64,000 bases of DNA, from assembly GCA_003220535.1 (NCBI GenBank), contig QHSU01000077.1, forward strand, positions 1 through 64,000. The letters run 5' to 3'. The notes beneath the pieces are model-generated. The model had not been told where the DNA came from. It was given only the letters and a program-made list of their open reading frames with translations, and searched no databases. This stretch comes from Candidatus Rokuibacteriota bacterium. Lineage in GTDB: Bacteria > Methylomirabilota > Methylomirabilia > Rokubacteriales > CSP1-6. Made by a program: the position numbers and the translations under genes. Below, one piece after another: positions 1 to 64,000 of the stretch (its first letter is position 1; each line of letters begins with the position of its first letter).

Positions 1-1497
1 ATAGTCGAGGACGTCGTGCATCCACCCCATGTTCCACTTGAACCCGAAGCCGAGCCCGCCGAGGTACGTCGGACGCGAGACCATCGGCCACGAGGTCGAC
101 TCCTCCGCGGCGACGATCACGCCGGGATGAGCGCCGTGCACGATCTCGTTCATGCGGCGGAAGAACGCGACGGCGCCGAGGTTCTCGCGCCCGCCGAACT
201 GGTTCGGCACCCACTCGCCCGGCTTGCGCGAGTAGTCGAGGTAGAGCGCGGAAGCGACGGCGTCGACCCGGAGACCGTCGGCGTGATAGCAGTCGAGCCA
301 GATGAGCGCGCTGTCGAGCAGGAAGTTCGCGACCTCGTTGCGTCCGTAGTTGAAGATGAGCGTGCCCCAGTCGGGATGCTCGCGCTGCCGCGGGTCGGCG
401 TGCTCGTAGAGGTGGGTGCCATCGAAGTAGACAAGCCCGTGCGGATCGCGCGGGAAGTGCGCCGGCACCCAGTCGAGGATGACCCCGACGCCGCGACGGT
501 GGAGATGGTCGACGAAGGCCATGAACTCCCGCGGGCCGCCGTAGCGGCGAGAGGGGGCGAAGTAGCCGATGGTCTGATAGCCCCACGAGCCGAAGAACGG
601 ATGCTCCATCACGGGCAGGAGCTCGACGTGGGTGAAGCCCATCTCGCCGACGTAGTCCGCGAGCTGGTCGGCCAGCTCGCGGTAGTCGAGGAAGCGGTCG
701 CCCTCCTCGGGCACGCGGCGCCACGAGCCGAGATGCACTTCGTAGATCGAGAGGGGCTCGTGGAGGGGGTGGCGCCGGGCGCGCGCGGCGAGCCAGGCCT
801 CGTCGCCCCACCGGAAGTCGTCGAGGCTGGCCACGACCGACGCCGTACGCGGCGTCTCCGCTTCGAAGGCGAGCGCGTACGGGTCGGACTTCAGCGCGAG
901 CGGCTGCACGGAATGCCCGCGGATCTCGAACTTGTAGCGCTCGCCCTCGCCCAGCCCCGGCACGAAGATCTCCCAGATGCCGTTGGCGGGATGAAGACGC
1001 ATCGGATGGCTTCGGCCGTCCCAGTCGTTGAAGTCGCCCACGACGCTCACGCGCCGCGCGCTCGGCGCCCACACCGCGAAGGCGACGCCGGTCACACCGT
1101 CGAGCACGGCCGGATGCGCGCCGAGCTTCTCGTGGGCGCGATAGTGGGTACCCTCGGCCAGGAGGTGACGGTCGAAGTCGCTCAGCAGCGACGGGAAGCG
1201 GTACGGGTCCTCGATCTCGGTGATGCGGCCGTCGCGCGTCACCTCGAGCCGGTAGGCGAACGGGTCGCGCCGGTCGGGCAGCACCGTTTCGAAGAAACCC
1301 ACGGGGTGCAGCCGCTCCATCGCGGTCGGTGGCGCGTCGGCGGGCAGGACGCGAACGGCGGCCGCGCCGGGCACGATCGCGCGCACGGCCACCGCCGCGC
1401 CGTCCGGTGTCTGCACGCGGTGCGGACCGAGCACGGCGAAGGGGTCACTGTGCTCGCCTTCCACGACCGCGCGGATCGCGTGCGGGTCGAGCGTCAT
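1..1497 (-). CDS. glgB: 1,4-alpha-glucan branching enzyme, C-terminus beyond window
   Basis: Glycogen branching enzyme: it cuts alpha-1,4-glucan chains and re-attaches them through alpha-1,6 bonds in the cytoplasm. The first 499 residues are visible and the reading frame runs off base 1. An N-terminal beta-sandwich region is followed by a CBM48-type module (WAPSARRVSVVGDFNDW near residue 145) and the GH13 barrel. GH13 motifs are present: DWVPAHF near 342, GLRVDAV with the nucleophile Asp near 409, and AEEST with the acid/base Glu near 464. The last conserved motif lies outside. ATG at 1497 is the first start and gives the normal N-terminus. No other glycogen gene is visible, so the operon, if any, lies to the left. 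The identification is firm. Confidence 0.96.
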   Translation of the reverse strand, partial: MTLDPHAIRAVVEGEHSDPFAVLGPHRVQTPDGAAVAVRAIVPGAAAVRVLPADAPPTAMERLHPVGFFETVLPDRRDPFAYRLEVTRDGRITEIEDPYRFPSLLSDFDRHLLAEGTHYRAHEKLGAHPAVLDGVTGVAFAVWAPSARRVSVVGDFNDWDGRSHPMRLHPANGIWEIFVPGLGEGERYKFEIRGHSVQPLALKSDPYALAFEAETPRTASVVASLDDFRWGDEAWLAARARRHPLHEPLSIYEVHLGSWRRVPEEGDRFLDYRELADQLADYVGEMGFTHVELLPVMEHPFFGSWGYQTIGYFAPSRRYGGPREFMAFVDHLHRRGVGVILDWVPAHFPRDPHGLVYFDGTHLYEHADPRQREHPDWGTLIFNYGRNEVANFLLDSALIWLDCYHADGLRVDAVASALYLDYSRKPGEWVPNQFGGRENLGAVAFFRRMNEIVHGAHPGVIVAAEESTSWPMVSRPTYLGGLGFGFKWNMGWMHDVLDY

Positions 1498-1585
1498 GCG
1501 TGACAGGGAGCGGCCGACGCGGTGTCCACGCTGTTGATTCTACGAGGCGGGACGGCGCGATGCACGAGAAGCCAGCTGCGCGTCG

Positions 1586-1870
1586 TCAGGACATCAAATC
1601 ACTCTTCAGACCTTCGTTCGTCCTCTGTGGCCGCGGCGCTGCCGGCCCGGCGAGGACTGGATCGACACGTTCGAGCAGAGCCAGCGTCGTCTCGTGCGGC
1701 ACGCTCAGCCGGAGCGATGTCATCACGACCTCCGGGCTCACGCCGAGGCGAAGGCGGGTCACGTGCTCCTGCAACAGGAGCTTCGTGCGCGCCAGGGTGT
1801 GCGCCAGCTTCGAGAGGCTCTTGATTTCCGCGTCGAGTGCCGCCAGGAACCGCTCCCGTTGCGCAGTCAC
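1586..1870 (-). CDS. small helical hypothetical protein
   Basis: Unrecognised 94-residue protein. I chose the GTG at 1870 because a GGAGG lies six bases before it; an upstream start at 1990 is possible but adds only low-complexity, arginine-rich sequence. The N-terminal two thirds look helical and amphipathic (LDAEIKSLSKLAHTLARTK), which suggests a coiled coil or a short helical bundle. There is no signal peptide or membrane segment. The gene stands alone between glgB and a zinc-ribbon gene on the opposite strand. No function can be assigned. Confidence 0.5.
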   Translation of the reverse strand: MTAQRERFLAALDAEIKSLSKLAHTLARTKLLLQEHVTRLRLGVSPEVVMTSLRLSVPHETTLALLERVDPVLAGPAAPRPQRTNEGLKSDLMS

Positions 1871-2068
1871 GCTTGACCTCCAGGAGAGCCGCCATGGCCG
1901 GCCGATGTGGGGTCTGCTCCGCTCTCCTGGCCGGGCGGTGAGGGCAGTAGCGAGACTCTGCAGGGACGTCGGGAAGTTGTCAAGGGGCAAGCTTGACCAT
2001 GGTGGGGTGGGGGGCTAACGTTGGGATACTGTTCCGACCTTCACCGGCCTAAGCTGTAGGAGCCTGCG

Positions 2069-3544
2069 ATGAAGTGTCCCTGGTGCCAGCGTGAGAACCC
2101 TGTTGGCGCACAGTTCTGCGGCCAATGTGGTGCGCAGCTCGAAGGGCGGTGCGTCGCCTGCCAAGCGCCCAACCCTCCTGCAAATAGGTTTTGCCATAAG
2201 TGCGGCCAACCGTTGGCGACTGCCGCCGGGTCCGCTTCAGCTCCCACGGCGGTTGTCACGCACGGCGATCCGTCGGTCGCGCGTTCCGGGGACGGGGCCG
2301 AGGCCCGTGGGTCTGGTGTCCGGCGTCGACTAGAAGCGGACGAGAGGCCGGATCAGGATCGAGAGCCGGATGACGTCGGATCTTCGGGATCCGGTGCGAA
2401 GCCCAAGCGTCTGTGCATTGTTTCCCGCGATCGGCTCGTGTCTGGCGAGCTCCTCCAAGCCCTCCAGCTGTCGTTGGACCCGGACGACGAGCTCGAGATC
2501 ATCCCGGACCGGCGACGAGCCGACCCGTCGATGGGGGCGGAACCCGACGCGGCGGAGCAGCCGTCCGTCGATCGCCGACGCGATCCACACCTCGACAGCC
2601 GGTTGAAGAAGAACGGCTTCGCCATTGTGCCAGCCCTCGCCGCTGGCCCGAGGGCGCAGAGGACCCCACTTTCTCTCCTTCTCCCGGAGATGCCGATCGC
2701 GCGCGTCTCCCCCGAGGACCTGGAAGACGAGGAGCGGCTCGAGAGGGTCCGCAACTTCAAGCGGGAACGGGCCGGACGGCTCGCCACGTTGTTGATCCTC
2801 GCCGGGCTCACCGGCGCGGTGGTGGTCCTGGTGGCCTTGTCGCCGGCGGTGAAGATCCTTGTGAGCCGGGTTCGCCCGGAGGCGCCACTGCCAAAAAGCC
2901 CCGCGCCAACTCGTCAGGACAAAGAGAGTCCCACGGTGGCGGATGCTCCATCAGTCACCGCGGATCCCGCGATCGCTCCGCCTTCGGGACTCCCCGAGGC
3001 TTTTTCACCGGGGCGCGCCGAGAATCCTCCGTCGGACGCCGTTCGCAAGTCACCTGCGACCGGGGTCCCGGAGCCGACGCAATCCGCGCCCGCGCGCACC
3101 GCAACCGGGCGAGCGGAAGAGGCGAGCGCCTCAGCCAGAGTGGCGCCCAATCCGCGCGCGCCCTCGCCGCCCAGACCGATCGCGAGCGTCCCGACCAGCC
3201 CTGTCGCCATCGCCTCAACGCCAGACTCGGCGGGCAGGATCAGGGCACCGGAGTTTCCGGGCTTGCCACGTGTGGAAGTGGTGCGTAGTGCGGCCGCCGT
3301 AACGGGTCAAGGTGAGGCATATACGGTGCGGATCTCTGACACGGCCGGCCAACCCCTCGCCGGCGCGGAGGTCTTCCTCGTCATCAGCAGGGCGGACGGC
3401 TCTGTGCTCGATATCCTGCTGGACCCTGGTCCCGAGCCCGGGACCTACCGCGGAACGGGGCTGCCCGGCCGTTCCGCCCTTGTCGATCTCCGGGTCCGCG
3501 TGATCACGAGCGACAAACGAGTTGAGATCCCCTTGGCGCCGTAG
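2069..3544 (+). CDS. double zinc-ribbon single-pass membrane protein
   Basis: The 491-residue protein starts with two zinc-ribbon CxxC pairs (CPWC..CGQC and CVAC..CHKC, residues 4-48). A charged domain with the signature RLCIVSRDRL (about 112-121) follows, then one membrane segment near 235-260, a long Pro/Ala/Ser/Thr-rich linker (265-395) and a C-terminal beta-rich domain (about 400-491) that reads like an Ig-like or carboxypeptidase-regulatory fold. AGGAG precedes the ATG. All parts after the zinc ribbons are matched by the convergent gene ending at 3547, and the two stop codons are only two bases apart. The C-terminal domain is probably exported and the N-terminal part cytoplasmic, which suggests transmembrane sensing, but no function is established. 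Confidence 0.85.
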   Translation: MKCPWCQRENPVGAQFCGQCGAQLEGRCVACQAPNPPANRFCHKCGQPLATAAGSASAPTAVVTHGDPSVARSGDGAEARGSGVRRRLEADERPDQDREPDDVGSSGSGAKPKRLCIVSRDRLVSGELLQALQLSLDPDDELEIIPDRRRADPSMGAEPDAAEQPSVDRRRDPHLDSRLKKNGFAIVPALAAGPRAQRTPLSLLLPEMPIARVSPEDLEDEERLERVRNFKRERAGRLATLLILAGLTGAVVVLVALSPAVKILVSRVRPEAPLPKSPAPTRQDKESPTVADAPSVTADPAIAPPSGLPEAFSPGRAENPPSDAVRKSPATGVPEPTQSAPARTATGRAEEASASARVAPNPRAPSPPRPIASVPTSPVAIASTPDSAGRIRAPEFPGLPRVEVVRSAAAVTGQGEAYTVRISDTAGQPLAGAEVFLVISRADGSVLDILLDPGPEPGTYRGTGLPGRSALVDLRVRVITSDKRVEIPLAP

Positions 3545-3546
3545 GC

Positions 3547-4833
3547 CTAAGGCTTCACGGGGACTTCGACACGCTTGTCACCCGTATTCACGCGCACCCG
3601 AAGGTCAACTGGAGTTGACTGGCTGGTCGGCACCGTTCCACGGTAGGTTCCAGGCTCCGGGAGGGCGCCCATCGGAATGTTCGCCACGGTGCCGTCCGCC
3701 ATATGCGCGATGAGCACGACCTCAGCGCCCTCCATGGGGTGGCCGGCAGGGTCCAGGAGCCGCACGGCGTAAGACTCGCCCCACCCTAGCGATTTCGGCT
3801 CGCGGACGAGCTCCACGCGAGGCGAACCCGCGAAACGGGGGGGTGTGGCCTTCGGCGTCACCGCCTCAGAGGGTGGCGCGCTGGCGACCTGTTTGGACGG
3901 TGTAGTCGCGCTCGGACTCGGTCGGACCGTGGTGCTAGGTCTGGGTCGGCCACTGCCGCCCTGGTCCGTTGCCGCTTTCGGCGGGCCAGTGGTCTCTTTG
4001 GGGGTCGTGATAGCGTCGCGTGGGGGAGTACTGGTCCTTTTGGGTGAGGTGCTGGTCTCTCTGGACGTGGTGCCGCTCATTTTAGGGAGAGTGCTCGTCT
4101 CACGCGGCGTGACGATCAGCCTATCGGCGTCGCGCGGTGACACCCTATCGGCGTCGCGCGGTGACACCGATTTCGTGCTCGCCGGATCGCGGGCCGCGGG
4201 TGGCTCGCTAGGCGGGATGTTCGGCGGAGGAATCTCGGTGCGCGCTGGCTGAGTCTCGGCAACCGCGGGCTTTTCGGTGACGGCCGGCAATTGCGCCAGG
4301 GTGGAAGCCTCATTGGTCTGGACAGGCGGCTGGCCCGGGTTGCCCGAGGGCAGTGACGACCAATGGGGGACCCGACTCATGAGACTCTTCCCCAAATCCT
4401 GCCCCGCCGGTGACAACGCGAACGCGGCCAGTGTCACGCCGATCAGTACCGTAAGAAGCTTCGGGATCAGCCGGCGTGACCGCCGGCGAGTGAAGCTGCG
4501 GACGTTTTCGAGCCGCTCCCCTTCCTCGTCATCCGAGAGGCGTTCGATCACCGTCTCGGGAAGGAACAGAGAGAGCGGGGCCCTGTCCTCTCTTGAGTCG
4601 CCGGACGCTGGGACAATGGCGAACCCATTGGCCTTGAGCGCGAGGTCGACCTGAAGTTGACGGCGGCGGTCCTCTTTCAGATCGGGCTTCCCCGAAGACC
4701 CACCGTGACGCCTGTCCATGATGATCTTGAGCGGGTCGTGCGGGCGAAGCGACGTCTGGAGAGCCGCGACGAAAGCTCCGCTCTGGAGCCGATCGCGGGA
4801 GACTATGCACAGGCGTGTAGGCTGATCTGCCAC
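3547..4833 (-). CDS. single-pass membrane protein, paralogue of the convergent neighbour
   Basis: The 428-residue protein lacks the zinc ribbons of its neighbour but shares the rest: RLCIVSRDRLQSG at residues 7-19, a NGFAIVPA motif near 71, an Arg-rich stop-transfer stretch before a membrane segment near 140-160, a long Ser/Thr/Pro linker and a C-terminal beta-domain (about 335-428) with the same PEPGTYRGT and VDLRVRV segments. Start is GTG at 4833 behind GAGGAG. The linker contains a perfect 24-base tandem duplication. The pair probably arose by duplication and inversion. Function unknown; topology suggests a cytoplasmic N-domain and an extracytoplasmic beta-domain. Confidence 0.82.
   Translation of the reverse strand: MADQPTRLCIVSRDRLQSGAFVAALQTSLRPHDPLKIIMDRRHGGSSGKPDLKEDRRRQLQVDLALKANGFAIVPASGDSREDRAPLSLFLPETVIERLSDDEEGERLENVRSFTRRRSRRLIPKLLTVLIGVTLAAFALSPAGQDLGKSLMSRVPHWSSLPSGNPGQPPVQTNEASTLAQLPAVTEKPAVAETQPARTEIPPPNIPPSEPPAARDPASTKSVSPRDADRVSPRDADRLIVTPRETSTLPKMSGTTSRETSTSPKRTSTPPRDAITTPKETTGPPKAATDQGGSGRPRPSTTVRPSPSATTPSKQVASAPPSEAVTPKATPPRFAGSPRVELVREPKSLGWGESYAVRLLDPAGHPMEGAEVVLIAHMADGTVANIPMGALPEPGTYRGTVPTSQSTPVDLRVRVNTGDKRVEVPVKP
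4120..4167 (-). repeat. 2 x 24-bp perfect tandem repeat inside a coding linker
   Basis: Two identical 24-base units follow each other (4120-4143 and 4144-4167) and encode two copies of the octapeptide SPRDADR plus V or L in the disordered linker of the membrane protein. Because the unit is a multiple of three, copy-number change would only alter linker length. The surrounding linker is also rich in PRE/TS-type near-repeats. Confidence 0.9.
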
Positions 4834-4980
4834 CAGGTTCTCCTCACCTCAAGCAATGCAGGTGCCTGACCGAGCTTTAGAGATCGTAAGCCCGATGTGC
4901 TTCCCTGAAAAGAAGAAATCCAACACCAGGCTGTGTCCGCCGACGTGAGAAATGGCGAGAAGTTACACGCCGAGTAACTT

Positions 4981-5527
4981 CTACATCGAAGAGCGATTCC
5001 AAGACCCGAGTCTGCCGGGGACGCGCGGCATTGTCAGGCGGCGAGCCTCGACACCGTCACCCCGCGAGACACCGACACTGTCAGCCAGCGAGACACCGAG
5101 GATGCGCCGGCTATGCGGCGCGAGCCCCACGTTGAACTCGCCAAGAATGGCAAGAAACAAACCAGGCGATTCGACACCGACCCAGGCCGCCGTCTCGGGC
5201 AGCCGTGCCGGAGCGACGCCCAGCAGGCTGCCCAGCACATACACCGGCAATCGGAAGGCGAAATCGACTACCCGGGCGGGGTCGTGGGCGGGGTCGAGCT
5301 CATCGGCGAGCCGTGCCGCCCAGCGTCGGGCTTCCTCTCCGACCGAGCGTTCGATGTCGGCGGTCACGGCCGACACGGCCGGCTTGATCGCCGCATGCTT
5401 TGCGCCGTCGGTCATCCGAACGAGGCGTCCGAAGACCGAGCCGAATCCGCCCTCGGGCGGCGAGATCCGCGTAGTAGGGATAGGGATTCGGGTCCGTCAC
5501 CGCGGCCACCGCGGCGATGGGATTCAT
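4981..5527 (-). pseudogene. cytochrome P450 remnant
   Basis: A P450-like N-terminus starts at ATG 5527 (DPNPYPYYADLAA, the usual opening of short bacterial P450s). The frame then breaks near 5465; after a shift it continues as FGRLVRMTDGAKH and a helical stretch with FRLPVYVLGSLLGV, typical of the P450 region before the I helix. The segment normally lying between these parts is missing, and the haem-binding Cys loop and ExxR helix are absent. The rest to 4981 is unrelated sequence. It sits six bases after the stop of the 5533-6345 gene and was probably co-transcribed with it. I read this as a decayed gene, not a functional enzyme. Confidence 0.65.
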
Positions 5528-5532
5528 CTCGC

Positions 5533-6345
5533 TCACGAGGTGAACAGCGCCTGCCAGGTGGCGACCCGGCGGCCGTGCCACGTCGGTCCCTCGCGGACGA
5601 ACGTCCACTCCGGGTTCTTGGCGACATCGCGCAGACTCGCGCAGACCCGATGGAAGGTCGGGACGTCGGCGTCGGCGCACTCGAAGTACGTGACGAAGTC
5701 GTAGCGCCCCTCGGGTGCCGGCTCGGTCGGGTGCTTGTAGGTACGCCGGAGTAGACAGGGGATGCCCGCCGCGGCCGCGAGCGCGTGTCCCTCGCTCGTC
5801 ATGCGGCCGGCGTCGTCGTACCGGGACAGGAAGTAGGTATGGCGCTCCATCCAGTCCTTCGCCCACCACGCGGCCGTCTTGCTCATGGGAACGAGGAAGG
5901 CGTTCGGCATGACGGCCCCGGGCTGCTGCGTGACCGCGTGCGCATAGGCGAAGTTGTTCATCGCCGCGCCCGTGTACACCTTCGGCCGGACGACGCCGCT
6001 CAGCACGCGGACGCGGGCCACCGGGCCGAGAACACGTGTCGCCTCGGCGCAGAAGTCGCGCACGGGCTCGGCCTTCGGCGAGGCGACGTGCACGACCGCG
6101 TCGGCGTGGAGCAGGTCGTCGTCGGCGATGTCGGCGGGCGTCGCGCCGATCCGACGGAGGAAGGCGATCGATTCGGACGGTACCGCCGGTCGCGCCCCGA
6201 ACTCATTCTCCAGACCGAGCTTCTCCGCGACCGCGGGAATGCCGACGGCGGCGAGGGCCCGGGCGTCGGCGCCGTTCGCGAGCCGCAGGCAGACGTACGC
6301 TCCGTGCCGGATGATCTCACCCGCGAGGACCGAGTTGTCGAGCAT
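5533..6345 (-). CDS. conserved hypothetical protein, family not recognised
   Basis: The 270-residue protein is soluble, with no signal peptide or membrane segment. ATG 6345 is preceded by AGGAGGG at good spacing. I see no catalytic motif I can name. The C-terminal third (EGRYDFVTYFECADADVP through TFHRVCASL) looks like a ferredoxin-like alpha/beta unit similar in layout to dimeric alpha-beta barrel proteins such as chlorite-dismutase relatives, but this is a weak guess. A copy of the repeated leader element lies directly upstream in sense orientation. A LysR gene starts divergently at 6549 and may control it. A P450 remnant follows in the same direction. Confidence 0.7.
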   Translation of the reverse strand: MLDNSVLAGEIIRHGAYVCLRLANGADARALAAVGIPAVAEKLGLENEFGARPAVPSESIAFLRRIGATPADIADDDLLHADAVVHVASPKAEPVRDFCAEATRVLGPVARVRVLSGVVRPKVYTGAAMNNFAYAHAVTQQPGAVMPNAFLVPMSKTAAWWAKDWMERHTYFLSRYDDAGRMTSEGHALAAAAGIPCLLRRTYKHPTEPAPEGRYDFVTYFECADADVPTFHRVCASLRDVAKNPEWTFVREGPTWHGRRVATWQALFTS

Positions 6346-6365
6346 GGCGTTCCCTCCTTGATATT

Positions 6366-6488
6366 TAGTCGCGCCTCGGCCGGCTGGGGCTTTCGGATAG
6401 CTCGCCTCGGGCCTGGGGGCCCCAGCCCCTTGGCGGCCCTGCGGCTCGCACGACGGCCCCGCGACGGCCTGCGGCGCGCACTACGCCG
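6366..6488 (-). promoter_or_regulatory. repeated structured 5' leader element, copy A
   Basis: One of four related copies (others at 34908, 50786 and 57652). It ends about 20 bases before the ATG of the 6345 gene, in the same orientation. Read on the minus strand it carries a hairpin GGGGC-UGGG-GCCCC (6416-6429), flanked by GGGCC/GGCCC, with an outer GC-rich pairing, and finishes GGCCGAGGCGCGACUAA before the Shine-Dalgarno. Seen directly by comparing copies; a regulatory role is inference. Confidence 0.7.
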
Positions 6489-6548
6489 GCAACGTAGCGG
6501 CCGCTCGACGATGTGTCCAATGCATAGAACGTGGGATGGTCATCGGCT

Positions 6549-7628
6549 ATGCTGATCGCCGTGGAGATCGACCAGGTCGCGGCCTTCGTCGCGATCGTTC
6601 GCGGCGGCGGGTTCACGCGCGCAGGCTCGATCCTGCACCTGTCGCAACCGGCGGTCAGCCGGCGCGTCGAGCTCCTCGAGCGCGAGCTGGGCGCGCCGCT
6701 GTTCGAGCGCATCCGCAGCGGCGTGGTGCTCACCGAGCCCGGCCGGACGTTCCTGCCCCACGCCGAGGCGCTGCTGGCCTCGATGCGCGACGGCATCGAC
6801 GCCGTCCGCGCGCTCGCCCAGGCCGATCGGGGCGCCATCACCCTGGCGTTGGTGGGCACGCTGGCGAGCACGACGCTAACCGGCTGCCTGCGGCGTTTCC
6901 ACGACGCGTATCCGCGCGTCGAGCTGCGGCTGCGCACCGCGCTCAGCGAGGAGATCAGCGGGCTCGTGCGCCGCGGCGACGCGACGCTCGGACTCCGCTA
7001 CGGCCGCGACCCACATCCCGAGATCTTCTCGGTGCCGATCTACGACGAGCCCATGGTGGTGATGTGCGCGCCGCGACACCGGCTCGCGCGCCGCCGGAGC
7101 GTGCCGGCGCGCGCGCTGGCGAGGGAGCCCTGGGTCGCGTTTCCGCCGCGCAGCGGCGCGTTCTACGAGCCATGCCCCTGGTCGCTGCAACATCGGCTCG
7201 CGGCGAGCGGCTTGACCCCCGCGGAGATCATTCCGATCGATAGCCTCACGGCGCAGAAGCGGATGGTGGAAGCGGGATTCGGACTGGCGCTGCTGCCGGA
7301 GAGCAGCGTCGACGAGGAGCTGCGGGCCGGCACCTTGCGGGTCATGCACATTCCGGCGATGCGCGTCACCATCCCGGTCGTGCTCATCCATCGCCGGCGC
7401 AGGATCTCGGCGCTGCCGCCCGCACGCTCATCGCCGACCTTGCGGCGTGGCCGAAGCGCGACACGGCGCACCGAGGCCCGGCGCACACCGGTCCAGCCAG
7501 ACGACACAGCCGATCGCCCGCGGCAAAGCGCCCGCAGCCCGTGTCGTAGGGCGAACCCGCCGAGACTCTTGACGCGAGCCACTCGAGAGCGCGATCCTCC
7601 TGTTCGCAGTGGACTGACTGCTGAGTAA
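6549..7628 (+). CDS. LysR-family transcriptional regulator with 3' frameshift
   Basis: LysR-type regulator. The N-terminal winged helix-turn-helix is clear (FTRAGSILHLSQPAVSRRVE, about residues 23-42), followed by the two-lobed ligand-binding domain. ATG 6549 gives the canonical start. Near 7400 the family-like sequence leaves the frame: one base further back, the other frame reads TLIADLAAWPKRD, an ordinary LysR C-terminus, and stops at 7549. The open frame instead continues to 7628 as an Arg/Pro-rich tail. A one-base deletion in the gene, or a sequencing error, explains this. The gene diverges from the 5533-6345 gene, its most likely target. The effector is unknown. Confidence 0.88.
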   Translation: MLIAVEIDQVAAFVAIVRGGGFTRAGSILHLSQPAVSRRVELLERELGAPLFERIRSGVVLTEPGRTFLPHAEALLASMRDGIDAVRALAQADRGAITLALVGTLASTTLTGCLRRFHDAYPRVELRLRTALSEEISGLVRRGDATLGLRYGRDPHPEIFSVPIYDEPMVVMCAPRHRLARRRSVPARALAREPWVAFPPRSGAFYEPCPWSLQHRLAASGLTPAEIIPIDSLTAQKRMVEAGFGLALLPESSVDEELRAGTLRVMHIPAMRVTIPVVLIHRRRRISALPPARSSPTLRRGRSATRRTEARRTPVQPDDTADRPRQSARSPCRRANPPRLLTRATRERDPPVRSGLTAE

Positions 7629-7654
7629 CCATCACGCCAGCAGGGAGGAGCGCT

Positions 7655-8692
7655 ATGACGACGAATCGCACGTCCTACGTGTATGTGGGCCTGGCGGGTG
7701 AGACCGCCCCGGGCCGGCCCGTCAAATCCGGCCTCTATCGCATGGCCGTGGGCGACGACCGGTGGGAGCTCGTGATTCGCGGTCTGCCCGAGGCGCCCGC
7801 CATCCGCGCTATTGCCACGCACCCCGAGCACGCCGGCACCGTGTATGTCGGGACGCAGCACGGTCCCTACCGGAGCACGGACCACGGGGAGCACTGGGAA
7901 CGGCTCAACATCTCGGATCACGGCTTGCCGGTCTGGTCCTTGTTGTTCGACCCTCGCGACTCCGAGGCGCTGTACGCGGGTTACGAGAACTGTGAGATCT
8001 TTCGGAGCAAGGACGGCGGCGAGCGCTGGCAGCAGCTCCCGGTGACCGTCCGCTTCCCGGAGGTCACCGTGGCCCCCGGCGCCAACCCGGCCAAACGCGT
8101 CCTGGAGCTGGCCGTCAATCCAGCCAATCCCACCGAGGTCTACGGCGCCATCGAAGTCGGGGGTGTCATCCGTAGCCTCGACGGCGGCGAGCACTGGGAG
8201 AACATGAGCCACGGGCAGTACGTGAACGATGACACCGTGGATATGCACGGTGTGCTGGTCGGGCGCTGGCGTCCGGGGATGGTCTTCGCCGTCGGCCGCG
8301 CTGGTCTGTTCAGCAGCACGGACCGGGGCGAGCACTGGGCCAGCGCCCGGCTCGAGCCGCTGAATCCCAAGGGCCAAACCTACTGCCGTGATATCCGCGA
8401 GGTCCCCGGTGATCCGAAGACCATCTGGGTGGCCGCCGGTTCGAATTTCCAGAGCGACGTCGGCGTCCTGTTCCGCAGCAAGGACGGTGGCTCGAGCTGG
8501 ACTCGAGTGGACATGGGCGTCAAGCCAAAGACCACGATGTTCAGCATCGCCTTCGACGAGCGCCAGCCCAAGCGCATGTACTGTGCGACCAGCGGTGGTG
8601 AGGTGTTCACCAGCGAGGATGGCGGTGAGAGCTGGGCCGAACGTCCCTTGCCCGAAGGGGCCACGCAGGTCTACGCCATGGCATGCGCCTAG
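7655..8692 (+). CDS. BNR/Asp-box beta-propeller protein
   Basis: A 345-residue protein made of six or more beta-propeller blades, each with an Asp-box: STDHGEHW, SKDGGERW, SLDGGEHW, STDRGEHW, SKDGGSSW and SEDGGESW, about 50 residues apart. Asp-box propellers occur in sialidases, VPS10-like and photosystem assembly factors; no sialidase catalytic residues are apparent, so it is better called a propeller scaffold or binding protein. GGAGG precedes the ATG at good spacing. There is no signal peptide, so it is probably cytoplasmic. It lies alone between the LysR gene and a convergent nitroreductase. Confidence 0.88.
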   Translation: MTTNRTSYVYVGLAGETAPGRPVKSGLYRMAVGDDRWELVIRGLPEAPAIRAIATHPEHAGTVYVGTQHGPYRSTDHGEHWERLNISDHGLPVWSLLFDPRDSEALYAGYENCEIFRSKDGGERWQQLPVTVRFPEVTVAPGANPAKRVLELAVNPANPTEVYGAIEVGGVIRSLDGGEHWENMSHGQYVNDDTVDMHGVLVGRWRPGMVFAVGRAGLFSSTDRGEHWASARLEPLNPKGQTYCRDIREVPGDPKTIWVAAGSNFQSDVGVLFRSKDGGSSWTRVDMGVKPKTTMFSIAFDERQPKRMYCATSGGEVFTSEDGGESWAERPLPEGATQVYAMACA

Positions 8693-8701
8693 CGTAGGCC
8701 C

Positions 8702-9241
8702 TCACTCGAACGGGCGCCCATACCGCTCGAGATGCGCCACCTCCCGCAGCGGCTTGCGCTGCTTCTTGCCTCGTCCGACGGCGCGAGCAGGGTAGCCGAA
8801 CGGAAGGATCGCCAACACATCGAGGCTGGCCGGAATGTCGAGGACGGTCTTGACCTTCTCGAGCCCCCCGAAGCCCACCCAGTTCGAGCCCACGCCATCA
8901 GCCCACGCCGTGAGGAACATGGACTGGATCGCGCGGCTCGCGTCAGAGACGGCGAACCGAGTCTTCTCGGTGGCCACGACGATCGCCAGCGGCGCTTGGG
9001 CGACGTACGGCCCGCTCGATGCCAAGGCCCCGAGCCGACGCAGCGTCTCGCCGTCGCGGATCACGATGAAGTGCCACGGCTGCCCGTTCATCGCGCTGCC
9101 CGTGAGGCGTCCCGCCTCGACGATCCGTCGAACCACGGCGTCTGGCAGCGGCTTGTCCTGGTAGCTGCGCACGGCGAGGAGCGTGCGAACGGCCTCGAAG
9201 ACGTCCATCGATGCCTGCGGTTCCGATGCGCGGTTCGTCAT
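8702..9241 (-). CDS. nitroreductase family protein
   Basis: FMN-dependent nitroreductase-type oxidoreductase of 179 residues, expected to form a dimer and reduce nitro or quinone substrates with NAD(P)H. Typical elements are the N-terminal RSYQDKPLPDAVVRRIVEAG, GSAMNGQPWHFIVI for FMN contact, and the later GVGSNWVGFGG and LPFGYPA segments. I place the start at ATG 9241, which has GGGAGG upstream; the frame extends to 9355 but without a better start. It is divergent from the XRE-type regulator at 9637 across a 395-base gap. The natural substrate cannot be told. Confidence 0.9.
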   Translation of the reverse strand: MTNRASEPQASMDVFEAVRTLLAVRSYQDKPLPDAVVRRIVEAGRLTGSAMNGQPWHFIVIRDGETLRRLGALASSGPYVAQAPLAIVVATEKTRFAVSDASRAIQSMFLTAWADGVGSNWVGFGGLEKVKTVLDIPASLDVLAILPFGYPARAVGRGKKQRKPLREVAHLERYGRPFE

Positions 9242-9636
9242 GTTGCGGCGCCTCCCGGACGAAATATCGTCCTCACACAGTGTGCCAGCAGCCGCCAGGC
9301 GGAGCGCGAACCGCAACGGCCACCCGAGATTCGCCCTTTTACACGGCTCCCTCATCGGCTAGAATCCGCGGACCGACAGACGAAGCCAGAGGCTTCGCGC
9401 GATCCTCCGCGACGTCGGGCACTCCGCGGAGGACGATCTCTCGCTTCTCGGCACGATCGAGATCCTCGGCCACGTGCTCTCGGTCTCCGACTATCTCGCG
9501 ATCACGATGCCGCCGCGGGGCCATGGCTCACGGGTGCCTGTAGGATCGACGGGCGGGTACGCCCCTCGCCTTCGCGTGAGGCGATGGCACCCTATGGCGT
9601 TGTACCCAACCTCGATCGGGCGCGAGGAATCTCACC
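9242..9636. other. intergenic region between divergent genes, possible coding remnant
   Basis: This stretch carries the upstream regions of the nitroreductase and the XRE regulator. On the plus strand, 9361-9530 reads as protein-like sequence (LSLLGTIEILGHVLSVSDYLA) but lacks a start codon and matches nothing I recognise. It may be a gene remnant or chance. No clear promoter or terminator is seen. Confidence 0.35.
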
Positions 9637-10506
9637 ATGCAGGACAGGATGAGGCAGCGGAGCGGCAGCAGTCCGACGAACGAAACCGCGACGAGCTTCG
9701 GCTCCGGACTGCGCTGGTGGCGTGAGCGTCGAGGATTCTCGCAGCTCGACCTGGCCGGCGCGGCGGAGACGACGCAGCGCCACCTGAGCTTCCTCGAGTC
9801 CGGACGGGCTGGTCCGAGTCGCGAGATGATTCTACGGCTCGCGGGAGTACTCGACCTTCCGCTTCGCCAGCAAAACGCCCTCCTGCTCGCGGCCGGCTTT
9901 GCGCCGGCCTGGGGAGAAAGCGACCTCTCGGCGCCGGAGATCGCCCAGGTGAACAACGCGCTCGACTACATGCTCACGCAGCAGGAGCCCTATCCCGCCT
10001 TCGTGGTCGATCGGCGCTGGACGCTCCTCCGGGCCAACACCGGGGCCGTCCGCTTCACCGAATTCCTCCTCGGGCCCACTCCCGCAAGCGCGGCAGCGGC
10101 GGAGCCGGTGAATCTTGCCGTCGCCCTCGTCTCCCCCGACGTGCTTCGTCCTTTCATCGTGAACTGGGAGGAGGTGGCGCTGTATTTCCTCCGCGGTGTC
10201 CAGGCGGACGCGATCGCCGATGGCACCCGGGCGACGGCAGATCTTCTGAAACGGCTGCTCGCGTTTCCCGAGCTTCCGGGGCTCTCGCGAGTGCTACCGC
10301 TGGTCGAGCCGCGGGCGCCGGTCCTCGTCATTCATTTTCGGAAGGGCGAGACGTCGCTTCGTCTCTTCACGACGATCGCGACCCTGGGCACGCCGCAGGA
10401 CGTGACGCTTCAGGAGATCCGCGTGGAGTGCTTCTTTCCGATGGATGATTCAACCGCCCAGGTCTTCCGCGACTGGGCCTCCGGCGCGCTCTCCGTTTGC
10501 CCTTAG
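9637..10506 (+). CDS. XRE-family regulator with MmyB-like ligand domain
   Basis: Transcription factor of 289 residues. The first third is a helix-turn-helix of the XRE type (LRWWRERRGFSQLDLAGAAE near 26-45, then LSFLESGRAGPSRE). The remainder matches the MmyB-like domain: PAFVVDRRWTLLRAN near 125, NWEEVALYFLRGV and a closing TLQEIRVECFFPMD. In this family the C-terminal PAS-like fold binds small molecules, often fatty-acid-like. ATG 9637 follows GAGGAA. It diverges from the nitroreductase, its likely target. Its last four bases overlap the end of the convergent receiver gene. Confidence 0.9.
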   Translation: MQDRMRQRSGSSPTNETATSFGSGLRWWRERRGFSQLDLAGAAETTQRHLSFLESGRAGPSREMILRLAGVLDLPLRQQNALLLAAGFAPAWGESDLSAPEIAQVNNALDYMLTQQEPYPAFVVDRRWTLLRANTGAVRFTEFLLGPTPASAAAAEPVNLAVALVSPDVLRPFIVNWEEVALYFLRGVQADAIADGTRATADLLKRLLAFPELPGLSRVLPLVEPRAPVLVIHFRKGETSLRLFTTIATLGTPQDVTLQEIRVECFFPMDDSTAQVFRDWASGALSVCP

Positions 10507-10886
10507 TAAGCGGGTTGGGCTTTGAGCGCGAGGAGCGCGACGACCCCGCCCAGTTTCTCCAGAGTGACCGGTTTCTCGATGTGGTACTGGAAGCCGGCGC
10601 GCAAGATACTCGCCCGGTGCTCGGGACCGGTGAACCCGGTGAGGGCGGCCGCAGGCGTCGCGCCGCCGCGCTCGGGAGGTAGGGCGCGAACCTGACCGAT
10701 GAGCCAGTAGCCGCCTTTGTCGGGCATCGCCAGGTCGCTCACGAGGACATCTGGGCGTTCGCGCTCCAGGGCCTCGAGCGCCTCGACGGCCGAGCCGACA
10801 GCCGTCACGGCGGCTCCGTAGTGTTCGAGCATCAGGGCTACCGTGCCGCGGACGAGCTTGCAGTCGTCGACCACCAGGACATGCAC
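10503..10886 (-). CDS. stand-alone response-regulator receiver protein
   Basis: A single CheY-like receiver domain of 127 residues with no output domain. The acidic pair (VVDDCK), phospho-acceptor Asp (VLVSDLAMPD, about residue 50), the Thr of ALTG and the Lys of IEKP are all present, so phosphorylation is expected. Start is GTG at 10886; the Shine-Dalgarno is weak. It follows the pseudo-receiver gene 10926-11360 by 39 bases on the same strand, so the two are probably co-transcribed. No kinase is adjacent; its partner may be one of the hybrid kinases elsewhere. Confidence 0.88.
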   Translation of the reverse strand: MHVLVVDDCKLVRGTVALMLEHYGAAVTAVGSAVEALEALERERPDVLVSDLAMPDKGGYWLIGQVRALPPERGGATPAAALTGFTGPEHRASILRAGFQYHIEKPVTLEKLGGVVALLALKAQPAY

Positions 10887-10925
10887 GCCGCCGAGGTAGA
10901 CATCATCGTGTGGGGGGGGTGACCC

Positions 10926-11360
10926 TCATGCGAGTCGCCTCTCAAGCCTGGGCGACCGCCCATCTGACAGCGCATGGTGCACCGCTTCCACGACCTCGCG
11001 GATGCTGTAAGGCTCTCCGAAGACGATCTCGATCACGCCTGAAGCTCCCACTGCCGCGTCCAGCGCCTTCTTGTCGGTGGTGGTGAGAATCCAGGTCCTC
11101 TTCCTCAGGACGTCGGTTTGCTGCAGGAGCCGAAGGAAGTTCCAGTGCCTCTCGAAGGGGCGGGGAAGGTCGTACACGATGACCCACGGGTCATGCGCTT
11201 CCAGGAAGGCCACGAGATCCAGCGTGCCGTCCTGGATCTCGGCCAAGAGCGCCGTGGCGCTCGGCAAACCCTCGCGATCGAGAGCCGCGCGGAGGCCATC
11301 GATGACCTCCGCGCGGGAGTTGAAGATCGCCACGGGCGTCCGCGTCGTCGGACGGGACAT
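10926..11360 (-). CDS. receiver-like protein, probably degenerate
   Basis: A 144-residue protein that follows the receiver fold in outline (VAIFNSRAEVIDGLRAAL, then VIVYDLPRPF, ILTTTDKKALD and IVFGEPYSIREVV) but lacks the acidic pair after beta 1 and the conserved Lys. The Asp of VYDLP aligns with the phospho-acceptor site. It probably acts as a pseudo-receiver that binds a partner, not as a phosphorelay element. It precedes an intact receiver gene in the same operon. Start ATG 11360. Confidence 0.7.
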   Translation of the reverse strand: MSRPTTRTPVAIFNSRAEVIDGLRAALDREGLPSATALLAEIQDGTLDLVAFLEAHDPWVIVYDLPRPFERHWNFLRLLQQTDVLRKRTWILTTTDKKALDAAVGASGVIEIVFGEPYSIREVVEAVHHALSDGRSPRLERRLA

Positions 11361-11653
11361 GTCGACCGTACCCTTCTCGCTGAGTCTGGGGCGCAGTCTC
11401 AGGGCCCGAGCCGTGGCAGCCAGGCCTGCCAGGGCGAGTTAGAACGATCCAGCGACTACAGGAGCGGCCTGCGGGGAGCCGTCCGGGAAGCGGGCGGTGC
11501 ACCTCACTGCACCTCGCGACGTGCGGTCGCAACGTTCAAGCCGGCGCGCCGTTCGAGGATCCCGCCCCGGAGGCACGTCCCCAACTTGTAACTAGGCACA
11601 GGGTGGACCCCAGATAGGCAGGGTGTCAACATATATAAATTCTATCAAGAATA
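11361..11653. other. intergenic region with AT-rich island
   Basis: Lies upstream of the receiver pair and downstream of ppk. Most of it is ordinary GC-rich sequence, but about 11622-11660 is strikingly AT-rich (CATATATAAATTCTATCAAG), with ATTCT/AGAAT as a short inverted repeat. Read on the minus strand this could hold the promoter of the 11360 gene (TTGATA and TTGACA occur). No promoter can be assigned with certainty. Confidence 0.4.
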
Positions 11654-13723
11654 CTAATAGTGAGGCTGCGTCGAGCCTCTCTCCGCACTCGCCTCGTAGA
11701 GGCGTTCCTGCGAGCGGAGCCGAGACTCGGCTTTCCCCCGGATACGCACGGAGCGGCCGTCGGGGAGGATGCACCGCGCCTTCACGGTGTCGGCGAGCTG
11801 GATCTCGAGGATCTCGCGGATCTGGGTCTGGAGGCGAGGATCCAGCACCGGGAACGCGATCTCGACGCGGCGGTCGAGGTTGCGGGGCATCCAGTCCGCG
11901 GAGGCGAGCAGGTATTCCGCGTCCTCACCGTTCTCGAAGTAGAAGATCCGCGCGTGCTCGAGGTAGCGGTCGACGATGGAGATGACGCGGATCCTCGACG
12001 AGAGCCCAGGCACCCCGGGCCGCAGGCAACAGATGCCGCGCACGATCAGGTCGATCCGCACGCCTGCTTCGCTGGCGTTGTACAGCTCCTCGATCAGGCG
12101 GCGATCCACGAGGCCGTTCATCTTGGCGATGATCCGCGCCGGCCGCCCGGCCCGGGCATGGTCTGCCTCGCGGCGGATGCGGGCGACGAGCCCGTCGCGC
12201 AAGTCGGCGGGCGCGAGCAGGAGGTGGTGGAAGCCGCGTGGGCGCGTGTAACCGGTGAGGAAATTGAACAGCTCGGTGAGGTCCTCGCCGAACGACTCGC
12301 GGCTGGTGAAGAGCCCGAGGTCGCCGTAGACGCCGCCCGTCCGCACGTTGTAGTTACCGGTAGCGAGGTGGCAATAGCGCCGCAGGCCGTCGGGCTCCTG
12401 CCGGACGACGAGGCAGGCCTTGCAGTGGGTCTTGAGGCCCGCGCGGCCGTAGACCACGTGGGCGCCCACCTCCTCGAGGGTCCGGGCCCAGCGGATGTTC
12501 GCCTCCTCATCGAAGCGCGCCTGCAGCTCGACGAGGACGGTGACCTCCTTGCCGTTCTCGACGGCCGTACGCAACGCGTGCGCGATGGGCGAGGCCGGGC
12601 TCACCCGGTAGAGCGTCATCTTGATGGCGAGCACCTTGGGATCGACGGCGGCCTCGCGCACGAAGCGGGTGACCGCGTCGAAGGCGTGGTAGGGATGATG
12701 CACGAGAACGTCCCCCGCGCGGATCGCGGACCAGATGTCGAAGGCGCTCTCGAACGCCGGGACCGGCTGCGGCGGCAGCGGACGGTCCTTGAGCCGGGGG
12801 AGGTCGAGGGCCGCATAGAGCTGGAACAGATCCGAGAAGGCCGTGAAGCCTTCGCCCTCGTACAGGTCCTCGGGCGAGAGCTCCAGCTCGTTGAGCAGCG
12901 TGCCCAGAATTTCGGGCCGCAGGTCCGCGTCGTACTGGAGCCGCACCGCGGTGCCCAGGCGGCGCTCGCGCACGCCCTCTTCGATGCTGGCGAGGAGATC
13001 CGCGGGGCCACCCCGCGTGTGTAGATCTGCGTCGCGCGTGACCCGGATGGCATGGCTCGACAGGACGTCGTAGCCGTTGTAGATGCTCGGCAAGTGCTGA
13101 CGAATCACGTCCTCGAGCAGCATGAAGACGTGCTTGCCGGTCGGATCGGGCAGCGCGACGAAGCGTGGTAACACCTGACTCGGGATGTGGATCACGGAGA
13201 GCGAGCTCACCAGCAGCGCCGAAGGCGTCGACGGCCGGATGGAGACCACGAGGCACGGCGATCGGTTGCCGAGGTAGGGGAAGGGATGGCCGGGGTCGAC
13301 GGCCAGCGGCGTCAGCACCGGCAGCAGCGTGCGGCGGAAGTATTTCTCGAGGAAGCGCTCTTGCTCGTCGCTGGTCTCCTTGGGACGGAGCAGGACGATC
13401 CCCTCGGCGGCGAGCAGCGGCTGGATCTCGCCGAGAAAGCAGTGATGCTGGGCGTCCACCAGCTCGCGGACGAGCGCAGCCACAGCCTCTGCCGTCTCCG
13501 CGGGCGTGAGCCCGTCTGGCCCCGCCGTCTGATCACCCGCGTGGATCCGGCGCTTCAGCGCCGCCACGCGCACCATGAAAAACTCGTCCAGGTTCGAGCT
13601 GAAGATGGCGAGGAACTTCACCCGCTCGAGCAGAGGCACGCTCGGATCCTGCGCCTCCTCGAGCACGCGCCGATTGAACTCGAGCCACGACAGCTCGCGG
13701 TTGACGAACGCGTCCGAGTTCAC
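11654..13723 (-). CDS. ppk: polyphosphate kinase 1
   Basis: Polyphosphate kinase of 689 residues, the normal PPK1 length; it makes polyphosphate from ATP reversibly through a phosphohistidine. The N-terminal FVNRELSWLEFNRRVLEEA and FSSNLDEFFMVRVA are diagnostic. The active-site histidines are present in GLKTHCKACLV, YCHLATGNYN and DRYLEHARIF. Start is GTG at 13723, which follows directly on the TGA of ppx, so translation is probably coupled. It is the last gene of an operon with ppx, sixA and a small hypothetical gene. Kinase and exopolyphosphatase in one operon imply control of polyphosphate turnover. Confidence 0.97.
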   Translation of the reverse strand: MNSDAFVNRELSWLEFNRRVLEEAQDPSVPLLERVKFLAIFSSNLDEFFMVRVAALKRRIHAGDQTAGPDGLTPAETAEAVAALVRELVDAQHHCFLGEIQPLLAAEGIVLLRPKETSDEQERFLEKYFRRTLLPVLTPLAVDPGHPFPYLGNRSPCLVVSIRPSTPSALLVSSLSVIHIPSQVLPRFVALPDPTGKHVFMLLEDVIRQHLPSIYNGYDVLSSHAIRVTRDADLHTRGGPADLLASIEEGVRERRLGTAVRLQYDADLRPEILGTLLNELELSPEDLYEGEGFTAFSDLFQLYAALDLPRLKDRPLPPQPVPAFESAFDIWSAIRAGDVLVHHPYHAFDAVTRFVREAAVDPKVLAIKMTLYRVSPASPIAHALRTAVENGKEVTVLVELQARFDEEANIRWARTLEEVGAHVVYGRAGLKTHCKACLVVRQEPDGLRRYCHLATGNYNVRTGGVYGDLGLFTSRESFGEDLTELFNFLTGYTRPRGFHHLLLAPADLRDGLVARIRREADHARAGRPARIIAKMNGLVDRRLIEELYNASEAGVRIDLIVRGICCLRPGVPGLSSRIRVISIVDRYLEHARIFYFENGEDAEYLLASADWMPRNLDRRVEIAFPVLDPRLQTQIREILEIQLADTVKARCILPDGRSVRIRGKAESRLRSQERLYEASAERGSTQPHY

Positions 13724-14662
13724 TCAGCCGCTCCCGCGATAGGTCTCACGCATGAGGATGGCGTCACGAATCCCCCGCGTGCAGACCGCGAGCGTCAGAT
13801 AGCCGCCGAAGACCATGACCTCCTCGATGACGATGGCCCCGGCCAGGATGATGTCGACGCGCTCAGCCTTGAGGCTGAGGATCCTCCGGCGCTTTCGTTG
13901 GGAGAGACCTTCGAGGCGCTCACGGACAGCCGTGACGTCGGACTGGTGGAGCCGCAGCCCGTGGCGGCGCGTGCGGTCGCTATGGGCGCGGCGGTGGATG
14001 CCGGCCAGTGCGCGAACCGTGCCACCGAGGCCCACCACGATCTCGCCACGCGCGGCGGGGGGCAGGCCGACCATGAGCTGCGTGCGGATCTCGCTGCGGA
14101 GCGCTCGAAGCTCGCGCGGCGTGGGCGGATCGTGGCGAACAAAACGGCGCGTGGTCCGGACGGAGCCGAGCGACAGGCTCGCCATCGAGACGACCTGGCG
14201 GCGCCGGACCCGGCTGAGCTGGAGGCTGGCGCCGCCGAGGTCTACGACGAGGCCGTTGTTGAACGATAAGCTCTCGAGGGCGGCGTCCACGCCGAGCCGC
14301 GCCTCGTCTCGCGCGCTCAGGACCTCCACGTCGATGCCTTCGTCGCGCCGAAGCGGGTCGAGCAACCGCTCGCGGTTCTCGGCGTCCCGCACGGCCGACG
14401 TCGCCACCGCGACGATGCGCGGACCTCGGCCATTCGGAGAGTACCGCGCGAAAAAGCGGTGGACGGTCCGGAGTGTCTCGTCGATCGCCTCGCGTGGCAG
14501 CGTGCCGGGCGCGCCGCCGCCTAGCCGCGTGGGCACTCGCTCCTCGGCGAGCACGCGGTAACCCCTGTGGGGGATGACTCGGGCGAGCAGCAGGCGAACG
14601 GCCGTCGAGCCCAGATCGACGACTGCGACCAGTTCGGCCGGCTCAGCCCTGCTGGAGCGCAA
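13724..14662 (-). CDS. ppx: Ppx/GppA family exopolyphosphatase
   Basis: Exopolyphosphatase or guanosine-pentaphosphatase-like enzyme of 312 residues with an actin-like ATPase fold. Motifs: VVDLGSTAVRLLLARV (phosphate 1 loop), ATSAVRDAENRERLL, NNGLVVDLGGASLQLS (phosphate 2 loop) and the later VGLGGTVRALAGI. It is short, like PPX proteins without the C-terminal HD domain, so polyphosphate hydrolysis is the more likely activity. The start appears to be TTG at 14662, with a weak ribosome site. The stop TGA directly precedes the ppk GTG. Confidence 0.92.
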   Translation of the reverse strand: MRSSRAEPAELVAVVDLGSTAVRLLLARVIPHRGYRVLAEERVPTRLGGGAPGTLPREAIDETLRTVHRFFARYSPNGRGPRIVAVATSAVRDAENRERLLDPLRRDEGIDVEVLSARDEARLGVDAALESLSFNNGLVVDLGGASLQLSRVRRRQVVSMASLSLGSVRTTRRFVRHDPPTPRELRALRSEIRTQLMVGLPPAARGEIVVGLGGTVRALAGIHRRAHSDRTRRHGLRLHQSDVTAVRERLEGLSQRKRRRILSLKAERVDIILAGAIVIEEVMVFGGYLTLAVCTRGIRDAILMRETYRGSG

Positions 14663-14677
14663 CGCCGGCCGTGCTGG

Positions 14678-15229
14678 TCATACGTCTCGCCCATCCGCGA
14701 CAGGCGGTGGGCCGGTGCCAGGTGCAGTGATCTCGGCAGGGCCGGCGAGGCTCCTGAGGATTCGCGGCTTGAGGAACCAGCGGAGCCGCCCGGGGGCTGC
14801 GGGACCGTCGGGAAGGTCGACCAGAGCCGCGCCGCCCGTCTCGAATGCGAACTGCTCGCCCTGGCCGGCGCCGAGCAGGCGCGCGAGCAGGGCTCCGAGG
14901 AGCGGCTCGTGGCCGACGAGCGCGATTCTGGCGCGGGGCGGATGACCCGTCAGCGCAGCAAGGATTCCGTCGACGCTCGAGCGAGCCAGTGCTGGCTCGA
15001 TCGTGGGCGCGATGTGCTCGAAGGCGCGCGCGGCGATCTCGGCAGTCACCCGGGCGCGCGGAAGCGGGCTCGTCAGCAACAGGTCTGGCCGACGCGTGAC
15101 CCGGGCGAGCCCTCGAGCGGCCACGCGGAACTTGGCCTTGCCGTCGGGAGTGAGAGGACGTTCGGCGTCGGGAACGCCGGGCGTTCCTCTGGGCACCGCG
15201 GCGGCGTGGCGAATGAGCAGGAGCTTCAT
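14678..15229 (-). CDS. sixA: phosphohistidine phosphatase SixA-type
   Basis: Histidine phosphatase family protein of 183 residues. The phosphate pocket is visible: LLIRHAAAV at residues 4-12 with the nucleophile His, Arg in TSPLPRARVTAE, and the second His in VGHEPLLG. Its size and the lack of a cap domain match SixA, which removes phosphate from phosphohistidines; PPK1 itself carries a phosphohistidine, which makes the operon position suggestive. The ATG overlaps the TGA of the preceding gene (ATGA). The C-terminus is extended by a Pro/Gly-rich tail. Confidence 0.88.
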   Translation of the reverse strand: MKLLLIRHAAAVPRGTPGVPDAERPLTPDGKAKFRVAARGLARVTRRPDLLLTSPLPRARVTAEIAARAFEHIAPTIEPALARSSVDGILAALTGHPPRARIALVGHEPLLGALLARLLGAGQGEQFAFETGGAALVDLPDGPAAPGRLRWFLKPRILRSLAGPAEITAPGTGPPPVADGRDV

Positions 15230-15573
15230 CGCTCAGCGAATGTTTTTTGCGGTGACAGGGAGCCCGTGAGAGCCGTCCCCGCAGCCTGGTCCCACCGCGT
15301 GGGCGCCTCACGGTCACAGCGATTCGCGTAGGCGCGCGCGGCATGGTTCGCATCGTCGAACTCGACGATGACCTCGACGTAGGGATTGAAGTCGGGTCCG
15401 GACCGCCGGACCCGGAGCTTGGCGCCCTCGGGCTCGGCGCCGACCGTGTGACGCAGGAGGTCGATGAAGCGTCGGCACTGCCAAAACGCCCGCCCGACAT
15501 AGTCGATCTCGCTCGCAGCGGCCGGCGCTTCGCCAGCGGGAACAGTTCCCAAAGCTATGAGGTTGAGGGCCAT
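15226..15573 (-). CDS. small hypothetical protein, first gene of polyphosphate operon
   Basis: A 115-residue soluble protein, not recognised. I prefer ATG 15573 (GGAG about 12 bases upstream); a TTG three codons earlier is the alternative. The middle (FWQCRRFIDLLRHTVGAE) looks helical and the next part (YVEVIVEFDDANHAARAYAN) looks like a beta-alpha unit. It overlaps sixA by four bases (ATGA), so its product is made together with SixA, Ppx and Ppk. A role in phosphate metabolism is suggested only by position. Confidence 0.65.
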   Translation of the reverse strand: MALNLIALGTVPAGEAPAAASEIDYVGRAFWQCRRFIDLLRHTVGAEPEGAKLRVRRSGPDFNPYVEVIVEFDDANHAARAYANRCDREAPTRWDQAAGTALTGSLSPQKTFAER

Positions 15574-15776
15574 CTCTTTCAAGCGCTCCTGTATGGGATG
15601 GGTCGCGTCAGAGCCTTAGCCTTGAACGATCGGGGAGCAAGACCGAGCTGTACATCGCCAACGGACAACCCGCGAGGCTCCGGGCCTGAGTTGAGGGTCC
15701 GCTCGATCCGCCTCTCCTCCATCCTGAAGGGCTGTCCCCGGGCATCGTGGGGAGAGTACTGAGAAGGACTCTGGGT

Positions 15777-16046
15777 CTATGTTCGGGCATCGCGCGCGTT
15801 CCAGAACTTGCGCTGGGCGACGACGAGACTGGCCGCCCCGATGAACGCGACGGCGCTCGTTGCGAAGATGCCCTCGTCCGAAGAACCTCCGAGGGCCTGG
15901 AGGATCCAGGTCGCGAGCGTGCTCCCGGCGAGCGCGAGCGCGAAATCCTGGATCACTCCGTGACCGCCGTCTTTCATCACGATCCCGGCTAGCCAACCGC
16001 CAAAGAGACCTACCACAACTGCCGTCAGCAACATTTCGAGGGTCAT
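15777..16046 (-). CDS. GlsB/YeaQ/YmgE-type small membrane protein
   Basis: An 89-residue protein of the transglycosylase-associated (YeaQ/YmgE) family, small three-helix membrane proteins linked to general stress. Hydrophobic segments lie at about residues 4-22, 33-52 and 60-76, with the family-type GGWLAGIVMKDGG motif after the first helix. ATG 16046 is supported by GGAGG eight bases upstream. A second family member lies at 17546-17821, so the locus carries two copies around three small genes. Molecular function is not known. Confidence 0.8.
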   Translation of the reverse strand: MTLEMLLTAVVVGLFGGWLAGIVMKDGGHGVIQDFALALAGSTLATWILQALGGSSDEGIFATSAVAFIGAASLVVAQRKFWNARDART

Positions 16047-16094
16047 GGCCTCATCCTCCGCCACGCATGAGATCCTGCTTGACTCGGCGCGCAC

Positions 16095-16138
16095 ATAGTA
16101 CTATAAATTATATTAGAAATATAAATTATTACTCAGAA
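16095..16138. promoter_or_regulatory. AT-rich divergent upstream region
   Basis: A sharp AT-rich island (ATAAATTATATTAGAAATAT and flanks) that is roughly palindromic, between the divergent genes starting at 16046 and 16154. In this GC-rich sequence it probably holds promoter or UP-type elements for one or both genes, or a binding site for the small 16154 product. No clear -35 box is seen. Confidence 0.45.
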
Positions 16139-16153
16139 GCGGCAGGAGAGAGC

Positions 16154-16468
16154 ATGAGCATGATGCTCGAGAACAAGACGAGGCTCCTCCTCGTTCTCTC
16201 GCAGGATGTGCTGGATCAGGCACGGGTTATCGCGGGTAAGGCGACGACCGCGCTCAAGCTGCCGGTGAGCCTCCAGATCGTCCTCCGTGCGCTCATCTGG
16301 GTGGGGCTGAAGCGAGAAAGCCACCCGGCTCTTCTCGTCAACATCGAGAGCCAGGCCAGGGCCGTTCGCCAGCAGCGGAGCGGAGCGCGTCGCGTAGGCG
16401 GAGGCGGGCCGCCGCCGTCTGGAAACCTGCAGGAGCTGAGCGGCAAACGGGCGACCTCCAAACGCTAG
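16154..16468 (+). CDS. small protein with ribbon-helix-helix-like N-terminus
   Basis: A 104-residue protein. The first 50 residues (TRLLLVLSQDVLDQARVIAG then LKLPVSLQIVLRALIWVGLK) have the strand-helix-helix pattern of ribbon-helix-helix DNA-binding proteins, though this is pattern reading, not a motif match. The C-terminal 40 residues are basic and disordered. Three ATGs lie close together (16154, 16160, 16163); AGGAGAG just upstream does not decide between them. The AT-rich region directly upstream could be its own operator. Confidence 0.6.
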   Translation: MSMMLENKTRLLLVLSQDVLDQARVIAGKATTALKLPVSLQIVLRALIWVGLKRESHPALLVNIESQARAVRQQRSGARRVGGGGPPPSGNLQELSGKRATSKR

Positions 16469-16476
16469 ATCGGTGT

Positions 16477-17043
16477 TTGGAAAGGACGATCACGGTGCTT
16501 GACGAGAAGCGGTTTGCGGTCGCGGCGCCGGCGATAATCGTCGAGGCCTCCTCGTGCGCCCACGGCTCGTCGCTCGCGTCCCTGGCGCTCGAGGGCAAGA
16601 CCTACACCGTCACGCCGGCGGCGGTCGACGTGTACGCGGGCGTCATCGCCGGTGAGATGACGGACATGCAAGTTGTGCAGCGGGTGGAGAAGAGCTCCGG
16701 CCCCACCGTCTCCCCGCCGCGGCTGGTGGGAACGCTCAGGCTCCGGAGTAGCTCGCAGACGCACAGCGTCCGCCTGGTGGTCGCAAAGATCCAGTACCTC
16801 GACGGCCACGGGCGTCCCATGAAGCTCGAGGGTTCTCTGACCCAGGAGGCTTTCAGGCTCACCCGGTACGGCAGCGAATGGCTCGACCCCGGGCAGGAGA
16901 CGATCCACGCGGTCGACGTCGCGTTCCCCGCCGAGGCGCTCACCGCCAGGAAGCTCACGCGACTCCGCCTCGAGATCGGCTACGTCTCCTCTCCTTACCG
17001 GGAAGAGATGTTCAACTTCGTCGTGTCGATCCGGAGCCAGTAA
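16477..17043 (+). CDS. hypothetical soluble protein
   Basis: Not recognised. It has up to 188 residues and looks all-beta, with no signal peptide. The start is uncertain: TTG at 16477 opens the frame, but GTG at 16495 has AGG about ten bases upstream and gives a natural N-terminus (VLDEKRFAVAAP). It follows the RHH-like gene by nine bases and precedes a lipoprotein gene by sixteen, so the three probably form one transcript. Segments such as VSPPRLVGTLRLRSSSQTHS suggest a beta-sandwich, perhaps a binding domain. Confidence 0.65.
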   Translation: MERTITVLDEKRFAVAAPAIIVEASSCAHGSSLASLALEGKTYTVTPAAVDVYAGVIAGEMTDMQVVQRVEKSSGPTVSPPRLVGTLRLRSSSQTHSVRLVVAKIQYLDGHGRPMKLEGSLTQEAFRLTRYGSEWLDPGQETIHAVDVAFPAEALTARKLTRLRLEIGYVSSPYREEMFNFVVSIRSQ

Positions 17044-17059
17044 GGAGCGAGGTACACCG

Positions 17060-17488
17060 ATGTTGAAATGGATAGGCGTGACAGCCTTGGTTATAGCGAT
17101 GGCGGTGATGACCCTCGGGTGCGTTCGGGGGCTCGTGGCGCCGACAGCAACCGTCGAGACCCAGACCGAGCCGGCGAAGCCGGTGTCGGTGCCGGCGGGG
17201 ATCATTTCGAGCGAGGTCACGGTTCTCTGGCGCGACATCGGCATCTACCGCACCAGTGGGCCGCTGCGGCTGGCCGGCCCGAGGTACGAGATGACCTCAT
17301 ACGAAACGAACGCCGCGTGCGAGGCCGCGCAGCAGGCGGCGATGGCCAAAGAGGCGCTCTCGCGGATGGGGCCTACGGCGGAGCAGTTGTCGGACGGAAT
17401 CAAGACCTGGGACGCGGACCGGCAGCACTACACGACCTTCCGCTACGTCTGCCGGCTCGCTGGCGCTGGCCCGACGTCCCTCCGGTAG
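17060..17488 (+). CDS. predicted lipoprotein
   Basis: A 142-residue exported protein. The N-terminus (MLKWIGVTALVIAMAVMTLG followed by Cys 21) is a classic lipoprotein signal with an LGC lipobox, so it should be lipid-anchored. The mature part has the sequence IGIYRTSGPLRLAGPRYEMT and ends with YVCRLAG; two further cysteines could form a disulfide. AAGGAGCGAGG lies upstream of the ATG. Function unknown; it sits among small envelope-type genes. Confidence 0.78.
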   Translation: MLKWIGVTALVIAMAVMTLGCVRGLVAPTATVETQTEPAKPVSVPAGIISSEVTVLWRDIGIYRTSGPLRLAGPRYEMTSYETNAACEAAQQAAMAKEALSRMGPTAEQLSDGIKTWDADRQHYTTFRYVCRLAGAGPTSLR

Positions 17489-17545
17489 ACCCCGCCGGAG
17501 GAAGTCCTCGTCACTCGCGGTCGAATAACGAAGGAGGTGCGCTTC

Positions 17546-17821
17546 ATGTTTGAGCACATCGTGCAAATGGGTCCAATGCTCGTTCTCGCCGGCCTCATGG
17601 CCGGGTGGGTGGCTGAGGCCGCCTCACGCGCGGGCGGCTATGGGTTCATTCTCGATATGGTTCTCGGTCTCATCGGGAGTGTGGTCGGGGGAGCGATCGT
17701 CTGGGTCTTGATCTCCCGCGACATGGGGATGGTGGCGACGTTGCTGATCGGATGCTGCGGCGCAGCGCTCGCGATCGTCGCTCATCGGCGGCTATGGCGC
17801 TCGGCGCTACTCGGAGCGTGA
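17546..17821 (+). CDS. GlsB/YeaQ/YmgE-type small membrane protein, second copy
   Basis: A 91-residue protein with three hydrophobic segments (about residues 8-25, 38-58 and 63-80) and a helix-loop pattern similar to the 15777-16046 product. ATG 17546 is chosen because AAGGAGG lies eight bases before it; the GTG three codons earlier is part of that ribosome site. Sequence identity with the other copy is low but layout and length agree. It closes the cluster of small genes that starts at 16154. Confidence 0.75.
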   Translation: MFEHIVQMGPMLVLAGLMAGWVAEAASRAGGYGFILDMVLGLIGSVVGGAIVWVLISRDMGMVATLLIGCCGAALAIVAHRRLWRSALLGA

Positions 17822-17973
17822 GGCGGAGGAACAACCCGCCTCGACCAACCGAACCCTATCCCCGGTCGTGACGAACGGTCGGCCCGTGCGGCTGCCTCTG
17901 CCGGTCTCCGGCACACTGTGCCACAATGCGTTCAGGTTCGGCCCCCACGAAACGTAGCGTCGGAGAACAGGCG

Positions 17974-19386
17974 ATGGACGAAGAACCCTCGATCAGACGC
18001 CGGCTCGCCGCCATTCTTGCTGCCGACATCGCCGGCTACAGCCGACTCATGGGCGAGGACGAGACCGCGACGGTCCGCGACCTCAAGGGCCATCAAGCGG
18101 TGATCCTTCCGCTCGTCGGCCGCTACGGCGGCCGCATCATCGACACCGCCGGCGACGGCATCCTCGCCGAGTTCCCCAGCGTGATCGGTGCCGCCGAGTG
18201 CGCGATCGAGATCCAGACCATCATGGCGAAGCGCAACGAGGAGGTTCCCGAGCATCGTCGCATGCTGTTCCGCATCGGCATCAATCTCGGAGACGTGATC
18301 CACGACGAGAACCGGATCTACGGTGACGGCATCAACGTCGCGGCGCGGCTCGAGGGGATCGCGGAGCCCGGCGGCATCTGCATCTCCCGGCAGGTGTTCG
18401 ACCAGGTGAACCGCGCAGTCAAGGCTGATTTCCAGGCGCTCGGCCCGCGTAGCTTCAAGAACATCGCGCAGCCGGTGGACGTGTTCACGGTCGCGCCCTC
18501 GGATCCTGGAGCCCGACCCGGTGCGCCGGCCGCCAGTACGGTCGACCTGAAGCAGGAGATCCGCTTCTGTACCGCCCGCGACGGTGTCCAGCTCGCCTAC
18601 TCGATGGTCGGCCAGGGCCCGCCGCTGATGAAGACCGGAAATTGGATGACCCATCTGGAATACGATCTCGAAAGCCCGATCTGGCGACATCTCTATCGCG
18701 AGCTGGCGAAGGCCCGCACCCTGATCCGGTACGACGCCCGCGGTAACGGACTGTCGGATCGGACCGTCGACGACATCTCGTTCGACGCCTTCGTCGGCGA
18801 TCTGGAGGCGGTGGTCGAGGCCACGAAGGTCGGGCGGTTCGCGCTGTTCGGCATCTCCCAGGGCTGTGCCGTCGCGATCGCCTATGCCGTGCGGCATCCG
18901 GAGCGCGTGACGCACCTCGTCCTCTACGGGGGCTATGCCGAGGGCCGTGCCAAGCGCGCCCGCAGCGCGGCCGAGAAGGACGAGAATGCCGCCATGCTGA
19001 CACTGATGCGGCTGGGCTGGGGCAAGGAGAACCCGGCGTTCCGCCAGCTGTTCACCTCGCAGTTCATGCCTGGTGCCAGCAAAGAGCAGGCGGACTGGTT
19101 CAACGAGTTGCAGCGCGTCACGGTGTCGCCGGAGGCAGCCGTGCGAATCATCGAGGCGACCAACGAGACTGACGTCACCGCGCTGCTCCAACGGGTGAAC
19201 GTACCGACTCTCGTGATGCACGCGCGCGACGACGCCCGCGTCCCGTTCGAAGCCGGTCGCCGAATGGCCGCCGGCATTCCGGGGGCGCGCTTCGTGACCC
19301 TGCATGGACGCAACCACCTGTTCCTCGAGACCGAGCCGGCCTTCGGCCAGTTCCTGGAGCAGACGCGGTCTTTCCTGGCGAGCTAG
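17974..19386 (+). CDS. class III nucleotide cyclase fused to alpha/beta hydrolase
   Basis: A 470-residue fusion. Residues about 10-185 form a class III adenylate/guanylate cyclase domain: AADIAGYSRLMG carries the first metal Asp, DTAGDGILAEF the second, and YGDGINVAARLEG the later conserved part. Residues about 205-470 form an alpha/beta hydrolase with the nucleophile Ser in GISQGCA, a later Asp in HARDDARVPF and the His in GRNHLF. ATG 17974 has GGAGAA upstream. Cyclase-hydrolase fusions occur in soil bacteria; ligand and ester substrate are unknown. The gene stands alone. Confidence 0.92.
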   Translation: MDEEPSIRRRLAAILAADIAGYSRLMGEDETATVRDLKGHQAVILPLVGRYGGRIIDTAGDGILAEFPSVIGAAECAIEIQTIMAKRNEEVPEHRRMLFRIGINLGDVIHDENRIYGDGINVAARLEGIAEPGGICISRQVFDQVNRAVKADFQALGPRSFKNIAQPVDVFTVAPSDPGARPGAPAASTVDLKQEIRFCTARDGVQLAYSMVGQGPPLMKTGNWMTHLEYDLESPIWRHLYRELAKARTLIRYDARGNGLSDRTVDDISFDAFVGDLEAVVEATKVGRFALFGISQGCAVAIAYAVRHPERVTHLVLYGGYAEGRAKRARSAAEKDENAAMLTLMRLGWGKENPAFRQLFTSQFMPGASKEQADWFNELQRVTVSPEAAVRIIEATNETDVTALLQRVNVPTLVMHARDDARVPFEAGRRMAAGIPGARFVTLHGRNHLFLETEPAFGQFLEQTRSFLAS

Positions 19387-19456
19387 CACCTCGTCGGCCG
19401 CGGGCCTCGACGCCCTCGCGGGGTCCGCCCACGGCGTCGACCACGCCGAGCCGCGT

Positions 19457-21010
19457 TCAGTTCGCCGGCGTCGCCGGCGGATCCTTGAAGAAGCTACCCG
19501 TGAAGACGACCGAGTTGGGAAAGACGACCACGCGTCCCGACGGTTGGAGCGGGTCGCCGACCAGCTCTTGCAGCTTGATTCGTACGAAGCCGATCTCGGT
19601 GACCTCGCCATGCACGTACCCGAAGGGACCTTGCAGGCTCACCCGGTCTCCCACACGAATCCCGTTCGGCGCGACCATCGTGAAGTAGCCGGCGACGGCC
19701 AGGATGACGTTCTGCAGCGCAAAGGCGATCCCGGCCGCGGCGAAGCCGAGGGCGGTGACCAGCGCCGCCATTTCGCTGGTGAAATGAAAGATCACCACGA
19801 GCGCGATCGCGACCGTGACGACGACGCTGCGAACGGTCAGGAGCAAACGCCGGCGCCCGACGTCGGTCACATACCGGATCACCGCTACACGCCACAGCAC
19901 GCCGCCGACGAAGACGATGGCGAGCGCGACCACGACCCCGAGGAGGTCGATGGCCAGGCCCTGGAGCGCCTGGCGGGACTCACGGTCGACCACCTCATTC
20001 CAACCTTTGAGATCGGTGGCGTACCGGCGGGCGAGCGCAGACTCCTCGCGCAGCGGCAGCACGACGGCCGCCAGAAGCTTGCGTCGCTCGAGCAAGCCCC
20101 GAAACTCGCGCTGACTCTCCTGCAACGACGTCGCGGAGTCGGTGGGATCCTTCGCAAGCGCTCCCAACCGGGCGACGATCGGCCTGACGCTTGCCCTGGC
20201 GGCGGTGACGTCATCGTCCACGCGGCGCACCAGCTCGTTGGTCGCGTTCTCCAGCTCCTCGAGGTGGTTGCGGCTCCTCTGCAAGGCGAGCAGACGTTGG
20301 ACCATCGCCCACGTGCCCGACGCGGCTCCTTGGGATGGCGCTGCCGGGCCCGACAGCGCCGTCGGTGAACGCAGCTCGGGCACGGCCTCCTGGAGCGCCT
20401 CGATCTGATGCTCGAGATCATCGTCGGAGCCTGCGCGGGACGCATCGAGCTCTCGGAGCTGAGTGCGAAACTCGAGGCGGGCTCGGGCGAGCTCCAGTCG
20501 GTTGTGCGCGGCCACGGATGCCCGTTCCAGGGCCGGCCGTTGCCCGGGCGTGGCCGCGCGAAGGCGGACCCGCAGCCGCTCGACCTCTTGCTCGTCCTGG
20601 CGGACGGCGGCTTCGAGCTTCGTCCGCTCCTCAGCACGACCTCCTTCCACGCTCGACGAGGCGCCGTTCTCCCGGCCGAGCAGCGCGGCCTGCGCGCGCG
20701 CGGCGTCGAATGCGCGCCCGAGAAGACGCACGGCGGTTTGCTCGTCGGTGCGTTCGAACACACCGGCGCCGTCGACGGATCGCATGACGATCCGGGCCTG
20801 GCGATACCAGGCCATCGCCCGGTTCAGCGACACCATCACCTGCTCTGGCGAGCGGGGGAAGGCAGCGCTCGGCGTCGACCGCGGGGCCGGCGTCGCCTTC
20901 GGCTGCGCGTCGTCGGCGTTCGCGCCGGGCGGAGCGATCGCTCCGCCTATCGCCCCGAGGGCGAAGAGCGCGACCAACAGTCGGCCCGACGGCGTCCGCG
21001 TCGTCAGCAT
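19457..21010 (-). CDS. MscS-type mechanosensitive channel protein with long periplasmic N-domain
   Basis: A 517-residue protein. The N-terminus (LLVALFALGAIGGAIAPPGA) is a signal peptide. Residues about 60-330 are charged, helical and coiled-coil-like, as in the extracytoplasmic parts of large MscS relatives. Three membrane helices follow from about 350; the pore-lining helix is GFAAAGIAFALQNVILAVAG near 425-445, and the MscS beta-domain (GIRVGDRVSLQGPFGYVHGE) follows. The C-terminal alpha-beta domain is very short. I take ATG 21010 because the frame upstream of it is Arg-rich shadow sequence. Likely role: release of solutes under membrane tension. Confidence 0.88.
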   Translation of the reverse strand: MLTTRTPSGRLLVALFALGAIGGAIAPPGANADDAQPKATPAPRSTPSAAFPRSPEQVMVSLNRAMAWYRQARIVMRSVDGAGVFERTDEQTAVRLLGRAFDAARAQAALLGRENGASSSVEGGRAEERTKLEAAVRQDEQEVERLRVRLRAATPGQRPALERASVAAHNRLELARARLEFRTQLRELDASRAGSDDDLEHQIEALQEAVPELRSPTALSGPAAPSQGAASGTWAMVQRLLALQRSRNHLEELENATNELVRRVDDDVTAARASVRPIVARLGALAKDPTDSATSLQESQREFRGLLERRKLLAAVVLPLREESALARRYATDLKGWNEVVDRESRQALQGLAIDLLGVVVALAIVFVGGVLWRVAVIRYVTDVGRRRLLLTVRSVVVTVAIALVVIFHFTSEMAALVTALGFAAAGIAFALQNVILAVAGYFTMVAPNGIRVGDRVSLQGPFGYVHGEVTEIGFVRIKLQELVGDPLQPSGRVVVFPNSVVFTGSFFKDPPATPAN

Positions 21011-21099
21011 CTCCCCGCAGCTTACGACGTCAGTCCGGGTTGGCGCCACCGACCGTCGCGTTCGATTCGTCGGCCGCCGCGGCCGGTATCGCCGAAGGT

Positions 21100-22002
21100 T
21101 CACCCTCGGCCGAGGCGGGGATCGAGGGCGTCGCGCAAGCCGTCGCCGAGCAGATTGAAGCCGAGCACCGAGAGCATGATGGCGACGCCCGGGAAGCAGA
21201 AGACCCACCAGGCACCGCTCGTGAAGTACTTGTACGAATCGGCGAGCATCGCGCCCCACTCGGGCGTCGGCGGCTGGGCCCCGAGTCCGAGGAAGCCCAG
21301 CGCGGCCGCTTCCAGAATGGCGAAGGCGATGGAGAGCGTGGTTTGCACGATCAAGGGTGGCAGGCTGTTGGGCACGATGTGGCCCAAGAGGACGCGCTGG
21401 CCGCTGCAGCCGAGGCCCTGTGCCGCCAGCACGAACTCCTGCTCGCGCAGGGCCAACACGGCCCCGCGGCTCAGACGCGCGTAGGCGGGGATGGACACCA
21501 GGCTGATGGCGAACAGCGAGTTGCGCAGGCCGGGACCGATCATGGCCACGATCGCGATGGCCAGCAGCGTGGCCGGAAACGCCAGCACGATGTCCATGCA
21601 GAACATCACGACCAGGTCGACCTGCCGTCGAAAATAGCCGGCCAGAAACCCGAGCGCCGAGCCGATCACGGTCGCCACCGCGACGGCGCTCACCGCGAGG
21701 CCCAGCGACACCCGGGTCGCGTGGAGAACACGGACGAGGATGTCGCGGCCGAGGCTGTCGGTGCCGAACGGGTGAGCGGCCGTCGGAGGCTTGAGGCGCA
21801 GCGTGAGGTCGGCGTCTGTCCTGGCGTCGTAGACATGGACGGCGGGCGTGACGAGCGCGATGAGCACGAAGGCGACGGCCATGACGAGCCCGGCCCGAGC
21901 CGCCGGGCTCGCCACGAGCCGGCGCCAGGCGGCGGCGGCCGGGCTCCGGCCTCGGCCCGTCACCATCACTCCGCGACCCACGGGGGCTTGGGAGATCGCC
22001 AT
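21100..22002 (-). CDS. dppC: dipeptide-type ABC transporter permease, DppC-like
   Basis: Inner-membrane permease of 300 residues. HPFGTDSLGRDILVRVLHAT is the diagnostic opening of DppC/OppC proteins, and the EAA loop that contacts the ATPase is present (EFVLAAQGLGCSGQRVLLGH). About six membrane helices. The ATG shares one base with the TGA of the dppB-like gene (TGATG), so translation is coupled. The substrate may be peptides, nickel or another small solute; the sequence does not decide. Confidence 0.93.
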   Translation of the reverse strand: MAISQAPVGRGVMVTGRGRSPAAAAWRRLVASPAARAGLVMAVAFVLIALVTPAVHVYDARTDADLTLRLKPPTAAHPFGTDSLGRDILVRVLHATRVSLGLAVSAVAVATVIGSALGFLAGYFRRQVDLVVMFCMDIVLAFPATLLAIAIVAMIGPGLRNSLFAISLVSIPAYARLSRGAVLALREQEFVLAAQGLGCSGQRVLLGHIVPNSLPPLIVQTTLSIAFAILEAAALGFLGLGAQPPTPEWGAMLADSYKYFTSGAWWVFCFPGVAIMLSVLGFNLLGDGLRDALDPRLGRG

Positions 22003-23006
22003 CACTCGTACTTGATTCGCGGATCGACCGCGGCGTACAGGACGTCGGTCAGGAGGTTGACACCCACGACGATGACCGCGATGAAGAGGCTCACGCCCTG
22101 CACGATCGCGTAGTCCCGGGATTCGATGGACTCGTAGACCCAGAGACCGATGCCCGGCCACGAGAAGATCGTCTCGGTGAGGATGGCGCCGGCGAGCAGG
22201 TGACCGACCTGCAGCCCGATCACCGTCAATACCGGGAGCAGGGCGTTCCGGAGCGCGTGCCGCACGATCACCGCGGACCGCGACAGCCCCTTCGCCTCGG
22301 CGGTGCGAATGTATTCGCGCGACAGCACCTCCAGCATGCTGGCGCGCGTCATCCTGGCGATGATGGCCAGCGGAATGGTCGCCAGCGCCAGCGCGGGGAG
22401 GACGAGGTGGCGGAGCGCGTCGACCAGCGCCGACCAATCTCGTTGCAGCGCGGCGTCGAGCACGACGAAGTTCGTCCAGGGGACCAACGTGGTCCCGCTC
22501 TCGAGGCGGAAGCCTGTCGGCAGGACGCGGAGCTGCACGCCGAAGAACCACGCCAGCACGAGCCCGAGCCAGAAGATCGGCATGGATACTCCGGTGAGCG
22601 CGCCGAGGCGGGCGAGACTGTCCACCAGCGAGTTCCGCCATACCGCCGAGGCGACCCCGATGGGGATACCGAACGCGATGGCCACGACGATCGCCGAGAT
22701 CGCCAGCTCGACCGTAGCGGGGAAGCGCCGGAGCAGGTCCGTGGCGACGGGATCGCCGCGGACTATCGACACGCCGAGATCGCCTTGGAGCACCTTGCCG
22801 ACATACAGCACGTACTGCTGCCAGATCGGGCGATCGAGCCCGAGGCGGACACGGACCTCCGCGACCTTCTCGGGTGTCGCCCGCTCGCCGAGCATCGTCA
22901 GCGCCGGGTCGCCCGGAATGAGATGGACGAAGCTGAAGACGAGGAGGGACACGCCGAGGAGCACGGGGACGACCGTGAGGCTGCGCCGGATGGCGTACCG
23001 CCTCAC
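22002..23006 (-). CDS. dppB: dipeptide-type ABC transporter permease, DppB-like
   Basis: Inner-membrane permease of 334 residues, with the typical N-terminus (RRSLTVVPVLLGVSLLVFSF then LIPGDPA), about six membrane helices and the EAA loop YIRTAEAKGLSRSAVIVRHA near 240. It pairs with the DppC-like protein to form the transmembrane channel. It follows the binding-protein gene by 46 bases containing a short duplicated GCGCGCTCCGCG motif. No ATPase genes follow dppC, so the ATPase must be encoded elsewhere. Confidence 0.94.
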   Translation of the reverse strand: MRRYAIRRSLTVVPVLLGVSLLVFSFVHLIPGDPALTMLGERATPEKVAEVRVRLGLDRPIWQQYVLYVGKVLQGDLGVSIVRGDPVATDLLRRFPATVELAISAIVVAIAFGIPIGVASAVWRNSLVDSLARLGALTGVSMPIFWLGLVLAWFFGVQLRVLPTGFRLESGTTLVPWTNFVVLDAALQRDWSALVDALRHLVLPALALATIPLAIIARMTRASMLEVLSREYIRTAEAKGLSRSAVIVRHALRNALLPVLTVIGLQVGHLLAGAILTETIFSWPGIGLWVYESIESRDYAIVQGVSLFIAVIVVGVNLLTDVLYAAVDPRIKYE

Positions 23007-23052
23007 CGCTCTCTCCTCCTCGGCGCGCTCCGCGCGATCGGCGCGCTCCGCG

Positions 23053-24654
23053 CTACTGGAGCTCGACCGTGTTGAAGTACTCCGACCCCGTCGGGTGCGG
23101 CACGTAGCCTTTCACGCGCTTCGCGAACGCCAGGGGCGGTTGGTTGTTGGCGATGAAGAGCCGCCCCACGTCATCATGGAGCATCTGCTCGGCCTGCCGG
23201 TAGAGCTTGGCCCGCTCGGCCTGATTCGTGAGCCTCTGGGCGCGCAGGAGGACGTCCCCCAGCGCCTTGTTCGCGTAGAACCCCTCGCGCGCGACGCCGG
23301 GCTGGCAGAAGAAATAGCAGAGGAAATTGTCGGGATCGCCGTTGTCCCCTGTCCAGCCGAGCATGTAGAGGGGCATCTGCCCGTTCTTCCGCTTGTCCAG
23401 GTACACCGCCCACTCGGTCGTCTGCAGCTGGGTCTTGATCCCGACCTTGGCCAGGTCCGCGGCCATCGCTTCGGCGATCTCCTTCGGGTTCGGGAAATAC
23501 GGGCGCGAGCGTGACATGTACCAGAAGATCAGCGGCTCCTTCTTGCCGTCCTCCCACGTGATCTCCGACAGGCCTTGCCGCAACCCGGCTTCTCGGAGAA
23601 GCGCCTGCGCCTGGCTCGGACTGTATTCGAAGTCCTTGAGCTCCCGGTGGTAGCCCCAGAGCGCGGGAGGCTGGAACTGCGTGGCCACCAGCCCGGTGCC
23701 TCCGTAGAGCGCGCCGACGATCGCTCGCTTGTTGATCGCGAGGGCGAAGGCCTGACGCACCCGCTTGTCCTGAAACTCCTTCACCTTGTAGTTGAAGGCG
23801 ATGTAGCCCGTCGTGTTCGTCGGGCGCAGGAGGATCTGGAGGTTCGCATCGCCCTTGACCACCGCGACGTCATCCGGATTGAGTCCCTCCATGGCGTGAA
23901 TCTCGCCGGCCTTGAGCGCGCCCAGCCGCTGCGAGTTGTCCTTGATGTTGCGCACGACGACGCGCTTGACCCTGGGCTTGGGACCCCAGTAGACGCTGTT
24001 CGCCTCGAGCAGGACCTCCTGATTGGGCTTCCACTCCACGAACCGGTAGGCCCCGGTGCCCACCGGGTGCTTGCCGAACTCGGTGCCCCAGCGCTCCACC
24101 GCCTTGGGGCTGGCGATATCGAAGACGAACATCGCGAGATTGGCGAGGAAAGGCGCCTGGGCTTCTTTGAGGGTGATGCGCACGGTGTGCGAGCCGGCGG
24201 CCTCCACCACGCTGACGATCGATTTGTCGTCGAAGCCGCCGAACTGCGCCTCCCAGTACTCGAAGGTCTGGCCCGCCTTGACCTGGTTGTCGTGCTGGGG
24301 GTGACTCGCTTTCCACCACCGTTCGAAGTTCCAGACGACCGCGGCGGCGTCGAGCGGCGTGCCGTCGTGGAACTTCACGCCTCGGCGGAGCTGGAACGTC
24401 CACACGCGGCCGTCGCGGGAGACCTCCCACTTCTCAGCCAGCGCGGGCTCGACCTCGGTGGTGGCGCCCTTGTATCTCACGAGGCCATCGAAGACCTGCC
24501 GGGTGATGCGCGAGGAGATCCCGTCGGTGATGACCGCGGGATCGAACTGGACCGGCTCACCTTGAGCTCCGAAGACGAATGTCTGAGCCGACGCCGGAGC
24601 CGCGACACTCAGCAGGGCCACCGCGACGAGGGACGTGACCTTGGCAAGGCGCAT
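23053..24654 (-). CDS. dppA: dipeptide-type ABC transporter substrate-binding protein
   Basis: Periplasmic solute-binding protein of 533 residues (SBP family 5). The signal peptide ends at APASAQ near residue 23. Family markers: FDPAVITDGISSRITRQVFD, WTFQLRRGVKFHDGTPLDAA, and VGTGAYRFVEWKPNQEVLLE. AAGGAGG precedes the ATG at ideal spacing. It is the first gene of the operon with the two permeases. Ligands of this family include peptides, nickel, haem and sugars; nothing here decides which. Confidence 0.94.
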   Translation of the reverse strand: MRLAKVTSLVAVALLSVAAPASAQTFVFGAQGEPVQFDPAVITDGISSRITRQVFDGLVRYKGATTEVEPALAEKWEVSRDGRVWTFQLRRGVKFHDGTPLDAAAVVWNFERWWKASHPQHDNQVKAGQTFEYWEAQFGGFDDKSIVSVVEAAGSHTVRITLKEAQAPFLANLAMFVFDIASPKAVERWGTEFGKHPVGTGAYRFVEWKPNQEVLLEANSVYWGPKPRVKRVVVRNIKDNSQRLGALKAGEIHAMEGLNPDDVAVVKGDANLQILLRPTNTTGYIAFNYKVKEFQDKRVRQAFALAINKRAIVGALYGGTGLVATQFQPPALWGYHRELKDFEYSPSQAQALLREAGLRQGLSEITWEDGKKEPLIFWYMSRSRPYFPNPKEIAEAMAADLAKVGIKTQLQTTEWAVYLDKRKNGQMPLYMLGWTGDNGDPDNFLCYFFCQPGVAREGFYANKALGDVLLRAQRLTNQAERAKLYRQAEQMLHDDVGRLFIANNQPPLAFAKRVKGYVPHPTGSEYFNTVELQ

Positions 24655-24784
24655 GGGATGAACCTCCTTGAGACAGGGACAGCGTTCGAATGCCGCTCAG
24701 GACGGGTCATTATCGCACTGAGGGCGCGACGGTGAGAGCAGGAAACCCGGCGGGACGGATGCCGTGACCGGTCCCGGCGCGAGC

Positions 24785-25684
24785 CTAGCGCGGATTGAAG
24801 GGCGAGTACTCGAGAAACCGCCAGCCGAGCGGCCCCTGTCCCGCGATCTCCACGACCTCGTCGATCCCGACCTCGGTCGCGCGGTGGGCGCCCTTCAGCT
24901 CGGCATAGTCCTCCGGCGTCCAGAGAATGCGCGCCCGCCCGGTCAGCTGGAGCGTCGTGCCCGTGTCGAAGTCCACGAATAGCAACCCCACGCGAGCATC
25001 CGCCACGATGTTTCCGAGCGTCTGGAACATGTTGTTCCCGGCGTAATCGGGAATGCGCAGCCTCCGCTCGTCCATGACCTGCACGAAGCCCGGCTGGCCT
25101 CCGCGATGTGACGTGTCGGCCCCGGCTCCGCCGTGAACGCTCGCGATGAAGAGCGTATCGGCGCTCTCGATGGCGAGCTGCTGGTTCGAGGTGAGCGCGT
25201 CGCTCCGCCGGGCGACGCCGGCCCGAGGGTGTTCCGTGTCGACCTGCGGGGCCCGCGCCTGGATATATTTCGGGCAATTGCCGAAGACCTCGTCGGTCTG
25301 GATCTCGATCGCGTCCGGATGCGCGTGGGTCACGCGCCCATTGATGCGGAGGCGACGGCGCCGCTCGGGATCGAACACGAGGACGCCGAGGGCGTGGTCT
25401 CGCGCGAGCCCTCCGCCGAGCGGGTCGGCGCCGGGTAAACCGGCCGCCAGGCGAAGCGTCCGGGGGCTCGGCGCCGTGATGAAACCAGGTTTGCCGGTGA
25501 CGAGGGACGCCCACACGCGGCCCGCCTCGTCGACTCCAGCGAGGATCGCGATGCGCTGGGCCTCGAGAAAAGACTCGGCACCGGGTGGGATCGCGCGAGA
25601 AATACCACGCCCGAGATTTCGAGCCTCGGCATCGACACCGGCCCGCGCCTGCACCGCCAGCTCGCCCTCGTGGAAGGCGCCCAC
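24785..25684 (-). CDS. pyridoxamine-5'-phosphate oxidase family flavoprotein
   Basis: A protein of about 299 residues with a split-barrel PNPOx fold that binds FMN or F420. Clear family segments are TLFIASVHGGAGADTSHRGG, the flanking PGFVQVMDERRLRIPDYAGN and VGLLFVDFDTGTTLQLTGRA. An N-terminal region (QRIAILAGVDEAGRVWASLV) repeats the barrel pattern. The start is unclear: the frame is open to 25885, but that overlaps the divergent gene; GTG at 25684 is the first reasonable start. It probably reduces or detoxifies an unknown compound; many relatives are general stress proteins. Confidence 0.82.
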   Translation of the reverse strand: MGAFHEGELAVQARAGVDAEARNLGRGISRAIPPGAESFLEAQRIAILAGVDEAGRVWASLVTGKPGFITAPSPRTLRLAAGLPGADPLGGGLARDHALGVLVFDPERRRRLRINGRVTHAHPDAIEIQTDEVFGNCPKYIQARAPQVDTEHPRAGVARRSDALTSNQQLAIESADTLFIASVHGGAGADTSHRGGQPGFVQVMDERRLRIPDYAGNNMFQTLGNIVADARVGLLFVDFDTGTTLQLTGRARILWTPEDYAELKGAHRATEVGIDEVVEIAGQGPLGWRFLEYSPFNPR

Positions 25685-25782
25685 GCTGGTTTGGACGGTG
25701 ATGGCTCCGGGCGAGATTCCGCAGGGTCTTCGGTCAAGACGGCCGGAGGTCGCTCCGAAAACGGTAGTATGGTGGGCGAGCC

Positions 25783-26604
25783 ATGACCCTGCGCGAGCGG
25801 ATCGGCGTCGATCTCGGCGGGCGCCGCCGTCTGGAGGACGGCCTCGCATGGGCGGGCGCCCATGGCGTCCACTACGTCGATGCATGCCTGGAGGGCGCGC
25901 CCGACCATCCCAACGCGCCCGCCACGTGGACGGCCGAGCGCGTGGCGTCCCTGCGAGTCACTTGCGAGCGGCATCGGATCCACCTCGGCCTGCACTCCGC
26001 CTCCGCCGTCAACGTCGCGGAGACCTCACCGCTCCTGGCCGATGCCGCCGAGCGCTATCTCGAGACCTACATCGACCTCGCGGGGCGTCTCGGGGCGGAG
26101 TGGATCGTCGTCCACGGAGGCTACCACTTCACCGGAGACTACGTGGCGCGGCGCGCGGCGAGCCTCGCCCGCCTCCAGCGCGCCGCCGCCCACGCCGAGC
26201 GATCAGGCGCCCGCCTGCTCCTGGAGAACCTCAACCGGGAGCCCGAGCACGCCGAGATCCGCTACCTCGCTCACAACCTCGAGGAGTGCCGCGAGTATTT
26301 CGGGGGCATCCGGTCGCCGAGCCTCGGCTGGGCGTTCACGGTCAACCATGCGCATCTCGTGCCCGAAGGTATCGACGGCTTCCTCGACGCTATGGATCTC
26401 GGGCGGTGTGGCGAGGTGCGCGTGGCCGACAGCCACGGGCGATGGGAGGAGCACCTCCGCCCCGGCGAGGGCACGATCGACTTCCGGCGGATGTTCGAGC
26501 GTATCGAGGGCGGCGGCTATCGCGGCCACTACATGATGGCCTTCGGCACGCTCGACGACATGTTGGCCGGGCGCGAGACCCTGGTGCGCGCCGCCGGCGG
26601 CTGA
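25783..26604 (+). CDS. sugar phosphate isomerase/epimerase-type TIM barrel
   Basis: A 273-residue member of the AP-endonuclease-2-like TIM-barrel family. Probable metal ligands are in HLGLHSASAVN, WIVVHGGYHFTGD, LLLENLNREPEH, FTVNHAHL and VADSHGRWEEH. Such proteins are isomerases, epimerases or dehydratases of sugars or hydroxy acids; the substrate is open. ATG 25783 is the natural start and lies close to the divergent PNPOx gene. The gene ends 15 bases before the VIT1-type transporter, so the two may be co-transcribed. Confidence 0.85.
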   Translation: MTLRERIGVDLGGRRRLEDGLAWAGAHGVHYVDACLEGAPDHPNAPATWTAERVASLRVTCERHRIHLGLHSASAVNVAETSPLLADAAERYLETYIDLAGRLGAEWIVVHGGYHFTGDYVARRAASLARLQRAAAHAERSGARLLLENLNREPEHAEIRYLAHNLEECREYFGGIRSPSLGWAFTVNHAHLVPEGIDGFLDAMDLGRCGEVRVADSHGRWEEHLRPGEGTIDFRRMFERIEGGGYRGHYMMAFGTLDDMLAGRETLVRAAGG

Positions 26605-26619
26605 TCACGGGCGGGACCG

Positions 26620-27747
26620 ATGAGCGACGACGACGCTCGCCGATACCTCGAGAACTGGCAAGACGAAGTCGACAGCGCGTCGGAATACCGCGCGATGGCG
26701 GCGAGCGAAGAGGATCCCCGGCTCGCCAAGGTCTACGCCAACCTGGCTGCGATGGAGGAAGGCCACATCGCGTTCTGGGAGGAGCGACTGCGGAAAGCCG
26801 GGGCGCCGGTCCCGCCTCGGCGGCCGTCCTGGCGCAGCCGAGTGCTCGCGGGAATCGCGCGGCGACTCGGTCCGGACCTGGTTCTCGCCACTATCGCGGC
26901 GAAGGAGGAAGTGGACCAGAACGCGTACGTGAAGCAGCCCGAGACCGCTGGCACGCGGATGCCAGCCCACGAGCGGTGGCACGCGAAGGTGCTCCAACAG
27001 CTCGTGGCCACCCAGCCGCGCGGTCTGCAGGGAAGCTTCCTCGGTCGACTGGAAGGCCGGCATCGATCGGTCGGCGGAAACGCGCTGCGGGCGGCGGTGC
27101 TGGGCGCCAACGATGGGCTGTGCTCGAATCTGAGCCTGGTCATGGGAGTGGCCGGCGCCTCGGTCGACAGCCACGGCATTCTCGTCACTGGCCTGGCGGG
27201 CCTGCTGGCGGGAGCCGGCTCGATGGCGCTCGGCGAGTGGGTGTCGGTGACGAGCTCACGGGAGCTGGCGGAACGCGAGATCCGAATCGAAGCGAGCGAG
27301 CTCCGCGAAGATCCCAAGGGCGAAGGCGAGGAGCTTAAGCTGATCTACGAGGCCAAGGGGTTGAGCCCGAGCGAGGCCGAGACCATGGCCAGGCGCCTGC
27401 TCGCCGATCGATCGACCGCCATCGATGCCCTGGCTCGCGAGGAGCTCGGCATCGACCCGAAAGGGCTCGGCGGCTCGGCGTGGGAAGCGGCGGTCACCTC
27501 GTTCGTCCTGTTCGCGATCGGCGCGACCGTGCCGATCCTCCCGTTTCTGGCCCAGCGTGGGACCCTCGCGGTCGCGTCGAGCGCGGTCGTAAGTGCGCTG
27601 GGGCTGTTCGCGATCGGTGCGGCGATCACGGTGTTCACGGGGGTCTCGGTGTGGCGCTCGGGCGGCCGTCAGCTATTGCTGGGTCTCGCGGCGGCCGGAC
27701 TCACGTTCGGCGTCGGCAGGCTGATCGGCATCGCGATCACCCCCTGA
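26620..27747 (+). CDS. ferritin-like / VIT1-CCC1 membrane iron or manganese transporter
   Basis: A 375-residue fusion. Residues about 5-140 form a ferritin-like helical domain with carboxylate/His patterns (DEVDSASEYRAMAASEED, AAMEEGHIAFWEERL, AKEEVDQNAY, HERWHAKVLQ). Residues about 150-375 form a VIT1/CCC1 transporter: GNALRAAVLGANDGLCSNLS, then GAGSMALGEWVSVTSSRELA, and three more helices. The layout matches MbfA-type membrane-bound ferritins, which export iron under oxidative stress. ATG 26620 fits. A Fur-type operator is not apparent. Confidence 0.9.
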   Translation: MSDDDARRYLENWQDEVDSASEYRAMAASEEDPRLAKVYANLAAMEEGHIAFWEERLRKAGAPVPPRRPSWRSRVLAGIARRLGPDLVLATIAAKEEVDQNAYVKQPETAGTRMPAHERWHAKVLQQLVATQPRGLQGSFLGRLEGRHRSVGGNALRAAVLGANDGLCSNLSLVMGVAGASVDSHGILVTGLAGLLAGAGSMALGEWVSVTSSRELAEREIRIEASELREDPKGEGEELKLIYEAKGLSPSEAETMARRLLADRSTAIDALAREELGIDPKGLGGSAWEAAVTSFVLFAIGATVPILPFLAQRGTLAVASSAVVSALGLFAIGAAITVFTGVSVWRSGGRQLLLGLAAAGLTFGVGRLIGIAITP

Positions 27748-27790
27748 CGGGCCCGAGGCGCGCCCACAGACGATCGAAGCGAGGTGAGCG

Positions 27791-28087
27791 ATGCCGTACG
27801 CTCCGATCAACGTCCTCGAAAAGTTCGCCAAGTTCAGCGAGCACTGGTCACCGAAGATCGTCGCGCAGATCAACGACTACCAGTTCAAGCTGGTCAGGAT
27901 TCAAGGGGAGTTCGTGTGGCACGCCCACGCCGACACGGACGAGGTCTTCTTCGTTCTGGACGGCGAGATGACGATTCACCTCCGCGAGGGAGAGGTCGTC
28001 CCTGCGTTCAGGCGAGATGTTCGTCGTTCCGAGCGGTGTGGACCAGAGGGGACGCTGATCCGCCATCACCGAGGGGCTACCGAGTAG
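27791..28087 (+). pseudogene. cupin-domain protein broken by frameshift
   Basis: The first 70 residues are a good single-domain cupin: [20 protein letters not shown] contains the first metal-binding histidines and [16 protein letters not shown] follows. At about 28000 one extra C shifts the frame; the other frame reads [15 protein letters not shown], the expected second cupin motif, then stops at a TGA. The usual C-terminal third is absent in every frame. It is therefore truncated as well as shifted. AGGTGA precedes the ATG. The bases just before it (27748-27769) resemble the end of the repeated leader element. Confidence 0.75.
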
Positions 28088-28365
28088 ATCCTCTGTCAGA
28101 GCGAGCGCGATCGGGCCTGACGCCCGAACGAAACAAGCGAGGTCGGGCCCAACGCCCGGATGGATCGGCGATCGCGGCGGTGCCGCGCGCGAGATCGCCG
28201 GCCGCTCGCCGCCAGATCGTCCGGGTCTACCCGCCGCCGATTCCACAACGGAACGCGGCGTTCCGCGATGAAACACTCTGATCGTGTCTGCGGAGCCGTT
28301 TCGACGACCCTGCCAGCATGGTCACAGTTGGTCATTTCTTTGCATACTCGCTGGCCAGGTGACGA

Positions 28366-28572
28366 ATGGACCTGAGTGAATACGTTCTGATCGAAGGCGC
28401 CGCCAGGGATCGTCTGGCCGATCTTCTGCAGGCCGCCGCGCCGCGACAGGTGAAAGCACCGACGCCGACGCTCGCGACGATGCTCTACGTGGCGTCCGCG
28501 CTTCGGGCTCGGCCACGTGACATCGATCGCTACATCGACTACTTCGGTGATCGTGTGCTGCACCAACGATAG
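28366..28572 (+). CDS. small hypothetical protein
   Basis: A possible 68-residue soluble, mostly helical protein (EYVLIEGAARDRLADLLQAA; YVASALRARPRDIDRYIDYF). AGGTGA lies shortly before the ATG at 28366. The codon pattern looks coding, but no family is recognised and the opposite strand is also open. It lies alone between the broken cupin and an ECF sigma gene. Confidence 0.4.
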   Translation: MDLSEYVLIEGAARDRLADLLQAAAPRQVKAPTPTLATMLYVASALRARPRDIDRYIDYFGDRVLHQR

Positions 28573-28890
28573 CCGAGCGAGGGCGAGCGATTGATCTGGC
28601 CGCCTGAGCAGCCCACGCTGCGGCGGCGGCCGGCCACCCTGAGCGTGCTGTAGCACTCCGAGCGGAGCGCTCCTCCATCGATGGAGACGAGCGACTCCGC
28701 TATCCGCGTTCGACGATGACCGTGGGGCGGTTTTCACGTCGCGTCGCATCCGGTGTCTCAGGGGATGGTCGGGAGGAAAGCGGCGGCGAATGCGTCGCCC
28801 GATTCCACGCAGATGTCACTCCGGGCAATCGCGCGGCAACCCGGCGGGCGTAGCGTGACGAGACCGAAACGGTCCGGAGGGGAGTCGAGG
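28573..28890. other. intergenic region before ECF sigma gene
   Basis: No convincing gene. A TCCATCGATGGA palindrome and GAGCGGAGCGCTC form short inverted repeats near 28657-28690 and could be part of a weak terminator. The last 100 bases form the upstream region of the sigma gene; no clear promoter is seen. The preceding 28088-28365 stretch also holds nothing I recognise. Confidence 0.35.
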
Positions 28891-29499
28891 ATGTCCGAGG
28901 CGCTGGGTACGCAGGTGGATGTCGACGCTGGACTCGTGGAGGCGTTGCGACGGGACGATCCGGGCGCCGCCGAGCAGCTCGTCGAGCGCTACGGCGAGCG
29001 GGTCTATCGGCTGGCCGTGCGGATCACCGGCACGAGCGACGACGCCGAAGCAGCCGCCCAGGACGCGTTGTCGAGGGCCGCTCGCACGATCGACACGTTC
29101 AAGGGTGAATCGGCCTTCGGCTCCTGGATCGACCGGATCGCCGCCGGCGCAGCCTACCAGAAGCTGCGGACGCGGCGGCCGAAGACCGGAGAGATCGCCC
29201 TCGACGAGGTGCTGCCCGCGTTCGACGGTGACGGCCGCCACTTCGAGCCGATGGACGACTGGTCGGGTCGGGTCGACGAGCGGGGAGTGCAGGGTGAGCT
29301 GCGCCGGGTCCTGACCGACGCGATCGACGCGCTGCCGCCGGACTATCGGACGGCGCTGGTCCTCCACGACGTCGAAGGCCTGTCGAGCCCCGATATCTCC
29401 CAGGCGCTCGGCATCGGCCTGGCGGCGGTCAAGCTGCGCGTGCACCGCTCGCGGCTCTTCGTGCGCAAGCACCTGTCCGAGCATCTCGAGCCCGCGTAG
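28891..29499 (+). CDS. ECF-type RNA polymerase sigma factor
   Basis: A 202-residue sigma-70-family factor of the extracytoplasmic-function type. Region 2 spans about 25-95 (LVERYGERVYRLAVRITGTS, DAEAAAQDALSRAARTIDTF). Region 4 is near 140-190 (DAIDALPPDYRTALVLHDVE and LSSPDISQALGIGLAAVKLR). ATG 28891 has GGAGGGGAG upstream and is preferred to the earlier starts. No anti-sigma gene is adjacent, which is unusual for classic ECFs. Its regulon is unknown; no matching promoter pair was found by eye. Confidence 0.92.
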   Translation: MSEALGTQVDVDAGLVEALRRDDPGAAEQLVERYGERVYRLAVRITGTSDDAEAAAQDALSRAARTIDTFKGESAFGSWIDRIAAGAAYQKLRTRRPKTGEIALDEVLPAFDGDGRHFEPMDDWSGRVDERGVQGELRRVLTDAIDALPPDYRTALVLHDVEGLSSPDISQALGIGLAAVKLRVHRSRLFVRKHLSEHLEPA

Positions 29500-29568
29500 T
29501 GGTCTGAGCACGTCCTCACCGACGCCACGGGTGGCGCGCCGTGCTATCTTGACGGCGGAGTCCCACGA

Positions 29569-31737
29569 ATGCGGTGCCCTCACTGCCGGCACGAGACACG
29601 CGAACGCGCGCGCTTCTGCGGGGCGTGCGGGGCCTCGCTCGAGAGCAGCATCGCCTGCCCGCGCTGCGCGGCCCTGAACCCGCGGGGCCAGAAGTTTTGC
29701 GATACCTGCGGCGAGTCGCTCTCGCCGGGCGTCGGCGCGCCCGCGACGCCGCGCGAGGCGCGCGCCTACACCCCGCGGCACCTCGCCGAGAAGATCCTCA
29801 CCACCCGCGGCGCCCTCGAAGGGGAGCGCAAGCAGGTGAGCGTGCTCTTCGCCGACCTGGTCGATTCCATGCGACTCGCCGAGGGCCTCGACCCCGAGGA
29901 CTGGCATCGCATGCTCGATCGCGTCTTCGAGATCCTCGCCGCGGGTGTTCACCGATTCGAGGGCACGATCAACCAGTTCACGGGTGACGGCGTGATGGCG
30001 CTGTTCGGGGCTCCCGTCGCCCACGAGGACCACGCCCGGCGTGCCTGCCACGCCGCCCTCTCGGCGATGGACGAGCTTCGCAGCTACGCGAGCACGCTCC
30101 GCGCCGATGGGCTCGAGCTCTGTGTCCGAATGGGCATCAACTCGGGCGAGGTGGTGGTCGGCAAGATCGGGGACGACCTCCGCATGGATTACACCGCCCA
30201 GGGACACTGCGTGGGCCTCGCGGCGCGCATGGAGCAATTGGCCGCTCCGGACACGGTGCTTGTCACCGAGACCACGGCTCGGCTGGTCGAGGGGTTCTTC
30301 GCTCTCGCGGACGTCGGCGTTCGGCCGATGAAAGGGGTGAGCGCTCCGATCCGGGCCTTCGAGCTGCGCGGGATCGGGCCTTCACGCACACGGCTCGACG
30401 CCTCGGGTCTGCGCGGTCTCTCCCGCCTGATCGGACGGGACACGGAGCTCACCTGGCTCGACGGTATCCTCTCGCGCTCGATCGAGTCGAACGGGCAAGT
30501 CGTCGGCGTGGTCGGTGAGGCCGGCGTCGGCAAGAGCCGGCTGTGCCTCGAGTTCATCCGGCGCTGTCGCGCCCGTGAGGTGGCGGTGTACGAAGTCCAT
30601 TGCCCGGCCCATGGCGCGACGGTTCCGTGGCTCGCCGTCCGCGACCTCCTGCGCAGCTACCTCGGGCTCGCCCACGGCGACGGGGTCGAGGCGATTCGGC
30701 GGAGCGTCGCGGACCAGCTCCGCGCTCTCGACGCGGGTTTCGCGGACGCGGTTCCTCTGGTCCTCGACGTCCTCGGCGTCAGCGATGCCGTCACCCCGGG
30801 CCAGTCCGCGGCGGGGATCGCCGGCCAGCTCGCGACCTTCGTGCGACGCTTCGTTCGCCTGCAGGGCATGCGCCAGCCAGGGCTGGTGCTTCTCGACGAC
30901 GCGCATTGGATGGATCCCGCGAGCGGCGAGCTGATTCGAGAGATCGCGGGGACGGTGCGCGGGACGCGGACGCTGCTGCTCGCGAACTTTCGACCCGAGT
31001 ACCGACCGGCGTGGATCGGAGGATCCCACTACCATCAGCTCGTGCTCTCTCCCCTTGGCGACGAAGCCATCCGCGAGCTGCTGCAAGACCTTCTTGGATC
31101 GGACAGCTCGCTCGGCGAGCTCTCCGCTCGTATTCTCGAGCGCACCGGCGGGAACCCGTTCTTCACCGAAGAGGTGGTGCAGGCGTTGGCGGCGTCCGGG
31201 AGCCTCATCGGGGAGCGCGGCGCGTATCGTTTGACGGCGCCGATCGATGCGCTCGCGCTTCCCGCGACCGTGCAGGCACTCCTCGCCGCCCGCATCGATC
31301 GACTCGGCGAACCCGCGAAGCACCTCCTGGAAGCCGCGGCGGTCATTGGCAAGCAGTTCGACGAGCCGCTCCTCCGAGAGGTCAGCGGCCTCGTCGACAC
31401 TCATGATCTCGACGCGGCTCTCGGCACGCTCCAGGAGGAGGAGTTCGTCCGCCTGGTCACGTTCGCCCCGCTCCCGGAGTATGCGTTCAAGCATCCGCTG
31501 ATGCGCGACGTGGCGTACCGGGCGCAGCTCGGCGAGCGCCGTGCCCGGCTGCACGCCGCGGTGGCCACAGCCCTGGAGAAGCTGCGGGCGGATCGGCTCG
31601 GCGAATACGCGTCACTCATCGCGCACCACTGGGAAGCGTCGGGAATGCGATTCGAGGCTGCTCGCTGGACGCGCCGTGCCGCGCTGAAGGTCGCGAACAT
31701 CAAGGTCAAGCGCCAGGGCCGGCGGCTACCCCCCTAG
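29569..31737 (+). CDS. zinc-ribbon, class III cyclase and AAA-type ATPase signalling protein
   Basis: A 722-residue protein. Two zinc ribbons open it (CPHC..CGAC, CPRC..CDTC, residues 3-50). A class III cyclase domain follows at about 85-265 (VLFADLVDSMRLAEGL; NQFTGDGVMALFGAPVAHED). Next comes an AAA/STAND ATPase module at about 285-600 with Walker A GEAGVGKSRL, Walker B LVLLDDAHWMD, and helical repeats (NPFFTEEVVQALAAS). Relatives often continue with several hundred residues of TPRs; this one stops after a basic tail, so it looks short. GGAG precedes the ATG. A hairpin overlaps its stop codon. Confidence 0.9.
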   Translation: MRCPHCRHETRERARFCGACGASLESSIACPRCAALNPRGQKFCDTCGESLSPGVGAPATPREARAYTPRHLAEKILTTRGALEGERKQVSVLFADLVDSMRLAEGLDPEDWHRMLDRVFEILAAGVHRFEGTINQFTGDGVMALFGAPVAHEDHARRACHAALSAMDELRSYASTLRADGLELCVRMGINSGEVVVGKIGDDLRMDYTAQGHCVGLAARMEQLAAPDTVLVTETTARLVEGFFALADVGVRPMKGVSAPIRAFELRGIGPSRTRLDASGLRGLSRLIGRDTELTWLDGILSRSIESNGQVVGVVGEAGVGKSRLCLEFIRRCRAREVAVYEVHCPAHGATVPWLAVRDLLRSYLGLAHGDGVEAIRRSVADQLRALDAGFADAVPLVLDVLGVSDAVTPGQSAAGIAGQLATFVRRFVRLQGMRQPGLVLLDDAHWMDPASGELIREIAGTVRGTRTLLLANFRPEYRPAWIGGSHYHQLVLSPLGDEAIRELLQDLLGSDSSLGELSARILERTGGNPFFTEEVVQALAASGSLIGERGAYRLTAPIDALALPATVQALLAARIDRLGEPAKHLLEAAAVIGKQFDEPLLREVSGLVDTHDLDAALGTLQEEEFVRLVTFAPLPEYAFKHPLMRDVAYRAQLGERRARLHAAVATALEKLRADRLGEYASLIAHHWEASGMRFEAARWTRRAALKVANIKVKRQGRRLPP

Positions 31738-31742
31738 CCGCC
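31721..31742 (+). terminator. hairpin overlapping the stop codon
   Basis: GGCGGCTA-CCCCCC-TAGCCGCC forms a perfect eight-pair stem with a six-base loop; the TAG stop of the cyclase-ATPase is in the right arm. No T-run follows, so it may act as an intrinsic-type barrier, a Rho-linked end or simply stabilise the 3' end. Confidence 0.45.
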
Positions 31743-31842
31743 GCCGGCGGCTGATCGTCGTGGGGGGCTGCCGTCACGAGGGCGGGCGGCCACCATTCAC
31801 GCATCTCCCAGGCCCCTGAGCACATCGAAAGCGTGCACGACC

Positions 31843-32838
31843 ATGGGCCTTGCTGAGAGCCTCCAGCTGCTCGAGCGGTACAGCGTCGTGATTCTCCCGG
31901 CGCTGGTCATCGCCGAGCAGGTCGGGGTTCCCCTGCCGGCGGTGCCGGCCCTCCTCGCAGTCGGCGCGCTCGCGGCGAGCGGACGCGCCAGCATCCCGCT
32001 CGTGCTGGGCGCGATCGCGGTGGTCGCCCTCACGGTGGACCTCGGCTGGTACGAGCTCGGCCGGCGCCGTGGCGTGGGCGTGCTGGCGCGTCTCTGTCGT
32101 CTGTCCCTCGAGCCAGACTGGTGCGTGCGGCGGACCGAGAACGTCTTCGCCCGCTATGGGGTCCGCGGCATGCTCATCGCGAAGTTCGTTCCCGGCCTGA
32201 CGACGGTCATGCCGCCGCTGGCCGGCATCTTCGCGGTGGGGCGCCTGCGATTCGCCGTCTACGAGCTCGTCGGGGTGCTGCTCTGGGCGGGTATCTGGAT
32301 GGGACTGGGCTACGCCTTCACCGACGCGATCTCGCTGATCGTGGCCCGTCTCGAGCGAATCGAACGCACGCTGGGTCTCGTCGTCGTGACCGGAGTGATC
32401 GGCTACATCCTGGTGAAGTACCTGCGCCGGCGGCACGTTCTCCGCGCGCTTCGGATCGCCCGCATCTCGGCGGAAGCGCTCAAGCAACGGCTCGACGCGG
32501 GCGAGGACGTCACGATCATCGACCTCAGGACGCGGCTCGATGTGGCGGCCACGCCGTACGCGATCCCGGGGAGCCGCTGGATGGCGACCAACGAGATCGA
32601 CGAGCACCAATCGGAGTTTCTCCGATCTCGAGAGCTGGTGCTCTACTGCTCCTGACCCAACGAAGCCACGAGCGCCCGGGTGGCGCTCCAGCTCAGGCGT
32701 CGGGGGATCGCGCGAGTGCATCCGCTGCAGGGTGGCCTGGCCGGCTGGATGGCCCTGGACTTCCCCGTTCAGGAGCTCCAGCTACCCGAGACCCGGGAGC
32801 CCACGAGCCGACAAACGGCCGGGACCACTCGTCGGTAG
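31843..32838 (+). CDS. DedA-family membrane protein fused to rhodanese domain, predicted selenoprotein
   Basis: I annotate this through an in-frame TGA at 32653-32655 as a 331-residue protein. Residues 1-200 are a DedA/SNARE-associated membrane domain (EQVGVPLPAVPALLAVGALA; AKFVPGLTTVMPPLAGIFAV). Residues about 210-320 are a rhodanese domain (DVTIIDLRTRLDVAATPYAI). The TGA is codon 271 in the active-site loop, C-S-(UGA)-P-N-E-A-T-S, where I recall relatives having Cys. After it the frame stays open and rhodanese-like (ARVALQLRRRG, VHPLQGGLAGWMALDFPV) to TAG 32838. A perfect hairpin lies 21 bases after the UGA at loop level. Selenocysteine is the best explanation; a fresh nonsense mutation is the alternative. 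Sulfur or selenium transfer or redox at the membrane is the likely role. Confidence 0.75.
32670..32688 (+). promoter_or_regulatory. SECIS-like hairpin after UGA of DedA-rhodanese gene
   Basis: GAGCGCC-CGGGU-GGCGCUC: seven perfect pairs and a five-base loop with G at its second position. The loop starts 22 bases after the UGA, inside the 16-37 base window used for bacterial SECIS searches. An outer GAGCTGG (32632-32638) could also pair with CCAGCTC (32688-32694) around the UGA. There is no bulged U as in E. coli fdhF. Confidence 0.6.
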
Positions 32839-32856
32839 AGCCGGCGATGCGAGGCG

Positions 32857-33528
32857 CTAGATCGCGCCGGCGGCGATGTTGACGGTCAGGGCGAGCAGTG
32901 CGGCGTTGAACAGGAAGGACACGACACCGTGGGCGGCCACCGTGCGGCGGATCTGCTTGCTGGTGACCGCCACGTCGGAGACCTGCGACGTCATCCCGAT
33001 GACGAACGAGAAGTAGACGAAGTCCCAGTAATCCGGGTGCGCGTCGCCGCCCGGAAACGCCATGCCGCCGCCGGCGGCCTCGTCGTAGAACTCGTGAGCG
33101 TAGTGCAGCGCGAAGATCATGTGGATGAACGCCCAGGACAGCACGATGGTCAGCGTGGCCAGCACGAGATGGCTCGGCGGTCGGGACGCGCCGACGGCGG
33201 ACGTGCCGAGCTCGGCGAAGATGGCGCCGACGCTCGCCAGCGCCGCGGCCACGGTGAGCCCCAGCATCGCGAGCTGTCCCTCGTCCTGCAGCGCGGCGCG
33301 CCGGCGGATGCGGCGGACGTCGGCGCCCACCATCATGTGGAACGCGAGCGCCAGATAGAGCGCGACGGCGACGTCCCAGCCGACGAGCAGGCGAGTCGCG
33401 AGCCTCCAGTCCGTCACGAAGACCGCCGCCACGGTCACGACGACACCGACGCCTCCCGAAGCGAAGAGTCGGGGCCGGGCCCCCACGATGCGCACCAGGA
33501 ACGGCCGACGGCGAGTGCTGGGACTCAC
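32857..33528 (-). CDS. DUF1345 family membrane protein
   Basis: A 223-residue inner-membrane protein of the DUF1345 family. Diagnostic segments are LVGWDVAVALYLALAFHMMV, FALHYAHEFYDEAAGGGMAF and DYWDFVYFSFVIGMTSQVSD. About five to six membrane helices; the FVIGMTSQVSDV stretch resembles an ion-channel-like loop, but the function is not established. I choose GTG 33528 because it overlaps the TGA of the upstream gene (GTGA); an ATG 24 bases earlier is possible. Confidence 0.85.
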   Translation of the reverse strand: MSPSTRRRPFLVRIVGARPRLFASGGVGVVVTVAAVFVTDWRLATRLLVGWDVAVALYLALAFHMMVGADVRRIRRRAALQDEGQLAMLGLTVAAALASVGAIFAELGTSAVGASRPPSHLVLATLTIVLSWAFIHMIFALHYAHEFYDEAAGGGMAFPGGDAHPDYWDFVYFSFVIGMTSQVSDVAVTSKQIRRTVAAHGVVSFLFNAALLALTVNIAAGAI

Positions 33529-33941
33529 GGAAACCGGCGCACCATCGCGCACATCGCGCCGACGTACGCTTTCGTGGTCGGATCACGCAGCTCGAAGACC
33601 GTCCGTCCGTACAACGCGCCCAGGCCGTCGGCGCTCTTCACGTAGCCGATCCGGTAGCCGGGCCGTCCGCGGAACTCGGCGCCGTGGATCTTGACGCTGG
33701 CCCCGGCCACGTTCACGCGACGGACGGTCCAGAACTCGTGCTCCGCCTCGGTCCCGTGATGCTCCGTCTCGACCGGGCGCACGGTCAACGTCGCCAACTC
33801 GATCCTGATGTCCGTGCGTTCGAGCGGCAGGGGACGCGGCTCGCCGATGCTCATCTGGACGTCCGCGATGCAGTAGAACCATTCGACGCGCGGCGGTGCA
33901 TCCTCCGGACCGGAGCTCGGGATCTGTTGAAAGCAACGCAC
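33525..33941 (-). CDS. hypothetical protein between arsR and DUF1345 genes
   Basis: An unrecognised protein of about 138 residues, beta-rich (IRIELATLTVRPVETEHHGT; TVFELRDPTTKAYVGAMCAM). The start is unsettled: GTG 33941 is the first listed start, but the frame stays open for about 90 bases upstream, overlapping the 3' end of the arsR frame near an eight-T run at 34032-34040. The gene is coupled to the DUF1345 gene by a GTGA overlap. If the T-run hides an indel, both gene boundaries would move. Confidence 0.5.
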   Translation of the reverse strand: MRCFQQIPSSGPEDAPPRVEWFYCIADVQMSIGEPRPLPLERTDIRIELATLTVRPVETEHHGTEAEHEFWTVRRVNVAGASVKIHGAEFRGRPGYRIGYVKSADGLGALYGRTVFELRDPTTKAYVGAMCAMVRRFP

Positions 33942-34390
33942 GCCGGCGACTGCGACCGGCGCGCCGGCGAGGTGGCCGTCGCCGGCGCAGAGCGCCCTTC
34001 GATCGCCGGCGTGATTCGTCGGGATCTCCCCTTTTTTTTGGGCGTTGCCGCCCTCGAGCGGTCCTCGGCCTGCAGCATGGCGTCGAGGGCATCCAGTCGA
34101 GCCACCCAGATGGCCCGTTGGGCCTCGATCCAGGTCGCCGCTTTGTCGAGTGGGTCCGGATTGAAGGACAGGAGATGCTCCCGTCCCGCGACGCGGCGTC
34201 GCACCAGCCGGGCGCGCTCGAGCATGCGGATATGCTTCGAGACGGCGTTGAGCGACATGGCGAAGGGTTGCGCGAGCTCGGTGACCCGCGCTTCGCCCCC
34301 GGACAGGCGCAGCAGGATGGCTCGTCGCGTCGGGTCGGCGAGCGCCACCAGCGTCTGGTCGATGTTGGACGGCGTCGCCCCCGGGGTCAT
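33851..34390 (-). CDS. ArsR-family transcriptional regulator
   Basis: Winged-helix regulator. The DNA-binding region is clear: DQTLVALADPTRRAILLRLS, then VTELAQPFAMSLNAVSKHIR and LERARLVRRRVAGREHLLSF. There are no Cys clusters, so it belongs to the non-metal branch often found with SRPBCC or VOC genes. ATG 34390 lies directly after an AACC-ATTA-GGTT operator-like site and a good promoter. After residue about 110 the sequence becomes Ser/Arg/Pro-rich and overlaps the next gene, so the real C-terminus is probably near 34060. The divergent VOC gene at 34500 is a likely target. Confidence 0.87.
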   Translation of the reverse strand: MTPGATPSNIDQTLVALADPTRRAILLRLSGGEARVTELAQPFAMSLNAVSKHIRMLERARLVRRRVAGREHLLSFNPDPLDKAATWIEAQRAIWVARLDALDAMLQAEDRSRAATPKKKGRSRRITPAIEGRSAPATATSPARRSQSPACVAFNRSRAPVRRMHRRASNGSTASRTSR

Positions 34391-34395
34391 CGCTA

Positions 34396-34438
34396 AACCT
34401 AATGGTTGAATATAGAACGAGGGGATGTCACGCGTCAA
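34396..34438 (-). promoter_or_regulatory. sigma-70-type promoter with overlapping inverted-repeat operator for arsR
   Basis: On the minus strand: TTGACG (34438-34433), 18-base spacer, TATATT (34414-34409), then AACC-ATTA-GGTT (34407-34396) ending six bases before the arsR ATG. The operator between -10 and start codon suggests autorepression and perhaps control of the divergent VOC gene. Confidence 0.65.
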
Positions 34439-34499
34439 ATTCTTCGTGAGATCTGATACCTTGTCCCCACCGAGGCAGGCGCACCGAGAGGAGGCCATC

Positions 34500-34904
34500 A
34501 TGGTCAAGATCAAGCACATCGCCATCCGAACGCCGGATCCCGAGAAGACCGCCGCTTTCTACAAGGATGTGTTCGGCCTGAAGGAGGTGGGCCAGGCCAG
34601 GACGGGCTACTACCTCTCCGATGGCCACATCAATCTGGCGATTCTCAAGGCCCGGGAGCAGGGGACGGAAGAGAGTCCCCGCGACGCCTCCGGGTACGCC
34701 GGCGTCCATCACTTCGGCTTCATGGTAGACGACGTGGACGAGACCCGCCGGAAGCTGGAAGCGGCGGGGGCTCGGGCCATGCCGAGCCCGGCGGACGTGC
34801 GTCAGGCCGCCGCCTCCGGCGCGCGCTCCTACTACGAGGTCAAGTTCCGGGGGCCGGACAATCAAGAGATCGACATCAGCGAGACCGGCTGGATCGAGGG
34901 GTAG
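34500..34904 (+). CDS. VOC-family (glyoxalase/dioxygenase-like) protein
   Basis: A 134-residue protein of the vicinal-oxygen-chelate superfamily. The paired beta-alpha-beta3 units are visible: KIKHIAIRTPDPEKTAAFYK with the first metal His, GVHHFGFMVDDVDETRRKLE with the second, and the C-terminal VKFRGPDNQEIDISE with the Glu ligand. Such proteins are glyoxalases, dioxygenases or resistance proteins; the substrate is unknown. ATG 34500 follows GAGGAGG. It is divergent from arsR and 138 bases before the GrdB/PrdB-like gene. Confidence 0.9.
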   Translation: MVKIKHIAIRTPDPEKTAAFYKDVFGLKEVGQARTGYYLSDGHINLAILKAREQGTEESPRDASGYAGVHHFGFMVDDVDETRRKLEAAGARAMPSPADVRQAAASGARSYYEVKFRGPDNQEIDISETGWIEG

Positions 34905-34907
34905 GCG

Positions 34908-35022
34908 GTGTGCGCCGCAGGCCGGCGCGGGGCGTAGTGCGAGCCGCAGGGCCGCCCGGGGGCTGGGGTCCCCAGGCCCGAGGCGAGCTACCCGAAAAGC
35001 CCCGCCGGCCGAGGCGCGCCTA
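34908..35022 (+). promoter_or_regulatory. repeated structured 5' leader element, copy B
   Basis: Ends about 20 bases before the ATG of the predicted selenoprotein gene at 35043, sense orientation. An outer stem pairs 34920-34933 (GGCCGG CG CGGGGC) with 34999-35010 (GCCCCG CCGGCC); inside are GTAG/CTAC, GGGCC/GGCCC and the hairpin GGGGGC-UGGG-GUCCCC (34958-34973). The whole copy can fold into one long rod. Confidence 0.72.
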
Positions 35023-35042
35023 CAAATTGAGGAGAGCCCGCG

Positions 35043-35975
35043 ATGACGACCACCGTCCACGAGGCGGCTGCCGCTGCGGCGGAATACGACGTTCCGATTC
35101 CATATATGCAGCGGACGCGCGACTACTACGTCGCGCTCGGCTACGGTACGCCGTATCGCTGGGCTCACTTCGTCGACGTTCCGTTCGCGCCCTTGCGGAT
35201 ACCCCTCAGCCGGGCGCGGGTGGCGTTGATCACGACGGCGGCCCCGTACCAGCCCGAGGCCGGTGACCAGGGGCCTGGCGCGCCCTACAACGCCGGGGCC
35301 AAGTTCTACTCCGTGTACTCGAACTCGACCGAGCGCCCGCCCGATCTCCGGATCTCGCACGTCGGCTACGATCGCAAACACACGTCGGCTGAGGACATCA
35401 ACACCTACTTCCCGCTGGCCCGCCTGAAGGACGCGGAGGCGGCGGGACGGATCGGGGCGCTGGCCCCGCGCTTCCTCGGCGCGCCGACGAACCGGAGCCA
35501 CCGGACGACCATCGAGACCGACGTCCCCGAGCTCCTGCGCCGCTGCCGCGAGGACAGCGTCGAAGCCGCCGTGCTCGTCCCCAGCTGACCCGTGTGCCAC
35601 CAGACCGTGAGTCTGGCCGCCCGGCACCTCGAGGAGCATGGGATCCCGACCGTGATCATGGGTTGCGCGAAGGACATCGTCGAGCACTGCGGTGTGCCGC
35701 GCTTCCTGTTCAGCGATTTCCCGCTCGGCAACTCCGCCGGCCGGCCGTTCGACGCCGGGTCCCAGGTGCAGACCCTCGAGCTCGCGCTCCGCGTCCTCGA
35801 GCAGGCACCGGCCGCGCGGACCACCGTGCAGTCGCCGCTCCGGTGGAGCGCGGACGCATCCTGGAAGCGCGACTACCTCGACCTCACGAAGCTCTCCCCG
35901 GAATCGATCGCCGAGCGGCGGAAGGAGTTCGACGTGGTGAAGACCGTCGCGCGGGCCAAGCGCGAGGCGTCATGA
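35043..35975 (+). CDS. glycine/proline-reductase selenoprotein B-like protein, UGA-encoded selenocysteine
   Basis: I annotate this through TGA 35586-35588 as one 310-residue protein. The N-terminal part (DVPIPYMQRTRDYYVALGYG, VDVPFAPLRIPLSRARVALI) and the part after the UGA (HQTVSLAARHLEEHGIPTVI, VPRFLFSDFPLGNSAGRPFD) both match the GrdB/PrdB-like family described as glycine/sarcosine/betaine reductase selenoprotein B family. The UGA is codon 182 in the motif (UGA)-P-V-C-H, the expected UxxC redox site. A perfect hairpin follows 17 bases later. Start ATG 35043 has GAGGAG upstream. It overlaps the CoA-transferase gene by ATGA. Likely a reductive enzyme or reductase-like thiol/selenol protein; its substrate is unknown. 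Confidence 0.85.
35600..35616 (+). promoter_or_regulatory. SECIS-like hairpin after UGA of selenoprotein B-like gene
   Basis: CCAGAC-CGUGA-GUCUGG: six perfect pairs, five-base loop, G second in the loop. Seventeen bases separate the UGA from the loop. The layout matches the hairpin at 32670, which also has a five-base loop starting CG. Confidence 0.65.
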
Positions 35976-37165
35976 CCAAGCCGTTCGCGGGCGTCCGCAT
36001 CCTCGATTTCACCCGCTACCTGGCGGGGCCGTACGGGACCTACCAGCTGGCCCTCCTCGGCGCCGACGTCCTGAAGATCGAGTCGCGCGAGGGCGACGAG
36101 ACGCGCATGCAGCTCGCCGACCGGACGTGGGCGGAGCGGAAGATGGCGCCGTCGTTTCTGTCGGTCAACGGCAACAAGCGCAGCATCACGCTCGACCTCC
36201 GGCGCCCGGAGGCGGTGGAGGTTGTCAAGCGCCTGGTAGTCGGCGCCGACGTCGTCTGGGAGAACTTCCGCGGGGGCGTCATGGACCGGCTGGGGCTCGG
36301 CTACGCGGCGCTCTCGGCCGTGAATCCACGGCTCATCTACTGCTCGGTCTCGGGCTTCGGCCAGACCGGGCCCGAGCGGACGACGGCCGCCTTCGACGGC
36401 AAGCTGCAGGCGATGTCGGGGATCATGTCGATCACGGGCGAGGCCGCCAACGGCCCGACGCGCGCGGGGTTCGCGATCTGCGACACGATCGGGGGCGTGA
36501 CGGCGGCGCTGGCCGTCGCGAGCGCGCTCTATCAACGGACCCACACCGGGCGCGGGCAGCTCGTGGACGTCGCGATGCTGGACGCGGCGCTCGCCTTTCT
36601 GCCCGGACCGGTCTCCGAGTACACCGTCGCGGGCATCGAGCAGCGTCAGATCGGCAACGGCTCGGTGAGCCGGAAGCCCACCGCGAGCCGGTTCCGGGCC
36701 CGCGACGGCTACCTCGTGCTGGCGGTGCTGACCGAGAAGCAGTTCGCGAGCCTCATGAAAGCGCTCGGGCACCCCGACGCGCTCGACGATCCCCGGTTCA
36801 AGGACTGGCCCGCCCGCACCGCGAACGAGCCGGCGCTGCGCGCGATCATCGAGACCGCGCTGGCGACCGACACGCCCAAGAATTGGGAGGCGAGGCTGAC
36901 GGCCGCCGACGTGCCGTGCGGCGCCATCTGGAAGATCGACGAGATCGTCCGCCACCCGCAGCTCGAGCACCGCGACGTGCTGCAAACGATCGACACGCGC
37001 TACGGACCGATGCGGCTCGTCGGCGCCGGGTTCCGGCTCGAGCACGGCAGCCCGGGGCTCGACCGTGAGCCGCCGACGCTCGGCGAGCATACCGACGAGA
37101 TCCTGAAGGAGGCCGGCTACGGGACGGAAGAGATCGAGCGGCTGCGGCGCGACGCCGTGATCTGA
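35972..37165 (+). CDS. class III (CaiB/BaiF-type) CoA-transferase
   Basis: A 397-residue family III CoA-transferase, which moves CoA between carboxylic acids. Typical elements: [20 protein letters not shown] at the N-terminus, [38 protein letters not shown], and the catalytic Asp in [11 protein letters not shown] near residue 200. The later [13 protein letters not shown] and a closing [15 protein letters not shown] fit the family. ATG overlaps the upstream TGA (ATGA), so it is translationally coupled to the selenoprotein B-like gene, and the two may act on the same metabolite. Confidence 0.93.
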
Positions 37166-37189
37166 TGGTGGCCGAAGCCGACATTCCTC

Positions 37190-39448
37190 CTAGTGACGCG
37201 CCTGCGCGATGACCTCCGAGAGCCTGTCAGGGTCGATCGGCTTGACCAGGTAGGAATCGAACCCGGCTCGAAGCGCGCGGTCCGGGTCCGTCGGTGCGCT
37301 GAGGCCGGTGAGCGCGACGAGGAACACTCCATCGCCCCCGGGCTGGCCGCGGATGGTTTGACCCACCTCGCAGCCGTCGATGTCGGGAAGCAGGATGTCG
37401 ACGAAGGCGATGTCGGGGCGTCTCGCCCGTGTCTCCTCGAGCGCCTGTTTGCCGTTGCTCGACGTCCTCACGCGATGACCGCTCTGCTCGAGGGCAATGC
37501 GAAGCACATCGCAGGCGTCCGGGTTGTTTTCGACGATGAGGATCGACCGCGCGGCCGATGACGGCGTCGGACCGGAGGACGGGACCTCCTCGTCGCGGTG
37601 GAGGGGAAGACGAATCACGAACTCGCTTCCCTGCCCGACGCCCGGGCTGCTCGCGGCGACGCTTCCCCCGTGCTTGACGACCAGCTCACGGACGACCGAG
37701 AGTCCGAGCCCGAGACCCGGACGAGCCTGGCCGGTGGCTCCGCCGGCCCGGGAGAAGACCTCGAAGATCCGCGGGAGGAACTCCGGTTCGATACCCGTGC
37801 CGGAGTCGCGCACGCGCACCACGGCGTGGTCGTCTTCGGCCGCCACCGAGATGTCGATCGTTCCGCCGCTCGGCGTGTATTTGGCGGCGTTGTCGAGGAG
37901 ATTGGCGAGCACCTGCTGCAGCCGGTCGGCGTCGCCGATCACGGTCACCGGCCCTGGATCGCTGCGCAGCGAGATCGTCGGGCCCATCGTCTTGCTCGCC
38001 GTTTGCAACACCTCGAGCGAGTCGCGGGCCAGATCGCGCAGGTCGAGGCGCTGTCGCTGGAGCATCAGCCGGCCGAACCGCACTCCTGACACATCGAGGA
38101 GGTCGCTGAGCAGCCGGGCCAGGTGTTTCGACTGGCGACTCAGGATCTGGAGGAGATGGGCACGGCTCGATTCGTCCACCCGTTCCAGGGCATCGAGTCC
38201 GCTGGTCACCGCGGAGAGCGGGTTCCGCAGCTCGTGGGCGAGCATGGCGAGAAACTCGTCGCGGTGACGCTGCTCGGCCTCGAGCTCCTTAAAGAGTCGC
38301 GCGGTGTCGAGCGCCAGCGCCGTGCGCAAGCCGATGTCCTTCAAGGCGCCCAGGTCGGCCTGACTGTAACGGCGCGCGGACGGGCCGAGGCCGAAGGTCA
38401 ACGCGCCGTGCGTCTGTCGATGGGATCTGATGGGCACGACCACCACCGAGGTAAGGCCGATCGTTTCCCAGAGGTCCTGACTCTCCCCCGAGCCCGCCCA
38501 GTGCTCCAACCAGGGCGCCGAGACCTCGGTCATCAGCATCGCGTCGCCCGTCCGGATCACCCGGGCGATCGGATGATCGCTCGACGGATCGGGCGGCCGC
38601 CGGGCGCGGAGCCGCTCGGCTCCGGCGGCGTCTGCGCACGCCATCGCCATCTGCTCCAGCGTGTGACCGGCCAGCAGGTCGGTGAGAAAGACATCGGCTA
38701 CGGCTGGAACGACCAGGCCGGTGACCTTGGATAACGCGGCCGGATAGTCGAGCGTCGCAGCCAGCACGCTGCTGACCGCGGCCTGGATTTCCACGCGAAG
38801 TCGGGCGGCTTCGGCCGCGGCCCGCGCATCCTGCTCACTCTCCAGCATCCGGTTGGTGAAATCCTGGGCCGTGGCCAGCTCCTCGGCGCGCTGCCGGGCG
38901 GTGATGTCCCGCATGAACCACCGGAGATCGGACGCATGGCCTTCGTGGCCGACGAAGGCGGTGACCGTCAAGCCCGCGGTGAAGGAGGGCCCCTGACGCG
39001 GTCGCATGCGCACCGGCCATTCGCCCTGGCTGCGGCTGTGCGCGTTGTTCACGCGCCAGCGGAAGATTCGGAGATCGACCTCGTCGATGAACAGCGCGAG
39101 CGGCTTGCGGACGAGGAAGCGGAGGGGGACTCCGAGCAGTTGGGCCGCAGCGCGGTTGGCCTGGAGGATGATGCCGGTATCGTCGGTGACGATGTATCCG
39201 TCCGGACCGTCCTCCAGGACTTGACGCGCAGCGGTGAGATGGAGCTCGGCGCGCGCGGTCTCGGTGCGGGCGTCGTCACGCTCGGCCCGAAGGGTCGCCG
39301 CCTCGGCGGTCACGCCCTCGACCGCCCGCTCCAGCTCCCCCTGCTCGGCGGCCAGCGCTCCCCACCGCTGCGCGGCGACCAGCCCGCGCAAACGTTCGAT
39401 GCTGACGCGCAGCGCTTCAGCGTGTTCCGAGCGCGGTGGCGATGTCAC
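37190..39448 (-). CDS. hybrid histidine kinase, PAS-GAF-HisKA-HATPase-receiver
   Basis: A 752-residue cytoplasmic sensor kinase. Order: N-terminal coiled coil (about 20-75), PAS (about 80-200, [20 protein letters not shown]), GAF (about 225-390), HisKA with the phospho-His in [15 protein letters not shown] near 415, HATPase ([28 protein letters not shown]), and a C-terminal receiver ([20 protein letters not shown], phospho-Asp in [13 protein letters not shown]). No membrane segment. Start GTG 39448 with GGAGG just before it. It is followed upstream by CheR- and CheB-type genes in the same direction, so the three probably form one signalling operon. Confidence 0.94.
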
Positions 39449-39468
39449 GACCTCCCCCCGCGGTGTGG

Positions 39469-41271
39469 TCAGGAAGACGAGATCGCTTCCTCTTCCATCA
39501 ACAGGATAGCACCGAGCACGTCACCCTTCCCGCCGATCAGCGGCGTGCAGCGAATCTGGCAGCGGATCGACTTGCCGCGGCGATTCAAGCAGTCGAGGGT
39601 GAGCTCGGCCCGCCCCGTCTCGCCGGCGAGCACCGCGCGGACCGGCTGCAGGAGCTTCTCCACCGGCAGCCCGATGTCGAGGTTCATGAAATGGCGGCCC
39701 CGCACCTCGTCGGACCGGAGGCCCCACATGTCCTCGGCGCGATGGTTCCACGCGAGCACCTGAAGCTTCGGGTCGACGACGACGACACCCACCTCCAGCC
39801 CCGTCAGGATCGAGCCGAGGAAGGCGTTGGCGGTGTTGAGCTCGTCGCTCCGCATGCGCAGCTCGGTATTGGTGGTCTCCAGCTCTTCGTTGGTCGACTG
39901 GAGCTCCTCGTTCATCGTCTCCAGCTCTTCGTTGGTCGACTGGAGCTCCTCGTTGGTCGTCTCGAGCTCTTCGTTGGTCGACTGGAGCTCCTCGTAGGCG
40001 GTCTCGAGGTCGTGCTTGGAGCGCGCGAGCTCTTCCTGGAGGCGGCGATAGCGGCTCACGTCCATGAAGGTGATCTGAACGCCGAGCGTTTTCCGGGAGG
40101 CGTCGACGAGCGGCACCACGTCGAGGTCGAGGTAACGGGCGTCACCGGAGTCGCTCGGCCAGGGGACGTCCTTGCGTGACACCGTGCGGTGTTGCGCCGT
40201 CGCGTCCTGGATCAGTGAGCGCAGCTCGACCGGACGAAACGACATCTCGAGATCCTGCAGCGGCTTACCGACGTCCGGCGGCGTGAGGTGGAAGAGCGTG
40301 CGCGCACGGCTGTTCGCGAAGCCCAGGGTACCATCCGCACGGACCACGACGCGAGCGACCGGGTCGGTCTCGAGCGCAAGAACCTCGAGGCGATCATCAT
40401 GCGGCATGCTGGCGCTGTCCTCCTCGCGCTCGGGCAGTCGCGACACGTCCCGGAGGCTCGAGCTCGTCGCCTTGGTGAAGACCCGCCACTTGAGCTCGAT
40501 CGGCGTGAACAGCTCGCCGTGCGTGAGCAAGAGCTCGGCCCGACCCATGAAGAGAACACCGCCGTCGCGCATGGCGAAATGGAAGCGATTCAGGACCCTG
40601 GCCTGCGTCTCGCGGGTGAAGTACATGAGCGTGTTCCGGCACACCAGGAGATTGACTCGCGAGATCGGCGCGTCCTGGACGAGGTCGTGCCGGCCGAAGA
40701 TGATCGAGCGACGGACGTCCTTGTTGAAGAGATACCGATCGTCGACGCGCTCGAAGTATCGCGAGCGCAGCTCCGGGGGGACGTCCTCGACCTGTTGGGC
40801 CGTGTAGGTCGCGTGGCGCGCCTGGATCAGCGCGTCCTCGTCGACGTCGGAGGCATAGATCTTCACCCGTCGACGGAACGGCTCGACGCCGAGCTGCTCG
40901 GCCAGGATCATGGCGAGGGTGTACGCCTCCTCCCCGGAGGCGCAGCCGGTGCTCCAGACCCGGATGGTGCTGTCCGGGCGCCCACCGGTGAGGACGCGCG
41001 GGACGACCTGCGTCGCCAGGAACTCCCAGGCCTCGGGATCCCGGAAGAAGCTCGTGACGTTGATGAGGATGGTGTTGAACAGGAGCTGGAACTCCTCGGG
41101 ATGCGCCTCGAGATAGCTCCGGTACTGCTCGTACGACGAGCTGCTCACGGCCTGCAGGCGCTTCTGGATGCGGCGCACGAGGCTCGAGGGCTTGTAGGCG
41201 CTGAAGTCGAAGCCGCGGGTGGCCTTCAGGTAGTCGAGGAGCGCCTCGACGCGCTCGTCATCCGAGCTCAT
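39469..41271 (-). CDS. CheR-type methyltransferase with PAS domains and long coiled coil
   Basis: A 600-residue protein. Residues about 1-265 are a CheR SAM-dependent glutamate methyltransferase (FDFSAYKPSSLVRRIQKRLQ, WSTGCASGEEAYTLAMILAE, LLVCRNTLMYF). A first PAS follows at about 310-415, then a coiled coil of near-perfect heptads built from ELQSTNEELETTNE repeats (about 435-485), then a second PAS (about 490-600). ATG 41271 overlaps the end of the cheB-like gene by 14 bases. Such CheR-PAS proteins act with CheB and hybrid kinases in signalling not limited to chemotaxis; no chemoreceptor or CheA is here. Confidence 0.92.
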   Translation of the reverse strand: MSSDDERVEALLDYLKATRGFDFSAYKPSSLVRRIQKRLQAVSSSSYEQYRSYLEAHPEEFQLLFNTILINVTSFFRDPEAWEFLATQVVPRVLTGGRPDSTIRVWSTGCASGEEAYTLAMILAEQLGVEPFRRRVKIYASDVDEDALIQARHATYTAQQVEDVPPELRSRYFERVDDRYLFNKDVRRSIIFGRHDLVQDAPISRVNLLVCRNTLMYFTRETQARVLNRFHFAMRDGGVLFMGRAELLLTHGELFTPIELKWRVFTKATSSSLRDVSRLPEREEDSASMPHDDRLEVLALETDPVARVVVRADGTLGFANSRARTLFHLTPPDVGKPLQDLEMSFRPVELRSLIQDATAQHRTVSRKDVPWPSDSGDARYLDLDVVPLVDASRKTLGVQITFMDVSRYRRLQEELARSKHDLETAYEELQSTNEELETTNEELQSTNEELETMNEELQSTNEELETTNTELRMRSDELNTANAFLGSILTGLEVGVVVVDPKLQVLAWNHRAEDMWGLRSDEVRGRHFMNLDIGLPVEKLLQPVRAVLAGETGRAELTLDCLNRRGKSIRCQIRCTPLIGGKGDVLGAILLMEEEAISSS

Positions 41272-41872
41272 CGACCTCTCCCGTCTCCACCAGGGTGACC
41301 AGGGCCGAGGGGATCTCGCCAAGCGAGAGGATGAAATCGACGCTGCCGGTCTGGATGGCGGCGTTGGGCATCCCGAAGAACTCCGACGAGGACTCGTCCT
41401 GGGCGAGCACCGTGCCGCCCATCTTCTTGATGGCCTGGACACCCATGGAGCCGTCGCTGCCCGTCCCGGTGAGGACGACGGCGATGGCCCGAGCCTTGAA
41501 GCTCGCCGCGACCGACTCGAACAGGAGGTCGGCGGAGGGCCGGACGAAGTGAACGAGCTCGGACTGGGTCAGCGACAGCGAGCCGTCGGGATTGACGAGC
41601 AGGTGCTTGTTGGGCGGGGCGATGAACACCGTGCCCGGCTGCAGCTTGTCACCTTCTTGCGCCTGTTTGACGGAGAGCGCGCTCCGTCGGCTGAGAATAT
41701 CGGCCATGAGGCTCCGGTGGCGGGGATCCAGGTGCTGGACAATGACGATGGCAGGGGGAAAGTTGGATGGGAGCGCCGCGAGCACCAGACTCAACGCCTT
41801 GAGGCCGCCCGCGGACGTGGCGATGGCGACCACCTCGAAGTTCGGCCGACCCGGCGTGGGCACGCTGATCAC
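41258..41872 (-). CDS. CheB-type methylesterase without receiver domain
   Basis: A 204-residue methylesterase/deamidase domain. The catalytic triad is visible: Ser in VVAIATSAGGLKAL, His in VIVQHLDPRHRS and Asp in VVLTGTGSDGSMGVQ. The N-terminal receiver of classical CheB is missing, so activity is not controlled by its own phosphorylation. I choose GTG 41872 (GGAGAG upstream); the frame upstream looks non-coding. It overlaps the cheR-like gene. Expected to reverse methylation made by the neighbour. Confidence 0.9.
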   Translation of the reverse strand: MISVPTPGRPNFEVVAIATSAGGLKALSLVLAALPSNFPPAIVIVQHLDPRHRSLMADILSRRSALSVKQAQEGDKLQPGTVFIAPPNKHLLVNPDGSLSLTQSELVHFVRPSADLLFESVAASFKARAIAVVLTGTGSDGSMGVQAIKKMGGTVLAQDESSSEFFGMPNAAIQTGSVDFILSLGEIPSALVTLVETGEVDELG

Positions 41873-41933
41873 TTTCTCTCCGGCTGTGCCGGAGGCCGCA
41901 CGATACCACGGGTTTTCGACGACGGGAAACGAG

Positions 41934-42860
41934 CTAGCGGCCCACCAGCCCGGGCATCGCGAACTGTGTTTGATCGAGCTCCGCCACGAGCGCACGCGCG
42001 TGCGCCGGCGTGAGCGCGACCAGTGGGGGACGCACGGTCGCCCAGCCCGCGTCGCGGCCGTGGTGGGCGATGGCGGCCTTGAGGGCCGGGATCATCGGGA
42101 ACTTCTGGAAGACGCCGCGAATCACGTCAAGGCGCGTCTGCTGGGCATCGGCGCCGGCGGCCCGCCAGGTGTCGTAGAGGCGCGCGATCGGTGCCGGATG
42201 CACGTTGGCGGTGGCGCTGATGCAGCCGGCGCCGCCGTGCCGCATGTTCTGGAGCAGGAAGGTCTCGGAGCCAGCGAAGACGTCGAAGCCGCTCTTCGCG
42301 AACGCGTCGAGGAACGCCTGCGTGTTGCTCCAGTCGCCCCCGCTGTCCTTCATGCCGGCGATCTGAGTCGGATACGCCGCGAGCAGGCGCTCGACGAGGC
42401 CCGTCGTGATGGGCACGTGCGCCACCGGCGGGATGTGGTAGAGGTACACGCGCAGGCGCGCCTCACCCACACGCTCGATCACCTCGGCGAAGCTCCGGAA
42501 GAGCCCGTCGTCGCTCACGCCCTTGTAGTAGAAGGGCGGCAGCATCAGCACGCCGCCGCAGCCCAGCTTCATCGCGTGCGCCGTCAGCCGCACGGAGTCG
42601 GGTAGGGCACAGCAGCCGGTGCCCGGCATCATCCGCGCGGGATCGAGCCCTGCCGCCACCAGCCGATCGAGCAGCTCGATCTTCTCCTCGACCGAGAGCG
42701 AGTTCGCCTCCGAGTTCGTTCCGAAGACGGCGAGGCCCACGTTCTGGGACAGGAGCCAGCGGCAGTGGCGCACGAAACGCTCTGGATCGGGTACGAGGTC
42801 CGCCCCGAAGGGGGTGACGACCGGAGAGAGCACGCCCGCGATACGCGGAGTCTCGGTCAC
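41934..42860 (-). CDS. dihydrodipicolinate synthase-family aldolase
   Basis: A 308-residue TIM-barrel aldolase or lyase of the DapA/NanA family that acts through a Schiff base. The Lys is in TQIAGMKDSGGDWS near residue 165 and the Tyr in RVYLYHIPPVAHVP near 135; FGTNSEANSLSVEEKIELL replaces the usual GTTGE loop. True DapA in lysine synthesis is unlikely because of this loop and the lone position; 2-keto-acid aldolases are more likely. Start GTG 42860 follows GACAGGAGG. A strong hairpin lies just upstream. Confidence 0.88.
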   Translation of the reverse strand: MTETPRIAGVLSPVVTPFGADLVPDPERFVRHCRWLLSQNVGLAVFGTNSEANSLSVEEKIELLDRLVAAGLDPARMMPGTGCCALPDSVRLTAHAMKLGCGGVLMLPPFYYKGVSDDGLFRSFAEVIERVGEARLRVYLYHIPPVAHVPITTGLVERLLAAYPTQIAGMKDSGGDWSNTQAFLDAFAKSGFDVFAGSETFLLQNMRHGGAGCISATANVHPAPIARLYDTWRAAGADAQQTRLDVIRGVFQKFPMIPALKAAIAHHGRDAGWATVRPPLVALTPAHARALVAELDQTQFAMPGLVGR

Positions 42861-42876
42861 GTTGTGGCCTCCTGTC

Positions 42877-42901
42877 GGCGGCGGCGGCACGCGCCGCCGC
42901 C
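42877..42901 (-). promoter_or_regulatory. 10-bp GC hairpin just before an aldolase ribosome site
   Basis: GGCGGCGGCG and CGCCGCCGCC form ten perfect pairs around a five-base loop. In the aldolase mRNA the right arm ends two to three bases before AGGAGG. It could modulate translation initiation or be a chance product of GC-rich sequence. Confidence 0.4.
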
Positions 42902-42995
42902 CTCTGTCCGACAGGATACAGGATTGCGGGGACGCGAACTCATTTGCGCGAGGCCCCGGCGCCAGAGTACGCTCCTGCCACCAAGGCCCACCTTG

Positions 42996-43910
42996 ATGAG
43001 ACTCCACGGATCACCAGGCGCGGCCGTCATCGCCGGCGCGGGCCTCCTGCTGACACTCACCGCCCTGCTGGCCGCGCCGAACGCTCCCGAGGAGACGCCG
43101 TCCTTCCGGCTCCACGTGGATGTGCCGGACCCGCTCCTGCTCGCGAGCGCGGTCGCATTCGCGCTCGCCGTGGTCATCGTCCTGGCGATCGCGTTCTCCC
43201 GCGATCGCCGACGGCAGGAGGCCGAGCTGGTCGCGCGCGACCAGGAGCCGTCGCGCCTTCCCTGGTGGCTTCAGGCGCTCGTCCGCGTGTTGGCTCTCCT
43301 GCCGCTGCTCGCGACCCTCGTCATCTTCTTGGTCGGATGGCAGTACATCGAGAGCTCCTGGCTCGCCTGGACCCGCTTCATCCTGTCGCCGCGCGCCGAC
43401 CCTGGCGCGCCGGCGGCAGAGCTCCCGGTGGTCTCGCTTCCCTGGGTCGGATGGCTCCTCGGGGGGCTGACCTTGCTGATCGGACTGGCGACTCTGGGCG
43501 TGGCCCTGCTGCTGCTCTTCGCCGAGCGCCTGGCCGACTGGTGGGACCGACGGAATCGCCCCCTGGCGACGGGGCAGCTCACCGAAGCGGTCGACGAGAG
43601 CCTCGATGACCTCGCCGGCGAGCCCGACCCGCGCGCGGCGATCATCAAGTGCTACCGCCGATTCGAACGAGTCGCGGCGCGCGCTAGGGTGCCGCGCGCG
43701 CCCTGGCAGACGCCCGAGGAGTTCATGCGTGAGACGCTCAGGCGCCTGGTCCTTCCGCGCAGCCCGGTGGATCGGCTGACGCGGCTGTTCGAGCTCGCGC
43801 GGTTCAGTCGTCACCCGCTCGAGTCGCCCGAGCGAGACCTCGCGCGCGCCTGCCTCGAGGAGATCCGGGCCGCGCTCGAGCACGAGGACGCACCGCTTGG
43901 CGTCGCGTGA
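42996..43910 (+). CDS. DUF4129-domain membrane protein
   Basis: A 304-residue inner-membrane protein with segments at about 8-28, 46-66, 90-112 and 150-175, and a cytoplasmic C-terminal DUF4129 domain (AAIIKCYRRFERVAARARVP, then WQTPEEFMRETLRRLVLPRS). DUF4129 is usually fused to the transglutaminase TgpA; here it stands alone. ATG 42996 is the natural start. It opens an operon with a small membrane protein, MoxR, DUF58 and another membrane protein, all spaced by overlaps or a few bases. Confidence 0.82.
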   Translation: MRLHGSPGAAVIAGAGLLLTLTALLAAPNAPEETPSFRLHVDVPDPLLLASAVAFALAVVIVLAIAFSRDRRRQEAELVARDQEPSRLPWWLQALVRVLALLPLLATLVIFLVGWQYIESSWLAWTRFILSPRADPGAPAAELPVVSLPWVGWLLGGLTLLIGLATLGVALLLLFAERLADWWDRRNRPLATGQLTEAVDESLDDLAGEPDPRAAIIKCYRRFERVAARARVPRAPWQTPEEFMRETLRRLVLPRSPVDRLTRLFELARFSRHPLESPERDLARACLEEIRAALEHEDAPLGVA

Positions 43911-44354
43911 GTCGATCCGGTGGGCCGGCCTCGCCGGCGCCCTGGCGCTCCTCGCCGCTCTCGTCGCCGCGGTCGTTCTGATCGAGGTTCTGGTCGCGCC
44001 GTCCTTGCGGCAGCCGGCCACGCGCGTCGTCGGCGCCGTCGTCCTGCTCCTGGCCGTCTTCCGCATCCGGGCGGTCGTCCGAGCGTCCATCGAGCGTCCG
44101 ACGGCGTGGGGCGTCGACGACGCCGGTCACCCGCGCGCTCCCGACCCGCGCTTGTCACGGTTCCACGACGAGATCACGTTCAGCACGAGGAGCCACTCGT
44201 ACTTCGAGCACATGCTCTGGCCGCGGCTCGTCGCCCTCGCGCGTGGGGGAACCGGCCCGTCGGGAGGACTCGAGAAGCCTCCGGGTCGCCGGCTCGGCCG
44301 CGGCCCGTCGCTCGAAGCGCTCGCCCGACTCGTCGCCTCGCTGGAGCGACACCA

Positions 44355-44358
<4 letters not shown>
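43897..44358 (+). CDS. small membrane protein in MoxR operon
   Basis: A 153-residue protein with two membrane helices near 10-30 and 42-60 and a soluble C-terminus ([20 protein letters not shown]). The start is probably TTG 43897, overlapping the previous gene by 14 bases; no better start is present. It ends in GTGA overlap with the moxR-like gene. No family recognised, but gene order suggests it belongs to the MoxR/DUF58 machinery. Confidence 0.68.
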
Positions 44359-45307
<949 letters not shown>

Positions 45308-45308
<1 letters not shown>

Positions 45309-46570
45309 TGACCCCGCTGGCGCTCTCGGTCGTGACGATCGGCGGGTGGGGACTCGTCCTCGGGGTCCTCTCGGGCCGGGTCGAGCTGGTCGTCGTCGTG
45401 CTCCCGCTGCTGGTCGGGCTTCTCCGCGTCGTACGGACCAGTCCACGACCTGACTGGTCGGTCGCGCACGCGGTCTCGTCGAACCGGGTCTTCGAGGGCG
45501 AGCGGGTCACGGTGACCGTGACCGTGAGCGCCGCGCAGGCGGTGCCGCTGCTGGAGCTATTCGAGCCGCTGCCGCCGGCGCTCCGGCTCGTGACCGGTCA
45601 CACCCGCGGCTTCTTCACTCTGGCCCGGGGCCAAGAAGTCCACTGGAAGTACGAGGTCGAGTGCCTGCGGCGGGGCCGTGTGACTCTCGGGACCGTGCAC
45701 GCGAGGCTCTGGGACCGATCGGGGCTTCGTACCGGCGAGACATCTCTCCGTGTCCCCTGGCAGCTGCGCGTCTACCCGCGAGTGCGTCCCCTCCGGCGCC
45801 TGCCCAGACCGCGGCGGACGCAGATTTCCGTGGGCAACTACGTGGCCGCGCGCGTCGGCGAGGGGCTCGAGCCCGGCGATATCAGAGCGTTCGTCCCCGG
45901 CGACCGGGTTCGGCACGTGAACTGGCGGGCCTCGCTCCGGTTGCGGCGTCTCTTCGTCACGCAGTACCACCAGGAGCGCAACGCCGACGTGGTCCTGATG
46001 CTCGACACGCTGACCGAGGCCGGCGCGCCCCCGGCCACGACGCTCGACGTCTCGATCCGGGCGGCCGCGGCGCTGGCGACGGCGTACCTGGCTCGGAAGG
46101 ATCGGGTGGGCCTCATCGAGTACTGCGGGCCGTTCCGCTGGATTCGGCCGGACTCCGGGCGCGCGCACCACGAGCGGCTGCTCGAAGCCCTGCTCCGGGC
46201 CGATGTGATGTTCAGCTACGTGTCCCAGGAAGTGGCCCTCGTGCCGCGACGCGTGCTGCCACCCCAGGCGCTGGTCATCGCGATCAGCCCGCTCCTCGAC
46301 GTGCGTTTCGAGAAGGCCGTGGTCGATCTCGCGGCCCGTGGCTTCGATCTCGTGGTCCTGAGCCCGTCGCCGATCCCGCTCGTCCGCCGGGCGAGCCGGC
46401 CCACGCCCAGCGTCGACCTCGCGTGCCGGCTGTGGTTGCTCGAGCGGCGCGCTCGAGCCGACACCCTGCGCCGCCTCGGGATCACCGTCGTCGAGTGGGA
46501 CCCCGCGGAACCCCTGGAGGCCGCGCTGGGCGCGCTCAGCCGACCGCGACGGCGCGGCATGGTGCGCTGA
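45308..46570 (+). CDS. DUF58 domain protein, MoxR partner
   Basis: A 420-residue protein with an N-terminal membrane hairpin (about 5-45), a beta-rich middle and the DUF58 core (FVPGDRVRHVNWRASLRLRR near 200), followed by a VWA-like region (NADVVLMLDTLTEAGAP) whose Asp-x-Thr replaces the usual DxSxS metal site. TGATG overlap with moxR couples translation. Such pairs act on protein complexes at the membrane, by analogy with characterised MoxR systems. Confidence 0.92.
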
Positions 46571-46572
46571 CG

Positions 46573-47082
46573 ATGCAGCACCTCTCGGTGGTCCTCGCCC
46601 TGGCCCTCGTCGGCTACCCGCTCCTGATCGCGCCCTCGACCGCGATCATGGTGATCGGCGCCGTGGCGCTCGCCCTCTGCTGCCTCGGCATCCTGTTCTC
46701 CACGCCGGTGCTCGTCGCCGGCGTGGTGCTGGCGCTCGGCGAATACGCGCTCGCCCTCTGGCTCTGGGCCGGGCCGCTCCGTCTTACCGGCGCCGTGCTC
46801 CTCGGTGTCGGCCTGGTCGTGTTGCTCGAGACCGGCGACAACGCGCGACGAGCCCGGCATGCGGCGCGCGGCCCCGGGGTGGTCACCTCTCAGCTCCGGT
46901 ACTGGGCCGTGCTCGGCGCGCTCTCGGGGATGGGCGCGCTGGTCCTGACCAGCGTCGCGAGGGCGGCGAGTGGATCGGTGCGTCTGCCGTGGGTGCCGGC
47001 GATCGCCGCCGCCGGTGCCGGTGTGGCGCTCATCGCCATCGCGATCGGTCTTGCTGGCGGTCGGTCGCTCGCGCGCGACTGA
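46573..47082 (+). CDS. polytopic membrane protein at end of MoxR operon
   Basis: A 169-residue protein with five to six hydrophobic helices and short loops, including a basic DNARRARHAARG loop near 92. Not recognised as a family. It starts two bases after the DUF58 stop, so it belongs to the same operon. A role as a membrane anchor or channel part of the MoxR/DUF58 system is inferred from position only. Confidence 0.75.
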   Translation: MQHLSVVLALALVGYPLLIAPSTAIMVIGAVALALCCLGILFSTPVLVAGVVLALGEYALALWLWAGPLRLTGAVLLGVGLVVLLETGDNARRARHAARGPGVVTSQLRYWAVLGALSGMGALVLTSVARAASGSVRLPWVPAIAAAGAGVALIAIAIGLAGGRSLARD

Positions 47083-47274
47083 GCGCTGCCGCTCCTCAGT
47101 CTATTTGTCGCGCCGTGCCTTTTTGGGGGACTCCCCGTCTCGCGATTCAGGGATTGCCCGGATTGTTGGCTCTGAGCCATGCACGTATTAGTTGTTCGGA
47201 TGGCCCCCCCTCATCTGGGCCGGGCATCCGAAGTCAAGAGCGGATGTTGAGATCCTCTCTTTGAGGAGGCACCC

Positions 47275-48333
47275 GTGAGCATTGTGACAGAGTCCGATCC
47301 CACGAGCTACAGTCCGTTCTTCGACGGAAGCCCGCAGATGCGCGCCATCGGGACGGTCATCGACAATATCGCCGACACGGATGCGACGGTCTTCATCCGT
47401 GGTGAAAGCGGCGTCGGGAAGGACCTCGTCGCCAGAGCCATTCATGCCGCCTCGTCGCGCCGTCGGGGTGCGTTCGTCAAGGTCAACTGCGCCGCGATCC
47501 CGCAAGGCTTGCTCGAGTCCGAGCTCTTCGGGCACGAGAAGGGCGCCTTCACCGGCGCGCACCGGCGCAAGCTCGGGCAGTTCGAGTGTGCGAACCGGGG
47601 CACGATCTACCTGGACGAGATCGCGGAACTGCCGCTGGCCCTCCAGGCTAAGCTCCTCCACGTGCTGCAAGACTTCCAGTTCTCGCGCGTGGGGGGCCAC
47701 GAGCTGCTCGAGGTCGACACACGGGTGATCGCCGCGACGAATCGCGACCTCGAGGAGGCGATGGCGCGTGGCGAGTTCCGGGAGGACCTCTACTATCGCC
47801 TCAACGTGGTCGAGATCAAGGTGCCCCCGCTCCGGGAGCGCCGCGAAGAGATTCCGGAACTGGCCTCGCGGTTCCTCGCTCGGTTCAACATGCAGTACGG
47901 GCGGCAGAAGCAGCTCATGCCCGAGACGCTGGCGCGGCTCACGGAATACTCGTGGCTGGGTAACGTGCGCGAGCTGGAAAACGTGATTCGCCGGCTGGTG
48001 GTGCTGGCGGATGGCGAGCAGGCGATCGAGGCCCTGGTGACCCGCGGTCGCAACGGGCACAACGGGCACAACGGGAACAATGGGAACAACGGGAACAACG
48101 GGAACAACGGCCGCAATGGCCACAGCTCGGTGCCGCGACTCACCTTCGCCGAGGGCGGCCTCAGGGAGGTTGGACGCCGCGGGGCGCGAGAGGCCGAGCG
48201 CAAAGCGCTCCTGGAAGTGCTGGAGCGCGTGAGCTGGAACCGAGCCGAGGCCGCGCGGATTCTCAAGGTCAGCTACAAGACGCTGCTGACGAAGATCTCT
48301 GACTGCGGCCTGACGCCGCCTCTTCGTCGCTGA
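47275..48333 (+). CDS. sigma-54-dependent activator without sensory domain
   Basis: A 352-residue enhancer-binding-type protein. The AAA+ domain (about 17-250) has Walker A GESGVGKDLVARAIH, the GAFTGA loop that contacts sigma-54, Walker B GTIYLDEIAELPLALQAKLL and the Arg fingers of REDLYYRLNVVEI. A Fis-type helix-turn-helix closes it (SWNRAEAARILKVSYKTLLT). The N-terminus is only 16 residues long, so activity is not gated by an attached receiver. Between AAA+ and HTH lies an Asn-Gly-His tract from nine-base repeats (about 48047-48123). GTG 47275 follows GAGGAGG. Target genes unknown. Confidence 0.93.
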   Translation: MSIVTESDPTSYSPFFDGSPQMRAIGTVIDNIADTDATVFIRGESGVGKDLVARAIHAASSRRRGAFVKVNCAAIPQGLLESELFGHEKGAFTGAHRRKLGQFECANRGTIYLDEIAELPLALQAKLLHVLQDFQFSRVGGHELLEVDTRVIAATNRDLEEAMARGEFREDLYYRLNVVEIKVPPLRERREEIPELASRFLARFNMQYGRQKQLMPETLARLTEYSWLGNVRELENVIRRLVVLADGEQAIEALVTRGRNGHNGHNGNNGNNGNNGNNGRNGHSSVPRLTFAEGGLREVGRRGAREAERKALLEVLERVSWNRAEAARILKVSYKTLLTKISDCGLTPPLRR

Positions 48334-48423
48334 CAGGGCGCGACGCACCGCGAGCCGCCGACGACGGGTCGTTGCCGCGCCCCGGCCGGGCGCGTCCTCC
48401 GGCGAGGATGAGAAGCGACGAGG

Positions 48424-49200
48424 CTAGTTGCTTCCCGACGGCAGGACCCGGCCCGTACGCCTGAGCCAGCGGAACAGCCGTCGGCGGACGATGAGGTAAG
48501 GCCGGTTGGCCACCCGGTGCGCTCTGATGAGAAGGCTCCGCCGGCGGACTCTGGCCAGCTCCTCCGGCGTCATCGAGTTCCGGTCGAACCGCCGCTTGTG
48601 CTTGAGCACGTGGTACAGGTCCTCGCGCTGGAGCCGCCCGAGCCACCACCGCGCGAGCGTGTGATTGCCTCGCCCGCCTCCCCAGGCGATCTGAAAGTCG
48701 ATCAGGTACGGGTGGCCGTCGTCGCCGACGAGGACGTTCTCCGGCTTGTTCGAGTCGACGTACGCCACGCCGTGGCCGTGCACCTCTCGCATCGCCGTCT
48801 CGAGCCGCGGCCAGAACCCGACGGGCACCGGACGCTCGCGGGACAGGGGATGGCCGGGCACGAAAGCGCGCAGGTAGGCGGTGTCACCGACGAGGCCGAG
48901 GAGCGCAGGCACACACGGAAGGCCCGCCAGCCGTCGATAGAAGCCGACTTCACGCCGGCACTGCCAGCGGCCAAGCCAGCGAAGCGGCGCGCCCGCGAAT
49001 CGCGCCGTGCGATAGGCCTTGAGCACGGCCCGGTCGCCACCGGCGTCCTCGTAGAAGCCGGTGGCCGCCCAGAAGTCGTGCTTGGCCGTCGCCACCCGGC
49101 GCAGCCTCCGACCGGAGACCTCGAGGAGCTCGGGCAAGTCCTCCCGTCCCAAGGCTCGCATCCAGTAGGCGAGCCGGCCTGGGTCGGTCGTCTGCGTCAA
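48424..49200 (-). CDS. protein-kinase-fold protein (WaaP/RIO-like)
   Basis: A 258-residue predicted kinase. The catalytic loop is GVAYVDSNKPENVLVGDDGH near 150-170 with catalytic Asp and Asn, and the metal Asp is in YLIDFQIAW. The N-lobe (HDFWAATGFYEDAGGDRAVL with a later Lys) is short. The layout resembles lipopolysaccharide or RIO-type kinases more than Hanks-type enzymes. The start appears to be TTG 49200, overlapping the stop of the receiver-cyclase gene (TTGA); upstream sequence in frame is shadow. It is the last gene of the signalling operon. Confidence 0.8.
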   Translation of the reverse strand: MTQTTDPGRLAYWMRALGREDLPELLEVSGRRLRRVATAKHDFWAATGFYEDAGGDRAVLKAYRTARFAGAPLRWLGRWQCRREVGFYRRLAGLPCVPALLGLVGDTAYLRAFVPGHPLSRERPVPVGFWPRLETAMREVHGHGVAYVDSNKPENVLVGDDGHPYLIDFQIAWGGGRGNHTLARWWLGRLQREDLYHVLKHKRRFDRNSMTPEELARVRRRSLLIRAHRVANRPYLIVRRRLFRWLRRTGRVLPSGSN

Positions 49201-50315
49201 GAGGGCCTCAGGTGGATGACGTCGTAGGCGACGACGGGACGATGGAAGCCCTTGAGTTGAAGCGGGCCGACGTCCTTGACGTCCACGAGATCGGCGATGG
49301 CGGCGTAGATGCGCTGGCTGATGAGGATCTGATCGTGGGATGCTTCGGCGCAGAGACGCGAGGCGAGGTTGGTGACGCTGCCGATGGCGGCGTAGTCGCG
49401 CCGGCCTTCGAAGCCGATCGCGCCGATCGTCGCATAGCCCTTCGCGATTCCCATGCTGAGGTCCAGGTCGTAGCCGCGCCGGCGCCATTCGGCGCTGAGC
49501 ACCCGGATCCTGGCCCGCATGGCCTCCGCCATGCGGACGGCGCGCTCCTCGGGATTCGTGACCGGCACCGGGTCGTTGAAGAAGATCATCATGCCGTCGC
49601 CCGTGAAGCGCTCGAGCGTACCCTCGTGCTCCAGGATGAGGCGTCCCATCTCGGCGTGGTAGGCACCGAGGACGTCCGACACCTCCTCGGGCTCGGCCGT
49701 CTCCGCGAAGGCGGTGAAGCCGCGCAGATCGAGGAACACGACACAGATCTCACGCCGGTGCGGTCGGAGCGGGTCGGCCGCGCCGCCGGTGACGATGGCG
49801 TCCGCGAGCTGCGGCGAGAAGAACCGCTTGAGCCGGCTCACCCGCTCGAGCTCCGCCACCTGCTCGGCGACCCGGGCCTCGAGCGTGGCGTTCCAACGGG
49901 CGATCTCCAGGGCCTGCGCGGCGACCGTGTCGTGCAGAGACTTGATCCGGAGCATCGAGCGAACCCGCGCCGATAGGGCGGCGTGGTCCACCGGCTTGGT
50001 GAGGTACTCGTCGGCGCCCGCCTCGAGCCCGGCGATGACGTCCTTCGCGTCCGTCATCGCGGTCACGAGGATGATCGGCGTGAACGAGGGGTCTTGAAGC
50101 TTCTTCAGGCGGCGGCAGACCTCGATGCCGTCGACCTTTGGCATCATGACGTCCAGCAAGATCAGATCGGGCTCGGCAGCGCGCGCGACCGCGAGCGCCT
50201 CCTCACCGTCGCGGGCGGTCACGACGTCGTAGCCGTCGGCGGTCAGACGCGTGCTCAAGATTCGGACGTTGGCGATGTTGTCGTCGGCGATCAGGACGCG
50301 CGGCGGGGTCCTCAC
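49197..50315 (-). CDS. receiver domain fused to class III nucleotide cyclase
   Basis: A 372-residue response regulator with a cyclase output. The receiver (about 4-120) has VLIADDNIANVRIL, the phospho-Asp in LILLDVMMPKVDG and Lys in YLTKPVDHAALSA. A coiled coil (about 135-165) leads to the cyclase (about 185-350): ICVVFLDLRGFTAFAETAEP with the first metal Asp and ERFTGDGMMIFFNDPVP with the second. GTG 50315 follows AGGAG. Phosphorylation, likely by the kinase encoded upstream in the operon, would switch cyclic nucleotide synthesis. Confidence 0.92.
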   Translation of the reverse strand: MRTPPRVLIADDNIANVRILSTRLTADGYDVVTARDGEEALAVARAAEPDLILLDVMMPKVDGIEVCRRLKKLQDPSFTPIILVTAMTDAKDVIAGLEAGADEYLTKPVDHAALSARVRSMLRIKSLHDTVAAQALEIARWNATLEARVAEQVAELERVSRLKRFFSPQLADAIVTGGAADPLRPHRREICVVFLDLRGFTAFAETAEPEEVSDVLGAYHAEMGRLILEHEGTLERFTGDGMMIFFNDPVPVTNPEERAVRMAEAMRARIRVLSAEWRRRGYDLDLSMGIAKGYATIGAIGFEGRRDYAAIGSVTNLASRLCAEASHDQILISQRIYAAIADLVDVKDVGPLQLKGFHRPVVAYDVIHLRPS

Positions 50316-50323
50316 CGGGGCTC

Positions 50324-50758
50324 CTAGCGCGTGACGGCGATCTTCTTCGAGCTCTCCCAGGCTGCCGAATGCGTGGGCTCGGCGATCGCCCGCAGCATGC
50401 CGCCCTCGTCGAGCGCGATGGTGAAGACGGCCTTCGGGTAGGAGAAGACCGGGTGCAAGTAGATGCGCGCGATCTCGGCGCTGTCCTTGTAGAGCGCGAT
50501 GTAGCGGACGAAGTGCTCCCCGAGCGAAGGGTGGGTGGATCCGGCGCCCACCGTCACCGTGACCTCGAACCACTGTCCCCGCTTCACCGAGTCCGGCGCC
50601 TCGATCTTGGGGGTGTGCTTGTCATCGTACGACCGGCGGACCTCACGGTATTCCGGTGTGAATTGCTCGGCCTGGCCCTGCGCGCCCACCCGCGCCGTCC
50701 CCGGGGCCAGCACCAGGGCCGCCACGGCGACGACGGCCAACGTCTTTCCGTATCTCAT
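50324..50758 (-). CDS. exported superoxide-reductase-like (class II SORL) protein
   Basis: A 144-residue exported protein with a signal peptide ending near ARVGAQG (residue 27). The mature part follows the desulfoferrodoxin/superoxide-reductase fold: DKHTPKIEAPDSVKRGQWFE, then THPSLGEHFVRYIALYK and AIAEPTHSAAWESSKKIAVT. Histidines expected to bind the iron are present in KHTP, HPSLGEH and EPTH, but the position of the Cys ligand (C-N-x-H in true SORs) holds Glu. It may bind a metal without reducing superoxide. It follows the repeated leader element (copy D). Confidence 0.78.
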   Translation of the reverse strand: MRYGKTLAVVAVAALVLAPGTARVGAQGQAEQFTPEYREVRRSYDDKHTPKIEAPDSVKRGQWFEVTVTVGAGSTHPSLGEHFVRYIALYKDSAEIARIYLHPVFSYPKAVFTIALDEGGMLRAIAEPTHSAAWESSKKIAVTR

Positions 50759-50785
50759 CGCTCGTCTCTCCTCTCCCCCAACTTT

Positions 50786-50911
50786 CTGATTAGCTCGCCT
50801 CGGCCGGCGGGGCCTCAGCCCCGCGACGTCTTGCAGCTCGCCAAGCCACTGATTAGCTCGCCTCGGCCGGCGGGGCCCCAGCCCCGCGACGTCCTGCAGC
50901 TCGCCAGGCGA
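50786..50911 (-). promoter_or_regulatory. repeated structured 5' leader element, copy D (two tandem units)
   Basis: Two 63-base units (50786-50848 and 50849-50911) differ at about five positions. On the minus strand each has GCGGGGC-UGGG-GCCCCGC (50870-50887) or GCGGGGC-UGAG-GCCCCGC (50807-50824), then CGGCCGAGGCGAGCTAATCAG. They end 32 bases before the ATG of the SOR-like gene. This copy keeps only the 3' half of the element seen in copies A-C. Confidence 0.75.
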
Positions 50912-50914
50912 CCG

Positions 50915-51289
50915 TCAGTTCTCCGGGAGGAACTTGTGGATCAGCGCCATCAGGTCGCGCGGGCTGTACGGCTTGGCCAGGTAGGCCGAGGCGCCCGCGT
51001 CCATCGCGCGCCGGTCGTCGCCGCTCAGGGCGAACGACGTCACGACCACGAGCGGAATGTGCGCCGTGCGCGGGTCGGCACGCAGCAGCCGAGTCGCGTC
51101 GAGCCCCGACAGCTTCGGCAGCTGGACGTCCATGAGGATGAGATCGGGCAGCTCGCGCTGGGCCACCGCGAGCCCCTCCTCGCCATCCGAGGCCTCCAGC
51201 AGCCGATACGACGTCCGGCTCAAGAGCTGCCTCACGATCTTCCGATTGTACTCGTTGTCCTCGATGTGGAGCACGGTCCGGTCACTCAT
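50915..51289 (-). CDS. stand-alone response-regulator receiver protein
   Basis: A 124-residue CheY-like protein with all phosphorylation residues: acidic EDN in [14 protein letters not shown], phospho-Asp in [13 protein letters not shown], the Ser/Thr of VVTSFALS and Lys in [14 protein letters not shown] 51289 overlaps the TGA of the histidine kinase gene (ATGA), so it is very likely the kinase's phosphoacceptor. It has no output domain and probably acts by protein binding or as a shuttle to the receiver-cyclase downstream. Confidence 0.93.
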
Positions 51290-52902
51290 GCACGTCCTCC
51301 GTCCGTGTGCAGGGGCACGGTGAAGAAGAAGGTCGAACCCTTGCCGAGCTCGCTTTCCACCCCGATGCGTCCCCCGTGCAGCTCGACGAGCCGCTTCGTG
51401 ATGCTGAGCCCGAGGCCGGTGCCGCCGTATTCCTTTGTGATCGTGGTGTCGACCTGCCGAAACTCGGCGAAGATGTTCTCGACCTCGTCCTTGGGAATGC
51501 CGATGCCGGTGTCGCTGACGCGATACCAGAGCCACTCGCCCTCGAGGCGCACGTCGATGTCGACCCGTCCCTGGTGCGTGAACTTGAGGGCGTTCCCGGC
51601 GAGGTTCAGGAGGCACTGCATGAGCCGCCGGCCGTCGCCCCAGGCCGCCGGGATGTCGGGCGGCACCCGCGCGGTGAACCCCAGGCCCTTCTCGAGGGCC
51701 AGCGACTTCAGGGACGCGTGGACGACGTCGACGATCTCCTGCACCGAGTACTCGGCGACGCCGAGCTCGAGTCGTCCCGCCTCGATCTTGGACAGGTCGA
51801 GCACGTCGTTGATGAGGCGCAGCAGGTGGCGGCCGTTCGTCTGGATGTCGACGAGCGGCTCCCGCAGCGTCGGCGGCACCTCGCCGTACAGCTCGTCGAG
51901 CATGATTTCGGTGAAGCCGAGGATTGCGTTGAGCGGCGTGCGGAGCTCGTGGCTCATGTTCGCGAGGAACTCCGACTTGGCGCGACTGGCCTGCGCCAGG
52001 CGGTCGTTGAGGCTGCGAAGCGCCTCCGCCGCCACCCGGTGCTCGTCGTCGAGCCGCCGGAGCTCGTGGCTCATCCAGTTCATGTGCTCGGCGAGGGCGC
52101 CGAACTCGTCGCGGTTCGGCACGACGAGCGTGCCCCCGAACCGCCCCTCGGCCACCTCGCTCAGGAAGCCGTGCGCCTCGCGCACCGGCAGGATGAACGA
52201 CCACGAGATCACGAAGCCTGCCAGCAGCGCGATCGCGACGGAGACGACCGCGAAGCCGGCCACCATCCGCACCGACTGACGGTTCGCGGCGGCGATACTG
52301 CTCCGGAGGCTGGCCATCCGCGTCTCCTCGGCGGCGACGAGCGCGCCCACCAGCGCCTCGATCCTCTGGTAGGTCGGCTCCTGGCGGGTCCGCATCGCCG
52401 TCATCGCATCGGCGAGTCGCCGGTCGCGGACGGCGTTGGCGATGTCGGCGACGGTCGCCATCGCGTCCTCCTGCGCCCCGCGAATGGACTGGATGAGCGC
52501 GCGCTCCTCACGCGGCGCCGCCGTCTCGAGACGAGCGAGCGTGTCGTTGAACCGGTTGTTCTCGCGCAGGATGAGGCTCACGCCATCCTCACCCTGAGTG
52601 AGCAGCGCCATCGAGGTGAAATGCATCTGCATCGCGAGCGCGTGCTCGATCTGCCGCGACCAGCCGACGCGCTCGTGGGCCTCGTCGAGGAGGTTCGTCT
52701 GGCGCGCGGTCTCGGCGACGGTTCGGAAGCTCACCGCGCAGACCACGAGGAAGAGAAGGGTGATGAGGAGGAAGCCGGCGAGGAGCTTGACGTGGACCGA
52801 CGCGCGGACCCGCGCCACGGCCCGCACGAGGGCCCCCAGCGGCGAGGCGAGCAACGCCACCACGGGCGGCGGCATTCGCTCGGCGTGGGACGCGCGGCGC
52901 AT
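51286..52902 (-). CDS. membrane sensor histidine kinase with HAMP domain
   Basis: A 538-residue kinase. Membrane helices lie near 38-58 and 215-235 and enclose a helical periplasmic sensor domain of the four-helix-bundle type. HAMP (about 236-290) is followed by a short coiled coil, HisKA with phospho-His in [20 protein letters not shown] near 320, and HATPase ([40 protein letters not shown]). It starts 18 bases after the exported cupredoxin-like gene and overlaps the receiver gene. Its signal may relate to the neighbouring metal/redox proteins. Confidence 0.95.
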
Positions 52903-52920
52903 CGTGGCCCTCCCGCGCGG

Positions 52921-53616
52921 CTAGCGGGCGGCCATCTCCAGCGTGATCGGCGTCGGGTCCTGGTCGCCCACCACAATGTCTTTCGAGCTCGTGCCGAGCC
53001 GCTCCTGCCACACCCGCACCGTGTAGCGTCCGGGCGCGAGCCCCCGCAGCGTGAACTGGCCCTCGGGGTCGGTGAGCGCATAGAAGGGATGCTCCGCCAC
53101 GACGACCCAGCCGCGCATCCACGAGTGGAGATCGCACGTCACGCGGATGATCTCCGGGTGGGAGAACGAGATGGCGATCGTGCGCCCCTTCGGCTGCGTC
53201 CGGTTGAAGGGCGGGTTGGCGCTCGGCGTGCTGTGCAGGTTGTGGAGGAGCCGATCGCTGTTCAAGAAGTCGATCCGCCCGCCGGCCGGCACGATGACGA
53301 CGCGGGGAGCGAACGAACAATCCTTTTGGTCCATGGTCGTCGTGGACGGCAGGGCCTCGCCGGCCGACCCCGCCGGCGCCTTGTCGAGCCAGACGACGGC
53401 ATTGCGGATCCTCCCCTGCGGCGAGACCAGAAGATCCTCGGGGCTCTTTTCCTTACCGCAGACGTACTGGTCGATCGTCACGGCGAGCTTTCGGAGCTCG
53501 GGCGTCGCCCCCTTCAGCACGACCGTCCCCTTGATCGACCCGCCCAGCGCAACGCCGGGCGTCGCCAGCCCGGCCACCAGGGCCACGATAGCTACGGCGA
53601 ACAGGACCGCTCGCAT
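52921..53616 (-). CDS. exported cupredoxin-like protein with carboxypeptidase-regulatory-type domain
   Basis: A 231-residue exported protein with a signal peptide ending near PGVALGG. The middle reads like a plastocyanin-type fold: INRx-type strands, DFLNSDRLLHNLHSTPS with a candidate His ligand, and VTCDLHSWMRGWVVVAEHPF with Cys, His and Met candidates of a type 1 copper site. The C-terminal part (ALTDPEGQFTLRGLAPGRYT) is a carboxypeptidase regulatory-like beta-sandwich. First gene of the signalling operon; it could present copper or redox state to the kinase. ATG 53616. Confidence 0.8.
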   Translation of the reverse strand: MRAVLFAVAIVALVAGLATPGVALGGSIKGTVVLKGATPELRKLAVTIDQYVCGKEKSPEDLLVSPQGRIRNAVVWLDKAPAGSAGEALPSTTTMDQKDCSFAPRVVIVPAGGRIDFLNSDRLLHNLHSTPSANPPFNRTQPKGRTIAISFSHPEIIRVTCDLHSWMRGWVVVAEHPFYALTDPEGQFTLRGLAPGRYTVRVWQERLGTSSKDIVVGDQDPTPITLEMAAR

Positions 53617-53726
53617 AGGCGTCGTTTTCCCTCTTCCGCGTCCCGATCAGGCTGCGAGTGCCAACGTTAACTGCCCGAACACGATACCACGCAAGGCGAA
53701 AAGGGACTCATCGCCGCGGCCGCAGC

Positions 53727-54458
53727 TCAGCTCACGCCAGGCGGCAGGATCTCCTTCTCGCCGAGATATTCGCGGCGGTAGAGATCGGTGATCGAGGCCC
53801 AGCGCAGCCGGCACGCCTGCTGCGCCACCTCGAGCGCGCGCGCCTTGGCCGCATCGCTGTCGAGATACTTGGCGCAGAGCTCGGCCTGACGCCGGCTGTG
53901 CTCGACGTCCGCCGCGGCGTGCTCGGTGAAGAACTCGATCGCGGGCGAGCCCGCCGGATAACCGTAGTGTCTGGCGAAGGCCGGTAGCACGACCTCGGTG
54001 TTGAGGGCGGGCTGCTGGCCCTCCTGCGTGCTCTGCATCGCCAGCACGACGCCGATCGGCTCCTGCGCCGCGGTCTGATAATAATGGAGCGCGCGTGCCC
54101 ACCAGGCCGGCGTGAGCTCGATGACGCGTACCTCGGCCTCCGAGAGGCCCACGGCCCGGCAGAAGCGGAAGATGAGCTCGGCGTGGTCGTGCGGCACGTG
54201 ACCCGCGCGCGGGATCGCCTTGAAGCCTTCCTCCTCGGAGATGTTCTCGGCGATGGCCTTGCGCACGTCATCGTGGGCGATCGTGCGCGCGTAGAGGATA
54301 CCGAAGCTCGCCAGGCCGTGCTGCACGAACTTCCAGTGCATCGCCTTGTAGACGCCCATCGCGCGGAGCGGCAACTTGCCCTCGGCGAAGGCCCCGAAGA
54401 AGGGATGACGCTTGGTGTGCCAGCGCTCGCGGATCGCGAGGATGTCGTCGATGATCAT
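53727..54458 (-). CDS. haem-oxygenase-fold iron-dependent oxidase (TenA/PqqC-like)
   Basis: A 243-residue all-helical protein of the TenA/PqqC/haem-oxygenase-like superfamily. Candidate metal ligands are spread through the helices: WHTKRHPFFGAF, ISEEEGFKAIPRAGHVPHDH and FFTEHAAADVEHSRRQAEL. The Glu/His spacing suggests a di-iron or mono-iron oxidase, not a thiaminase. ATG 54458 has AGGTGA upstream. A possible 35-residue ORF precedes it by eleven bases. It diverges from the hydrolase gene at 54699. Confidence 0.85.
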   Translation of the reverse strand: MIIDDILAIRERWHTKRHPFFGAFAEGKLPLRAMGVYKAMHWKFVQHGLASFGILYARTIAHDDVRKAIAENISEEEGFKAIPRAGHVPHDHAELIFRFCRAVGLSEAEVRVIELTPAWWARALHYYQTAAQEPIGVVLAMQSTQEGQQPALNTEVVLPAFARHYGYPAGSPAIEFFTEHAAADVEHSRRQAELCAKYLDSDAAKARALEVAQQACRLRWASITDLYRREYLGEKEILPPGVS

Positions 54459-54469
54459 GGCCGGTTCAC

Positions 54470-54577
54470 CTACGCTTCCTCGACGAGAGCGAACCGGGCG
54501 TCGGCCGCGCGGCACTCGGCCTCCGGCAGCCCGAGCTCCCGCCGCACGATGTTGGCGCCACGCACGATCGACACCAT
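54470..54577 (-). CDS. possible 35-residue leader peptide or small protein
   Basis: MVSIVRGANIVRRELG... ends with TAG at 54470, eleven bases before the oxidase start. GGAGG lies about 12 bases upstream of the ATG, and GTATAGTACT further upstream could be a -10 region. The sequence is compatible with a short helical peptide. It could be a translated leader, a remnant, or chance. Confidence 0.3.
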   Translation of the reverse strand: MVSIVRGANIVRRELGLPEAECRAADARFALVEEA

Positions 54578-54642
54578 CTTGCCGTATGCGCCCTCCGCGG
54601 GTTCGAGGGAAGAGTACTATACCGCACTCGCGTGGTTTCGCC

Positions 54643-54671
54643 TTGACCGAGGGTGCGATCCCGCGGTATCC
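54643..54671 (+). promoter_or_regulatory. sigma-70-type promoter of hydrolase gene, shared with 57825
   Basis: TTGACC (54643-54648), 17-base spacer, GTATCC (54666-54671). The spacer and flanks (TTTCGCCTTGACCGAGGGTG) are nearly the same as upstream of the HpaB-like gene, suggesting a common promoter type. Confidence 0.5.
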
Positions 54672-54698
54672 AGCGAAGCGAGGAGGACACGAGGACCT

Positions 54699-55682
54699 AT
54701 GGTGAGCCGACGAGTCGCCAGATCCTACCAGGCGCGGTACAGCCTCGGCGCCAACAAGGCGAGCATGTACGACCTGACGGACGCGATCGACGTCCACGCC
54801 CACGCGCGCGGCCACGACGAAGAGGAGCCGCTGCACGCCGCGCAGGAGGGGAGCCGGGTGGGCATGAAAGCGATCCTGTTCAAGAGCATCTCGCCGGGCC
54901 GGCCCTGGGAGGTCGCGCGACAGGTCCAGGAGGACGTCGATCGCTGGGCCGAGCGGGAAGGGTTGCGGCCGGTGAAATGCCTCTCGGCCTGGGTCGTCGG
55001 GATTCCGTTGAAGCCCATCGACTTCGCCGAGATCAAGGCGGCTGTCGAGGGCGGCATCCTCGGGTTGTGGATGCCGCCGGTGACTTCCGCCTGGAGCATC
55101 TATCGTCTGGGCGGTCGCGGCGTCTGGTTCGACAAGGCCCGGCGCTACGACGACCCGGTGGCGCCCGTCGCCTGGGAGCAGGCGCTCAAGACCGGGATGT
55201 ACGTGCTGGACGATCACGGCCGGCTGCTCCCGTCCATCCGCGACACCGTGCGGCTCTGCGCGGATCACGGCGTGGCGCTGTCGTTCGGCCACCTCTCGCC
55301 CCAGGAAATGGACGCGATGGCCGAAGAGGTCGGTGCCATCGGCTACCGGCGCGCGTTCATCGACCATCCGTTCAGCGAGGTGTTCGAGTTCGACGTCCCC
55401 AAGATGAAGCGCTGGGCGGACGCCGGCGTCCGCTTCGCGCTCACGTGGGACGAGCTCTCGCCGCTGCTCGGCGTGGACACGCAGGACATGGTTGCGGCGA
55501 TTCGCGCCGTCGGGCCCGAGCACTTCATGCTGTCCAGCGACGCAGGCATCCCGCTGCTGCCGCAGACGGTCGAAGCCTACCGTTTGCTCGCGGCGATGCT
55601 GCGGGCCTACGGGATGACCGAACTCGAGATGCGCCAGCTGATGACCGGCAGCGCCAAGGAGCTCCTGAGCCTGGCCGCCTGA
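54699..55682 (+). CDS. DUF6282-type metal-dependent hydrolase
   Basis: A 327-residue amidohydrolase-like TIM barrel. The N-terminal DAIDVHAHARGHDEEE supplies the HxH metal motif, ALSFGHLSPQEMDAMAEEVG and FIDHPFSEVFEFDV give further His residues, and FMLSSDAGIPLLPQ the late Asp. It matches the DUF6282 family; substrates are not established. ATG 54699 has GAGGAGG upstream; a GTG directly follows. It is monocistronic, and divergent from the oxidase gene. Confidence 0.85.
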   Translation: MVSRRVARSYQARYSLGANKASMYDLTDAIDVHAHARGHDEEEPLHAAQEGSRVGMKAILFKSISPGRPWEVARQVQEDVDRWAEREGLRPVKCLSAWVVGIPLKPIDFAEIKAAVEGGILGLWMPPVTSAWSIYRLGGRGVWFDKARRYDDPVAPVAWEQALKTGMYVLDDHGRLLPSIRDTVRLCADHGVALSFGHLSPQEMDAMAEEVGAIGYRRAFIDHPFSEVFEFDVPKMKRWADAGVRFALTWDELSPLLGVDTQDMVAAIRAVGPEHFMLSSDAGIPLLPQTVEAYRLLAAMLRAYGMTELEMRQLMTGSAKELLSLAA

Positions 55683-55694
55683 AGCCGTCGCTCG

Positions 55695-55823
55695 TTACTG
55701 GCGTCGCGGGGTGGCGTCGCCGCTGGGACTGCGGCGAGCCTTCTTCAGCTCCGCTTCTCGGCGCCGCCGCGCGAGCCGTCGGAGTCTCTGAACGGCGTTT
55801 CTCGTTTTCGAGTGCGTAGCCAT
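55695..55823 (-). CDS. very basic 42-residue protein
   Basis: A short ORF: MATHSKTRNAVQRLRRLARR, then RREAELKKARRSPSGDATPR and RQ. More than a third of residues are Arg or Lys; the first 30 form an amphipathic basic helix. ATG 55823 is preceded by GAGGTCTC with a good Shine-Dalgarno. The gene fills the gap between the hydrolase and ubiD on the minus strand. It may bind nucleic acid or ribosomes; no family recognised. Confidence 0.5.
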   Translation of the reverse strand: MATHSKTRNAVQRLRRLARRRREAELKKARRSPSGDATPRRQ

Positions 55824-55930
55824 GAGACCTCACCCCCCCTCGTCGAAACGGGTGCGCTCTCGGCCCCGACCCATTGCGGGCGCGAGCGCCTGATAGTACC
55901 GGGTGTGGCGGGCGGCGCCAAGGAGCTCTC

Positions 55931-57337
55931 TCACCTCATCGCCGCCAGGCGTGCCAGGAGGGCGGCGAGGCTGGGATCGTCGGCGCCCTTCGGCTTGATG
56001 CGCGTGAACTCGTCGCGCTCCTTCTTGCGCCAGAGCGGCGGCTTGGTGGCGTCGATCGCCATCTTGCCCCCGACCCGCATCACCGTCACCTCGGAGCGGT
56101 CCACGTTCGGCGCCGAGATGTCGAGCGGGTGGATGCGCTCGTGCGGGATCACGATGACGTCCCGCTCCGGGTTCACCCGGGTCGAGATCGCCCAGAAGAC
56201 CTCGCGCGGGTCGTAGATGTCGACGTCTTCGTCGACGGCGATCGCGATCTTCGGATGGAGGTACGGGCTCGACAGGACTCCGAGCAGCACGTCCCGCGCC
56301 TGGCCGTCCCAGCGTGGCGTCATCTGGACGAAGACCGTGAACATCGTCACCCACGGCGGGATGAAGACGTCGTGGATCTCGGTCCGACCGTGGATCTCGC
56401 TCAGGCGACGAAAGAGGCTCGCCTCCATCGGCACCGAGACGAGCGGCTGGTGGTCGGTGAAGACGGTCGCCTGCATGTGGCGATAGATCGCGTCGCGGCG
56501 CCGGGTGATCGCGGTGACCTCGAAGACCGGTGCCGGCCCTTCGGCGCCCTTGCTGTAGCCGGTGAACTCGCCGAACGGCCCTTCCGGCTCGCGTACGCCC
56601 GGCGGCACGACGCCCTCGATGACGATCTCGGCCTGCGCGGGGACCTCGAGGTCGATCGTCTCGCACTTCACGAGCTCGAGCGTCTCGCCGAGGACCCCCG
56701 CGCCCATCTCGAGCTCGTCGTACCCCTCGTGCCGTCCGCTGAAGTTGGCGAGGATCTCGTACCCGGGATGCAGCCCGATCGCGAACGCCATCGGCGCGGG
56801 GAGGCCCCGCTCCTGGTACTTCATCAGGTGCGCCCAGTTGTGGCGCGCCGCCATCCAGAAGCCCATCTTGCGCGGTCCGCGGACGAGCGCGCGGATGATG
56901 GCTTCGTTCCGCACGCCGGTGTCGGGATCCTTGGTGATCGTGATGCCCGAGCCGAGATAGCGCCCGGCGTCGCCCTCGGAGTGGATCGGGATCGGGAGCT
57001 TCGTGATGTCGGCGTCGGCGCCGAGGAGCTTCACTTCCTTGCAGGGGCCGTCGGCGACGATCTTCGAGCTCCCGGGCACGCGCGTGAACATGCGGTCGGA
57101 GAGCTCGCGCACGACGTTCTGCGGCGTGGTCCCGAGCGCCTTGGCCTGGCGCGCGCGGTCCTTCACCAGGATGTCGCAGAGCTTCCAGCCCGGGAAGCCC
57201 TTGAGGCGATTCAGCACGATCGGCCGGGGCGCCGCCGAACAGAGCGCGCCGGCCTGGGTGATCGGATCGACCTCGTCGTCGACGCGGATCAGGTCGTCGC
57301 CGAGTGCGGCGAGAAAATCTCTCAGATTGAGTGCCAT
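55931..57337 (-). CDS. ubiD: UbiD-family decarboxylase
   Basis: A 468-residue prenylated-FMN-dependent decarboxylase. Family markers: LNLRDFLAALGDDLIRVDDE, GRYLGSGITITKDPDTGVRN, the catalytic-Glu segment EPEGPFGEFTGYSKG near 265, and the C-terminal PPLWRKKERDEFTRI. It reversibly decarboxylates aromatic or alpha,beta-unsaturated acids; the substrate is not set by sequence. ATG 57337 fits. UbiX, which makes the cofactor, is not in this window. The nearby HpaB and flavin reductase genes suggest aromatic catabolism. Confidence 0.95.
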   Translation of the reverse strand: MALNLRDFLAALGDDLIRVDDEVDPITQAGALCSAAPRPIVLNRLKGFPGWKLCDILVKDRARQAKALGTTPQNVVRELSDRMFTRVPGSSKIVADGPCKEVKLLGADADITKLPIPIHSEGDAGRYLGSGITITKDPDTGVRNEAIIRALVRGPRKMGFWMAARHNWAHLMKYQERGLPAPMAFAIGLHPGYEILANFSGRHEGYDELEMGAGVLGETLELVKCETIDLEVPAQAEIVIEGVVPPGVREPEGPFGEFTGYSKGAEGPAPVFEVTAITRRRDAIYRHMQATVFTDHQPLVSVPMEASLFRRLSEIHGRTEIHDVFIPPWVTMFTVFVQMTPRWDGQARDVLLGVLSSPYLHPKIAIAVDEDVDIYDPREVFWAISTRVNPERDVIVIPHERIHPLDISAPNVDRSEVTVMRVGGKMAIDATKPPLWRKKERDEFTRIKPKGADDPSLAALLARLAAMR

Positions 57338-57356
57338 CGTCGTCTCCTCTGCGGCA

Positions 57357-57632
57357 CTACTTCGCCTTCTCCGGGCTGCCGGCCGCCTGCAAGGTCACGT
57401 CGTCGCCGACGATCAGGAATATTACCTCGCCGTTCGAGGCCTTGTACCGCCAGGTCTCCAGGGGCCCGAGCTTGGTGATGTCGTCGGGCTTGCCGAGCAC
57501 CCTCTCGAGCTCGGCGCGCTTGGATACGTCGCGCGCCTTCGAGACGATCTCTTCCTTCGTCCCTCGGCCACACGCCACCAGGCCGAGCATGACCAACCCG
57601 CCCACGAGCACTCTCGCCGTGGTCCCCGTCAT
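57357..57632 (-). CDS. small lipoprotein
   Basis: A 91-residue protein with a lipoprotein signal (VLVGGLVMLGLVACG, Cys near 21). The mature part holds VLGKPDDITKLGPLETWRYK and FLIVGDDVTLQAAG, which resembles small BamE/SmpA-like outer membrane lipoproteins (a beta-alpha fold), but this is only a likeness. ATG 57632 with GAGGTGA. Copy C of the leader element lies just upstream. It ends 19 bases before ubiD, so they may be co-transcribed. Confidence 0.75.
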   Translation of the reverse strand: MTGTTARVLVGGLVMLGLVACGRGTKEEIVSKARDVSKRAELERVLGKPDDITKLGPLETWRYKASNGEVIFLIVGDDVTLQAAGSPEKAK

Positions 57633-57651
57633 CAAATCACCTCATCCATTC

Positions 57652-57775
57652 TTAGCTGCGCCTTGGCCGGCGGGGCTTTTCGGGTAGCTCGCCTCGGGCC
57701 CGGCGGCCCCAGCCACCGGGCGGCCCTGCGGCTCGCACGACGCCCCGCGACGGACCTGCCGCGCACGCCACCGCT
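57652..57775 (-). promoter_or_regulatory. repeated structured 5' leader element, copy C
   Basis: Ends 20 bases before the ATG of the small lipoprotein, sense orientation. The hairpin is GGUGGC-UGGG-GCCGCC (57703-57718): the loop is unchanged from other copies while the stem pairs differ. The outer GCGGGGC/GCCCCGC pairing and the UGCG-AGC-CGCA hairpin are kept. Confidence 0.72.
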
Positions 57776-57824
57776 CGTCGCGGTCCGCGCGCCGAACTCT
57801 CCGACAGACTACCGGATTTCGCCC

Positions 57825-57852
57825 TTGACCGAGGGGTGATCCCGGGTATTAG
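57825..57852 (+). promoter_or_regulatory. sigma-70-type promoter of HpaB-like gene
   Basis: TTGACC (57825-57830), 16-base spacer, TATTAG (57847-57852). Sequence and flanks parallel the promoter at 54643. GGGTGATCCC in the spacer is an imperfect inverted repeat and could be an operator. Confidence 0.5.
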
Positions 57853-57892
57853 TGGGGGACGGTTCGGGGTCGAATTCTCAGGGGGTGTGACC

Positions 57893-59491
57893 ATGGCTGG
57901 TCCCGCTAGGCCGAAATCCTCGAAGCGGACCGAGGCGGCGCCGCCCGCCGCCGGGAAGGCGCCGACGCTCCCGTACACCGGCAAGGAGTTCCTGGAGAGT
58001 CTCGACGACGGCCGGGAGGTCTGGATCTACGGCGAGCGCGTGAAGAACATCACCGCCCACCCGGCGTTTCAAAACTGCGCCCGGATGCTCGCGCGGCTGT
58101 ACGACGCGCTGCACGACGACCACAAGCGCGGCCAGCACGTGCTCACCGAGCCCACCGAGTGGGGCGGGTTCACGCACCGCTACTTCCGCGCGCCGACGAC
58201 CGTGGAAGAGCAGGTCGCGGGGCGCGACGCGATCGCGGCGTGGGCGCGACTGACCTACGGCTGGCTCGGGCGCTCGCCCGACTACAAGGCCGCGTTCCTG
58301 GGTACGCTCGGGGCGAACGCGGAGTTCTACGCCCCGTACCAGGACAACGCCCGGCGCTGGTATCGGTATTCCCAGGAGCGCGTGCCGTTCATCAACCACG
58401 CGATCATCCACCCGCCGGTCGACCGCAACATCGCACCCGGGGCGCCCGGCGGTCCCACCGATATCTACGCGCGCGTCACCAGGGAAACCGACGCCGGCAT
58501 CTATGTTTCGGGGGCGAAGGTCGTGGCGACGGGCTCGGCGCTGACCCACTTCACGTTCGTCGCCCACCACGGGCTCATCCCGGTGCAGGGGAAGAACTTC
58601 GCGATCGTCTTCATGGTGCCGACGAACGCCAAGGGCGTGAAGCTCATCTGCCGGGTCTCCAACGAGCTGCGGGCCGCCGTGCTCGGGAGCCCGTTCGACT
58701 ATCCGCTGTCGAGCCGACTCGACGAGAACGACGCGATCTTCGTGATGGACGACGTGTTCGTGCCGTGGGAAGACGTGTTCGTCCACGCCGACGTCGAGAA
58801 GGCGAATAACTTCTTCCCGCGTACCGGCTTCCTCCCGCGCGCCCTCATCCACGGCTGCACGCGCCTGGCGGTCAAGCTCGACTTCATCACCGGTCTCATG
58901 ATCAAGGCGACCGAGATCACCGGGTCGCGGTCGTTCCGGGGCGTGGAGGCGAACATCGGCGAGGTCATCGCCTGGCGCAACATGATCTGGGGGCTGTCGG
59001 ACGCGATGGCGAAGACGGCGGATCCGTGGACCGGCGGCTGCGTCCTGCCGGGCATGGAGCCGGCCGCCGCCTACCAGGTGCTGGCGCCCGAGGCGTACGT
59101 CCAGATCAAGAACCTCATCGAGAAGACGGTGGCGAGCGGTCTCATCTACCTGAACTCGCACGCACGGGACTTCAAGACCGCGGACCTCCGCAAGTACCTC
59201 GACCTCTACCTGCGGGGCTCGGGCGGGGTCGACGCGGTCGAGCGGGTCAAGCTCATGAAGCTCCTGTGGGACGCGATCGGCACCGAGTTTGGCGGCCGCC
59301 ACGAGCTGTACGAGATCAACTATTCCGGCAGCCACGAGGAGATCCGGCGCTACGCGTTGTTCGGCGCGCTGGCCTCCGGCCAGTACGATCGCTGGAAGCA
59401 GTTCGCCGAGACGTGTATGGCGGAGTACGATCTCGACGGGTGGAAGACGAAGGACCTGGTCAACAGCGGTGGGCTCAGCGCGCCGCGCTGA
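57893..59491 (+). CDS. hpaB: 4-hydroxyphenylacetate 3-hydroxylase-family monooxygenase
   Basis: A 532-residue FADH2-dependent aromatic hydroxylase of the HpaB family. Markers: [20 protein letters not shown], the flavin region [33 protein letters not shown], and [20 protein letters not shown]. It uses reduced flavin from the adjacent reductase. The substrate may be a phenol or pyrrole-like acid; the family is broad. ATG 57893 with GGGGGTG upstream. TGATG overlap with the reductase gene. The tail ([15 protein letters not shown]) is echoed by a remnant at 60.04-60.12 kb. Confidence 0.93.
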
Positions 59492-60015
59492 TGCCGCGCG
59501 CGTTCGCCGACCGCGTGTTCCGCCGGGCGCTCGGCCGCTTCGCCACAGGGGTGATCGTGCTGACGGCGGGCCCGCGCCGCGCGCCGCACGCGATGACCGC
59601 GAACGCGTTCATGTCGGGCTCGCTGCAACCGCCGCTCGTGGTCGTGTCGGTGGGACGCACGGCGCGCATGCACGAGCGGCTGGCGGGTGCCCGGCGGTTT
59701 GGCATCAGCATCCTGGATCAGGGGCAGGAGCCGGCCAGCCGCCACTTCGCCGGCCAGGCCGTCGCGGGCTTCGCGCCGGCCTTCGAAACGCTCGCCGGCG
59801 TCCCGGTGCTGGCCCAGGCCGCGGTGGTCATCGCCGCTCGGATCAAGCATCGCTACGACTGCGGCGACCATACGCTGTTCGTGGGTGAAGTCGAGGAGCT
59901 GATCGTCAACGACGCGGCGCCCCCGCTGCTCTACTACGAAGGTCGTTACCGGATGCTCCAGGCCTTCCACGAGCCGCGAGGCCGGATCCCCGAGCCCTAT
60001 CCGTCTTTCTTCTGA
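59491..60015 (+). CDS. flavin reductase component
   Basis: A 174-residue flavin reductase of the HpaC-like split-barrel family. FRRALGRFATGVIVLTAG opens it, followed by AMTANAFMSGSLQPPLVVVS (flavin binding) and HTLFVGEVEELIVNDAAPPL. It should supply FADH2 or FMNH2 to the monooxygenase encoded just upstream; the TGATG overlap ensures coupled translation. Confidence 0.93.
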   Translation: MPRAFADRVFRRALGRFATGVIVLTAGPRRAPHAMTANAFMSGSLQPPLVVVSVGRTARMHERLAGARRFGISILDQGQEPASRHFAGQAVAGFAPAFETLAGVPVLAQAAVVIAARIKHRYDCGDHTLFVGEVEELIVNDAAPPLLYYEGRYRMLQAFHEPRGRIPEPYPSFF

Positions 60016-60036
60016 GCTGGAGCCGGGACGATCGTG

Positions 60037-60125
60037 GCGGAACCGTTCGCCGAGCCGGACGTGGCAGAGTACGATCTCGGCGGTCGAAGGTGCAGGACCT
60101 GGTGGACAACGGAGAGAGAGGGGAC
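60037..60125 (+). pseudogene. remnant of a second HpaB C-terminus
   Basis: Plus-strand sequence reads EPFAEPDVAEYDLGG and, after a one-base shift, SKVQDLVDNGERG. This lines up with the last 25 residues of the upstream monooxygenase ([20 protein letters not shown]). It is not in frame with any start and is followed directly by the livK-type gene. A second hpaB copy was probably present and deleted, leaving its tail. Confidence 0.6.
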
Positions 60126-60127
60126 CG

Positions 60128-61396
60128 ATGAATCGACTGCACGTGAGAACGCTCGTGGGCTGGGCCCTCATCAGCGCCGTGATCGTGCTCGTCGGCGCCG
60201 GCGGGTTCGACGCCCGGGCGGCCGACCCGATCAAGATCGGGCTCGGCATGGCGCTGACCGGCGGGCTGTCCGCGAACGGCAAGCCGGCGCTGATGGCCAT
60301 CCAGATCTGGAAGGACGACGTCAACAAGAAGGGCGGCCTCCTCGGCCGGCCCGTGGAGCTGATCTACTACGACGACCAGACGAACCCCGCCACCGTGCCC
60401 GGCATCTACACGAAGCTCCTCGAAGTGGACAAGGTGAACTTCGTCGTCTCCGGCTACGGGACGAACCTGATCGCACCGCTCATGCCCATCGCGATGGAGC
60501 GCAAGCTCACGATCATGGGGATCCTCGGGCTGGCCAACAACGAGAAGTACAAGTATCCGAACTACTTCCAGATCCAGCCGTCGGGCCCGGACCCGGAGGC
60601 CAACTGGGCGACGGGCTTCTTCGAGATCGCGGCCAAGCAGAATCCCAAGCCGCAGACCATCGCGCTGGTGGGCGCCGACGCCGAGTACCCGCGCCACGCG
60701 ATCGCCGGGGCCCGTGAGCTCGTCAAGAAGTTCGGGTTCAAGAACGTGTACGACAAGTCCTATCCGCCGAGCACCGTCGACTACACGCCGATCGCCCGGG
60801 CCATCAAGGCCGTGAACCCCGACATCGTGTTCGTGGCGTCGTACCCGCCGGACTCGGTGGGGATGGTTCGCGCGGCGCAGGAAATCGGCCTGCAGCCCAA
60901 GATCTTCGGCGGCGGGATGGTCGGCCTGCAGTTCACCACTGTCATGACGAGCCTCGGGCCCATGCTCAACGGAATCGTCAACTACGACTTCTGGGCGCCC
61001 GAGAAGACCATGATGTTCCCGGGCATCCAGGAGTTCTTCGCGGAGTACCAGAAGCGCGCCAAGGAGGCGGGCGTCGATCCGCTCGGCTACTACCTTCCGC
61101 CCTACGCGTACTCCGCCGTCCAGATCCTGGGGCTGGCCATCGAAGGCAGCAAGAGCCTCGATCAGCAGAAGGTCGCCGACTACATCCGCGCCAACGAGTT
61201 CAGCACCATCGTCGGCAAGGTGAGGTTCGGACCGAACGGCGAGTGGGCGAAGTCGCGCGTCCTCCAGGTCCAATACCAGGGGATCAAGGGGACCGACGTC
61301 GAGCAGTTCAGGGTCCCGGGGAAGAAGATCGTCCTCTACCCCGACGAGTTCAAGTCGGGCAACGTCATCTACCCTTACTCCGCGGCGCAAAAATAG
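60128..61396 (+). CDS. livK: branched-chain amino-acid-type ABC transporter substrate-binding protein
   Basis: Periplasmic binding protein of 422 residues (Leu/Ile/Val-type). The signal peptide ends near DARAAD (residue 32). KIGLGMALTGGLSANGKPAL, KGGLLGRPVELIYYDDQTNP and NYFQIQPSGPDPEANW are typical. In such bacteria this family often imports aromatic acids or other carboxylates; the HpaB neighbours hint at that. GAGAGAGAGGGG precedes the ATG. A strong hairpin follows the gene and probably sets a higher level of the binding protein. Confidence 0.95.
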   Translation: MNRLHVRTLVGWALISAVIVLVGAGGFDARAADPIKIGLGMALTGGLSANGKPALMAIQIWKDDVNKKGGLLGRPVELIYYDDQTNPATVPGIYTKLLEVDKVNFVVSGYGTNLIAPLMPIAMERKLTIMGILGLANNEKYKYPNYFQIQPSGPDPEANWATGFFEIAAKQNPKPQTIALVGADAEYPRHAIAGARELVKKFGFKNVYDKSYPPSTVDYTPIARAIKAVNPDIVFVASYPPDSVGMVRAAQEIGLQPKIFGGGMVGLQFTTVMTSLGPMLNGIVNYDFWAPEKTMMFPGIQEFFAEYQKRAKEAGVDPLGYYLPPYAYSAVQILGLAIEGSKSLDQQKVADYIRANEFSTIVGKVRFGPNGEWAKSRVLQVQYQGIKGTDVEQFRVPGKKIVLYPDEFKSGNVIYPYSAAQK

Positions 61397-61417
61397 CGCG
61401 GGTGTTCCGCACGGCGT

Positions 61418-61449
61418 GAGGGCCGCGCCCTGACGGGGCGCGCGCCCTC
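61418..61449 (+). terminator. hairpin between livK and livH
   Basis: GAGGGC, CGCGCCC, a TGAC loop, GGGGCGCGC and GCCCTC form a long GC stem with one bulge, followed by GTTCTGTG. Probably a partial terminator or mRNA-stabilising hairpin that leaves livK mRNA in excess. Confidence 0.6.
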
Positions 61450-61473
61450 GTTCTGTGTGGCCGGGCGCCGAAC

Positions 61474-62346
61474 ATGTTCTCCTGGGATCTGCTGGCGAAC
61501 GCGGTAGTCGCGGGAATACTGCTCGGGGGCTTCTACGCCGCCGTCAGCCTGGGCGTGTCCCTCACCTTCGGGCTGCTCGATGTGGTCAATATCGCCCAGC
61601 CGGCCTTCGTGATCCTCGGCGCGTACGCGGCCTACGTCATGAACAGTTCCTTCGGCCTCGACCCGATCCTCACCGGCCTCCTCTTCACGCCGTTCTTCTA
61701 CGTGCTGGGGGCCGTGGTCTACCGCATCTACTACGCGAGCTTCGAGCGACGCGGCGACGAATCGCTGCGGGGACTCGTGTTCTTCTTCGGCCTGCTCTTC
61801 ATCATCGAGGTGAGCCTGAGCCTCACGTATGGCGTGGACTACCGGCTCGTCGAGGCGGCGTACATCGGCAAGTCGATCGACCTCGGCGGCGTCGGGATCG
61901 CGTTCCGGCTGCTGGTGCCGTGCCTGGTCGGCCTGGCGATGACGCTGGCGCTCTACCTGTTCCTGTCGCGGACGTTCTACGGCCGAGCTGTCATGGGGGT
62001 GTCGCAAGATCGGGTCGCGCTCCGACTCATGGGGGCGAATCCGGTGCGAATCAAGACCATCGCCTTCGGGATCGGCATCGCGGCGGCCAGCCTCTCCGGT
62101 GCCTTGCTCATCACGATCGCGCCGGTCGTGCCGTCCACCGACCGCGACTATATCGGCCGCGTCTTCGCCATCACCGTCCTGGGCGGTCTGGGCAGCATCG
62201 GCGGTACTCTGGCGGCCTCGATCATCCTTGGAGTGGCCGAGAGCCTGATGGCCACGTTCTTCGGGCCCTCGTGGTCGCTCGCGGTCTCGTTCGGGATCCT
62301 CCTGCTGGCGCTCGCCGTGCGGCCCGCCGGGCTTTTCGGGAGATAG
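61474..62346 (+). CDS. livH: branched-chain amino-acid-type ABC transporter permease LivH
   Basis: Inner-membrane permease of 290 residues with about eight helices. GGFYAAVSLGVSLTFGLLDV and NIAQPAFVILGAYAAYVMNS are family hallmarks; the ATPase-contact loop and VFAITVLGGLGSIGGTLAAS follow. ATG 61474 with a weak ribosome site after the intergenic hairpin. LivM starts three bases after its stop. Confidence 0.95.
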   Translation: MFSWDLLANAVVAGILLGGFYAAVSLGVSLTFGLLDVVNIAQPAFVILGAYAAYVMNSSFGLDPILTGLLFTPFFYVLGAVVYRIYYASFERRGDESLRGLVFFFGLLFIIEVSLSLTYGVDYRLVEAAYIGKSIDLGGVGIAFRLLVPCLVGLAMTLALYLFLSRTFYGRAVMGVSQDRVALRLMGANPVRIKTIAFGIGIAAASLSGALLITIAPVVPSTDRDYIGRVFAITVLGGLGSIGGTLAASIILGVAESLMATFFGPSWSLAVSFGILLLALAVRPAGLFGR

Positions 62347-62348
62347 CG

Positions 62349-63281
62349 GTGAAGACGGGGGGCGCCCTCGTGGTCGCGGTCGCCGTCATCGGCGGCGGCA
62401 TCCTCCTGGCCGGCCTCCGCGTGAACCCGTACCTCTATTTCGCCGGCTACGTCGTCCTGCAGTACGTCGTCATCGCCACGGCCTGGAACATCCTCGGCGG
62501 CTACGCCGGCTACGTGAACTTCGGCACGCCGGCCTTCTTCGCCCTGGGCGCCTATACCGCCATCTTCCTGATCGAGGCCTTCAAGGCGCCGCTGCCTGTG
62601 CTGATCCTCGCCGGAGGCCTGGTCTCCGCGCTGCTGGGGCTCGGCATCGGCTATCTCACGCTCCGGTTGAAGGGCGTCTTCTTCTCGATCGCGACGCTCG
62701 CGCTCTCCGTCGTGCTGCAGACGCTGATCATCAACTGGGACTACGTCGGAGGCGCCAAGGGGTTCACGCTGATCCGCCCGAGCGCCCCGTTCTTCGGGAA
62801 CTGGGGCACGCTGCTCTTCACCGTGATGGTCGGGCTGGCGGTGGTGGCGGTCCTCGTCGCGCGGTCGATCGAGCGCTCCTGGATCGGTCGCGGGCTGGCC
62901 GCGCTCCGGGACAACGAGGAGGCGGCCGAGTGCATGGGTGTGCCCACGCTCCGGCTGAAACTCTTCGCGACGACGATCAGCGGCTTCTTCCTGGGCGTCG
63001 CGGGCGCGCCCTTTCCCTACTACGTGACGTACGTGGAGCCGTCGTCGGCCTTCAACCTCGACTACGCCGTCAACGCGCTGGCCATGCCCATGATCGGGGG
63101 CACGACGACGTGGATCGGGCCCGTGATCGGCGCCGTCCTGCTCGGCACCGCGCAGCAGGTCGCGACCGTCACCATCTCCTCGGAGATGAATCTGCTGGTC
63201 GTCGGCGTGGTGCTCGTGCTGTTCGTCGTGCTGGCGCCCGAGGGGATCACAGGCCTGGCGCGGCGGCTCCGAGGACGGTGA
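62349..63281 (+). CDS. livM: branched-chain amino-acid-type ABC transporter permease LivM
   Basis: Inner-membrane permease of 310 residues with about eight to nine helices. ATAWNILGGYAGYVNFGTPA, then FFALGAYTAIFL and ALRDNEEAAECMGVPTLRLK identify LivM. GTG 62349 is three bases after the livH stop. Its coding end lies ten bases before livG. Confidence 0.95.
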   Translation: MKTGGALVVAVAVIGGGILLAGLRVNPYLYFAGYVVLQYVVIATAWNILGGYAGYVNFGTPAFFALGAYTAIFLIEAFKAPLPVLILAGGLVSALLGLGIGYLTLRLKGVFFSIATLALSVVLQTLIINWDYVGGAKGFTLIRPSAPFFGNWGTLLFTVMVGLAVVAVLVARSIERSWIGRGLAALRDNEEAAECMGVPTLRLKLFATTISGFFLGVAGAPFPYYVTYVEPSSAFNLDYAVNALAMPMIGGTTTWIGPVIGAVLLGTAQQVATVTISSEMNLLVVGVVLVLFVVLAPEGITGLARRLRGR

Positions 63282-63291
63282 GGTCGGCGAC

Positions 63292-64000
63292 ATGGCGACC
63301 ACGCTGCTCGAGGTCGACGGCCTCACCAGGCGCTTCGGCGGCTTCCTGGCACTCGATCGTGTCACGCTCCACGTCAAGGCCGGCGAGCGGTTCGGTCTGA
63401 TCGGCCCGAACGGCTCCGGCAAGACCACGCTCATCAACTGCGTGTCGGGGGCCCTGGCGACGGACGGCGGCCGGATCCTCTTCGAGGGGCGCGACATCAC
63501 GACGATGCCGGCGCATCAGCGGACCAGGCTCGGCATCGTGCGGAGCTTCCAGATCCCGAAGCCTTTCACCAGCATGACCGTGCTCGAGAACCTCGGCATT
63601 CCGCTGGAATACGCGGCCCCTGCGAGATCCCACGGTACCTCCGCCACCGCGGAGGCCACCGATATTCTGCGGGTCATCGGCCTCGAGGCGAAGGCGCACC
63701 TGCGGCCGGCGGGGCTCACGCAGATCGAGATGCGGAAGCTGGAGCTCGCTCGGGCGATGGCCGCCCGGCCGAAGCTCCTGATCTCGGACGAGGCCATGGC
63801 GGGGCTTTCGAGCGCCGAGGTCGACGACATCCTCGCGATCCTCTTCCGCCTGAACGAGCAGGGGATCACCATCATCATGATCGAGCACATCATGCGGGCC
63901 GTGATGCGCTTCTCGGAGCGCGTGGTCGTGCTCGACGCGGGCAATCGCATCGCCGAGGGCACGTCGGAGGAGATCGTCCGGAATCCCGCGGTGGAGAAGG
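63292..64000 (+). CDS. livG: branched-chain amino-acid-type ABC transporter ATPase LivG, cut by window edge
   Basis: The first 236 residues are visible. Walker A is GPNGSGKTTLINCVSG near 38; the signature region is LTQIEMRKLELARAM, as in many LivG proteins; Walker B is LLISDEAMAGL, with DEA in place of the usual DEP; the switch His is in IIMIEHIMRAV. FGGFLALDRVTLHVKAGE is the typical A-loop region. The stop codon lies beyond base 64000; a livF gene is expected to follow. ATG 63292 is the first start. Confidence 0.94.
   Translation, partial: MATTLLEVDGLTRRFGGFLALDRVTLHVKAGERFGLIGPNGSGKTTLINCVSGALATDGGRILFEGRDITTMPAHQRTRLGIVRSFQIPKPFTSMTVLENLGIPLEYAAPARSHGTSATAEATDILRVIGLEAKAHLRPAGLTQIEMRKLELARAMAARPKLLISDEAMAGLSSAEVDDILAILFRLNEQGITIIMIEHIMRAVMRFSERVVVLDAGNRIAEGTSEEIVRNPAVEK

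Follow-up and report, generated by a model that had tools for sequence, protein, structure and literature searches.

The DedA-rhodanese locus

The gene described here lies in a stretch of 64,000 nucleotides (the window) of contig QHSU01000077.1, from a Candidatus Rokuibacteriota assembly (GCA_003220535.1). It encodes a DedA-type membrane domain followed by a C-terminal rhodanese domain (Table 1). A first-pass annotation of the same DNA had described an otherwise intact DedA-rhodanese gene interrupted by a lone TGA and continuing in frame for 60 residues, and this is borne out by the translation, which has exactly one internal stop and runs through those 60 residues to a TAG. The TGA falls in the active loop of the rhodanese, which reads Y-C269-S-U271-P-N-E when the codon is taken as selenocysteine (Sec, U). 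Annotation that ends the gene at the UGA would truncate the protein within this loop.

Table 1. Features of the DedA-rhodanese gene (positions are those of the window)
Feature	Position	Strand	Basis
Predicted DedA-rhodanese selenoprotein gene, UGA read as Sec	31843..32838	+	Translation; 331 residues, then TAG; single in-frame TGA
Predicted Sec codon UGA, residue 271	32653..32655	+	Same site in phylum relatives
DedA/VTT membrane domain, residues 32-157	31936..32313	+	Pfam VTT_dom
Rhodanese domain, residues 209-304	32467..32754	+	Pfam PF00581; AlphaFold model with Foldseek rhodanese matches
Cys85, first of DedA-domain pair (C-X8-C)	32095..32097	+	Present in 49/49 Sec copies; changed in 5/6 Sec-lacking relatives
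Cys94, second of DedA-domain pair	32122..32124	+	Present in 49/49 Sec copies; changed in 4/6 Sec-lacking relatives
Cys269, invariant cysteine of the loop (C of C-x-U)	32647..32649	+	52/52 aligned rows
SECIS-like hairpin	32670..32688	+	Stem 32670-32676/32682-32688, loop CGGGT 32677-32681; inner six pairs conserved

The rhodanese domain is recognised by PF00581 with 37.1 bits (gathering cut-off 22.2), and the VTT/DedA match (PF09335) scores 31.3 bits, just short of the gathering cut-off of 33.9. VTT was found at E<=0.001 in all 46 fusions scanned, of the 51 from the phylum (best 5.2e-19). NF041203 was likewise matched by 46/46 fusions scanned, of the 51. For the C-terminal part of the window protein it is the NCBIfam model with the highest score (84.1 bits, E 5.9e-24), a value below the curated cut-off of 115 bits, which none of nine genomes of the genus reaches. 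The NCBIfam UptA model gives 35.2 bits (E 1.3e-8) against a curated cut-off of 250.

An AlphaFold model built on a 46-row alignment has a mean pLDDT of 88.0 and a pTM of 0.77. When it was compared with PDB folds the best matches were rhodaneses, and among the best 50 of 233 matches most titles named a rhodanese or sulfurtransferase and none was a DedA structure. In two phmmer alignments to 6mxv, residue 271 lines up with the loop cysteine; the Y-C at the strand end would favour C269 as the canonical residue instead. The loop bearing Cys85 and Cys94 and the linker preceding the rhodanese are both rich in arginine.

Upstream on the same strand (29569-31737) lies a gene for a zinc-ribbon and cyclase/AAA-like protein, named by eye, whose cluster recurs at 3 of 52 loci. 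A convergent gene at 32857-33552, also named by eye, encodes a membrane protein. Elsewhere in the window ARAGORN reports two unusually long tRNA genes, at 11067-11161 and 17591-17687 (Gly-TCC and Val-CAC), one of which overlaps a script-picked gene (11118-11591) and so may be false.

Conservation of the UGA site

Relatives were sought in 95 genomes of the phylum, 37 of which gave matches at E<=1e-20. Two of the 58 initial rows were removed as duplicates (L064 and L065, of L089 and L090) and four more were excluded as having no residue at the loop (L077, L118, L119 and L024), leaving 52 rows, namely 51 DedA fusions and one protease fusion. UGA occupies exactly the same site in 49 of the 51 DedA fusions, the window gene included, and these come from 33 genomes. 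The remaining two carry Ser (L095) and Glu (L082), and both are nested within UGA clades in the tree. Two full-length paralogues in the same genome as the window gene (L002 and L003) have one TGA each, at the same place in the loop.

Outside the phylum the site is cysteine, in 15/15 Pseudomonadota fusions fetched and in one rhodanese protein from Granulicella. Of 25 plasmid records with a match, 17 were fetched: the 15 fusions, one rhodanese, and one DedA protein lacking a rhodanese. The statement in the first-pass annotation that relatives carry Cys at this place is supported by the alignment of homologues, in which the residue is UGA (49/51 in the phylum) or Cys (15/15 in Pseudomonadota). 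In a contig scan with the window protein the nearest relatives, at 89 and 86% identity, came from two metagenome assemblies of Candidatus Rokuibacteriota, and the other matches were two remote Rhizobacter rhodaneses. A tblastn search of collections other than those of phages and E. coli found no viral relatives of the rhodanese part.

The codons past the UGA remain under coding constraint, as the earlier remark that the sequence there shows no decay had implied. Thirteen pairs give a dN/dS of 0 to 0.37 over the next 41 codons, compared with 0.15 to 0.39 upstream. For the 30 codons past the hairpin, 12 pairs lie between 0 and 0.38, and the pair L105/L103, with three changes in all, has 0.73. 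A conserved in-frame UGA aligned with Cys elsewhere, one of the features by which bacterial selenoproteins are recognised, is therefore present at this site.

UGA could also have been reassigned to another amino acid by a changed code, or have arisen by sequencing error. Nothing was found in support of either, roughly one in two of the genes picked in the window has TGA as its stop, and the site recurs in 33 assemblies with Cys in its place in 15/15 Pseudomonadota fusions; we regard both explanations as extremely improbable.

A SECIS-like hairpin downstream of the UGA

A perfect hairpin with a 7-bp stem (GAGCGCC/GGCGCTC) and a 5-base loop follows the UGA, as first annotated. It had been placed 22 bases after the UGA, and this distance needs correction: the stem begins at 32670, 14 bases on, and what starts 22 bases past the UGA, with 21 bases between, is the loop. 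The loop starts 21 nt after the UGA here compared with about 20-21 nt at seven selD loci, that of the same genome included (printed fold, by eye).

The hairpin was compared across 50 UGA copies, made up of the 49 DedA fusions and a protease fusion from the same genome (L027, see below). Conservation does not extend to the outermost of the seven pairs, which is unpaired in 30/50. The inner six-pair stem is complete in 47/50, with five pairs in two copies and four in one, and in none of 16 Cys forms (15 from Pseudomonadota plus Granulicella), two of which have 5/6 pairs. Loss of the hairpin in relatives that keep the UGA, which had been named beforehand as evidence against a selenoprotein, is thus not what is seen. 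The complete inner stem is also missing from all seven Ser-form protease paralogues. The Ser copy among the DedA fusions (L095), whose TCA is one base away from TGA, retains the stem in full, as expected of a recent loss, and the Glu copy L082 has 5/6 pairs.

Codon choice was assessed in 108 conserved codon columns of the 51 DedA fusions. Measured against the family's own usage, the four strongest synonymous biases fall at codons +6, +9, +8 and +7 past the UGA, and +10 ranks sixth; the most codon-constrained positions are those of the hairpin.

At one inner pair both bases have changed: 48 sequences have C-G there and two have G-C. Double changes occur in 3/7 pairs, which 0/500 column shuffles match. 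Covariation is nevertheless weak as proof, because the stem hardly varies and shuffles reach the covariation score in 53/500 cases and the share of paired cells in 237/500. Nor can the hairpin stand as proof by itself. Of the TGAs in the window, 144 are flanked by at least 60 open codons in both directions, and 12 of these are followed at a similar distance by a perfect stem of at least 6 bp and three (3/144) by one of at least 7 bp. It is more than a chance stem because it is conserved among relatives, and the codon bias together with the control offered by the Cys forms carry the case for a putative SECIS element. Comparison of relatives thus places a SECIS-like hairpin just past the UGA, a further feature by which bacterial selenoproteins are recognised.

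These observations also bear on whether the TGA is a real stop, produced by a nonsense mutation or ending a functional truncated protein. Such a stop would be ordinary in the window, where TGA ends 22 of 44 other genes picked by a rough ORF script (23/45 with this frame), and the 270-residue product would contain the entire DedA domain. The identical UGA in 49 copies from 33 genomes, the constraint downstream of it and the tie between the complete stem and the UGA forms make this very unlikely. By comparison of sequences, residue 271 is almost certainly selenocysteine.

Selenocysteine machinery

The earlier suggestion to look for selA, selB, selC and selD in the same genome led to all four. 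There is a tRNA-Sec with anticodon UCA (69.8 bits), a SelB (354 bits), a selA frame beside selB that was named by eye from its translation, and a selD that itself contains a UGA. This selD (L030, C1:110596-111537) is a UGA gene with the motif CAG-UGA-ASK, which is also present at selD in 6/6 other genomes read.

Among the 33 genomes with UGA copies SelB was found in 31, and among the 62 others in 53. Since it is so common in the phylum (84/95 genomes), its presence does not discriminate and is a matter of consistency rather than proof, and presence or absence of SelB and SelC within the phylum is uninformative as a test. Under stricter filters tRNA-Sec was found in 25/33 genomes with UGA copies. 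Two genomes, G055 and G087, have UGA copies and a UGA-containing selD and neither selB nor selC; selA is partial in G055 and was not found in G087. Our guess is that gaps in these assemblies account for the missing selB and selC.

The same rhodanese module on a protease

A second candidate selenoprotein fusion is encoded in the same genome, on contig C132 (L027:4311-5804, minus strand). Its 498-residue frame begins with a signal-like start and continues with a trypsin-like peptidase (Trypsin_2, 88.9 bits), a repeat-like region, a transmembrane-like stretch and a rhodanese domain. The loop reads YCT-UGA-PDEATSARVAL, with the UGA at the equivalent position of the rhodanese and the same hairpin after it. 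A homologue in genome G053 (L175) has the same layout and 5/6 stem pairs, and in G051 (L165) the UGA loop is present and the upstream frame is interrupted.

Serine (AGC) stands at the Sec site in 7/7 protease-rhodanese paralogues, one from the same genome (L007, contig C60) and six from other genomes of the genus (L168 and L170-L174). These Ser forms carry a further C-terminal segment that resembles, by eye, a cyclic-nucleotide-binding domain.

Loss of DedA cysteines together with Sec

The DedA domain has two cysteines, C85 and C94 (C-X8-C), in its Arg-rich loop, and both are kept in 49/49 Sec copies. Six relatives lack Sec, through the change to Ser (L095) or Glu (L082) or through loss of the rhodanese or its loop (L077, L118, L135 and L143). 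All six have lost C85 (5/6) and/or C94 (4/6), three of them both. For loss of one or both cysteines in these six against the 49 Sec copies, Fisher's test gives p 3.4e-8 with no correction for kinship, and on the tree there were at least four separate losses. The count excludes L119 and L134, which are cut by contig ends and keep both cysteines. A single assembly, G053 (9% contamination), supplies four of the six Sec-lacking copies, and four of the six are truncated, so that the co-loss may in part reflect general decay.

The losses centre on these two cysteines. Conservation in at least 48 of the 49 Sec copies marks out 24 DedA columns, and 18 of these never change in the six Sec-lacking copies. 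Among the remaining conserved columns three change once and G106 changes three times. On the strength of this repeated co-loss, the Sec loop and the DedA cysteine pair are probably coupled, as far as sequence comparison can tell.

The pair also occurs apart from Sec. A C-X8-C pair is kept in 7/14 DedA proteins with no visible fused rhodanese (L004, L136, L137, L138, L140, L141 and L156, with L137 running into a contig end), and therefore does not need a fused rhodanese. Conversely, 3/15 Pseudomonadota fusions, all from Paraburkholderia (L126, L154 and L155), have the CxC loop without the DedA pair. Neighbouring frames were noted for two of these proteins. L138 (G018:C99) is followed by short glutaredoxin-like (PGUMFC) and AhpD-like (CQYU) frames, both with an in-frame UGA, and L004, on contig C108 of the same genome as the window gene, is followed by a frame that looks DoxX-like by eye.

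No conserved operon was seen across 52 loci. The widest neighbour cluster, of an SDR-like gene, is present at 9/52, and OsmC-like and thioredoxin-reductase-like genes at three each (by eye).

A possible redox link between rhodanese and transporter

We propose that the protein is a membrane selenoprotein in which exchange between C269/U271 and Cys85/Cys94 sets the redox state of the DedA domain and probably governs transport as well, a reading that we consider reasonably likely. SelB and tRNA-Sec would decode UGA 271 as Sec, directed by the hairpin just downstream, to give a DedA-type transporter bearing a C-terminal rhodanese with a Cys-x-Sec loop. The rhodanese is probably cytosolic, because the Cys85/Cys94 loop and the linker preceding the rhodanese are Arg-rich. 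Thiol/selenol or persulfide exchange could then take place between the C269/U271 and Cys85/Cys94 pairs, and would set the redox state of the latter and probably the activity of the transporter. A thiol relay of this kind suggests itself because the Sec-lacking relatives lost C85 and/or C94 while 18/24 conserved DedA columns stayed unchanged. We infer the chemistry of the exchange, its direction and the transported substrate. On this reading, the co-loss of Sec and the DedA cysteines would offer a testable answer to what the rhodanese is for, namely that it works on the transporter itself.

That the rhodanese loop actually gates the transporter is a more tentative idea. If true, a cytosolic redox-switch rhodanese would exchange electrons, or sulfane sulfur or selenium, with the DedA cysteine pair and so gate transport. 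Equally speculative is the wider suggestion of a selenium-based redox switch in a lipid-carrier or ion transporter, with the same Sec cassette on a TM-anchored protease pointing to a reusable membrane redox module of the phylum.

The rhodanese might instead act alone, as a membrane-tethered enzyme of sulfur or selenium transfer or of persulfide reduction, with a real Sec and with DedA serving mainly as an anchor. The cysteine pair would then be an old trait of DedA proteins that decays once the protein is no longer needed. This fits the occurrence of the same UGA rhodanese on an unrelated membrane anchor (the trypsin-like protease with its TM-like stretch), the persistence of the pair in half of the DedA proteins without a visible rhodanese, and the lack of a conserved operon partner at the 52 loci. 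It fits less well with losses in the Sec-lacking copies that focus on C85 and C94 and leave 18/24 conserved columns untouched, and conservation of those columns in 48-49 of 49 Sec copies is not what one would expect of a mere anchor. We consider it possible, if rather unlikely.

A role in selenium assimilation is improbable. In this reading selenite or a sulfur oxyanion would enter through DedA, to be received or reduced by the Sec rhodanese. The title of Ledgham 2005 ties DedA to selenite resistance, and a review takes DedA mutants of Ralstonia metallidurans as indicating a role in selenite uptake (PMC11422209). A Cys-form DedA-rhodanese is encoded on a replicon of Cupriavidus metallidurans CH34. 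Against this, no sel gene was recognised by eye among the neighbour clusters common to at least 3/52 loci, and COG0586 DedA proteins have been argued to be putative undecaprenyl-phosphate flippases (PMC10127716).

Comparison with known selenoproteins and DedA fusions

The gene had been put forward as a probable new selenoprotein. The selenoprotein reading is upheld, and the novelty is partial, as both CxU rhodaneses and Cys-type DedA-rhodanese fusions are already known. The CxU rhodanese is a catalogued selenoprotein form (form 3, NF041203; table of PMC13188914). Fusions of DedA with rhodanese have been described for COG0586, where the link between rhodanese and undecaprenyl phosphate is called unclear (PMC10127716), and PA1209 is a DedA-rhodanese (PMC12893004); the passages concerned in the two papers do not mention selenium. 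Literature searches returned no Sec form of the DedA-rhodanese fusion, and in the literature searched no paper joined selenoprotein, rhodanese and DedA, or selenoprotein, rhodanese and HtrA. A term search for DedA gave nothing in the texts of PMC13188914, PMC9312934, PMC1088965, PMC2398784 and PMC12013277. PMC13188914 mentions, from Deng et al. 2026, a Methylomirabilota assembly for which 63 selenoprotein genes are predicted, and that set may include the DedA-rhodanese Sec family. The predicted Sec forms would add transporter-rhodanese and protease-rhodanese fusions to the architectures of selenoproteins.

TsoB (NF045694, rhodanese/DsbD fusion-like) is, judging by its name, a rhodanese selenoprotein with a membrane-protein-like part. 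The window protein scores 12.4 bits against it (cut-off 805), and the catalogue table gives the TsoB motif as UxxxxU (PMC13188914). The COG0586 proteins, whose putative flippase role is taken from PMC10127716, have the VTT/DedA domain in common with the window protein, whereas the UptA score of the latter is only 35 where 250 is required.

Cys-form fusions annotated as DedA family protein/thiosulfate sulfurtransferase GlpE have the same order of domains, about 30-38% identity and, in 12/15 fetched, the C-X8-C pair, but carry Cys for Sec and have no complete SECIS-like stem. The rhodanese-related (seleno)protein LYCAU of NF041203 shares the C-x-U loop within a rhodanese domain. It differs in that here the rhodanese forms the C-terminal portion of a membrane protein of the DedA type, the loop is mostly C-S/T-U-P and the score of 84.1 falls below 115. 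The Sec DedA-rhodanese is thus a new architecture of a known kind of selenoprotein.
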